Of a stretch of DNA of 43,265 bases, positions 1 through 43,265 are shown one piece after another. How positions within the stretch are numbered: position 1 is the stretch's first letter; every line of letters starts with the position of its first letter. A program made the translations under genes and the position numbers. Under the pieces are notes generated by a model. That model saw only the letters and a list, made by a program, of their open reading frames with translations. It was not told where the DNA came from and searched no databases. Source of the stretch: Clostridia bacterium (GTDB taxonomy: Bacteria; Bacillota; DSM-521; Neomoorellales; Neomoorellaceae); contig JASKKH010000015.1 in NCBI GenBank assembly GCA_030154265.1, positions 1 to 43,265 on the forward strand, given 5' to 3'.

Positions 1-169
1 AACCCGCATAAATCCTGATCCGTGCCGGGGTAAAATATTTTTGCCACTGCCCTAAAACGGCCTATTCATCTCTACTTCCGAACATCGCAATTGGCTCATG
101 TTGAAGATTTAGTTGACTTCCCATATATGTTTTATTTCGAGTTAATTTTCTCCATTCCCTCGGACATAT

Positions 170-203
170 AAAAAGAGCCGGATATAATCAACCGGCCCTT
201 TAG
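170..203 (-). terminator. Rho-independent terminator after the LysM/M23 gene
   Basis: On the minus strand GGGCCGG and CCGGCTC form a seven-pair stem (one G-U) around a ten-base loop, followed by a run of five T. It starts 13 bases past the stop of the peptidase gene and ends that transcript. Bases 1-169 show no convincing gene on either strand. Confidence 0.85.
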
Positions 204-216
204 TTTTTATTCTACT

Positions 217-1116
217 TTACCTAACTAAAAAACGTTCAGGGTTCAGGGCTTTTCCATTTTTACGTACTTCAAAGTGAACATGGGAGCCAGTAGCATTTCC
301 TGTATCCCCAACTTCGGCAATATAATCTCCAGCTCGGACATATTGACCTTTTTTGACCAGGTTGCGTGAATTATGAGCATAAACTGTTTCAATTCCATTA
401 CCATGATCAATTTTTACCATATTCCCATAAATATTGTTAGCCCAACCCGAGAATACAACTTTACCACTAAAAACAGCACGAATCTTATCTCCAATATCAG
501 CTGCTATATCTAAGCCATGGTGGAAACCCCTGTCTCTCCAACCGAACCTTGAAGTAATAGCACCAATAATGGGATATAAAAAAGAGTTAATTTTTTCTCC
601 CCTAGAAACTGATGAACCCGGTTTACTATTCTGGGTTGACACAGGAATTCCGGTTGAAGCAGGAATGTTTAACATTATTCCTGTCTTAAGTTTACGAGGT
701 TCAGTAATACCGTTAACTGCTGCTAGTTCGTCAACGTTAACATTATATCTTCTAGATATACTCCAAAGAGTATCACCGTAGGCAACTCTATAAGTTGGTT
801 CTTTTTCGTATGGTAAAACTAGAAATTGACCGGGTTTTAAAGCCTGATTAGGATCTAGATAATTCATTACTGCTACTAGCTCTGGGTCAGTTTGGTAACG
901 ACGACTAATTTGATCCAGGGTATCACCCTTCTCAACCCTATATATGCGGGTATATGTATTTACCCTAGCCGAAAGTTCATTATATTTCTGCGGAGCCAGA
1001 ACAGTCGCTATATCATGTAAGTCGTCGATGACAGCTGCCTGGACAGTGGGAATATAAATGGTGTTAAATAATAATAGTCCCAATACCAAACCTACCGTCA
1101 TCTTTTTTGGAAGCAT
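217..1116 (-). CDS. LysM / M23 family cell-wall peptidase
   Basis: This is a secreted or membrane-tethered zinc metallopeptidase of 299 residues that probably cuts or remodels peptidoglycan outside the cell. The N-terminus (about 6-28) is a hydrophobic signal segment. Two LysM domains follow at about 59-102 and 109-152, each with the GDTL signature, and should bind glycan. The C-terminal M23 (LytM/DD-endopeptidase-like) domain holds the full ligand set: HxxxD at H199 and D203, AH at H248, and HxH at H279/H281. The start codon has an AGGAGTGA ribosome site. It stands alone, with a terminator behind it and the rho terminator in front. Substrate bond and growth or sporulation role cannot be read from sequence. 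Confidence 0.93.
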   Translation of the reverse strand: MLPKKMTVGLVLGLLLFNTIYIPTVQAAVIDDLHDIATVLAPQKYNELSARVNTYTRIYRVEKGDTLDQISRRYQTDPELVAVMNYLDPNQALKPGQFLVLPYEKEPTYRVAYGDTLWSISRRYNVNVDELAAVNGITEPRKLKTGIMLNIPASTGIPVSTQNSKPGSSVSRGEKINSFLYPIIGAITSRFGWRDRGFHHGLDIAADIGDKIRAVFSGKVVFSGWANNIYGNMVKIDHGNGIETVYAHNSRNLVKKGQYVRAGDYIAEVGDTGNATGSHVHFEVRKNGKALNPERFLVR

Positions 1117-1239
1117 GTGTTGTCACTCCTATTCTTTTGGCATTTAATGGTTTATCTGCTATTTAACCTTTATTTTAGCCATAGTTTTGCTTTTATATAC
1201 CTTTCTAAAAAGAATAAAAGATATATCTAAATATAAAAA

Positions 1240-1276
1240 TAAAAGAGTTGGCATGCCTTATCCAGACACCCAACTC
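1240..1276 (-). terminator. Rho-independent terminator after rho
   Basis: On the minus strand GAGTTGG pairs with CCAACTC across an 18-base loop and is followed by TTTTATTTTTATATTT. It sits 60 bases after the rho stop codon. The loop is long, but stem and U-tract are both clear. Confidence 0.75.
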
Positions 1277-1335
1277 ATTTTAATTTTAAAACCTTTTTAT
1301 TGAACTCCACACTTTTAATCAGATTATAAAAACAG

Positions 1336-2616
1336 CTAACGACACCGAGGAAAAATAGCAGGAAGAGCCCTTAATAAATCTTCGTTGCTTTTGGTTTTTT
1401 TGATTGCATCAATTAAAGTTTCTGCGACTTCTACAGTCCCCATACAACTAGTAACTTTCCTGAAATTCCAAATTAATTCTAATTCTTCTTTTGATAAAAG
1501 TAATTCCTCTCTCCGAGTACCAGAACGTTTTATATCAATAGCTGGGAATATTCTACGTTCAGCAAGTTTTCTATCTAATATGAGTTCCATATTGCCTGTG
1601 CCCTTAAACTCCTCAAAAATGACTTCGTCCATACGGCTGCCAGTTTCAATAAGGGCAGTAGCTACTATAGTTAAGCTACCTCCTTCTTCAACTTTGCGAG
1701 CAGCACCAAAGAAACGTTTAGGCTTATAAAGAGCTGTTGGATCAACTCCACCCGAAAGAGTACGACCACTTGGAGGAACTACCAGATTGTTGGCCCTTGC
1801 TAAACGGGTAATACTATCGAGGAGAACAATAACATCTTTTTTATGTTCAACTAATCGTTTTGCCCTCTCCAAGACCATATCTGCTACTTTAACATGATTT
1901 TCAGGTAATTCATCGAATGTTGAACTAACAACTTCACCTTGGACAGAACGTTCAATATCTGTAACTTCTTCTGGACGTTCATCGATAAGCAGAATAATCA
2001 ATTCTGCTTCTGGATAATTTGTTGTAATAGCATTGGCTATTTTCTTTAATAATATGGTTTTACCTGCCTTGGGGGGAGAAACAAGAAGAGCACGTTGTCC
2101 TTTACCAATTGGAGCAATTAAATCAATAATTCGAGTTGAAGGGTCTCCATTCCCTGTTTCTAAATCATAACGTTCTTCAGGATAAATAGGTGTTAAAGCA
2201 TCAAAATGTAATCGTTCTGATGAAGTTTCCGGATCTTCACCATTAACTTTTTCTACACGTAATAAGGCAAAATAACGCTCGTTATCTTTAGGAGGACGTA
2301 CTAAGCCTGCCACCTTGTCCCCTGTTCGCAAATCAAAACGCCTTATTTGTGATGGTGATATATAAATGTCATCACCACTGGGTACATAACCGAATGGTCT
2401 TAAAAAACCGTAACCATCTGGGAGAATTTCCAAAACTCCCTGAGCTTGAAGCTGTTCTTCTTTATCTTCTTCTTTTTGTTCTCTTTGGGCCAGCGCCTTA
2501 GCGAGTTCAAAAATCAATTCTTTTTTCCTAAGGCGGGAATAACCACTTAAGTTCAGTTCCCTGGCCATCCGGTAAAGCTCTACCATCGTTTTGCTTTCTA
2601 AATCAACAGTATCCAA
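1336..2616 (-). CDS. rho: Transcription termination factor Rho
   Basis: Rho is a hexameric RNA-dependent ATPase that binds nascent RNA and removes RNA polymerase. The 426-residue product has the usual length. It shows an N-terminal Rho helix region (1-45), a short charged linker rich in E and K (46-56), the cold-shock-like RNA-binding fold with GYGFLRP at 68-74, and the RecA-like ATPase with Walker A PPKAGKT at 181-187. The Walker B segment ends [14 protein letters not shown], and the Q/R-loop region [10 protein letters not shown] is also present. The gene lies downstream of the transaldolase-like gene with a 60-base gap, the familiar Firmicutes neighbourhood. rpmE, often next to rho, is not in the window. 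Confidence 0.98.
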
Positions 2617-2676
2617 TTGTTACAACCTCCATAATATAACCAACATAACCGGCGGCACAGGCATACAGGTAAAGAA

Positions 2677-3324
2677 TTATTTATTTTTTACCTTTTCCCA
2701 GTCTTCTAAAAACCTTGCCAATCCAGCATCTGTGAGGGGATGTTTTAACATTTGCATAATAACTTTGTAAGGAATTGTTGCAATATCTGCACCCAGGCGA
2801 GCTGCTTCAAGAGCATGCAGAGGATGGCGAATACTTGCAGCTATAATTTTCGTATTAAAACCGTATTGAGCAAAAATAGGAACAATATCAGCAATTAATT
2901 GCATGCCATCATGACCTATGTCATCTAAACGTCCAACAAAGGGACTTACATATGTTGCACCTGCTAATGCTGCTAATAAGGCCTGATTGGCGGAGAACAC
3001 CAGAGTAACATTTGTTTTAATTCCCTTAGAAGATAATTCTTTTACAGCTTTTAGCCCTTCGCCAATCATGGGTATTTTTATAACTATATTTGGGTGGATA
3101 GCAGCAAGTTCTTCTGCTTCAGCTACCATGGCTTTGGCCTCGGTACTAATTACCTCAGCACTTATTGGACCATCCACAATAGAAGCAATTTCCTCAACGA
3201 CCTCTTTAAAATTCCGTCCTTCTTTGGCTATTAAGGAGGGATTGGTTGTTACACCTGAAATTATACCCAAATCATTAGCATCTTTAATCTCTTTGACATT
3301 AGCTGTATCAATAAATATTTGCAA
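2677..3324 (-). CDS. fsa: Transaldolase-like / fructose-6-phosphate aldolase (TalC/FSA family)
   Basis: The 215-residue product is a short transaldolase of the FSA/TalC class, a cytosolic TIM-barrel enzyme that forms a Schiff base with a lysine. It either moves dihydroxyacetone units between sugar phosphates (pentose phosphate pathway) or splits fructose 6-phosphate. The opening [17 protein letters not shown] and the VIKIP segment with the likely Schiff-base Lys83 are all present, and the [16 protein letters not shown] segment matches the family. The short length separates it from classical 320-residue transaldolases. It sits between rho and the fba terminator, so it probably has its own promoter. 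Sequence alone does not decide between transaldolase and F6P aldolase activity. Confidence 0.92.
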
Positions 3325-3407
3325 AATCTGTCACCTCCAGAAGACTTCTTTCCAAAAATTCACCATCTATAGTTAAAATCCTTCTCTTTTAAGAGAATTT
3401 TGCAATT

Positions 3408-3447
3408 AAAAAAAGCCTGGCGGCAGGTGGGCCGGCAAGGCTTTTTT
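3408..3447 (-). terminator. Strong terminator (bidirectional-looking) before the transaldolase-like gene
   Basis: The sequence AATTAAAAAAGCC on the minus strand is mirrored by GGCTTTTTTTAATT, with a GC-rich interior. A T-run follows the stem on both strands. It ends the transcript that runs through fba and the broken DUF1540-like gene. Confidence 0.85.
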
Positions 3448-3459
3448 AATTGGACCAAA

Positions 3460-3612
3460 CTAAACATTTTTTGGTCGAAAAGTGTTACAAGCCGTACCAT
3501 CTGATGTTTTAACTTTACGATCACCACTAGTTCCTACCTCAATAACATCCGCAGTGCACACCATGTTATCCCATTATTGGCATTCCTCAACTCAGCATTT
3601 TATACCAGCCAT
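3460..3612 (-). pseudogene. DUF1540-like small cysteine protein, broken by two in-frame stops
   Basis: Reading the minus strand from the ATG at 3612 gives MAGIKC, stop, VEEC, Q, stop, WDNMVCTADVIEVG, then a 28-residue tail that includes TACNTFRPKNV and a final TAG. This matches the small DUF1540 family, whose pattern is CxVxxCxYW, then N-x-C-TA, then a last Cys before TF-P. The frame is continuous for 51 codons, but codon 7 is TGA (3592-3594) and codon 13 is TAA (3574-3576), where family members usually have a small polar residue and a Tyr. A Shine-Dalgarno-like AAGGGGTGA precedes the ATG. The gene looks recently inactivated or carries sequence errors; selenocysteine decoding would not explain the TAA. 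An internal ATG at codon 17 could give at most a 34-residue fragment. Confidence 0.75.
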
Positions 3613-3622
3613 TTATAGAATC

Positions 3623-3657
3623 ACCCCTTGACAATAAAATCTCTAATTTTAAGGGGT
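3623..3657 (-). promoter_or_regulatory. Hairpin covering the ribosome site of the broken DUF1540-like gene
   Basis: On the minus strand ACCCCTT, just after the fba stop, pairs with AAGGGGT, which is the Shine-Dalgarno-like site before the DUF1540-like ATG; AAAAT and ATTTT add an inner stem. It could limit translation or protect the fba 3' end. No U-tract follows it, so it is not a terminator. Confidence 0.4.
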
Positions 3658-3670
3658 TCTATGCAACTAT

Positions 3671-4537
3671 TTATGAATTTATTTTACCAGCACATCCAAA
3701 CACTTGCATTTTATGACGAATAACCTTCGTAGCTGCTTCCCGAGAATGTACAAGAATTTTACGAGGATCAATCTCTTCAGGGTTATCCTTTAGGGCCTTA
3801 CGATTGGCTTCTACGAATGCAACACGTATATTAGTATCAATATTGATTTTTCTAATTCCTAATTGAACTGCCTTTCTTATATCATCATCCGGTATCCCTG
3901 ATGAGCCATGTAAAACAATAGGTGTGTCAACCTTTTTAGCAATTGTCTCCAAGCGTTCGAAATCAAGCTTTGGTATGCCACGATAAACACCATGTGCTGT
4001 TCCAATAGCTATTGCTAAAGCATCAATCCCTGTTTCTTCAACGAAACGTACTGCTTCTTCCGGGTCTGTTAATAAGACTTCCCTCTCAGAGACTCTAACT
4101 TGGTCCTCGACACCACCAATACGACCCAACTCACCTTCAACAGTGGCACCCATTGCATGGGCTATCTCCACCACGCGCTTAGTTAACTCAATATTCTCTT
4201 CTAACGGATACTTTGAACCATCAATCATTACCGAGGTAAAACCTGCCCTTAAACAACGCATAACTTGGTTAAAGTCAGTCCCATGATCAAGATGTAAAAC
4301 TGTTGGAATAGAGCAGTTACTAGCCACTTTAACTAATGCTGTAATATATTCTAATCCCGCATACTTAATAGCTCCCTGACTGGCCTGAATAATAACAGGT
4401 GATTTTTCTGCTTTTGCAGCATTAATTATCGCCTGAACTATTTCCATATTATTGCAATTGAAGGCGCCCACAGCATAACCACCAACAACAGCTGGTTTTA
4501 AAACTTCATTTAGGGTAACTAATGGCAAATTGCTCAT
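3671..4537 (-). CDS. fba: Class II fructose-bisphosphate aldolase
   Basis: This zinc-dependent aldolase interconverts fructose 1,6-bisphosphate with dihydroxyacetone phosphate and glyceraldehyde 3-phosphate in glycolysis and gluconeogenesis. The 288-residue product has HLDHG at 82-86, giving catalytic Asp84 and zinc ligand His85. The VEGELGRIGG segment at 133-142, His182 in GTAHGVYRG and His210 in VLHGSSG complete the active site. Length and motifs fit the FbaA/class IIB branch of Gram-positive bacteria; tagatose-bisphosphate aldolase is a close relative and not fully excluded. A Spo0F-like gene upstream and the transaldolase-like and rho genes downstream reproduce a common Firmicutes gene order. 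Confidence 0.96.
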   Translation of the reverse strand: MSNLPLVTLNEVLKPAVVGGYAVGAFNCNNMEIVQAIINAAKAEKSPVIIQASQGAIKYAGLEYITALVKVASNCSIPTVLHLDHGTDFNQVMRCLRAGFTSVMIDGSKYPLEENIELTKRVVEIAHAMGATVEGELGRIGGVEDQVRVSEREVLLTDPEEAVRFVEETGIDALAIAIGTAHGVYRGIPKLDFERLETIAKKVDTPIVLHGSSGIPDDDIRKAVQLGIRKINIDTNIRVAFVEANRKALKDNPEEIDPRKILVHSREAATKVIRHKMQVFGCAGKINS

Positions 4538-4591
4538 CTCCCTTACTAAAACTCACACTATAAATATATTCTCCCCAGTAAATAATAAAGA

Positions 4592-5269
4592 TCATACCGG
4601 TGATTTCCTATGCCGACGCCTCCTGCGTTGCCGCGAGTCAGTTTTCTTTGGATTATCCAATTGACTGGGTAATTTGATTTCATGGAGGCTTTTAAACTTG
4701 TCTAAATCGTTAGAATTATGAGCCGGGAAAATCTCTTCTGCACCACAAGTTTCACAACGTAGTTGTATATGTCCGGGATATATTTCAATTTCAATATTTT
4801 CATTTCCACAACTACAACTTACCTTGCCAGCATCGACAAGTTTATAAATTGTATTTATTAATTGATACATAATTTCCGGTTTCTCAAAGAAATCCCCAAC
4901 GCCAAGATCTTCTGCCATTTCAGTTAAAGACCGCTCATTACTTTTAACAGCCTTTTTAACCTCTTCCCTTGGACCAACAAAACCTACTTCCAGATCTGTT
5001 TCATTACATCTCAATTTCAAAAGCTTTTGTGACCATAGCTCCTTACGGTGATAATAGTTAATATGATAACATTCACACATAATACAATGGTATTGAAACC
5101 AAAAATTTTTCCCTTTCTTGGTACCTATGGTAAGGATTACAGTCCCACAACTACATTCCGCCTGCCAGGTACCTCCACCAGAAAAATTAAAGATGGATAG
5201 GCCTCGAAATTCAAGACGACCACATGAAGGACATCTTAATGCAATAACTGTCATGGTGGGGATAATCAT
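4592..5269 (-). CDS. Cysteine-rich zinc-ribbon protein of unknown function
   Basis: I do not recognise a named family. The 225-residue product has repeated zinc-ribbon-like pairs: CPSC at 13-16, CSC at 39-41, CIMCEC at 62-67, CSC at 152-154 and CETC at 172-175, plus a single Cys88. This suggests two metal-binding ribbons (about 10-70 and 150-180) separated by a helical, charged middle part (about 98-145). The tail (214-222) is nearly all Arg, Lys and His and could touch nucleic acid. There is no signal peptide or membrane segment, so it is probably cytosolic. It starts with ATG behind GGGAGG and lies between the Spo0F-like gene and fba. A nucleic-acid or regulatory role is an inference only. 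Confidence 0.8.
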   Translation of the reverse strand: MIIPTMTVIALRCPSCGRLEFRGLSIFNFSGGGTWQAECSCGTVILTIGTKKGKNFWFQYHCIMCECYHINYYHRKELWSQKLLKLRCNETDLEVGFVGPREEVKKAVKSNERSLTEMAEDLGVGDFFEKPEIMYQLINTIYKLVDAGKVSCSCGNENIEIEIYPGHIQLRCETCGAEEIFPAHNSNDLDKFKSLHEIKLPSQLDNPKKTDSRQRRRRRHRKSPV

Positions 5270-5406
5270 TTTAGAAATCCTCCCTTTATCCCCTCCATAT
5301 TCGCCGAATTAAAATAAAATCCTTCTTGGCCACATATGACTGGATCATCTTATTTATGTAAGAAGTTTATTTAAATATATATTTTCATTAACTTTACTTT
5401 GTTTTT

Positions 5407-5802
5407 TTATGTATTAGCCATCTTGGGTTCTGAAAAAATGGTTTGCACCTTTTGGTAAAGCTGTTCAAGATCAAACGGTTTATTCAAGATATAATTAACG
5501 CCATATTCCCCAGCTTGTTTTATTAAATTCATCTCACTATATGCAGTAATAATAAGTACAGGAATAGTAATAGAACGTTGCCGCAATTGTTTTAAAAACT
5601 CTATTCCGCCCATACCTGGCATTTTCATATCCAGAATGACCAACTCTGGTTTTTCTTTTGCTATTTTATTAAGGGCTTCATTGCCTTCAGTTGCTAAAGT
5701 TATAATAAAGCCTAATTTCTGTAAGGCTTCACTTAGCAAAAAACGTACACCGGGCTGGTCATCAACAACCATTATCTTCCTCGCAATTATTTTGATGCTC
5801 AC
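5407..5802 (-). CDS. spo0F: Single-domain response regulator, Spo0F-like
   Basis: This stand-alone receiver domain of 131 residues has no output domain. It has the acidic pair in MVVDDQPGVR (13-15), the phosphoacceptor Asp in LVILDMKMPGMGG (position 57), the Thr in LIITAYS, and the conserved Lys in NKPFD. Spo0F passes phosphate from sensor kinases to Spo0B in the sporulation phosphorelay; single receivers of the CheY type look alike, so the name rests on length and neighbours (fba, pyrG nearby, as in Bacillus). The start is GTG behind AGGTGAG. The gene has about 110 bases of AT-rich DNA upstream, with room for its own promoter. Confidence 0.85.
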   Translation of the reverse strand: MSIKIIARKIMVVDDQPGVRFLLSEALQKLGFIITLATEGNEALNKIAKEKPELVILDMKMPGMGGIEFLKQLRQRSITIPVLIITAYSEMNLIKQAGEYGVNYILNKPFDLEQLYQKVQTIFSEPKMANT

Positions 5803-5910
5803 CTCACCTAAAACAAACTAAAAAACTCAAAATTATCCAATTTTTACATAATATAATATTCTAACAATTATACTTAAATCCTCTAACCGTTTGGCTACTT
5901 ACCCAAAAAC

Positions 5911-7137
5911 TTAATACAAAACTTCCTGATTTACAGTTAAATTACTTCCTACTTGCTCCAAACCACCAGAGGTTGTGCGAACCAGGTATGGTTGTCTACC
6001 CCGACAATAGACCCTCGGCAGACGGGTACTAGCTGTAGGACGGCGTATGTTAATATCTACTTCCTGTCCAATCTCTACATTCGATAAATTAGTGATATCT
6101 ATCATAGTCAATTGCATACCAACACGGCCAACTACTGAAACCTTTTGTCCTGCAATAGTAACTGTGGTCCCTTCTCCTCCAACTCGTCCCAGATAAGCTA
6201 ATACTGTTTTTACAAGATATCGAGCCAAGTCATTTAAATTTTTAGGCCGGGCAACAGCAGTTAAAGAAAAACCATCTGCATAGCCGACGGGTATAACTGC
6301 CAAGCGGCTATCTCTACGTGTTACATAATCTCCTCCATAGCCAACTGGAGTACCTGCAGGTACATCATGTATAAAAATAACCCTTGCCTTAAAACGCCAA
6401 GTCTCCTTCAACTCTAGCCCCCTCTTTGGAGCTCTGTAAGGAAACTGACCGTAAAGAAGGGTCCCAATCCTTACCATATCTAAGTGCATCTCCGGATGAG
6501 ATAATAAACCGGTACTATTACATATATGACGTAAGGGTAATTTTATATTACTTTCTTCCAACTCTTTAAGTACTTTATTAAAGATTTTGAATTGGTTCTC
6601 AGTAGCCCCAGGCCTTGCCGCTTCAGCCAAATGGCTATACACGCCTTCAAGGATAACATGAGGTAATTTCAGCATATCACTAGCCACAGGTACTACCTCT
6701 TCAGGCTCTAAACCTGTTCGCTGCAAACCCGTTTCCACTTTTAAATGGACACGAACCTGTTTATCAGTTTTAACCTTAGCCAACTCTTCGGCCCCTAAAC
6801 GGCTACTAACAGTAATAGTTAAATTTAAAGAAATAGCAGTTAACAATTCTTCGGGCATTAAAGGCGCCATTATAAGAACAGGAGCAGTAATCCCTGCCTT
6901 TCGTAATTCCTGCCCCTCAGCCAGATTGGTTACCCCTAAATAATCTGCCCCTGCATTTAAAAACGCTCTTGCCGATTCAACAGCACCAGCCCCATAAGCA
7001 TCAGCTTTTACGACAGCTAATATACGGGTTTGGGGGGTAATTAGTTTTTTTACCGCCATCAAATTGTGTTCAAGAGCTTCTGTGTCTATTTCAATCCAAC
7101 GAGGGCCTACCATTTTTGTTATATTCTCTAAATCCAT
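5911..7137 (-). CDS. alr: Alanine racemase
   Basis: This PLP enzyme interconverts L- and D-alanine and supplies D-Ala for peptidoglycan. The ATG at 7137 is chosen because GGAGG lies seven bases upstream; a TTG two codons earlier has no spacing for a ribosome site. The product is 408 residues. PLP-binding Lys44 lies in AVVKADAYGAG, and VGYGGDY carries the second catalytic Tyr region. The C-terminal beta domain includes GRVGMQLTMIDIT and ends with LPRVYCRGRQPYLVRTTSGG plus about 15 extra residues. The gene follows a FemAB-like transferase by 51 bases, so the two probably form one wall-precursor unit with pyrG. Confidence 0.97.
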   Translation of the reverse strand: MDLENITKMVGPRWIEIDTEALEHNLMAVKKLITPQTRILAVVKADAYGAGAVESARAFLNAGADYLGVTNLAEGQELRKAGITAPVLIMAPLMPEELLTAISLNLTITVSSRLGAEELAKVKTDKQVRVHLKVETGLQRTGLEPEEVVPVASDMLKLPHVILEGVYSHLAEAARPGATENQFKIFNKVLKELEESNIKLPLRHICNSTGLLSHPEMHLDMVRIGTLLYGQFPYRAPKRGLELKETWRFKARVIFIHDVPAGTPVGYGGDYVTRRDSRLAVIPVGYADGFSLTAVARPKNLNDLARYLVKTVLAYLGRVGGEGTTVTIAGQKVSVVGRVGMQLTMIDITNLSNVEIGQEVDINIRRPTASTRLPRVYCRGRQPYLVRTTSGGLEQVGSNLTVNQEVLY

Positions 7138-7188
7138 AGGCAACCTCCAACTCTTTAAAAGCGTACGTACAATAACCCTACTTTTGTT

Positions 7189-8270
7189 TTACCCTTGTGA
7201 TTTTTTCTTCCAAAATAGTAGACGGCGAAATCCTTTTGAATAGATTGGCAAGGCAGTTTGCCAAAGCCAATAGTAAAAGTTGGAATAGACTAAGTCATAC
7301 TCACCAACGAATTCCGTAAACTCACCATTAAAACCTTTTTTAAACCGATAGAGCCCATAAAGGGGGTTATCTTCATTTAAATCCCCTGGTACACCACGGA
7401 AATCATATATAGTACAGCCATTTTCTTTGGCCCATTTAATCATAGACCATTGTATAAGATAGTTAGGCATGACATTACGGTGTTTATTACTGGAAGCACC
7501 ATAAAGATACCAAGCCTTATCCCCCATTATAAATGCAAGGGTACCGGCAATAGCTTGTCCTTTATAATAAGCAAGAAATAACTTTGCATAGCCTCTCTCT
7601 ACCATTTCCCGCCACATTGTTTCAAAATAACTATAAGAACGTACCAAAAAGCGGTCACGGATAGTTGTCTCTTTTAAGATTTCATAGAAAATCTTTAAAT
7701 CTTCTATATTACAATCTTCCTTAATTTCTACACCTCTTCTTTTAGCGAGGCGTATGTTATATCTTGTTTTACTCGCCATATTGGCTAGTAGCTCTTCTTC
7801 TGATGGAGTAATATCCAAACGAAAGACATGGCGAGGTTGAACACCATCAAAACCCTCTCCACCGGTAGATAAACGGAAACCTTTTTCTTCTAGTAGTTTT
7901 TTAACTTTTATATCTGTTTCTGGAATATCAGGGTCAATTTTTAATAAAATTGCTCCTTGTTTACGAGCTACTCGTTCTATTGCAGCCAAGACTTCATCAA
8001 AAAGGGATGGGTTATGAAAATCCACCACTGGTCCCCGTGGGGCATATAAAATGGATTTCCCTATATAAGGGATTTGTCTTTTTAATAAACTTACTGCAGC
8101 AATTATTCTATTCCTGTCTTCAAGAACCAATCTAAATGGTTTCCACCCAGTAGTAGCTTTTACTTCTCCCCATCCGTATGATTGTAGAAAATGACCTTTA
8201 GGGTGGCTGGCAATGAAGGCATCAAAACGTTTCTCTTCGTCTGGTCCAATAAGTCTTGCCTGATAGGTCA

Positions 8271-8271
<1 letters not shown>
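7189..8271 (-). CDS. FemAB-family peptidoglycan aminoacyltransferase
   Basis: The 360-residue product belongs to the FemA/FemB/FemX family, whose members add amino acids from aminoacyl-tRNA to the stem peptide of lipid-linked peptidoglycan precursors. Family marks include the FLQSYGWGEVKA opening region (28-39), the LAKRRGVEI segment, and the central TIRDRFLVRSYSYFE and YLYGASSNKHRNVMPNYLIQW segments of the twin GNAT-like folds. No membrane segment is visible, so it should act on the cytosolic face. The ATG overlaps the pyrG stop (TAATG), which implies translational coupling, and alr follows. Whether it makes a cross-bridge in this organism and with which amino acid is unknown. Confidence 0.88.
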
Positions 8272-9932
<1,661 letters not shown>

Positions 9933-11615
9933 TTACATCCTCTCTGGCGCACTAATTCCTAATAAATTTAAAACATTACGCAAAGTAATGCGAGTTGCAT
10001 CTACCAATACCAGACGTGCTTTACGGACTTCCAGATCATCAGCAAGTACACGACAGCTGGTATAAAAACTATGGAAAAGACTTGCTAAATCATGAGCAAA
10101 ACGCGTCAGTCGATGGGGTTCCCGAGCAAGTGCTGCTCCAATTACTGTATCAGGCAAAGCAGCGATTTGTTTAATCAGTTCTATCTCAGCCTGCTCTTTT
10201 AAGAGTTTCAAATTGGCTTCCCTTGCTGCAGGAACTTCTATCCCCCTCTCTTTGGCAAGCCTTAGAATGCTCCAAATACGAGCATGGGCATATTGAACAT
10301 AATAAACAGGATTCTCGCTAGATTGAGATCGAGCCAGATCAAGATCAAATTCAAGGTGGCTATCACTTTTTAACATAACGAAGAAATATCGGGCAGCATC
10401 CCGGCCTACCTCTTCAATTAATTCATTTAAGGTAACATATTGGCCTGTCCGCTTGGACATTCTAAGGATTTCGCCACCCTGGTATAGTCGAACTAGTTGC
10501 ATAAGAACAACTTCTAACCTATCAGGATCATAATTTAAAGCTTTTAAAGAACCTTTAAGCCGCCCCACATGTCCGTGATGGTCTGCCCCCCAAATGTTAA
10601 TAACGTGTTCAAATCCTCTCTCAAATTTATTACGATGATAAGCAATATCAGCTGCAAAATATGTAGGTGTGCCATTTTTACGAACAAGCACTTCATCTTT
10701 ATCATATCCAAAGCGTGTGGCCCGAAACCATAATGCTCCATCTTTTTCGTATACAAATCCCGCTTTTTTTAGCTCATTAATAGTATCAGCCACAGCGCCG
10801 GAATCATGAAGGGATTGTTCACTAAACCAAACATCATAGGTAACGCCAAAATCTTCTAATACTTGACGTATAGCTGTTAATTTTTCTTCCAAAGCAAAAC
10901 GCACTAACATTTCTCGCCTTAAGGATGGCTCAGCATCAAGGTACTTGTCACCATATTTATCAATAAAATGCTTAACTGTTTCAATTAAGTCCACACCATG
11001 ATAACCGTCTTCAGGGATATCTGCTTCCTGACCTAAGGCTTGTAGATACCGTGCTTCTAACGACAAACCAAAATTAATAATCTGATTTCCTGCGTCGTTA
11101 ATGTAGAATTCACGGGTAACATCATAACCTACGGCTGTTAAGAGATTAGCAATACAATCCCCCAAAGCAGCACCACGAGCATTACCCATATGTAATAGTC
11201 CTGTTGGGTTCGCACTAACGAACTCTACTTGTATTTTAGTACCCTTCCCAACATTAGACCATCCATACTCCTTGTCTTCTGCTAAAACGGCTGGTAAAAC
11301 TGGTAATAGCCACTCATTATCTAAAGTAAAATTAATAAAGCCCGGTCCAGCCACTTCTATACTGGCTACGCCGGGTTGCGGCATTTCTACATGTTTAACT
11401 ATTACTTCAGCTATCTTCCTGGGCGCCTGGCGAGCTTGCTTAGTAAGAAGTAATGCTAGATTAGCAGCAAAGTCGCCGTGAGTTTTATCTCGCGGCGTCT
11501 CGACAATAAAATCAGGCAGCTCTTCAAAGTCTATTTCTCCAGCTGCCCGAGCAGCTACAGCAGCTTCCTCTAGAACTGCTGCCAGCCTTCTTTTGGTTTC
11601 TTGTATAATGTTCAC
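9933..11615 (-). CDS. argS: Arginyl-tRNA synthetase
   Basis: This class I synthetase charges tRNA-Arg with arginine. The 560-residue product has the normal bacterial length. It carries the N-terminal ArgS additional domain (about 1-90), the HIGH-type signature in HMGNARGAA (about 138-146), the KMSKS-like RMSKRTG, and the C-terminal anticodon-binding DALR domain ending in LRNVLNLLGI. The initiation region is MNIIQETKRRL. It lies about 225 bases downstream of aroF, with a possible promoter at 11752-11780, and just ahead of pyrG. Confidence 0.98.
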   Translation of the reverse strand: MNIIQETKRRLAAVLEEAAVAARAAGEIDFEELPDFIVETPRDKTHGDFAANLALLLTKQARQAPRKIAEVIVKHVEMPQPGVASIEVAGPGFINFTLDNEWLLPVLPAVLAEDKEYGWSNVGKGTKIQVEFVSANPTGLLHMGNARGAALGDCIANLLTAVGYDVTREFYINDAGNQIINFGLSLEARYLQALGQEADIPEDGYHGVDLIETVKHFIDKYGDKYLDAEPSLRREMLVRFALEEKLTAIRQVLEDFGVTYDVWFSEQSLHDSGAVADTINELKKAGFVYEKDGALWFRATRFGYDKDEVLVRKNGTPTYFAADIAYHRNKFERGFEHVINIWGADHHGHVGRLKGSLKALNYDPDRLEVVLMQLVRLYQGGEILRMSKRTGQYVTLNELIEEVGRDAARYFFVMLKSDSHLEFDLDLARSQSSENPVYYVQYAHARIWSILRLAKERGIEVPAAREANLKLLKEQAEIELIKQIAALPDTVIGAALAREPHRLTRFAHDLASLFHSFYTSCRVLADDLEVRKARLVLVDATRITLRNVLNLLGISAPERM

Positions 11616-11751
11616 GACCTGCCTACCCCTTTATCCTTATCCAGTTTTGTATTAAAACTTTGCCCATTATCCCTAAAAAACCATTCTACTTTTTAACCGT
11701 AATTTCAATGTTTATACTATTTTTTCACCATTAACTTATAACTCATACTCT

Positions 11752-11780
11752 AGATTAATACTTCCTCCAACCGCTGTCAA
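11752..11780 (-). promoter_or_regulatory. Possible promoter for argS
   Basis: On the minus strand a perfect TTGACA (11775-11780) stands 17 bases before TAATCT (11752-11757), about 135 bases ahead of argS. The -10 match is poor (three of six), so this is a tentative call. The rest of the aroF-argS gap shows no gene or clear terminator. Confidence 0.35.
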
Positions 11781-11839
11781 GTAACCATCAATTTTTGATG
11801 TAATCACTGTTATTTTTATATTATTCGTAAGTTTTACAA

Positions 11840-12856
11840 TTAAGTAAGTGTACGACCTACAGCTGTAGCTACAGGATCTAGGTCAGTCATTAGGTATTCA
11901 AAAGTCTCTGGATGTAAAGATTGTGGCCCATCACAAAGAGCTCGAACTGGGTCCGGATGTACCTCAATTATTAGCCCATCAGCTCCTGCAGCAATAGCTG
12001 CCTTAGCTAGTGGTGATACTAATCTCCAATTACCTGTTGCATGACTCGGGTCTACAATCACTGGTAGGTGAGTATTTTCTCTAACAATTGCTACCGCTGA
12101 TAAGTCTAAGGTAAAACGACTGGCAGTCTCAAAAGTACGAATTCCCCTTTCACATAAGATAACATTGGAATTGCCACTGTCCAAAATATATTCAGCTGCC
12201 ATAAGCCATTCTTCAACGGTAGCAGATAAACCCCTTTTTAGCAAAATAGGTTTTCCAGTTGCCCCAGCTTCCTTAAGCAAACAAAAGTTTTGCATATTGC
12301 GAGCCCCAATCTGAATCGCATCGGCATAATCGGCAACGGTAGATACTTCTCTGGTGTCGACTACTTCTGTCACAAAAGGTAAGCCAACTTCATCCCGTAC
12401 TCTGGCTAGCAGCTTTAACCCCTCTTCTTCAAGCCCCTGAAAGGAATAGGGAGAAGTACGAGGCTTAAAAGCCCCTCCTCTAAGTATTTTTGCCCCCGCA
12501 GCTTTAACAGCCTTAGCTGCTATTAGAAGTTGTTCTTCATTTTCCACGGCGCAAGGTCCTGCCATAACCACTACTCCATGCCCCCCTACTGGGACTCCCC
12601 CTACGCGAACAATAGTTGGTGTATCTTTTAGTTCCTTACTAACAAGTTTATAAGGTTTCATAATGGGGACTATTTTTTCTACACCTTGTAAGTTAATAAT
12701 TGCTTCGGAACTTAACGCTTTTTTATCACCAATGGCTCCGATTACGGTTTTTTCCTGGCCAAAAATAGGATGGGTTTTAAAACCTAGCTCAACTAATCGT
12801 TTGCATACTGCGTCAATTTGCTCCCTTGTGGCCTTTTCTTTCATAACTATAATCAT
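11840..12856 (-). CDS. aroF: DAHP synthase (3-deoxy-7-phosphoheptulonate synthase), type I-beta
   Basis: This is the first enzyme of the shikimate pathway, condensing PEP and erythrose 4-phosphate. The start at 12856 is chosen because GAGGAGG lies nine bases upstream; codons further 5' run into the ribosome site. The product is then 338 residues. An N-terminal ferredoxin-like regulatory domain (1-70) precedes a TIM barrel with GPCAVE, the LRGGAFKPRTSPYSFQG segment, LKRG and the DPSHATG metal site. This architecture is that of the Thermotoga-type enzyme, in which the small domain gives feedback inhibition by aromatic amino acids. A T-box leader controls transcription. No other shikimate gene is adjacent. 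Confidence 0.96.
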   Translation of the reverse strand: MIIVMKEKATREQIDAVCKRLVELGFKTHPIFGQEKTVIGAIGDKKALSSEAIINLQGVEKIVPIMKPYKLVSKELKDTPTIVRVGGVPVGGHGVVVMAGPCAVENEEQLLIAAKAVKAAGAKILRGGAFKPRTSPYSFQGLEEEGLKLLARVRDEVGLPFVTEVVDTREVSTVADYADAIQIGARNMQNFCLLKEAGATGKPILLKRGLSATVEEWLMAAEYILDSGNSNVILCERGIRTFETASRFTLDLSAVAIVRENTHLPVIVDPSHATGNWRLVSPLAKAAIAAGADGLIIEVHPDPVRALCDGPQSLHPETFEYLMTDLDPVATAVGRTLT

Positions 12857-12890
12857 AAAGCCATTCCTCCTCAGATAATAAACTTGAACC

Positions 12891-12928
12891 AAAAAAACAA
12901 CTCCTCGCCATAGGGACGAGGAGTTGTT
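12891..12928 (-). terminator. T-box terminator hairpin of aroF
   Basis: AACAACTCCTCG and its exact complement form a 12-pair stem around a nine-base loop on the minus strand, followed by T7. It overlaps the antiterminator choice region just after the T-box sequence, so uncharged tRNA should prevent its formation and let transcription reach aroF. Confidence 0.93.
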
Positions 12929-13219
12929 CGCGGTACCACCCTATTTGACTTTCGTTAAAGAAAGCCCTCTCATTACAAAAAGGTACGGGAAATGAGTAAT
13001 AGACACTTCCGATACCTCCTCCCTTTTAACGGTGGGAGCTCCGACAAAACCTACCCAGCCGAATATAAGCGGCCTTCAGCCTGCTCCTCCGGGGAGAACT
13101 TCGACTTTACTGTCCTGGCTGGTCTCTCACCATCACCAACTCGCTGAGCAGTTCGATAAAGTCTACTTTTCCCCTTCAACGGATTTAAACATTCTTAATT
13201 TATAAACTAATTTTATTTT
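12891..13219 (-). ncRNA. T-box riboswitch leader of aroF
   Basis: The leader contains the canonical T-box AGGGTGGTACCGCG at 12929-12942 (minus strand), which binds the NCCA end of uncharged tRNA. Stem I lies at about 13090-13172: GGGGA pairs with the later TCTCCCC, ACTTTA with TAAAGT, and the specifier loop has the loop-E pair AGTA (13164-13167) and GAA. The bases after GAA are G-TTC, so TTC (13096-13098) is the likely specifier, meaning tRNA-Phe. Phenylalanine starvation would then turn on aroF. The specifier is read by eye and could be shifted by a base; the class of element is not in doubt. Confidence 0.95.
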
Positions 13220-13225
13220 CTATAT

Positions 13226-13254
13226 ACTATAACGCACTAGCGTCTAATGTTCAA
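13226..13254 (-). promoter_or_regulatory. Sigma-A-type promoter of the aroF T-box transcript
   Basis: TTGAAC (13249-13254) and TATAGT (13226-13231) on the minus strand are 17 bases apart, each five of six to consensus. Transcription would start near 13219, a few tens of bases ahead of stem I. Confidence 0.75.
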
Positions 13255-13340
13255 GGAAATTCTGTTATAACGTTATTACCCCACATTCATTACAACTTAT
13301 TTAAGCAGCAACCAAGTCTCATCTAAGCGTTTATTTCTGT

Positions 13341-14819
13341 TTAGAGTACGTTTTTATGGCGTAATTCTTTTTCCAAGTACCCAAGGAATACCTCGGCCTT
13401 TTCCTCAGGGGGGGTGGTCACTAAACTGACTACCACAAAAACGATTATTGTTATCAACAGGGTCCAAATTGCCGGGCCGTAACCACCAATGGTCAGGTTA
13501 TTAATTTGCATGTATAATGCCACAAACGATCCAACAAGGAAGCTGGTAATAGAACCAGCCGCGGTTGCCCTACGCCAGAAAAAGGCCCCGAAAATAGTAG
13601 GAACAACTACCATCAATCCCAATGAAGAAGCTACAGAGAGCACAGCAATCAACCCCGGTTTTTGTATAGCAAAAAGAAAAGCCAATACCGCAATAATGGG
13701 GATAACAAACTTGCCTATTAGTAACTCACTTTCTTCAGAGGCAGACGGGTTTAGGTTGCGGTAAAAGTCTCGAGCCAGCATCGAGGACAGTGTAAGCATG
13801 ATAGAATCCAGGGTAGAAATAGCCGCTGCCGTAATCCCGACCATAACAATAAGGGCGAGTACCGGCGGAACATATTGCGAACCCAAAAGGGTTGGCGTGG
13901 CCATATCTGCGTTTTGCAGCCCGGGTGCTATAACTTTAGCGGAAAAGCCCCATAATACCGAAATCAGTGTGTAAATAAAACCAAAAATCAAAAAGCCGCA
14001 GATCATCCCCTTAAGACTCTTTATTGATTTGGAAATAAATAAGCGTTGGCTTACCTGAGGGTTAGAAATACAAAAGAAAAACCAGGGAATAGTCAACCCT
14101 AAAAAGGTGCTGAATTTAAAAAAACCTGGACCTGGAACGGTTAGTTCTTGGGGATTTAAGGCTTCTAGTGTATTAAAAAAACTGTTAAACCCACCCATTG
14201 CCCCATAAACGATATATAAAAGAACCAATGTCGACGCAATAATCATAATTAGGGCCTGTAACGAGTCTGTCCAGGCCACTGAGCGCATACCGGCTATCCA
14301 AGCCCAGGCCACAGCCATGATGGTGGCAATGCTTACGCCAATAATAAAAGGGATAGCACCCTTGGAAATGCCTTCAATTAGGTAGCCGACACCCATCAAC
14401 TGTACAGCAGAATAAGGTATTAGAAAAATAATACTGGCAATGGTAAATAAAATTGCGATCCATTTATTATCATACCTATCAGCCAACATCTCATTAGGTG
14501 AAACATAATTAAATTTTTTACTGACCAGCCAAAAACGGGGACCAAAAAAAGTTGCTAGAACTAATCCCGCTAGATAAATTAATTCAAAACCTAAGGCTCC
14601 CACGCCACCTTTATACACCAACCCGGCCAGACCAACCATCATAAAGGCACTGTATGTAGTAGCACTGTAGGTCAAGGCCCCAACAAAACCACCAATGGTT
14701 CGGTTTGCTAAAAAAAAATCGGAAACGCTTCGCGTCATAGTTCCTCGAGATGAGTAGGCTACTGCGAAACCTATAATTATATAAATTACTATAGCTGTAT
14801 AAACCCATGAAGCCGGCAC
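13341..14819 (-). CDS. Sodium:solute symporter (SSS family)
   Basis: The 492-residue product is a polytopic membrane protein of the SSS family, with about 13 hydrophobic segments. It shows the early VALTYSATTYSAFM-type motif (GALTYSATTYSAFMMVG, about 47-63), GMRSVAWTDSLQALIM in the sodium-site region, and ISTLDSIMLTLSSMLARDFY. It should import an organic solute with sodium. The solute is not evident: pantothenate, proline and organic-acid carriers all share this fold. The start is GTG with GGAGGG in front, overlapping the end of the small upstream gene. The two form one transcript from a clear promoter. Confidence 0.92.
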   Translation of the reverse strand: MPASWVYTAIVIYIIIGFAVAYSSRGTMTRSVSDFFLANRTIGGFVGALTYSATTYSAFMMVGLAGLVYKGGVGALGFELIYLAGLVLATFFGPRFWLVSKKFNYVSPNEMLADRYDNKWIAILFTIASIIFLIPYSAVQLMGVGYLIEGISKGAIPFIIGVSIATIMAVAWAWIAGMRSVAWTDSLQALIMIIASTLVLLYIVYGAMGGFNSFFNTLEALNPQELTVPGPGFFKFSTFLGLTIPWFFFCISNPQVSQRLFISKSIKSLKGMICGFLIFGFIYTLISVLWGFSAKVIAPGLQNADMATPTLLGSQYVPPVLALIVMVGITAAAISTLDSIMLTLSSMLARDFYRNLNPSASEESELLIGKFVIPIIAVLAFLFAIQKPGLIAVLSVASSLGLMVVVPTIFGAFFWRRATAAGSITSFLVGSFVALYMQINNLTIGGYGPAIWTLLITIIVFVVVSLVTTPPEEKAEVFLGYLEKELRHKNVL

Positions 14820-14820
14820 T

Positions 14821-15024
14821 TTAATCCCTCCAATAATTAGTTACTCGAATAGTTGAAATAATAGCTACCAATGCAAACAACGTCCAGAAGAGAAACGGGC
14901 CGCTCATCTTGGGTAGATTTCCCATAAAAACATAAGGAACTATGTATGCTGATAAAATAAGCAAAACAAACCACATTACCCAACCTAATCGCAAAGCTGA
15001 TAAATGCTTCTTATTTTCTGCCAT
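14821..15024 (-). CDS. Small membrane protein, symporter accessory subunit
   Basis: The 67-residue product has two hydrophobic segments (about 11-34 and 42-58) with a short loop containing GNLPKMSGP, and a polar N-terminus. Its stop codon lies directly before the GTG start of the SSS symporter, implying translational coupling. Small two-helix proteins of the DUF997/YhdT and DUF3311 kinds are encoded just ahead of SSS transporters in many bacteria, and this one fits that pattern by size and position; I cannot assign the exact family. Translation starts at ATG after GGGGAGG. Confidence 0.82.
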   Translation of the reverse strand: MAENKKHLSALRLGWVMWFVLLILSAYIVPYVFMGNLPKMSGPFLFWTLFALVAIISTIRVTNYWRD

Positions 15025-15098
15025 TTTTAAAGCCTCCCCATTTTTTGTAATTGTAGCAAGCAGCCTTCTTGCTAGCTTCTAGTTTTTGGTTTAGATAA

Positions 15099-15127
15099 AT
15101 TATACAACCTGACAAGACAGCTGACAA
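15099..15127 (-). promoter_or_regulatory. Sigma-A-type promoter of the symporter pair
   Basis: TTGTCA (15122-15127) and a perfect TATAAT (15099-15104) are separated by 17 bases on the minus strand, about 75 bases ahead of the small membrane protein gene. A short inverted repeat (TAGCAAG / CTTGCTA, 15054-15074) lies in the resulting leader. Confidence 0.8.
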
Positions 15128-15147
15128 GATAGAAGAGGTTAAAAAAT

Positions 15148-15173
15148 AAAAAAAGATGCCATATGGCACCTTT
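15148..15173 (-). terminator. Terminator after rlmH
   Basis: AAAGGTGCC and GGCATCTTT form a nine-pair stem (one G-U) with an ATAT loop, followed by a T-rich run on the minus strand. It separates rlmH from the symporter promoter. Confidence 0.85.
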
Positions 15174-15205
15174 ATAATCTCCCTCTTCGGTAATGATTCT
15201 TTAAG

Positions 15206-15688
15206 TTAACGGTGGTATGTTTCACCTCGTTGGATTTTATATGCTCTATATACCTGTTCAAGCAGGAAAAGCCGTATAAGTTGATGTGGAAAAGTTAAAC
15301 GAGAAAATGACAACCTTAAATCTGACTGTTTGAGAATTTCTTGATCTAAACCTAGAGTTCCCCCAATTATAAATGCTACCTTGTTTTGTCCGCCCAAAGC
15401 TAATTCTGAAAGCTTATTAGAAAGTTCTTCAGAAGACAGCATAGTTCCTTCTCGGTCTAAAGCTATTTTGTAGCAATCTGGTGGTAATAGCCGCTTTATT
15501 CCTTGCCCTTCAGTAGCAAGTATTTGAGCTACCAAGGTAGGATTGAGTTTATCTGGTACCTTTTCATCTGGTCCTTCAAGGATGTGAATACGAGCATATT
15601 TATTTAGTCGTTTTAAATATTCTTTTATTCCTGCAGTAAGATATTTTTCTTTTACCTTTCCCACAGCTATGATATAGACATGCTGCAT
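15206..15688 (-). CDS. rlmH: 23S rRNA (pseudouridine-1915-N3)-methyltransferase
   Basis: RlmH is a SPOUT methyltransferase that methylates pseudouridine 1915 in helix 69 of 23S rRNA on assembled 70S ribosomes. The 160-residue product has the family length. It shows the opening VYIIAVGKVKEKY, the knot motif FIIGGTLGLD (SAM site) and LTFPHQLIRLFLLEQVYRAYKI with the near-terminal RGETYHR; the final YHR/YHK is typical. It follows the HtrA gene by 45 bases, so the two may share a transcript, and a terminator follows. Confidence 0.97.
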   Translation of the reverse strand: MQHVYIIAVGKVKEKYLTAGIKEYLKRLNKYARIHILEGPDEKVPDKLNPTLVAQILATEGQGIKRLLPPDCYKIALDREGTMLSSEELSNKLSELALGGQNKVAFIIGGTLGLDQEILKQSDLRLSFSRLTFPHQLIRLFLLEQVYRAYKIQRGETYHR

Positions 15689-15733
15689 TTTAATTAGAAC
15701 CTCTTTTGCCCTACCTTATGCCTTACCTAAATA

Positions 15734-16906
15734 TTATTTTGGTAACTTTCCTAAGGTAACTGTAATGTTTAACGGGTTGGATGATTTATCCCGTACTATA
15801 GTAAGAGTTACTTTGTCTCCGGGAGACATTGAAGAAATTATATCCTGTAGTTCATTAAAGTTAGTTACAGTACGATTATTAGCTTTTATTATAATATCGC
15901 CAACATTTACCCCAGCTTTATCAGCGGGTCCATTTTCGAATACTCCCCCAATATATACACCTGTAGGTATATTATACCACTCGGACATATCTGATGTAAT
16001 CTCTCGTATATTATAAATTCCTATAAAGGGACGGTTCACATAACCATTTGTTATTAATTGATTAATAATAGGACGGGCGTCATTAATTGGTATTGCAAAC
16101 CCCATTCCTTCAACCCCAGTAGTAGCAATTTTAACACTGTTTATCCCAATTACTTCACCCTGTAAATTTACAAGAGCTCCTCCGCTATTACCAGGATTTA
16201 TCGGGGCATCTGTCTGTAAAGTTTCCAATGTTATTGTTGAACCTTGTGGTCCTGGAACTGATACCTCTCTATTTAAGGCACTTATTACTCCCACCGTTAC
16301 TGAACGGGCAAATTCTCTACCTAGGGGGTTACCGATGGCTGCTACCGTTTCCCCTACTTGGACTTTTGATGAATCCCCTAATGAGGCCTGGGGTAAATTA
16401 TCTGATTTTACTTGTAAAACTGCCAAGTCACTACCTTCATCTGCCCCTACTATTGTGGCTGGATAATTTCTATTCTTATCTATAGTAACGATAATTTTTT
16501 CTGCACCAGCAATAACGTGATTGTTAGTTACTATATAACCCTTGCGGCCATCTATAATAACACCAGAGCCTTGTTGAATTCCCCCATCACCGATATACCT
16601 TTTTCCCTTTAAAGCAACTATTCCTACAACGGTAGGACCAACCTGCTTGGCTATTTTGACTACAGGTGAATTGGTAGTAAACTGCGCAGGTTGTGTTGGT
16701 GGTACTGTTTGAGCTATAGGTGAAGGTGTGGGTATAGGTGATGGTTGCAGTGGATTTTTACTAATTCCTCTTTGAGCCATCAAAAAGCCTGTCCCTGCGC
16801 CAAAGGCTGTACTAATAAAAAATAAAAGCGTAAGAAGCAAAATATTATAACGGTTAAAATATCTAAGACTAAATTTTTTCAAAACCTTATACCTCCTGTT
16901 TGTCAA
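15734..16906 (-). CDS. HtrA/DegP-like serine protease with PDZ domain
   Basis: This membrane-anchored quality-control protease should act on misfolded proteins outside the membrane. The 390-residue product has one N-terminal membrane segment (about 21-43), then a Pro/Ser/Thr-rich linker (50-75), then the trypsin-like domain with His130 (TNNHVIAG), Asp160 (EGSDLAVL) and Ser241 (NPGNSGGAL). A single PDZ domain occupies about 290-385, including YIGGVFENGPADKAGVN. This is the layout of HtrA/DegS-type proteins of Firmicutes. It lies downstream of a terminator and upstream of rlmH, an arrangement also seen in Bacillus relatives, where an htrA-like gene precedes rlmH. Confidence 0.95.
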   Translation of the reverse strand: MTNRRYKVLKKFSLRYFNRYNILLLTLLFFISTAFGAGTGFLMAQRGISKNPLQPSPIPTPSPIAQTVPPTQPAQFTTNSPVVKIAKQVGPTVVGIVALKGKRYIGDGGIQQGSGVIIDGRKGYIVTNNHVIAGAEKIIVTIDKNRNYPATIVGADEGSDLAVLQVKSDNLPQASLGDSSKVQVGETVAAIGNPLGREFARSVTVGVISALNREVSVPGPQGSTITLETLQTDAPINPGNSGGALVNLQGEVIGINSVKIATTGVEGMGFAIPINDARPIINQLITNGYVNRPFIGIYNIREITSDMSEWYNIPTGVYIGGVFENGPADKAGVNVGDIIIKANNRTVTNFNELQDIISSMSPGDKVTLTIVRDKSSNPLNITVTLGKLPK

Positions 16907-17010
16907 TATATGTTTATTTCTATTTCTTTATTAACATATCTTCAGACCTAATATTTCCTTTAGAGGTTTTTTTTATTAGTAATTAGACCTTTTCCAGAAT
17001 TTTTAGCCCC

Positions 17011-17054
17011 AAAAAAGTTAATCCCGTACCACTTTTTAAGTGATACGGGATTAA
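17011..17054 (-). terminator. Terminator after the HExxH peptidase gene
   Basis: A 17-pair stem (17018-17034 with 17038-17054, one G-U on the RNA) with a three-base loop is followed by CTTTTTT on the minus strand. It closes the transcript of the upstream metallopeptidase gene. Confidence 0.92.
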
Positions 17055-17132
17055 ACCTTGAAAGAAAGCTTCTATTTTGTTTTTTGTACTTTGATTTATA
17101 TTCATACTTTGAATTTTTGCCAGATACTAATA

Positions 17133-18008
17133 TTATGCCACCAAGCGGAAACGACTCCTACTTATTGACACATCATTTTTAAATTGAGCCTCAAATTCTT
17201 CCAAACTGATTCCTATAACTTCTTTAAACGCATCATTTATGGATAATCCTTTACCCATAAAATCCAGAACCTGACATAAGGCATCTTGTCCCCATTTCTT
17301 AACAAAATACTCTACCATTAAACAGGACTGACGATAGGCCAATGATTGGTCTGGAAGAGAATCAAAGTTGTAATCCATATCAGTTAAAGGATACCATGAT
17401 TTAGCGTCTGTTGAACCTGGCATACTAAAACCAGTAATCAAATACTCGACATACTGGGCAATACCTTCTGTTAGCCAACGGGGATAATTCCCCTTTGCTT
17501 TTTCATCTACTAAAAGGTGTGCAAATTCGTGAGCAACAGGACCTGACTTTCTGAATACACTACAAATTTCATTAAGGTCCTCACTAGCTACCCAATCATG
17601 AGGTGAAAGAATACGAATGACTCCAGCCCAATAAACCCCCATAGCACTTTCATTCGCTGCCCATCCAAACTGACGAGCTAAGCTCTCTCTATCGGGGTAA
17701 ATAATTATCAGATTTTTATTTCTAGGTTTGTATTTTAATATATTACATGTAGGATTAAATGCATTCTCAGCAGTATCAATGACTATATGAGCAATATCTT
17801 TATCTTTTTGTTGGTAACGAAGGAGGAAGTGTTCGCTTTCTATTTCATGCCAATGCCGTGTATACCATAACGTATATTGCGTTAGTCCTTTTCTAATTAA
17901 ACTGTAGGCTACTACTTGCGTAAATTTGTAATTTGAATATAAAAATACCCCTATAATTAATAAGACTATAATGCATATAACAAACAGTTGCCACCAGTTG
18001 TAGAACAT
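17133..18008 (-). CDS. Membrane-anchored peptidase MA-like metalloprotein
   Basis: The 291-residue product has one N-terminal membrane segment (about 5-25) and a C-terminal gluzincin-type domain. The zinc site is HEFAH at 160-164, in the context VAHEFAHLLVDE, and the third ligand is probably Glu181 in WLTEGIAQYVE, matching the peptidase MA family layout. The region from 58 to 75 (SEHFLLRYQQKDKDIAH) is the usual strand-helix entry of that fold. It should face the cell exterior, but substrate and role are unknown; such proteins are common in Clostridia and only loosely characterised. It is the only gene of its transcript, with a terminator behind. Confidence 0.88.
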   Translation of the reverse strand: MFYNWWQLFVICIIVLLIIGVFLYSNYKFTQVVAYSLIRKGLTQYTLWYTRHWHEIESEHFLLRYQQKDKDIAHIVIDTAENAFNPTCNILKYKPRNKNLIIIYPDRESLARQFGWAANESAMGVYWAGVIRILSPHDWVASEDLNEICSVFRKSGPVAHEFAHLLVDEKAKGNYPRWLTEGIAQYVEYLITGFSMPGSTDAKSWYPLTDMDYNFDSLPDQSLAYRQSCLMVEYFVKKWGQDALCQVLDFMGKGLSINDAFKEVIGISLEEFEAQFKNDVSISRSRFRLVA

Positions 18009-18174
18009 GGTTTCTCCCCTCCCCCGGGATATCCCATGAATCGATTATACTACAGACTGGTGACTGTATCATTGTTAATAGGTGGTTGTTAAACCAATGA
18101 CAATATGTTTATAACAATAATAGATACTAAGCCTTAATTTTATAATATGTTTTTAGAATAGTTAATTTAAAAAT

Positions 18175-19092
18175 CTAATCTAGGTTTGCTAAATACCTCT
18201 CAGCAGACATAGCCGCTACTGCCCCATCACCTACCGCAGTACTTACTTGCTTATAATCTTTTGAACGGACATCACCTGCTGCAAAAACACCTGGGATAGA
18301 GGTTTCTAAATTCCCACGAGTAACGATATATCCTCCTGCATCAAGTGTTAAATCTTCTTCTATGAATTGACTGTTAGGCTCTGTACCTATAAATACGAAG
18401 ACCCCATCAAAATCTTCTTCCCTTGTGGTATCGTTTTTGACGTCTTTTATTTTTAATTTGTTAACTTTATCGGTACCAATTATTTCTTCGACAACACTAT
18501 TCCAATAGAATGTTATTTTAGGGTTATCATGAGCACGATCCTGTAGTACTTTAATGGCCCTTAAAGTATCACGCCGATGAATTATTTTAACCTCTCTGGC
18601 AAACCGAGTCAGGAAAAGAGCTTCTTCTACAGCTGAGTCACCACCACCAACTACAGCAACTTTTTTATCACGGAAAAAGGGACCATCACAGGTCGCACAG
18701 TAGGATACTCCTTTACCATAAAACTCCTTTTCTCCCGGTATGTTTAATGAGCGCCAATGTGCACCTGTTGCTATGATTACAGTGCGTGCCGTATATTCAC
18801 CATTATTAGTAATTACCTTTTTTGTCTGGCCTTTTAAAGCTACTTTTTGAACCTCTGACGTTTCAATTTTTGCTCCATAATTCTTAGCCTGTTCTGCAAA
18901 TTTCATCATTAATTCCATACCGCTAATCCCTTCCGGGAAACCCGGATAATTCTCTATCATATGTGTCTGCCCTGCTTGGCCACCCGGGACACCTTTTTCC
19001 AACAAAATTGTGTCCAAACCGCCTCGAGCACCATAAATAGCCGCCGTTAGCCCCGCAGGACCACCACCGATAATAATTAAATCATGTTCCAT
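18175..19092 (-). CDS. trxB: Thioredoxin reductase
   Basis: This FAD flavoprotein passes electrons from NADPH to thioredoxin. The ATG at 19092 is taken as start because AAGGAG lies eight bases upstream; a GTG three codons earlier sits inside that site. The product is 305 residues with the FAD fingerprint [17 protein letters not shown], the redox pair CATC (Cys132 and Cys135), the nucleotide-binding [16 protein letters not shown], and the FAD-contacting [15 protein letters not shown]. No thioredoxin gene is adjacent. Divergent ferredoxin-dependent relatives exist in Clostridia, so the electron donor is inferred from the motif only. Confidence 0.96.
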
Positions 19093-19416
19093 GTATTTCA
19101 CTCCTTATTTTAAATCCAATAATGCTGCTTTCTTAAAAGTTTTTATAAAGTCAATTCCATTAATGTCATTCCCTTTTTTTAGAAATATATCCATAAAAAT
19201 GCGACTTTAAGTGTCTATTTTAATCTTCAAAAAATCATCGCCCATTTTAAATCTTTTTATGTTTATGCTTTTATTGCTTTTATGTAGAGAAAATCCCTCA
19301 TTGTTTTTATTTAATCTAACTGCTATACCCCAACATTTAGTACAGGACCGAAAAAAAATCCTTACAGCTTGTCCCGCAAGGATTTTTTATATTGTTTTAG
19401 ATATCTTTTATCATAA
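19093..19416. other. Intergenic stretch upstream of trxB
   Basis: This 324-base AT-rich gap holds the trxB ribosome site at its left end and the terminator of the G5/M23 gene at its right. I see no further gene. A clear trxB promoter was not found: TTGACT at 19149-19154 has no acceptable -10 box at 16-18 bases. Confidence 0.6.
19351..19389 (-). terminator. Terminator after the G5/LysM/M23 gene
   Basis: AAATCCTT and AAGGATTT flank a GC-containing loop on the minus strand, followed by further T to make a run of eight. It lies 28 bases after the peptidase stop codon. Confidence 0.9.
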
Positions 19417-20847
19417 CTATTTCAAGTAATTTGACGGATTTCTATGAACTCCATTTACCCGAACTTCAAAATGCAAGTGCGGTCCCGTTGTACGACCTGA
19501 TATACCTACATAGCCTATAACCTGGCCTTTATTCACTTCTTGACCACGTTTCACATTGTAACCTGATAAATGTGCGTAACGGGTAACAAGTCCGCCACCG
19601 TGATCGATGCAAATTAAGCGACCGTAACCCCCGTTATATCCTACATAGGTCACAGTTCCAGATTCTGCAGCATATATAGGCTCCCCGATGGAACCTGCTA
19701 TATCAAGGCCTGTGTGAAATTCACTGCCTCGGTAACCATAATATGAAGTTATATAACCCCTAAGGGGCCATGCCAAGCGGCCTGAACCACCACGATACGA
19801 GGCAACGGTAATTCTTGTTCCTCTTTGTATTATCTTAGTTACAGGTTCCTTAATTACCTTTTCTTGTAAGACCTCTCGTTTCAATTCTATTCCATTTTGT
19901 GCTACAACCTGATAAGTCACAAGCTGTTCCCCTTCTGAACCAGCTTGTATCACCTTTTCAAATCCCCTGAAATAATTATCACTTTTTTCTACCTTTATCT
20001 CATAAGGTATGTCTTCTTTTACTTCTTCTTTATAAGATACTACTACATGAAGTAGAGGGGTTGGATCCATAAGTACAATTTTTTGCCCAATATCTAGAAA
20101 ATCACCGTCAAGATTAGGATTAGCAAGCCTGATATCATCAACTAAAAGGTCATGCTCCCTGGCGATTGACCATAGTGAATCACCAGGTTTAACAATGTAG
20201 TCACTTCCCTTTGAATACTCTACACCTTTTAATATCGATAGGGCTTCCTCTTGTTTTACAACCTTTTGAGGTTCAACCTGACAATTTTCAAAGGAAATCC
20301 TTTCTTGGATTTTAACCTCTTTAAGTTCTATATTTTTATCTGCTGGTGTATACGCCTGCTTCAGTTTCTCTATAACAGCTTCGGCTGTTTTATTATCTTT
20401 TACAAACACTTTAGGTTTATTGTTAATTTTTATAGCTGTTGCTGAAGCAACAATTTTTATTTTACTTTCTAGTATCTTTTCCAGTTGTTGTTCTTGAGCC
20501 ACAATTTGCGTTTCAGAGGCTCTTACCCTTTGATAATCGAGCTGCCCTGCAACGCATAAGTTCTGGAATTTTTGTGCATTATGTTTATCCAAAATATTTT
20601 CGATTGCCTGTTCAATCTTATCTCGACTATCTGAGATAACAATCCGCTCACCATCGATTGAGACAGCCCAGGCATTAGTTGCAAATAATTTATAGCATCC
20701 AGTTATTAATATAAATACCGCAATAAAACTAGTTATTACAATCTTTTTTCTTTTATTTTCTTCTATTTCTGCCCACCGCGCCAGCCATGCGCACAAGTAG
20801 TCCTTTAGATTTGCTATCTTGGAAAAGAGTTTTTCTAGCGGCGGCAT
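19417..20847 (-). CDS. M23 peptidase with LysM and G5 domains
   Basis: This membrane-anchored cell-wall peptidase has 476 residues from the ATG at 20847, chosen for its GGGAGGAGGGG ribosome site. One membrane segment lies at about 38-56. A long, partly helical region follows, then a LysM domain (YIVKPGDSLWSIAREHDLL), a G5 domain (EDIPYEIKVEKSDNYFRG onward to about 350), and a C-terminal M23 domain with HTGLD, YAHLSG and HLHFEV as zinc and catalytic residues. The architecture matches Clostridial and Bacillus peptidases active in vegetative or sporulation envelope remodelling. It follows the SCIFF maturase gene by 93 bases and is followed by a terminator. Confidence 0.93.
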   Translation of the reverse strand: MPPLEKLFSKIANLKDYLCAWLARWAEIEENKRKKIVITSFIAVFILITGCYKLFATNAWAVSIDGERIVISDSRDKIEQAIENILDKHNAQKFQNLCVAGQLDYQRVRASETQIVAQEQQLEKILESKIKIVASATAIKINNKPKVFVKDNKTAEAVIEKLKQAYTPADKNIELKEVKIQERISFENCQVEPQKVVKQEEALSILKGVEYSKGSDYIVKPGDSLWSIAREHDLLVDDIRLANPNLDGDFLDIGQKIVLMDPTPLLHVVVSYKEEVKEDIPYEIKVEKSDNYFRGFEKVIQAGSEGEQLVTYQVVAQNGIELKREVLQEKVIKEPVTKIIQRGTRITVASYRGGSGRLAWPLRGYITSYYGYRGSEFHTGLDIAGSIGEPIYAAESGTVTYVGYNGGYGRLICIDHGGGLVTRYAHLSGYNVKRGQEVNKGQVIGYVGISGRTTGPHLHFEVRVNGVHRNPSNYLK

Positions 20848-20940
20848 GGCATCCCCTCCTCCCAACTTAAACAAAACAGACCTAAATCCAAAAAAAACAA
20901 CAAGTATAGGCATTCTACCTCTTTATGCTAAAATCCTCTT

Positions 20941-22362
20941 TTATTGACAATTTTTCATCCATTCTTTTACCTGGACATAAATGGCTGCTTCTAAGCGCAT
21001 CTTCTGAATTGCGCAACTAATTTTAGCTGGTTTAAGTATATCCCCGTTAGATGCAAGATTACCTGCTTTGCAACCTCCACTACAGTAAAAACGAGCCCAA
21101 CAGTGTATACATTCTTCTTGATTATACACATATGCATTGAGAAATTTTTGCCTTAAATCATCATTGGTAATTCCTTCGTTCACATTACCTATACAGTAGT
21201 CTTTCTTACCTACTAGTTGGTGACAGGGATATAGTTCTCCCATAGGCGTCACTGCAAGATAGTTCGTACCAGCTCCACAGCCTGTTAATCTTTTAATCAA
21301 GCAAGGGCCAGTTGCTGCATCAATGTTAAAATGAAAAAAGGAAAATGGTTGACCTTTCTCAGTTGCTTCAAGGTAAACCTTTGCTAAACGTTGATATTCC
21401 TTAGCAATAATAGGCAAATCTTCCTCTTTAATAGCATATTCCATCTCTGGTGCTGCAACAACTGGTTCCAAAGATAGGTAACGGAATCCTAATTCAACCA
21501 TATGTAGAATATCACTTGCAAAATCTAAGTTTTGGTGTGTATAGGTACCACGTACCCAGTAATCTTCGTGATTTTGCAATTCTACGAAATGCTGCTCTTT
21601 TGGCACAATACGTTCATATGTCCCTTGCCCCCTAATATCCTTTCGATTAAAATCGTGAACCTGTTGACGGCCGTCCAAGCTTAAAATAACGCTTATTTTA
21701 TTATCTATAAGATATTTTTCTATCTCTGAATTTAATCCCAATCCATTAGTTGTAAGTGTAAAACTTATTTTTTTACCAGTCGCTGCTGCTTTAGCTCGTC
21801 CGTACCTAACTAACTCCCTAACCAGGTCAAAATTTAGTAAAGGTTCCCCTCCAAAAAAGTCAACTTCAACTCGGGGGCGATTGCCTGATTCATTAAATAA
21901 TAAATCTAATGCCTTTTTTCCCACTTCTTTACTCATAAGCCCACGTTCTCCACCAAAGGGACCTCCATCGGCAAAGCAATAACGGCAGCACATATTACAT
22001 TCATGGGCAACATGGAGACAAAGTGCTTGTAATGTTGGTTTAGGAGGACAATATGATTTTCCTACTATATCTTCATTAAATAAGGTACCCTCCTGCTGTT
22101 TTGCAGCTAACTCCTGGCAAACTTCATTTACCGTTTCTGCTCCCAGTAAATTAGTGGACCTTGGTAAGGCATTTAACCAACTATCCTCATTAAGTACAGT
22201 ACATTCATTGTTAGTCTTTAATTCTTTTAAAACTGTTTCTAAAGCTTCATCAATAATGTGAATTGACCCGCTATTTACATCTAATAACAGGTTAAGGTCA
22301 TTATATTTGAACCAATGGATATCCCCCTGCCAATCCACTTTACTAAGATTTAGAGTTTTCAA
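20941..22362 (-). CDS. scfB: Radical SAM SPASM maturase of the SCIFF peptide
   Basis: The enzyme is expected to install a sulfur-to-alpha-carbon thioether in the SCIFF precursor encoded just upstream. The 473-residue product has an N-terminal peptide-recognition region (1-100), the radical-SAM cluster motif C122-x3-C126-x2-C129 (CNMCCRYC) followed by FADGGPFGG, a GGEPLLN segment, and a C-terminal SPASM region with GCGAGTNYLAV, YPCHQLVG and CIHCWARFYCSGGC for two auxiliary iron-sulfur clusters. It starts at TTG behind GGGGTGA. A hairpin lies between it and the precursor gene, so its expression may be lower than that of the peptide. The precursor beside it supports the family call strongly. Confidence 0.94.
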   Translation of the reverse strand: MKTLNLSKVDWQGDIHWFKYNDLNLLLDVNSGSIHIIDEALETVLKELKTNNECTVLNEDSWLNALPRSTNLLGAETVNEVCQELAAKQQEGTLFNEDIVGKSYCPPKPTLQALCLHVAHECNMCCRYCFADGGPFGGERGLMSKEVGKKALDLLFNESGNRPRVEVDFFGGEPLLNFDLVRELVRYGRAKAAATGKKISFTLTTNGLGLNSEIEKYLIDNKISVILSLDGRQQVHDFNRKDIRGQGTYERIVPKEQHFVELQNHEDYWVRGTYTHQNLDFASDILHMVELGFRYLSLEPVVAAPEMEYAIKEEDLPIIAKEYQRLAKVYLEATEKGQPFSFFHFNIDAATGPCLIKRLTGCGAGTNYLAVTPMGELYPCHQLVGKKDYCIGNVNEGITNDDLRQKFLNAYVYNQEECIHCWARFYCSGGCKAGNLASNGDILKPAKISCAIQKMRLEAAIYVQVKEWMKNCQ

Positions 22363-22452
22363 ACTCTATTCACCCCGACTTCTCCCAAACTTAATAAATA
22401 AAATAAGTTTATTTAGAAAACATCTTATTCCTTTTTTATCCAACAAGTTACA

Positions 22453-22478
22453 AAGGCCCGACTTAAAGTCGGGCCTTA
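22453..22478 (-). terminator. Hairpin between SCIFF precursor and maturase genes
   Basis: AAGGCCCGACTT and AAGTCGGGCCTT form a perfect inverted repeat with a very short centre, starting five bases after the SCIFF stop codon. Only TTTGT follows, so it may be a leaky terminator or an RNA-stabilising end that makes precursor exceed maturase. Confidence 0.6.
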
Positions 22479-22482
22479 GAAT

Positions 22483-22629
22483 TTATTTTTTTTCTTTCCT
22501 TTCACAGGGTTGGTTACTAACGGTAATGGAAGTTTTACACGCAGATTGACAAGATACATGGCAATTACCACAGCCGCCTACTTTAACACTATCTTGCAAC
22601 CTTGGTGTAAATACTGTACGAATATGCAT
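22483..22629 (-). CDS. scfA: SCIFF ribosomally made peptide precursor, five-cysteine variant
   Basis: This 48-residue peptide begins MHIRTVFTPRLQ and has a core of GGCGNCHVSCQSACKTSITV followed by SNQPCERKEKK. It is the substrate family of the radical-SAM maturase encoded next. SCIFF stands for six cysteines in forty-five residues; here only Cys20, 23, 27, 31 and 42 are present, because the usual Cys in KTSCTV is Ile35 (codon ATT). Cys31 and Thr36, which align with the thioether-forming pair reported for the Clostridium thermocellum peptide, are kept. The ribosome site GGGGAGG is strong. The gene starts 15 bases after rpsI and probably shares its transcript. The mature product's role is unknown. 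Confidence 0.93.
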   Translation of the reverse strand: MHIRTVFTPRLQDSVKVGGCGNCHVSCQSACKTSITVSNQPCERKEKK

Positions 22630-22644
22630 ATATAAACCTCCCCT

Positions 22645-23037
22645 TTATCGTTTAGAGAATTGAGGTGCCTTACGGGCTTTCTTTAAGCCGTATTTCCTTC
22701 TTTCCTTCATTCTTGGGTCACGAGTAAGTAGTCCATTACGTTTTAATACTGGTTTCATTTCTGGATCTGCTTGTAGAAGGGCTCTTGCAATACCAAGTCT
22801 AATAGCACCAGCTTGACCTGTTGTACCACCACCGTGTACTTTGGCTATTACATCAAAACGTCCAGCCATATCTACAACATTCAATGGCTGACGGACGAGC
22901 ATCTCAAGTATTTTTTGCCCAAAATATTGGTCAAGGGGGCGGTTGTTAACCAACACCCGGCCCTCACCAGGTACTAGACGAACACGAGCCACTGCGTTTT
23001 TACGCCGACCAGTACCATAAAATTGTACCTGGGCCAC
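22645..23037 (-). CDS. rpsI: Ribosomal protein S9
   Basis: S9 (130 residues) belongs to the head of the 30S subunit, and its basic C-terminal tail reaches the anticodon stem of P-site tRNA. The opening [18 protein letters not shown], the [19 protein letters not shown] loop region and the terminal FSKR are all present. It forms the usual L13-S9 pair, 20 bases behind rplM, and the SCIFF precursor gene follows it closely, which is the unusual point. Confidence 0.98.
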
Positions 23038-23057
23038 ACTTGTCGCCTCCTTTATTA

Positions 23058-23489
23058 TTACTTAATCTCCCATACTTCTGGTTGTTGAGCCTGGTGTGGG
23101 TGACTACCACCACGATATACCTTTAATTTCTTAAAAACTTTACGGCCCAAACTATTATGAGGAATCATCCCTTTAACAGCTTTTTCAATAGCACGTTCCG
23201 GGAATTTCTCTAAAAGTCTATCGTATCTCATTACTTTCAATCCACCGGGGTATCCACTATGACGAATATACTTTTTCTGGTAAAGTTTTTTACCAGTAAG
23301 ATGTACCTTTTCAGCATTAATAATAATTACGTGATCGCCACTATCCACATGGGGGGTATAAATAGGTTTGTGTTTCCCTCTAAGTAGACGAGCTGCCTCT
23401 GTAGCAACGCGTCCCAGGGTTTTACCAGCGGCATCTATAACATACCACTTACGCTCAACCTCATGTGGTTTGGCCATGTAGGTTCTCAT
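23058..23489 (-). CDS. rplM: Ribosomal protein L13
   Basis: L13 is an early-assembling 50S protein. The ATG at 23489 is preferred because GGAGGG lies six bases upstream; a start ten codons further 5' has no such site. The product has 143 residues with [37 protein letters not shown] and [10 protein letters not shown] typical of the family. A good promoter lies directly upstream at 23520-23548, making L13-S9-SCIFF a likely separate transcription unit. Confidence 0.98.
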
Positions 23490-23519
23490 TTTTTCCCTCC
23501 TGTTCCTATCAACAGTCAT

Positions 23520-23548
23520 ATTTTAAGCAATTAATGTCTTTAAGTCAA
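23520..23548 (-). promoter_or_regulatory. Sigma-A-type promoter of rplM-rpsI-SCIFF
   Basis: TTGACT (23543-23548) and TAAAAT (23520-23525) on the minus strand are 17 bases apart, each five of six to consensus. The pair fits exactly between the truA stop and the rplM ribosome site. Confidence 0.75.
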
Positions 23549-23552
23549 GAAA

Positions 23553-24293
23553 TTAGTAATCTACTTTCTCTAGGCATAGTCCCTGAGGCGGAGCAGTCGG
23601 ACCTGCCTTTTGACGACATTTGGCAGCTAAAATTTCTGCAATATTTTCTGGTTTAATGTGTTGTCGTCCAACTTCAACTAAAGTTCCTACTATATTCCTG
23701 ACCATATGATAGAGAAACCCATTTGCAGTAATATCAAAATATATAAAATTTCCCCGGTAACTAATTTTAGATTGTTCTACATATCGATTAAAATTCTTAA
23801 CTGAACTCCCGGAAGCACAAAATGAACGAAAATCATGATAACCTATAAAATATTTAGTAGCTTTAGCCATAGCATCTCGGTCTAAAGGATGAGGTATCTG
23901 CCAACTGTACCGTCTACTAAAGACATCCGGAAAACGTTCATTATAGATTGTATAACGATATTGTTTCCGACGAGCATCATACCGGGCATGAAAGTCCTCA
24001 TGAACTTTTTCAGCTTTCAAAGCCACAATATCTTCGGGTAAGACACTATTAAGGGCCAATGGCCAACGTTCTACAGGTATCCTTGAGGCTGTATTAAAAC
24101 TAATTACCTGGCCGCGTGCATGAACTCCAGCATCCGTTCTCCCAGCAGCTACTAGACTTATTTCCTCTCCAGTTAGTTTCTTTAGTGCAGATGTTACAAC
24201 ACCCTGTATGGTTTTTCCATGAGCTGCCGGTTGTATCTGCCAACCAGAATAATCTGTCCCGTCATATGCCAAAATAATTTTTAATTTAGGCAC
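23553..24293 (-). CDS. truA: tRNA pseudouridine(38-40) synthase
   Basis: TruA converts uridines 38-40 of the anticodon stem to pseudouridine. The 246-residue product carries the catalytic Asp in AAGRTDAGVHARGQV, the YDGTDYSGWQ N-terminal strand, and FLYHMVRNIVGTLVEVG near the C-terminus. It occupies its conserved place between ecfT and rplM. It is 86 bases downstream of ecfT and may be the last gene of the long ribosomal transcript. Confidence 0.97.
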   Translation of the reverse strand: MPKLKIILAYDGTDYSGWQIQPAAHGKTIQGVVTSALKKLTGEEISLVAAGRTDAGVHARGQVISFNTASRIPVERWPLALNSVLPEDIVALKAEKVHEDFHARYDARRKQYRYTIYNERFPDVFSRRYSWQIPHPLDRDAMAKATKYFIGYHDFRSFCASGSSVKNFNRYVEQSKISYRGNFIYFDITANGFLYHMVRNIVGTLVEVGRQHIKPENIAEILAAKCRQKAGPTAPPQGLCLEKVDY

Positions 24294-24379
24294 TGATTTT
24301 TAAAATACGCACTCCCACACAACAAAGGACATATTGGATTTTCTTAATGCCCTCTGTTTTTTTGTTTTACCATTCCAGG

Positions 24380-25165
24380 TCAAATTCCATATCTATAATA
24401 TAAAGACCCAGCAAGCAAAAATATGGTTATCACAAGAAATAAGAAATCGGCCGTTTTTAATTTTAACTCTCGCATTCGGGTACGTCCCTTTCCCCCATGA
24501 TAAGCTCGGGACTCCATAGCCTCAGCTAACGCTTCTGCCCGGCGAAAGGCACTTATAAATAGGGGAATAATCAAAGGTAGCAAATTTTTTATTTGTGTAC
24601 CCCGAAAAGAGGCTCCTCGGGCCATCTGAGCTTTTATAATTCTTTCAGCTTCTCCCATCAATGTAGGCACAAAACGTAAAGCTAATGTCAGCATTAGGGC
24701 TAATTCATGTGCCGGCAATCCTAATTTTTCACCAGGTGATAACAACCGCTCCAAACCGTCAGCTACTGACATGGGGGCTGTAGTTGCTGTTAATACTGTA
24801 GCTGCAAGTACCAAGAAAACCACCCGGACAAAAGCCAACAAGCCTAAATTAACGCCTTCATAGGTAATTTTAACCGGACCTATAAAAGCCAATGTTGATC
24901 CTGGTGTAAAGACTGCCTGGAAAATAAAAACAAAAAACAAAAAAATAATTAATGGTCGAAGCTGTCGCCATATAAATATCAGTTCCAGTCTGGCAGCAAT
25001 AATAGGTAGTAAAATAATTAAACCTACTACAAGGGCTGCTGCTCCTGTAGGTGCTATTAACAGCGCAATAGCATATATAAACAAACCAATTAGCTTAACC
25101 CGAGGGTCAAGGTTGTGAATGCTACTTTCTCCAGGAATATATTGTCCTAGCTCAAATACTACTAT
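24380..25165 (-). CDS. ecfT: ECF transporter membrane subunit EcfT (start codon unresolved)
   Basis: EcfT is the shared membrane scaffold of energy-coupling factor importers, linking the ATPases to vitamin- or metal-specific S subunits. It has about six hydrophobic segments and the coupling-helix motifs ARGASFRG and ESRAYHGGKGRTR. The first ATG/GTG/TTG in frame is a TTG at 25084, but conserved family sequence ([24 protein letters not shown], broken here by residue limits only in meaning) lies upstream of it. That frame is open to an ATA at 25165, after which a TAG lies six codons further up. I therefore extend the gene to 25165 and mark the start as uncertain: ATA or GTA initiation, or a base change. 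The reading overlaps the ecfA2 end by 14 bases. Confidence 0.8.
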   Translation of the reverse strand: MVVFELGQYIPGESSIHNLDPRVKLIGLFIYAIALLIAPTGAAALVVGLIILLPIIAARLELIFIWRQLRPLIIFLFFVFIFQAVFTPGSTLAFIGPVKITYEGVNLGLLAFVRVVFLVLAATVLTATTAPMSVADGLERLLSPGEKLGLPAHELALMLTLALRFVPTLMGEAERIIKAQMARGASFRGTQIKNLLPLIIPLFISAFRRAEALAEAMESRAYHGGKGRTRMRELKLKTADFLFLVITIFLLAGSLYYRYGI

Positions 25166-26018
25166 TTCCCCCTTTAAGCCACTCTACAATTGAAGCCTCA
25201 GCTTCTTCTAGAGTAAGTACATTTACTGATACTGAAGCACCAAACCTCTTTAAAGCAAGCATTAGTTGAGTTAGGGGTGGTGGTAATAAACCATATTTTC
25301 TTAATAGTTCTTCTTGATAAAAAATATCCCTAGGAGGTCCTTTTAAAGCAATCTTACCTTGATACAAGACTATAACCTGCTGAGCCATTGTAGCTACTTC
25401 AGCCATGTCATGAGATATTAATACTATTGCTGCTCCCTGTTGTTTCTGATAATTACGGATAAGCTCCATAATTTGCTCTCGACCAACAGGATCCAGGCCA
25501 GCTGTGGGTTCATCAAGAATAAGTACCTCAGGCTCCATAGCTAAAATACCTGCAATTGCAACACGACGTTGTTGGCCACCACTTAATGCAAACGGGGATT
25601 TATATCCAATCTCCTTTTCATCTAATCCCACTGCTTCAAGTGCTTTTTTTACTCTTGTCTTCACCTCGGCCCCATTATAACCCATGTTTTTAAGTCCAAA
25701 GGCCACATCTTCATAAACTGTTTCTGCAAAAAGTTGATGTTCGGGTTGCTGAAATACAATTCCAACTTTCTCCCACGGGGAATGCCCTTTGAATTTATTC
25801 CTGGTCTTAACAACGTTCCCATTTAGTGATACCTGTCCACTTATCGGTGCCAACAGCCCCGCTAAAACCTGGGCCAAAGTTGATTTTCCTGAACCTCCAG
25901 CACCCACAATAGCTATAAATTCTCCTGCTGAAACAGTTAAATCAATATTATCCAGTGCTAATACTTTTCTATTAGCAAGCTGATAAGCAAAACTTACTTC
26001 TTTGAGTTTAATCTCCAT
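25152..26018 (-). CDS. ecfA2: ECF transporter ATPase EcfA2
   Basis: This is one of two ATP-binding subunits of the energy-coupling factor. The 288-residue product has Walker [10 protein letters not shown] (about 36-44), the Q-loop [20 protein letters not shown], signature [13 protein letters not shown], Walker [13 protein letters not shown] and the switch His in LISHDMAEV. The C-terminal extension is that of the CbiO/EcfA group. It overlaps the ecfA1 end by 25 bases and reads into the ecfT start region, so the three genes are tightly coupled. No S subunit is in the window, consistent with a shared module serving several S proteins. Confidence 0.96.
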
Positions 26019-26824
26019 AGAGCGTGGGCCAACTCCTCCAATGTAAATATTTTTGGTGGTAGTTTTATCCCTTTTTGCCGTAAACCTTCACTAAGCGCTA
26101 CCGTAACCGGAGGCCTCAGCCCTGCTCCAGTTATTTCATTTAATTTATACATTAACTGAGCCGGTGTTCCAGTCAGGATTACTTTTCCTTCCTTAAGAAT
26201 TAACATGCGCTCAGACTTAATAGCTTCTTCCATCATGTGGGTTATAAATATTACAGCAATACCTCTTTCTCTACAAAAATGTAGAAGATGCTGTAAAATT
26301 TCCACCCTGGCCAAAGGATCCAACATAGATGTAGCTTCATCCAATACTAAATATCGAGGTTGCATGGCTAAAACACCAGCTAGGGCCAATCGTTGCTTTT
26401 GACCCCCTGAAAGACCATAAGGCGGCCTGCTACGCAGGCCAGCCAACTTAACTGCCTCAAGGGCAGCTGCGACTCGCTGCCTAATTTCACCTGGGGGTAA
26501 CCCTAAATTTTCGAGGCCAAAGGCTACATCATCTTCAACTGTTGCAGCTATAATTTGATTGTCAGGATCCTGAAAAACCATTCCTACCCGACGGCGAATA
26601 TCTATTAAGTTTTCTTCTCTAGCTGTGTCTAATCCGTCTACCAAAACCCTCCCCTTTGTTGGTTTAAGGAGTCCATTAAGGTGACGAGCCAAGGTAGACT
26701 TTCCAGAACCATTTGGACCAACAATCGTTATAAATTCTCCTGGCTCAACTTTGAAACTAACATTTTCTAAAGCTGGTTTATCTGTTCCCGGGTAAACATA
26801 AGAAATACCCTGAACCTCTAACAT
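25994..26824 (-). CDS. ecfA1: ECF transporter ATPase EcfA1
   Basis: This is the partner ATPase of EcfA2. The 276-residue product shows Walker [10 protein letters not shown] (about 37-45), Q-loop [20 protein letters not shown], signature [13 protein letters not shown], Walker [13 protein letters not shown] and switch His in FITHMMEEA. The DEATSMLD form in place of DEPT is common in EcfA1 proteins. It begins two bases after rplQ, the standard Firmicutes position at the end of the alpha operon, and runs into ecfA2. Confidence 0.96.
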
Positions 26825-26826
26825 TT

Positions 26827-27165
26827 TTAAACCAATTCAATACGCACCATAGGTGCGCCATCTCCCTGGCGGAATCCAGTTTTTATGATTCTGGTATAAC
26901 CACCATTTTTATCTCTATAATTAGGTCCTACTTCATTAAAGAGTTTAGTTACTACATCTTCATCTAAAAGGTACGCCATAGCCTGCCTACGGGCATGAAG
27001 ATCTCCTCGTTTTGCCAGTGTAATCATTTTCTCAGCTAACCTTCTAAGTTCCTTAGCCCGCATTTCGGTGGTTTCTATTTTACCTTCGCGCAAAAAAGAG
27101 GTCACTATATTACGAAGTAACATTTTACGGTGGCCTGCTAGGCGTCCCAGTTTACGATATCCCAT
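26827..27165 (-). CDS. rplQ: Ribosomal protein L17
   Basis: L17 (112 residues) is a 50S protein near the exit tunnel. [20 protein letters not shown] and the C-terminal [20 protein letters not shown] region are typical, with a normal ending on MVRIELV. It follows rpoA by 11 bases as in all Firmicutes alpha operons. Confidence 0.98.
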
Positions 27166-27176
27166 CCTTAGTCCCC

Positions 27177-28118
27177 CTACTCATCACTTTTACGCAGGCT
27201 CAAATTCAATTCACTTAGTTTTTGGGTAACCTCTTCTAAAGACTTTTTACCCAAATTCCTAACTTTCATCATATCCTCTTCAGTTCGCTGCAATAATTCG
27301 GCTACAGTGTTAATTCCTGCTCGTTTTAGACAGTTATATGAACGAACTGACAAGTCAAGCTCTTCAATAGACATATCTAATACTCGGTCTTGAGTTTCTT
27401 CTTCTTTCTCAACCATGGTCACTTCATCACTTTCACGCTCAGTTAACCCTACAAAAATTCTCATATGTTCAATAAGAATTTTAGCAGCCGAGCTTACTGC
27501 CGCATCAGGAGCAACACTCCCGTCAGTCCATACTTCTAAGATCAGTTTGTCATAGTCCGTAATCTGACCCACCCGGGTATTTTCAACTTTATAATTTACT
27601 TTATGCACCGGTGAAAATAGGGAGTCTACAGGTATTATACCAATAGCATGATCTTCTTTTTTATTTTTTTCTGCGCTAACATAACCCCGCCCTTTTTCTA
27701 CCACTATTTCCGCAAAGAAACGTCCTCCGCTTTCAACAGTTGCAATAACAAGTTCAGGGTTTAAAATTTCTACATCAGCGTCAGCAATAATATCTCCTGC
27801 AGTAACTGGCCCTTCCCCTTCAGCTTCAATCCGTATCGTCTTGGGTTCATCGGTGTGTAGTTTTAATGATAAGGATTTAAGGTTTAGGATAATATCCGTA
27901 GTATCCTCAACAACCCCGGGTATAGTTGAAAACTCATGCAATACCCCTTCAATTTTAACCGACGTTACAGCAGCCCCCGGTAATGAGGATAAAAGAATTC
28001 GCCGTAGGGAATTACCCAGGGTGATTCCATAACCCCGTTCTAAGGGTTCAACTACAAATTGTCCGTAGTTTTCGGATGTCTCAATGGTTTCGATCCTGGG
28101 CCTCTCAATTTCCAGCAT
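27177..28118 (-). CDS. rpoA: RNA polymerase alpha subunit
   Basis: Alpha dimerises to start polymerase assembly and contacts UP elements and activators. The 313-residue product has the N-terminal assembly domain, with [21 protein letters not shown] at about 29-49 (quoted in parts), and the C-terminal domain from about 245, with [16 protein letters not shown] and [11 protein letters not shown] as the helix-hairpin-helix DNA-binding part. The acidic linker is [10 protein letters not shown]. It sits between rpsD and rplQ in the alpha operon. Confidence 0.98.
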
Positions 28119-28152
28119 TGTTACCCTCCTTCTCGTGAGCTCTCCAGCGCTT

Positions 28153-28779
28153 TTATCTTGAATAGAGCTCGACTATGAGGTGTTCTTCCGCCACAGTATC
28201 AATCTGTTCGCGAGTTGGCAGGGATAGAACATGTCCTTCCATGGCTGAAGCATCAGCACTTAGCCATTCCGGTACCGTCCGGTGAGCTGCTTCAGCTGCT
28301 ATTTCTTTAAAACGTGGGCTGTTTTTACTTTTTTCTCGAACAGAAATAACGTCCCCGGCTTTTACTAAATATGAGGGAATGTTTACTTTCCTGCCATTCA
28401 CTAAAAAGTGACCATGTTTAACTAATAACCTTGCTTCTGCTCTAGACTCAGCAAATCCCAAACGATAAACTACATTATCTAAACGTCTTTCAAGTAAAAT
28501 TAATAAATTATCACCAGTAATACCTTTCTGACGTTCAGCTTTCTTAAAGTAGTTTCTGAATTGCTTTTCTAAAACACCATAAATACGGCGAACTTTTTGT
28601 TTTTCCCTTAGCTGTAGGCCATATTCAGAAATCTTTTTTCTTCCTTGCCCGTGTTCACCAGGTGGATAAGAACGCCGTGTTACAGCACATTTATCTGAAT
28701 AACAACGCTCGCCCTTTAAAAAGAGCTTCGTGCCTTCACGCCGACATAAGCGGCAGGTTGATTTTGTATACCTTGCCAA
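28153..28779 (-). CDS. rpsD: Ribosomal protein S4 (zinc-binding form)
   Basis: S4 starts assembly of the 30S body and, in many bacteria, represses its own operon. The 208-residue product has an N-terminal zinc site with Cys9, Cys12, Cys26 and Cys31, and an S4 RNA-binding domain ([39 protein letters not shown]). The start [14 protein letters not shown] follows a GGAGG site. It is placed in the alpha operon, directly before rpoA. Confidence 0.98.
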
Positions 28780-28796
28780 ATTTATGCCTCCTTTTA

Positions 28797-29186
28797 CTAT
28801 ACTCGACGTCGTTTGGGTGGGCGACAGCCATTATGGGGAATAGGAGTTACGTCTTTAATAACGCTAACCTCTAATCCAGCTGCTTGTAAGGAACGGATTG
28901 CAGCTTCTCTACCTGCCCCTGGCCCTTTGACATAGCACTCTACTTCCCTAAGCCCATGCTCCATAGCCTGTTTTGCAGCTGACTCAGCTGCCATTTGAGC
29001 TGCAAAGGGTGTGCTCTTACGAGAACCCTTAAAGCCAACAGTACCAGCACTAGCCCAGGAGATAGCATTTCCATTCTTATCACTAATAGTTACTATCGTA
29101 TTATTAAATGTTGATTTAATATGAGCAACACCATTTTCAATATGCTTGCGATCCCGCCGACGGGTTCTAGTTTTACGTGGTGGCAT
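28797..29186 (-). CDS. rpsK: Ribosomal protein S11
   Basis: S11 (129 residues) lies on the 30S platform near the E site and the 3' end of 16S rRNA. It shows [34 protein letters not shown] and the terminal [13 protein letters not shown]. It follows rpsM by 26 bases and precedes rpsD in the alpha operon. Confidence 0.98.
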
Positions 29187-29212
29187 ACCTAATCCCCCTT
29201 ACTACATATCCT

Positions 29213-29584
29213 TTACTTCTTACGTCGTACGCCAACTGTTCTTTTTGGACCTTTACGTGTACGTGCATTTGTCTTAGTGCGTTGGCCTCTAACAGGCAGT
29301 CCCCGCCGATGGCGTAAACCTCTATAACACCCAATATCCATAAGTCGCTTTATATTTAAAGCGACTTCCCTTCGCATATCTCCTTCAACAACTACATTGT
29401 TATCAATATATTCCCTGAGGCGGCTTACTTCTTCCTCAGTTAAATCACGTACTCTAGTATCTTGGTTAACTGCTGTTTCTGCCAGTATTTTCTTAGCTGT
29501 AGATCTACCTATTCCATATATATAGGTCAGTGCAATCTCTACCCTCTTATCACGAGGCAAGTCGACCCCGGCGATCCTCGCCAT
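29213..29584 (-). CDS. rpsM: Ribosomal protein S13
   Basis: S13 (123 residues) sits in the 30S head and touches P-site tRNA and the central protuberance. It begins [20 protein letters not shown], has [14 protein letters not shown], and ends in the highly basic [19 protein letters not shown] tail. It follows rpmJ by 15 bases. Confidence 0.98.
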
Positions 29585-29599
29585 TAGCCTACCCCCAAT

Positions 29600-29713
29600 C
29601 TATCCCTGTTTTTGTTTATGCTTAGGATTTTGACAGATAACCATTACTTTCCCCTTGCGTTTTATAACCTTACATTTTTCACAAATAGGCCGTACCGAAG
29701 GTTTAACTTTCAA
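29600..29713 (-). CDS. rpmJ: Ribosomal protein L36
   Basis: This 37-residue 50S protein reads [20 protein letters not shown] followed by [17 protein letters not shown]. The zinc ligands are Cys11, Cys14, Cys27 and His32. The start codon is TTG, behind a GGGAGGG ribosome site six bases upstream. It fills the small gap between infA and rpsM, its standard position. Confidence 0.97.
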
Positions 29714-29729
29714 CGAAAACCCTCCCAGA

Positions 29730-29948
29730 TTATTTATAGCGGTAAACGATTCGTCCTCGGCTTAAATCATAAGGTGATAATTCCACTGTTACTCGATCAC
29801 CCGGTAAAATACGTATAAAGTTCATCCTTATTTTACCAGATACATGTGCCAAAACCCGATGCCCATTGGCCAGCTCCACCCGGAACATAGCATTGGGCAG
29901 GGGTTCGAGTACCTTTCCTTCCATTTCAATTACATCATCTTTGGCCAA
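29730..29948 (-). CDS. infA: Translation initiation factor IF-1
   Basis: IF-1 is an OB-fold factor that binds the 30S A site during initiation. The TTG at 29948 is preferred (GGAGGGG five bases upstream) and gives 72 residues starting [20 protein letters not shown], the universal family N-terminus; nine extra upstream codons from an ATG do not match the family. It continues with [20 protein letters not shown] and RGRIVYRYK. The KOW protein gene is upstream and rpmJ downstream. Confidence 0.97.
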
Positions 29949-29964
29949 AAATACCCCTCCTTTT

Positions 29965-30249
29965 TTAAGCCCCATCTGTCCCTAAGAGCTGGGCAATGGC
30001 TTGGCGAACTTCAGCGTCGATAATTGTTTCTCCTTTATATAACCGTTCTCTAATATTAGTCGCTATACGATTTACTACTTGTAAATGGGCAACGTTTTTT
30101 AATTTAGGCTTATCGACGCGCCTTAAATCGCCGTCTACCAGATAAACCTTTCTGGGCCCAGCTAATTTCCAAATTAGAAAAGGACGACCTTTATCACGTC
30201 CGGCCCGAGAAAAAACTAATTGACCAACTTTCAGCTCTCCTGACGGCAT
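29965..30249 (-). CDS. KOW-domain RNA-binding protein (L14e-like)
   Basis: The 94-residue product begins [20 protein letters not shown] and continues [20 protein letters not shown], which is a KOW/SH3-like fold resembling archaeal and eukaryotic ribosomal proteins L14e/L27e. It is a regular, still largely uncharacterised member of the spc-alpha junction in Clostridia, between map and infA. It probably binds rRNA or the ribosome, but its exact role is not established. It follows map by 24 bases and ends 16 bases before infA. Confidence 0.9.
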
Positions 30250-30273
30250 GTACTTTATCCTCCATTTAAAGGT

Positions 30274-31026
30274 TTAAAGTAGCGTTAATATTTCCGGGCC
30301 GTTCTCGGTTACCGCTACAGTATGTTCAAAATGAGCCGAAGGTTTATGGTCTTTAGTTACAACTGTCCATTTATTATCCAATGTGTAAACCTCAAAGGTG
30401 CCAATATTTACCATTGGCTCTATAGCTAAAACCATACCTGCCCGGAGACGGGGACCATGACCTGCAGGGCCAAAATTAGGTATTTGGGGATCTTCATGCA
30501 TAGCCCGGCCAATACCATGACCCACATAGTCCCGAACAACAGACAAGTTCTCCCCCTCCACAGTTGACTGAATTGAATTGGATATATCTGTTAAGCGGTT
30601 GCCAATAACCGCTTTCTCAATGCCTTTATATAATGAATTTTTGGTTACATCAATAAGGTGTTGCTTTTCAGCATTAATACTACCTACTGGAAAGGTTGCT
30701 GCTGAATCACCAACATAACCATTTTTTACCACACCGACATCAATACTAATAATATCCCCTTCAGCTAGTTTATTTAAACCCGGAATACCATGAACAACCT
30801 CTTCATTTACTGAAGCACAAATACTAGCAGGAAACCCATGATAGCCCTTAAATGCAGGTACAGCTCCTTGCTTCCTTATATACTCCTCAGCAAGCCGGTC
30901 AAGTTCACCAGTAGTAACACCCGGAGCAATATGCTTTTCAATTAAAGCAAGAGTCTCCGCGACTATCCTGCCTGCTTCGCGCATAAGAGCTATTTCCTTA
31001 GAGGATTTTAAAATAATTATCGCCAA
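30274..31026 (-). CDS. map: Methionine aminopeptidase, type I
   Basis: Map removes the N-terminal Met from new proteins using a two-metal site. The 250-residue product has the metal ligands in [33 protein letters not shown] and [11 protein letters not shown], and the substrate-site His in [20 protein letters not shown]. The start appears to be TTG with GGAAGTGA upstream, overlapping the end of adk by ten bases. It lacks the zinc-finger N-terminus of eukaryotic forms. Confidence 0.97.
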
Positions 31027-31670
31027 TCACTTCCTAAGGCCATACCAATGGCCTGAGTAACTTCTGGAATATCATGTGACCCATCAATCTCTTTTAAAAT
31101 CCCTTTTTCCCGATAATACTTTACCAAAAGAGATGTTTGTTCAACATAAACATCCAAGCGATGGCTAACAACTGTTTCCGTATCATCTGGGCGTTGGCTT
31201 AGCTTTTCGCCACAAAAATCACAGATTCCAGAATTTTGTGGAGGGTTATACTGGACATGATATGTCGCCCCGCATCCTTTACAAATTCGTCTCCCTGTCA
31301 ATCTAATTAATATCTGCTCCCTGGGCACCTCAATGTTTAGAACATAATCAATATTAGCCCCTTGCCCATCTAACCATCTATCAAGGGCCTCGGCTTGGGG
31401 TTTTGTGCGTGGAAATCCGTCTAATAAAAATCCATTATGGGTATCAGGCATAGTTAAACGTTCTTGAATTAAACCGATTGTTATAGTATCTGGTACCAAG
31501 CGTCCCTCTTTTAAATAAGCCTCAGCCTGTTTACCCAGTTCAGTTCCTTCTTTAATAGCCTGCCTAAACATATCCCCAGTTGAAATATGGGGAATTGACA
31601 TCCTTTTGGAAATTTCTTTAGCTTGTGTGCCCTTACCGGCACCGGGTGGTCCTAGCAATACCAACCTCAT
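31017..31670 (-). CDS. adk: Adenylate kinase (zinc LID form)
   Basis: Adk interconverts ATP and AMP with two ADP. The 217-residue product has the P-loop [11 protein letters not shown] (about 7-17), DGFPRT, and a long LID domain carrying four cysteines: Cys130, Cys133, Cys150 and Cys153, the zinc-binding type found in Gram-positive bacteria. It overlaps map at its end and follows secY by 18 bases. Confidence 0.98.
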
Positions 31671-31688
31671 CTTTAACTCCCCCCGGTA

Positions 31689-32951
31689 TTATTTCATAAA
31701 GCCTTGGTAATGGCGCATCAACAAATGGGCTTCTAGCTGCTTCATAGTTTCTAAAGCTACGCCCACTACTATTAACAAAGAGGTGCCGCCGAAATAAAGA
31801 TTTACGCCGGTAATACCCATAAGTATATTCGGTAATATCGCAATGAAGGCTAGGAAAATAGCCCCTGCTAGTGTTACCCGCGAAAGTATTTTTTCAATAT
31901 ATTCTGCAGTAGGCCGTCCCGGCCTTAATCCTGGTATAAATCCCCCATACTTCTTCATATTGTCAGCTACATCATATGGATTGAATGAAACTGCCGTATA
32001 AAAATACGTGAAGAAGATAATTAACAAAGCATACAGGAACATGTAGAAAGCTGATCTTGGATTAAAGACACTAACTATGGCATTAGCAAACCCACTGTTA
32101 GGAAACCAGGAAGCTAGTGTACTGGGAAATAACAAAATTGACATGGCAAAGATGACGGGGATAACCCCGGCCTGGTTTACCTTCAAAGGTATATGAGTAC
32201 TTTGCCCCCCATAGACCCTCCGGCCAACTACACGCTTGGCATATTGAACAGTTATACGACGTTCACCTTGTTGCATAGCTATTACCGCAGCTATAATCAG
32301 AACCGCTAATACCCCAAATAATATAGCGGAAATTATATTTAACGTCCCGGCAGTAACATACTGATACAAACTTACTGCCCCAGCTGGTAATCTAGAAACA
32401 ATTCCAGCAAAAATTATAAGTGAAATTCCATTTCCTATACCATTTTCAGTAATCAACTCACCAAGCCACATTAAAAATGCTGTACCTGCCGTTAGCACTA
32501 CAGCTACAACCAGGTAATTTTGGAGGCCTGGATATAGAAAAGCGTTAGTACGAGCTAAGTACAAGGCCATACCCAACGATTGGAGTAAGCCTAAGACAAC
32601 AGTTCCGTAACGTGTGTATTGGTTAATTTTTTTTCTACCCTCAACATCTTCTTTAGCCAGCTTCTCAAGCGCGGGAATTACTACTGTTAAAAGTTGCATA
32701 ATAATTGAGGCATTAATATAGGGCATAATACCCATAGCAAAAATACTAAACCTCTTAAATGCGCCACCAGAGATTATATCAAAAAAACCAAAGATCGTTC
32801 CATTACCGATTAGCTCATTGAGAATTTGGTTGTTTATCCCTGGAACTGGAACGTGAGCCCCTAATCGAAATATAACAAACATCATTAACGTAAAAAGTAT
32901 TTTTTTACGTAATTCATCCAATTTCCAAACACTCGATAGAGTATTTAGCAT
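31689..32951 (-). CDS. secY: Preprotein translocase subunit SecY
   Basis: SecY is the protein-conducting channel of the Sec translocon. The 420-residue product has about ten membrane segments. It carries FRLGAHVPVPGIN at the start, GIMPYINASIIMQLL in the second segment, the cytoplasmic loop KRVVGRRVYGGQSTHIPLKVNQAGVIPVIFA (long motif, read at 240-270), and GFIPGLRPGRPTAEYI. It is directly downstream of rplO, as in all spc operons. Confidence 0.98.
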   Translation of the reverse strand: MLNTLSSVWKLDELRKKILFTLMMFVIFRLGAHVPVPGINNQILNELIGNGTIFGFFDIISGGAFKRFSIFAMGIMPYINASIIMQLLTVVIPALEKLAKEDVEGRKKINQYTRYGTVVLGLLQSLGMALYLARTNAFLYPGLQNYLVVAVVLTAGTAFLMWLGELITENGIGNGISLIIFAGIVSRLPAGAVSLYQYVTAGTLNIISAILFGVLAVLIIAAVIAMQQGERRITVQYAKRVVGRRVYGGQSTHIPLKVNQAGVIPVIFAMSILLFPSTLASWFPNSGFANAIVSVFNPRSAFYMFLYALLIIFFTYFYTAVSFNPYDVADNMKKYGGFIPGLRPGRPTAEYIEKILSRVTLAGAIFLAFIAILPNILMGITGVNLYFGGTSLLIVVGVALETMKQLEAHLLMRHYQGFMK

Positions 32952-33392
32952 TTAAATCACCTCAACTTTGCCACCCGCCGCCTCAACTTTTTCAATGGCC
33001 TTACGGCTAGCTGCCTGAACACGAACTGTTAAATTCTTCGTTAGCTCGCCATCACCTAAAATTTTAACACCATCACGTGCTTTCTTTATTAAACCTTTTT
33101 CAGCAAGTAATTCGGAGGTGACAACAGTACCAGGTTCAAAGCGTTCCAGCTCACCAACATTTATAGCTGCCAATTTCTTGGCAAAAATATTTGTAAATCC
33201 TCTTTTAGGTAAGCGGCGAATTAAAGGCATCTGGCCACCTTCAAAGCCACGGCGCACTCCTCCTCCGGATCGAGCTTTTTGCCCTTTGTGACCACGTCCA
33301 GAAGTTTTGCCAAGACCAGAGCCAATACCACGACCAACCCTGGTTGCTTTGCGTCGAGAACCCGGAGATGGTTTAAGTTCATGCAAGCGCAC
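32952..33392 (-). CDS. rplO: Ribosomal protein L15
   Basis: L15 is a late-assembling 50S protein. A GTG at 33392 is chosen as start: AGGAGG lies eleven bases upstream, whereas the GTG four codons earlier overlaps the ribosome site. The product is then 146 residues beginning [13 protein letters not shown], the family N-terminus, followed by the Gly-rich [20 protein letters not shown] stretch. It ends one base before secY. Confidence 0.96.
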
Positions 33393-33407
33393 TTTATTCC
33401 TCACCTC

Positions 33408-33590
33408 CTAATCTACTTGTTCAACTTGTACTAAATGAGCTAGTTTTGCTATTTGACCCCTGATGGTCATTGTATCAGGTCTGATAACTGTTGAATTTAA
33501 TTTTTTAAGCCCCAAAGCCTTAGCCGTTTTTCGCTGTGTTTCAGGCCTACCAATTAAACTTTTAACAAGAGTTATTTTTAAATTTGCCAT
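33408..33590 (-). CDS. rpmD: Ribosomal protein L30
   Basis: L30 is a 60-residue 50S protein. It reads [20 protein letters not shown] with [17 protein letters not shown] and ends VQVEQVD, typical of the bacterial short form. It lies between rpsE and rplO, 15 bases ahead of the rplO start. Confidence 0.97.
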
Positions 33591-33601
33591 GGCAATTCCT
33601 C

Positions 33602-34102
33602 CTAGCCAATCAGCTCTTCAACCGTTTTACCACGAAGGCGTGCTACCTCTTCTGCTCTCTTTAAGCTTTTTAAGCCTTGGATTGTAGCATAAACGGCATT
33701 GTTAGGATTAGCTGACCCCAGGTTTTTCGTTAAAATATCTCGTACTCCAGCAGCCTCTAATACTGCTCTAACCGGTCCACCTGCAATAACACCTGTACCA
33801 GGAGCACCAGGTTTCATCAAAACCTTACCAGCTCCAAAATGCCCAATTACTTCATGGGGAATGGTGGTTCCTACCAAAGGCACTTTAATAAAATTTTTCT
33901 TGGCCTCTTCAAGTCCTTTACGAATTGCTTCAGGTACTTCGCTAGCTTTACCTAAGCCTGCACCAACACGGCCATTCCTATCACCCACAACAACTAAAGC
34001 AGCAAAACTGAAGCGACGACCACCTTTAACAACCTTGGCGACTCGGTTAATATGAACTACTTTTTCTACTAAATCAACGTCCTTGTTTTCAACGCGGGCC
34101 AT
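33602..34102 (-). CDS. rpsE: Ribosomal protein S5
   Basis: S5 (166 residues) helps form the mRNA entry channel and decoding fidelity. Its double-stranded RNA-binding N-domain includes [20 protein letters not shown] and [11 protein letters not shown]; the C-domain has [17 protein letters not shown] and [11 protein letters not shown]. Its gene follows rplR by 18 bases. Confidence 0.98.
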
Positions 34103-34120
34103 TTTTCCCCTCCTTCCTAA

Positions 34121-34486
34121 TTAAAATTCTAAACCGCCTTTTCTAGCTCCTTCAGCTACAGCTGCAATACGGCCATGATAAATATTACCACCGCGATCAA
34201 AAACTACTTTGTCAATGCCTTTAGCTTGAGCTCGCTTGGCGATGAGTTCCCCAACTTTCATAGCAGCCTCTTTATTTTTGGTTGACTCTTGATCCCTCAT
34301 CCCTTTTTCATTTGTTGAAGCAGCAACCAAGGTAATACCCTTAGTATCATCTATAATCTGGGCATATATATGGTGGAGGCTGCGGTAGACACTCAAGCGG
34401 GGGCGTTCCGGTGTTCCCTCAATGCGCCGCCGCACCCGTAGGTGCTTACTTTTCCGCTTCTCTTTACGGTCTATCCTTTTGAACAT
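34121..34486 (-). CDS. rplR: Ribosomal protein L18
   Basis: L18 (121 residues) binds 5S rRNA in the central protuberance. It has the basic start [40 protein letters not shown], and the terminal [20 protein letters not shown] region with KGGLEF. It sits between rplF and rpsE. Confidence 0.98.
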
Positions 34487-34500
34487 CCCTTTACCTCCTA

Positions 34501-35049
34501 TTATTTGCCGCCTTTGGCACCAGTCTTACCAACCTTGCGCCTGATATATTCGCCCTCATACTTAATACCTTTTCCCTTATAGGGTTCTGGGGGACGTACT
34601 TTTCGAATATTAGCAGCAAGGGCACCAACAGCTTCTTTATCTATACCTTTAACCACAACCTTATTTGGTGAAGGAACTTCAATTTCAAGCCCCTGTTCAG
34701 GCACCATCTCCACTGGATGGGAATAACCCACCGATAAAATTAATTTATTTCCTTGTTTGGTAGCTCGATATCCTACACCAACGAGTTCCAAAGTTTTTTG
34801 AAATCCCTCCGAAACACCTTTTACCATATTCTGAAGCAAAGCACGTGAAAGTCCATGAAGCTCTCTGTGAGGTTTTGCATCAGAAGGTCTGGTAACTATG
34901 AGCTCTTCTCCTTCTTGTGTAATGGTAATCTCCGGAGGGAATTGGCGGACGAGCTTGCCCTTTGGCCCATTAACCGTAACTGTATTTCCTTCAATTGCTA
35001 TATTAACTCCAGCCGGAACCTTAACCGGTTTTTTCCCTATACGTGACAC
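34501..35049 (-). CDS. rplF: Ribosomal protein L6
   Basis: L6 (182 residues) lies near the GTPase centre of the 50S subunit. It opens [17 protein letters not shown] and has [10 protein letters not shown]-like [14 protein letters not shown] and the C-terminal [20 protein letters not shown] signature. It is 15 bases downstream of rpsH. Confidence 0.98.
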
Positions 35050-35064
35050 CGAATCACCTCCAGG

Positions 35065-35457
35065 TTACCAAATATAACAAATTACTTCACCGCCGACTCC
35101 TTCGCGTCGGGCTTCTTTATCAGTTAATATACCTTTACTTGTTGATATAACGGCTATGCCCAGACCACCCAGAACTTTAGGAATTTCACCTTTCTTAGCA
35201 TAAATCCTCAGACCTGGACGGCTAATACGTTTTAGGCCACTTATTACTTTTTCACGATTAGAACCATATTTTAAATATAGCCTTAATATACCTTGTTTGC
35301 CATCTTCTATATAATCGTATTTCTTTATATATCCTTCGTTCTTTAAAATTTCAGCCAGAGCCCGCTTTACCTTTGAAGCTGGAATGTCTACCTTTTCTTG
35401 GTAAACCATATTCGCATTACGGATGCGGGTCAAAAAATCAGCAATGGGATCGGTCAT
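35065..35457 (-). CDS. rpsH: Ribosomal protein S8
   Basis: S8 binds helix 21 of 16S rRNA and in E. coli represses the spc operon. The ATG at 35457 gives 130 residues starting [20 protein letters not shown]; a TTG three codons upstream is closer to the GGGGG ribosome site and cannot be fully excluded. The C-terminal [20 protein letters not shown] signature is intact. It follows rpsN by 37 bases. Confidence 0.97.
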
Positions 35458-35494
35458 CAACTGCAACTACCCCCTTCCTCTAAATCCCCACAGT

Positions 35495-35680
35495 TTACCA
35501 GCTGGCTTTAGTAATGCCGGGAAGTTCACCTTTGTATGCTAATTCACGAAAACAAATCCGGCATAGGCCAAACTTCCGCATATAACCATGAGGACGCCCA
35601 CACCGCATACAACGGTTATAAGCACGCACTTTAAATTTTGGTGGACGGGATTGTTTAACGCGCAATGACTTTTTTGCCAT
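35495..35680 (-). CDS. rpsN: Ribosomal protein S14, zinc type (Z)
   Basis: This 61-residue zinc-binding S14 carries Cys24, Cys27, Cys40 and Cys43 (CMRC and CRIC). The ATG at 35680 has AAGGAGG nine bases upstream and yields [10 protein letters not shown], the family start; a longer frame of six more codons lacks support. It follows rplE by 14 bases. A zinc-free paralogue often exists elsewhere in Firmicutes genomes. Confidence 0.97.
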
Positions 35681-35694
35681 AAACTTCCTCCTTA

Positions 35695-36237
35695 TCAATG
35701 TTCCCGGAAGGGCATTCCGAATCCGCGCAACAACTCCCGGGCTTCTTCATCACTTTTTGCTGATGTTACCATAACAATATCCATTCCCCTAGTTTTATCA
35801 ACTTGATCATAGTCAATTTCCGGAAAGATAAGTTGTTCTTTTAAACCTAAGGTATAATTCCCACGACCATCAAATGAATTAGGCGAAACACCTGAAAAAT
35901 CTCTTACACGTGGTAAAGTTACGTTTATCAAGCGATCCAAAAATTCATACATACGATCGCCACGTAAAGTAACTTTACATCCAATAGGCATACCTTGACG
36001 TAATTTAAAACCAGCAATTGATTTTTTAGCTCTTGTAACCACAGGCTTTTGCCCCGTTATTGTCATTAAATCATTTATTGCCCCTTCAATGGCTTTAGGG
36101 TTTTGAGTTGCCTCACCTACACCCATATTGACTACAATTTTCTCCATCTTAGGGACTTCCATAATGTTTTTATAGCCGAATTTCTCTTTCATCTTTTCTT
36201 GAATCTCTTTATAATACTTTTCCTTAAGTCTGGCCAC
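35695..36237 (-). CDS. rplE: Ribosomal protein L5
   Basis: L5 (180 residues) binds 5S rRNA and contacts P-site tRNA. Motifs are the [18 protein letters not shown] region, [20 protein letters not shown], and the [17 protein letters not shown] segment, ending with [13 protein letters not shown]. It lies 23 bases after rplX. Confidence 0.98.
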
Positions 36238-36260
36238 AAACAGCCCTCCTTTCCCTGGGC

Positions 36261-36587
36261 CTAATCAAGGACTTCGCCGCATTTTTTGCAAATTCTCGTT
36301 TTCTTGCCATCAGCAAGAATTTGTTTGCCTATTCTGCTTGGTTGATTACATTTATTGCAAAAAATCATGACATTACTGCTTGCAACCGGAGCCTCTTGCT
36401 CTATTATTCCACCTTGTGGAAGTTTTTGGGTTGGTCGAGTATGTCTTTTAACAATATTAACACCTTCAACAATTACCCGTCCTTTACTAGGCTCCACACT
36501 TAATACTTTTCCCTTTTTACCGGCATCTTTACCGGTAATAACCATTACTGTATCTCCTTTTTTTACATGTATTTTGGGTGTGGCCAT
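36261..36587 (-). CDS. rplX: Ribosomal protein L24 (zinc-tailed)
   Basis: L24 starts 50S assembly and lies at the tunnel exit. The ATG at 36587 gives 108 residues ([20 protein letters not shown]); a GTG four codons upstream overlaps the GGGAGG ribosome site. A KOW motif ([19 protein letters not shown]) is followed by a C-terminal cysteine module with Cys77, Cys80, Cys100 and Cys103, a likely zinc site seen in part of the family. Confidence 0.97.
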
Positions 36588-36609
36588 TTTTTGTTCCACC
36601 TCCCTTTCC

Positions 36610-36978
36610 CTACAATACTTCTGGTGCTAGGGATATAATTTTCATGAAATCTTTTTCCCGCAACTCCCTAGCCACGGGACCAAAAATACGTGTGCCTTGA
36701 GGATTTTTTTGTTCATTAATTATTACTGCTGCATTTTCATTAAAGCGAATATAGGAGCCGTCTTGGCGTCTAACAGGCTTTTTGGTACGTACTATAACCG
36801 CTTTGACAACGTCACCTTTTTTCACCACGCCTCCTGGCGTTGCTTCTTTAACGGAAGCTACAATAATATCGCCAACACTAGCATACCGCCTTTTGGAGCC
36901 TCCCAAAACGCGAATACACATTAATTTCCGAGCGCCAGTATTATCGCCGACTTTCAGAATTGTTTGCTGTTGGATCAT
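36610..36978 (-). CDS. rplN: Ribosomal protein L14
   Basis: L14 (122 residues) lies at the subunit interface and contacts elongation factors. It begins [20 protein letters not shown] and has [20 protein letters not shown] and [20 protein letters not shown]. It sits between rpsQ and rplX with about 30 bases either side. Confidence 0.98.
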
Positions 36979-37009
36979 CGGTTTACCTCCTTCCTAAGCG
37001 GAGATAAGG

Positions 37010-37270
37010 TTATTTTGCTTTCTCCAAGATGTCCGTTACCCGCCACCTCTTCTCTTTACTCAATGGCCGGGTTTCCATAATTTTAACTTTATCACCGACT
37101 TGGCATTCGTTATTTTCATCATGGGCTTTATATTTCTTAGTCTGGCGCACAGTTTTACCTAATAATGGATGTCTTACCCTATCTTCAATTGCAACCAGTA
37201 CTGTTTTATCCATCTTATCACTAACCACTTTTCCAATTCGGGTCTTGCGATAATTCCTTTCCAAGGGCAC
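37010..37270 (-). CDS. rpsQ: Ribosomal protein S17
   Basis: S17 (86 residues) is an OB-fold primary 16S rRNA-binding protein. Signature parts are [20 protein letters not shown] and [20 protein letters not shown]. It lies 33 bases after rpmC. Confidence 0.98.
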
Positions 37271-37303
37271 TGCCCTCCTTTCCCATTATCTAGGTCTTAA
37301 AAA

Positions 37304-37507
37304 CTATGCACGTTCCTGCTTTAACTCGCGTTCACGAATAATCGTTTTTGCCCGGGCTATGTTTCTTTTAACTTCCCTTATTCTCATTGGATTATCAACT
37401 TGGCCTGTAGCCAGTTGAAAACGTAAATTAAATAATTCCTGCTTTAATTCTTTTACCTTTTGATTCAATTCCTCGGTGGTCAAATCACGAATTTCATTAG
37501 CTTTCAT
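37304..37507 (-). CDS. rpmC: Ribosomal protein L29
   Basis: L29 (67 residues) is a helical hairpin near the tunnel exit, close to the docking site of trigger factor and SRP. The ATG at 37507 ([20 protein letters not shown]) is chosen because GAGGTCA precedes it; the four codons before it lie inside the rplP gene. It overlaps the end of rplP by 11 bases. Confidence 0.97.
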
Positions 37508-37931
37508 TGACCTCACCACCCAATCCCGTCCGCTTCACGAACTTTGTTTTAATAGGTAGCTTATGTGAAGCCAAACGCATTGCCTCGCGAGCTACTTCTT
37601 CAGGAACTCCTGCGAGCTCAAACATTACTCGACCAGGTTTAACTACTGCAACCCAATATTCCGGTGTGCCTTTACCTTTACCCATACGGGTTTCAGCCGG
37701 CGTTGCAGTAATAGGAGTATCTGGAAATATCTTGATCCAAACTTTTCCGCCACGTTTAATATGACGAGTCATAGCAACACGAGCTGCTTCTATCTGCCGA
37801 CTAGTAATCCAAGCTGGTTCTAGAGCCTGCAAACCAAAGTCGCCATCTATTACTTTAGTACCTCTTACAGCTTTGCCCTTGGTTCCTGGACGGTGTGGCT
37901 TGCGGTATTTTACCCTTTTGGGCATTAACAT
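37497..37931 (-). CDS. rplP: Ribosomal protein L16
   Basis: L16 (144 residues) shapes the A-site tRNA binding region and the peptidyl-transferase centre. It opens [20 protein letters not shown] and shows [11 protein letters not shown]-like [20 protein letters not shown] and [20 protein letters not shown]. Its ATG overlaps the rpsC stop (TAATG), implying coupling. Confidence 0.98.
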
Positions 37932-38590
37932 TATTTTCGGCCCCCTTCCTGGACCCTGGCCTTTTCAGGTAATACTTCTCCTTTATAAATCCAAACTTTG
38001 ACTCCTATTTTACCATAAGTCGTATTGGCCTCGGCAAAACCATAATCAACATCTGCTCTTAATGTGTGAAGCGGTACTTTGCCTTCACTGTACCATTCAG
38101 TTCTAGCAATTTCTGCCCCTGCCAAACGGCCACTACAACTAATTTTTATACCTTCAGCGCCCATGCGCATAGTCCGACCAACTGCCTGCTTCATGGCACG
38201 CCTAAATGCTACTCTTCGCTCTATTTGACTAGCAATATTTTCTGCTACCAACTGAGCATTAAGTTCAGGTTTCTTGATTTCTACAATGTTTAGATTTATT
38301 TCCTTGCCTGTTAGCTTCTCGAGAGACTTTCTCAAAGCCTCAACTTCTGAGCCACCTCGACCAATAACCACACCTGGCTTAGCAGTGTTTACAATAACTT
38401 TGACTCGATTAGCAGCCCGTTCAATCTCTATGCTTGCAATACCAGCCTGGTAGAGGCGTTTCTTTATAAACTCACGAATTTTTAAATCTTCGCGAAGTAA
38501 TTCTTTGTATTCCTTTCCAGCAAACCAGCGTGAGTCCCAATCTCGAATTATCCCTATTCTTAATCCTTTGGGGTTAACTTTTTGACCCAC
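37931..38590 (-). CDS. rpsC: Ribosomal protein S3
   Basis: S3 forms the mRNA entry pore of the 30S head. The GTG at 38590 has AAGGAGG upstream and gives 219 residues beginning [20 protein letters not shown], the universal S3 start; upstream codons belong to rplV in another frame. The KH domain GXXG-type loop appears in [14 protein letters not shown], and the C-domain has [19 protein letters not shown]. Confidence 0.98.
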
Positions 38591-38594
38591 GAAA

Positions 38595-38933
38595 TCAGTC
38601 CTCCTTTTCCCCGACCACCACGGTAATGTGACTAGTTCTCTTGCGTCTAATATTTGCACGACCTTGAGCTCGCGGCTGATAACGTTTCAGGGTTGGACCT
38701 TCGTCTACATAAGTACGGCAGACATATAATTCACTACTGTCCATATTATAATTGTGCTCAGCATTAGCCACTGCTGACTTAAGCGTTTTAGCTACTACTT
38801 TGGCACCTCTTTTAGGAGTATTCATTAAAATGGCTTCTGCCTCCCGTACCCCTTTACCGCGAATTAAATCAATTACCTGGCGAACACGTCGTGGGGAAAT
38901 CCGGATATATCTGGATACTGCTTTAGCTTCCAT
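38595..38933 (-). CDS. rplV: Ribosomal protein L22
   Basis: L22 (112 residues) has a loop that lines the exit tunnel, where macrolide-resistance changes arise. It reads [20 protein letters not shown] and ends with the loop and strand [20 protein letters not shown], then RTSHITVVV. It ends four bases before rpsC. Confidence 0.98.
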
Positions 38934-38946
38934 CCTGTTACCCCCC

Positions 38947-39231
38947 TTACTTCAACGCTGTAGAACGTTCTGTATGCGCTCCGTGCCCACGGTAAGTACG
39001 AGTAGGCACAAACTCACCTAGCTTATGTCCAACCATATCTTCAGTAACATAAATCGGTACATGTTTACGACCATCATGAACCGCAAAGGTATGACCAACC
39101 ATTTCAGGGAAGATTGTAGAACGTCGTGACCAGGTCTTTATAACCTTTTTTTCACCTTTCTCGTTCATATCAATAACCTTTTTTAGTAGCTTTTCATCAC
39201 AATATGGCCCTTTTTTCAGGGAACGACCCAT
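38947..39231 (-). CDS. rpsS: Ribosomal protein S19
   Basis: S19 (94 residues) lies in the 30S head beside S13. It has [19 protein letters not shown], the [20 protein letters not shown] segment and [15 protein letters not shown]. It follows rplB by 27 bases. Confidence 0.98.
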
Positions 39232-39258
39232 TTATAAAAGGAACCTCCTTTCACCGCT

Positions 39259-40089
39259 CTATTTTTTATTACGCGGCTTTACAATCATTTTATCGGAAGG
39301 CTTTCTTTTCTTACGTGTCTTAGCCCCTAACGCAGGTTTACCCCAAGGTGTTACTGGATTGCGTCCAATTGGTGAGCGTCCTTCACCACCACCATGAGGA
39401 TGGTCTACCGGATTCATTACTACGCCGCGAACAGTTGGCCGAATCCCAAGCCAACGTTTCCGTCCTGCTTTACCAAAATTAATGTTTTCCCAATCAAGGT
39501 TACTTACCTGGCCTATTGTAGCCCGGCAATTCTCATGTACTTTACGCACTTCTCCAGACGGCAATCGTAATAAAGCGTAGCCACCTTCTTTAGCCATAAG
39601 TTGAGCAGCCGCACCAGCTGATCTTACCATTTGCCCGCCTTTACCAGGTTTAAGTTCTATGTTATGCACTATAGTACCAACGGGAATGGATTTAAGAGGA
39701 AGAGCATTGCCAACCTTAATATCAGCTTCAGCTCCACTTTCAATCTTATCTCCAACTTTCAATTTATCTGGAGCTAAGATATATCGCTTCTCTCCATCAG
39801 CATAATTTACCAAAGCAATGTATGCAGTACGGTTAGGATCATATTCTATAGTTGCCACGCGGCCTGGAATGCCGTCTTTATCACGCTTAAAATCTATTAA
39901 TCTATATAAGCGCTTGTGGCCACCTCCCTGGTGGCGAACAGTTAAACGGCCTTGATTGTTCCTTCCTGCCTTTTTCTTTAAAGGAACAGTTAAGGGTTTA
40001 TATGGCTCTTTAGCTGTAATTTCTGCAAAGTCACTTACGGTCATCTGTCGCCGGCCGGGTGACGTTGGTTTAAACTTTTTGATGGCCAT
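39259..40089 (-). CDS. rplB: Ribosomal protein L2
   Basis: L2 is needed for subunit joining and peptidyl-transferase activity. The ATG at 40089 yields 276 residues starting [20 protein letters not shown]; two codons upstream have no independent ribosome site (GGAGAG fits the ATG). The conserved [20 protein letters not shown] segment with its functional His is intact. Confidence 0.98.
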
Positions 40090-40110
40090 GTCCACTTCTC
40101 TCCTTTTAAG

Positions 40111-40401
40111 CTATTCCAAGGCCTCAAAGATTTGTATCTTATCACCATCTGCTAAAGTAACAATAGCCTTTTTACGGTCTGGTTGACGCCCCTGATATCG
40201 CCCTACACGGCGCAATTTCCCACGATCATATAAAGTATTAACCTTTAATACTTTTACATCGAAAAGTTTTTCTATCGCATTTTTAATTTCTATTTTATTG
40301 CTTTCAGGAGCAACTAAAAAAGTATACTTGTTTTCAGCTATCAAATTTGTTGTCTTTTCTGTTACTATCGGTTTAATAATAATTTCTTCAGGAGTCCGCA
40401 T
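40111..40401 (-). CDS. rplW: Ribosomal protein L23
   Basis: L23 (96 residues) is the main exit-tunnel docking point for trigger factor and SRP. It reads [20 protein letters not shown] and [20 protein letters not shown], and ends with [12 protein letters not shown]-like [17 protein letters not shown]. Its ATG touches the rplD stop. Confidence 0.98.
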
Positions 40402-41024
40402 TAACTAAGCACCTCCTGAATCCGTTCTACGGCATCCTTAGTAATAATTAATTTATCGTAAGCTAGAAGATCGTAAACATTTATGCCTTCCGAAGGCACA
40501 AAATTAACTCCCGGTAAATTACGAGCTGATAATTCAACATTTCTATCTCTAGAAGCTGTAACAACCAAGGCTTTATCTTGACCGGTAAGGTTCTCTATTA
40601 TGTTAGCCATTTCCTTGGTTTTAGGTTCTGCAAGAGTTAGGTTGTCAAGGACAATCATATTACCTTCATTTACTTTACTCGATAAAGCTGAACGCAAAGC
40701 TAAACGACGTACTTTCTTGGGTAGTTTATAACCGTAATCCCTGGGCTGTGGACCAAAAATGACCGCGCCCCCTCTCCATAGAGGAGAACGAATACTACCT
40801 GCACGAGCACGCCCAGTACCCTTTTGCCGCCATGGTTTACGGCCACCACCACTGACCTTAGCCCAACCTTTAGTTGCCACCGTGCCTTGTCGCCGGCTGG
40901 CTAACTGCATAACTACCGCATCATGCAGAACCGCTTCATTTACCTCGCAACCAAAAACATCGTCGCTGAGGTCTATTTCACCTACCTGCTGACCCTGAAC
41001 ATTATATAAGGCTACTTTGGGCAT
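40401..41024 (-). CDS. rplD: Ribosomal protein L4
   Basis: L4 (207 residues) is a 50S assembly starter with a tunnel loop. The loop motif [20 protein letters not shown] and the [20 protein letters not shown]-like segment [20 protein letters not shown] are present. In gamma-proteobacteria L4 represses the S10 operon; no such leader can be seen here. It follows rplC by six bases. Confidence 0.98.
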
Positions 41025-41030
41025 TGCCTG

Positions 41031-41660
41031 TTAGCCTCCCTTTACCGAATTCTTAATCATCAACAATCCGTGGCGGGGACCTGGAACCGAACCCTTGATA
41101 AGAAGGAGATTACGTTCAGGATCGGTTTTTACAATTTCCAACCCTTGAACAGTTACCTTCTCAGTTCCCAGGTGTCCTGGCAAACGGCGCCCTTTAAATA
41201 CACGGGCTGGTCCTTTCGCAGCCAAAGAACCTGGACGTCTGTGATATTTAGAACCATGTTCCATTAATCCACGGTGAAAGCCGTGACGTTTAATGCCACC
41301 TGCAAACCCCTTACCTTTTGAAACACCTGTTACATCGATTTTTTCTCCAGCACTAAAAATGTCCGCTTTTATTTCCTGGCCTACTTCATAACCTTCAAGG
41401 TCGTCCATGCGAAACTCACGGATATATCGGCAAGGAGTTACTCCACTCTTATTGAAATGTCCTTTAAGTGGTTTGTTTACCTTCTTCTCTTTGATTGGTT
41501 CAAAACCGACCTGTAAAGCATTATAGCCATCGGTTGCTGTTTCTTTCTTCTGTATAACAACACATGGCCCAGCTTGAACAACCGTTACAGGAATCACTTT
41601 GCCGGTTTCATCAAAAATCTGGGTCATACCAACTTTTTTACCTAAAATACCTTTGCGCAC
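41031..41660 (-). CDS. rplC: Ribosomal protein L3
   Basis: L3 (209 residues) binds near the 3' end of 23S rRNA and reaches the peptidyl-transferase centre. It starts [20 protein letters not shown], has the signature [20 protein letters not shown] and ends with [15 protein letters not shown]. It follows rpsJ by 15 bases. Confidence 0.98.
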
Positions 41661-41675
41661 CTGCTCTGACCCCCC

Positions 41676-41984
41676 TTACAGTTTAATCTCAATGTCAACC
41701 CCTGCCGGGAGATCTAAGCGCATCAATGCATCTACTGTTTTTGGTGTTGGTTCAACAATATCAATTAGACGCTTATGAGTACGCATCTCAAACTGCTCCC
41801 GTGAATCTTTATTGACATGGGGTGAGCGTAATATTGTAAATATATTTTTCTTCGTTGGCAAAGGAATAGGACCTGAAACAACTGCTCCTGTACGTCTCGC
41901 TGTGTCTACTATCTTTTGAGAAGATTGATCTAAAACCCGATGGTCGAATGCTTTAAGTCGAATGCGGATTTTCTGCCTCGCCAT
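41676..41984 (-). CDS. rpsJ: Ribosomal protein S10
   Basis: S10 (102 residues) is part of the 30S head and also partners NusB in antitermination. The family strings [40 protein letters not shown] and [20 protein letters not shown] are complete. It is the first gene of the S10 operon, 63 bases after tuf, with a perfect hairpin in that gap. Confidence 0.98.
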
Positions 41985-42010
41985 GCGTTACTTACCCTCC
42001 TTCATGGCAT

Positions 42011-42036
42011 GGGATCAGGTGTAAGCACCTGATCCC
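42011..42036 (-). repeat. Perfect 11-bp hairpin between tuf and rpsJ
   Basis: GGGATCAGGTG and CACCTGATCCC (minus strand) surround a four-base CTTA loop. The next bases are ATGCCATG, so there is no U-tract and a plain intrinsic terminator is unlikely. It could be an RNA-processing or stability element, or a protein-binding site ahead of the S10 operon. Confidence 0.8.
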
Positions 42037-42047
42037 TCGCTCATAAA

Positions 42048-43250
42048 CTATTCATTAATTCCAGTAACAACGCCAGCGCCAACAGTACGACCGCCTTCGC
42101 GAATAGCAAAGCGTAAGCCTTCTTCGATGGCAATTGGGGTTATTAGCTCAATGCTCATCTTGACGTTATCGCCTGGCATGACCATTTCTACTCCCTCTGG
42201 AAGTTTGGCTACCCCTGTGACGTCTGTTGTCCGGAAATAAAACTGCGGTCTATATCCGTTGAAGAATGGTGTATGTCTTCCACCTTCTTCTTTGGTAAGT
42301 ACATAGACTTCTGCGTCAAATTTGGTATGTGGTTTGATTGAACCCGGTTTGGCCAGTACCATCCCGCGTTCTACTTCTTTTCTTTCTACACCTCTTAATA
42401 GGGTTCCGATATTATCCCCTGCTACCGCTTCGTCTAAAATCTTGCGGAACATCTCGACTCCTGTTACTACTGTCTTCCTTACCTGGTCACGCAACCCTAT
42501 TATTTCTACTTCTTCGCCTGTTTTTATTGTTCCTCTTTCTACCCTTCCTGTTGTAACGGTTCCGCGACCAGTAATGGTAAATACGTCTTCGATGGGCATT
42601 AGGAATGGTTTGTCTACATCGCGTTCTGGTGTCGGTACATATTCATCTACTGCATCCATTAGCTCCCATATCTTGCCGCACCATTCACAGTCGCGTTTGC
42701 CGCAGCCACATTCCATGGCTTTTAAGGCACTACCAGTTATAATCGGAATGTCGTCTCCGGGAAATTCGTATTCACTTAATAGTTCGCGAACTTCCATCTC
42801 TACTAATTCTAATAACTCGGGATCGTCTACCTGGTCTACTTTGTTCATGAAGACGACAATGTATGGTACGCCTACCTGACGTGCTAAGAGGATGTGTTCG
42901 CGGGTCTGTGGCATGGGACCGTCAGCCGCGGATACTACTAGAATGGCTCCGTCCATCTGGGCTGCACCGGTAATCATGTTCTTTACATAGTCGGCGTGTC
43001 CTGGACAGTCTACGTGTGCATAGTGACGTTTTTCGGTCTCATACTCTACGTGCGCTGTCGCAATTGTAATTCCGCGTTCCCTTTCTTCTGGTGCCTTGTC
43101 GATTTGGTCATATGCTGTGGCTGTGGCTCCACCAGCAGTTGCCAGATTTATTGTTATAGCTGCTGTTAATGTGGTTTTCCCATGGTCTACGTGTCCAATT
43201 GTTCCTACGTTAAGATGCGGTTTCGTGCGTTCGTATTTTTGTTTGGCCAT
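42048..43250 (-). CDS. tuf: Elongation factor Tu
   Basis: EF-Tu brings aminoacyl-tRNA to the ribosome as a GTP complex. The 400-residue product has G1 GHVDHGKT (19-26), the switch [21 protein letters not shown] and MNKVDQVDD, and complete beta-barrel domains II and III. An unusual cysteine group, Cys181, Cys183, Cys188 and Cys191 ([11 protein letters not shown]), lies late in the G domain, where many EF-Tu proteins have a shorter acidic loop before WELMDAVD. It could bind metal and seems to occur in related Clostridia. The ATG has GGAGG at the very edge of the window. Confidence 0.98.
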
Positions 43251-43265
43251 CTTCTTTTAGCCTCC

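Follow-up and report, generated by a model that had tools for sequence, protein, structure and literature searches.

The SCIFF family of peptides takes its name from six cysteines within some 45 residues. The 43,265-nucleotide stretch of clostridial DNA that we analyzed (hereafter, "the window") encodes a precursor of this kind with five, which raises the question of whether such a peptide is still an ordinary substrate of its maturase and, if so, whether the missing cysteine ever lay inside the crosslink. An earlier note on the window had described a 48-residue SCIFF peptide with cysteines at 20, 23, 27, 31 and 42 and an isoleucine, encoded by ATT, at residue 35. It placed the lost cysteine between the thioether donor and acceptor and suggested that this cysteine is not needed for crosslinking.

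A five-cysteine precursor beside an intact maturase

The description of the peptide was borne out by the list of open reading frames, by the sequence and by the family model TIGR03973. The features of the locus are as follows.

22483..22629, minus strand: scfA, five-cysteine SCIFF precursor peptide, 48 residues (open reading frame list; TIGR03973, 71.2 bits, cut-off 50)
22570..22572, minus strand: Cys20 codon, equivalent to Cys21 of CteA (sequence; role in CteA/CteB from PMC8326336, PMC6231123)
22537..22539, minus strand: Cys31 codon, expected thioether donor, equivalent to Cys32 of CteA (sequence; donor role from PMC8326336)
22531..22533, minus strand: Thr33 codon, equivalent to Thr34 of CteA, expected acceptor under the 2019 assignment (invariant in 224/224 peptides)
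22525..22527, minus strand: Ile35 codon, ATT (plus strand AAT), where most SCIFF peptides have Cys (Ile in 17/17 of the family; codons ATT/ATC/ATA)
22522..22524, minus strand: Thr36 codon, equivalent to Thr37 of CteA, acceptor under the 2016/2017 assignment (224 peptides: Thr 214, Gly 10)
22453..22477, minus strand: GC-rich hairpin in the scfA-scfB interval, just past the scfA stop (11-pair stem)
20941..22362, minus strand: scfB, SCIFF maturase, radical SAM/SPASM enzyme (TIGR03974, 572 bits, cut-off 425; CteB alignment; 12 conserved Cys)
22645..23037, minus strand: rpsI (S9), immediately upstream of scfA (NCBIfam; same neighbor in Moorellaceae loci where this region is covered)
23058..23519, minus strand: rplM (L13), upstream of rpsI (read as L13 from sequence; synteny in family loci)

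The scfA reading frame translates as MHIRTVFTPRLQDSVKVGGCGNCHVSCQSACKTSITVSNQPCERKEKK, and a GGGGAGG-like ribosome site can be read 5' of its ATG. As its match to TIGR03973 (NCBIfam; E 4.8e-20, residues 2-43) lies above the cut-off, it is not a chance reading frame. The curated model accepts the peptide with five cysteines, a lack shared with other genomes of the phylum (see below), and by the count that names the family the window scfA is a five-cysteine variant and not a typical member. It is present in a single copy, and a search of its own genome found no second SCIFF copy with Cys at residue 35. The expected donor cysteine and both candidate acceptor threonines of the known crosslink are present (Cys31, Thr33 and Thr36). 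Judged by its sequence, scfA is a genuine gene for a small crosslinked peptide, the crosslink itself being expected from CteA, and the mature product is predicted by analogy to carry the radical non-alpha thioether that marks ranthipeptides.

The maturase gene, scfB, is the next gene after scfA and is intact. Its product aligns with CteB (PDB 5WGG, 5WHY) over residues 15-467, a full-length alignment in the case of 5WGG, and has both the radical SAM CX3CX2C motif and the SPASM cluster cysteines; it also carries Cys in each of the 12 columns where 80% or more of the maturases do. The order truA-rplM-rpsI-scfA-scfB is common to the loci of the window's family and was not seen among the loci of other families examined. 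The hairpin 3' of scfA (GGCCCGAC...GTCGGGCC, with a short run of T after it) is conserved in 12 Moorellaceae loci with a consensus of 10 pairs; its stem varies so little that there is hardly any covariation. It was not seen in three further loci (L031, L039, L041), and Rfam gave no near-gathering score at this position. The hairpin is terminator- or attenuator-like in form and may serve as a partial terminator, so that more precursor than enzyme is made.

Fixation and recurrence of the loss

Moorella and Thermanaeromonas are members of the same family as the window's genome, and residue 35 is isoleucine in all 17 of the sampled SCIFF genomes of this family (ATT in 12, ATC in 3, ATA in 2); 13 of the 17 peptides have an identical 23-residue core. 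Because the window comes from a single draft assembly, a base-calling error, a pseudogene or local decay might be suspected. However, independent genomes of the family carry the isoleucine by different codons, and the frame, leader, other cysteines and maturase of the window are intact. The relatives with differing Ile35 codons refute sequencing error and a pseudogene, and we give explanations of this sort virtually no credence. Constancy of the residue amid synonymous codon turnover points instead to selection for isoleucine, and Ile35, far from being an error or a one-off, is fixed across the whole Moorella family. Two near-complete genomes, G002 from this family and G119 from family f23, have no SCIFF match, so even a family with SCIFF in nearly all its members can include genomes that have lost it.

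A phylum-wide sample of 398 genomes contained SCIFF in 313. Residue 35 was searched with one pattern for any non-xG codon and another for VG codons (Arg, Gly and AGY-encoded Ser), both requiring a CQSACKTS context. With the former, the residue was not Cys in 24 of the 313 SCIFF genomes and was always Ile or Leu: 14 genomes came from the window's family (all of its SCIFF genomes in the sample; Ile), two from a second family of the order, seven from f23 and one from f76 (all Leu). The latter found no Arg, Gly or AGY-Ser in the 398 genomes. Outside the window's family, residue 35 was not Cys in 10 of 299 genomes and was Cys in about 97%. The earlier note had held that its reading would fail if this cysteine were commonly absent, which is true in part: the cysteine is missing from 24 of 313 genomes and its absence is fixed in certain families, but most SCIFF genomes have it.

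Among 84,980 named genomes, 40 contigs had a residue other than Cys, mostly Ile or Leu; Val, Ala, Ser, Asn and a single Glu also occurred, mainly in Oscillospiraceae and Defluviitaleaceae bins. In a conservation set of 224 peptides (223 genomes, 101 family codes), the counts were Cys 197, Ile 17 and Leu 10. Leu35 outside the window's family is encoded by six codons, and the use of three codons for Ile and six for Leu argues that the residue is kept by selection. For covariation between Ser38 and the loss of Cys35, there were too few independent pairs.

The other five SCIFF cysteines are almost never lost. They were in register in 237 of 240 genomes searched, with a nearly universal CQSACKTS context; the exceptions were a single extra residue between the first and second cysteines (G152), a donor Cys replaced by Ser (G085), and a weak match that is no SCIFF (G144). 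In G085 (locus L142, 1498-1626), the expected donor is Ser (CQSASKTSCSIVNQKCEQC, codon AGC), Thr33 and the sixth cysteine are kept, and a maturase adjoins; candidate readings for this single genome are error, decay or another donor. Another genome, G276, has two SCIFF cores (L171 and L172), the second apparently the same DNA as in G118 from another family and probably assembly contamination.

When mapped on a tree of 98 maturases, the presence or absence of this Cys requires at least 8 changes; starred branches alone force only 3, and several deep forks are poorly supported. Shuffled labels require 32.6, so the trait is clade-wise but recurrent. A second tree of 51 rows, used for the AU test, agrees on recurrence, and a single clade for all Ile and Leu rows was rejected (p-AU 0.008). 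The cysteine was therefore also lost in lineages outside the Moorella family, and these are ecologically different groups. Non-Cys peptides do go with related maturases, a point that the earlier note had proposed to check, but they fall into several clusters; its picture of a family "so invariant" at this site does not hold, the window gene being one of many such variants. Three non-Cys SCIFF/maturase pairs (L089, L102, L113) lie on contigs labelled Deltaproteobacteria and Armatimonadetes. The L089 and L102 maturases group with Desulfotomaculum-like maturases, which suggests misbinning or transfer, and L113 is very divergent.

Crosslink geometry and the sixth cysteine

Two published assignments of the crosslink disagree. 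According to reviews (PMC8326336, PMC8172795), two studies in 2016-2017 assigned Cys32-Thr37 in vitro for Tte1186a and CteA, and Hudson et al. 2019, who co-expressed CteA with CteB in E. coli, found the thioether to run from Cys32 to the C-gamma of Thr34; Thr37 in vitro and Thr34 in vivo have still to be reconciled. Transferred to the window peptide, the two pairs become Cys31-Thr36 and Cys31-Thr33, and residue 35 falls outside the second ring. The placement of the lost cysteine "between donor and acceptor" in the earlier note rests on the first assignment and is probably outdated, even though Cys31 and Thr36 are, as it said, both kept in the window peptide.

The search pattern behind the 224 peptides fixed five cysteines, Ala30 and Lys32, so that their conservation is partly by construction, and left Thr33, Ser34 and Thr36 unconstrained. 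Thr33 and Ser34 are invariant (224/224). Cys31 is invariant as well in this set, where the pattern required it. Thr36 is Thr in 214 peptides and Gly in 10, the latter spread over 7 families, and is kept in all Ile/Leu lineages. Three Gly36-type loci (L007, L017, L074) have an adjacent maturase, and the Gly36-type maturases in the tree fall in one well-supported clade, which may thus reflect one event; a shift of acceptor limited to that clade could also account for these peptides. Replacement of Thr36 by Gly (or Ser) within one maturase clade was seen in L007, L017, L074, L092, L098, L103, L116 and L117, some members of which also lack the sixth cysteine (Asn or Ser). Overall, the residue pattern favors Thr33 as the acceptor, in agreement with the 2019 reassignment. 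With Thr33 as acceptor, the lost cysteine would never have lain inside the ring, which is probably why it is dispensable. The conclusion of the earlier note that it is not needed holds, in that whole families without Cys35 keep a SCIFF/maturase pair, the adjacent maturase with its conserved cysteines.

We consider it quite probable that scfA encodes an ordinary functional SCIFF (ranthipeptide) precursor in which the sixth cysteine was replaced by Ile in the ancestor of Moorellaceae, with a Cys31-Thr33 crosslink and residue 35 outside the ring. The RRE domain of CteB holds the leader, and CteA Cys21 contacts an open auxiliary cluster (PMC8326336, PMC6231123). By analogy, the window leader would dock on the corresponding RRE domain of the CteB-like enzyme encoded next to it, where Cys20 may touch the auxiliary cluster, and the enzyme would join the Cys31 sulphur to the Thr33 C-gamma. 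Residue 35, unused in the reaction, would be free to change. From the retention of an aliphatic Ile or Leu in most free-living lineages, we infer a role in packing or in the function of the product rather than in the chemistry.

If the ring were instead Cys31-Thr36, residue 35 would lie inside it, and the loss would show that an in-ring cysteine is dispensable. Both in vitro studies and the retention of Thr36 in every Ile/Leu lineage speak for this geometry; we regard it as unlikely, given the in vivo reassignment to Thr34 and a Thr36 that gives way to Gly in 7 families, at loci with an adjacent maturase among them, while Thr33 never varies. The sixth cysteine might also have a second job (a disulphide, a metal ligand, a second thioether or an attachment), which would make the five-cysteine product functionally distinct, its free thiols (at 20, 23, 27 and 42) being even in number. 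That about 97% of SCIFF genomes in other families retain this cysteine does indicate selection on it there, one review does not settle whether further SCIFF cysteines take part in bonds (PMC8326336), and after one thioether a six-cysteine peptide would have five thiols versus four in a five-cysteine one. However, the losses occur in ecologically different groups, and a descriptive scan of maturase columns tied no change to the loss of Cys35, the differences between Cys and Ile/Leu lineages being confounded by kinship. A second job is therefore possible but doubtful. An extension of this idea, that five-cysteine SCIFFs form a distinct functional class whose product was altered by the loss of the odd thiol (e.g., in its disulphide or metal state), seems to us rather improbable; if true, what the free cysteines do in a very widespread clostridial peptide would emerge from a comparison of the two natural classes.

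Known relatives and significance

CteA (thermocellin, from Clostridium thermocellum) and Tte1186a (Caldanaerobacter) share with the window peptide the family model, the cysteine spacing, the QSACKTS-x-TV core, the expected donor cysteine, both candidate acceptor threonines and an adjacent homologous maturase. The window peptide differs in having five cysteines rather than six, with Ile for the fifth in order (CteA Cys36), and in Ser38, where Gly is commoner. The SCIFFs of Moorella thermoacetica, M. mulderi, M. stamsii and Thermanaeromonas resemble it in Ile35, core and locus, and only leader and tail differ. Desulfovirgula thermocuniculi, Peptococcaceae SCADC1_2_3 and family f23 have lost the same cysteine to an aliphatic residue, but theirs is Leu, followed mostly by TVG rather than TVS, and their maturases occupy separate places in the tree. 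We found no paper naming SCIFF together with Moorella in a search that did not cover the original SCIFF papers (Hudson 2019, Bruender 2016, Grove 2017, Haft and Basu 2011). The five-cysteine gene is a variant of a known RiPP family, and its novelty could be overstated.

SCIFF occurs in 313 of the 398 sampled genomes of the phylum, yet its function is unsettled and its two published crosslink assignments conflict. Variants that lose Cys35 or Thr36, but never Thr33 and never Cys31 (one genome apart), constitute independent evolutionary evidence on the residues that the enzyme requires. The Thr36-to-Gly clade offers natural substrates for separating the two acceptor assignments, and together the natural Cys35 and Thr36 variants are ready-made substrates for settling where the crosslink lies.
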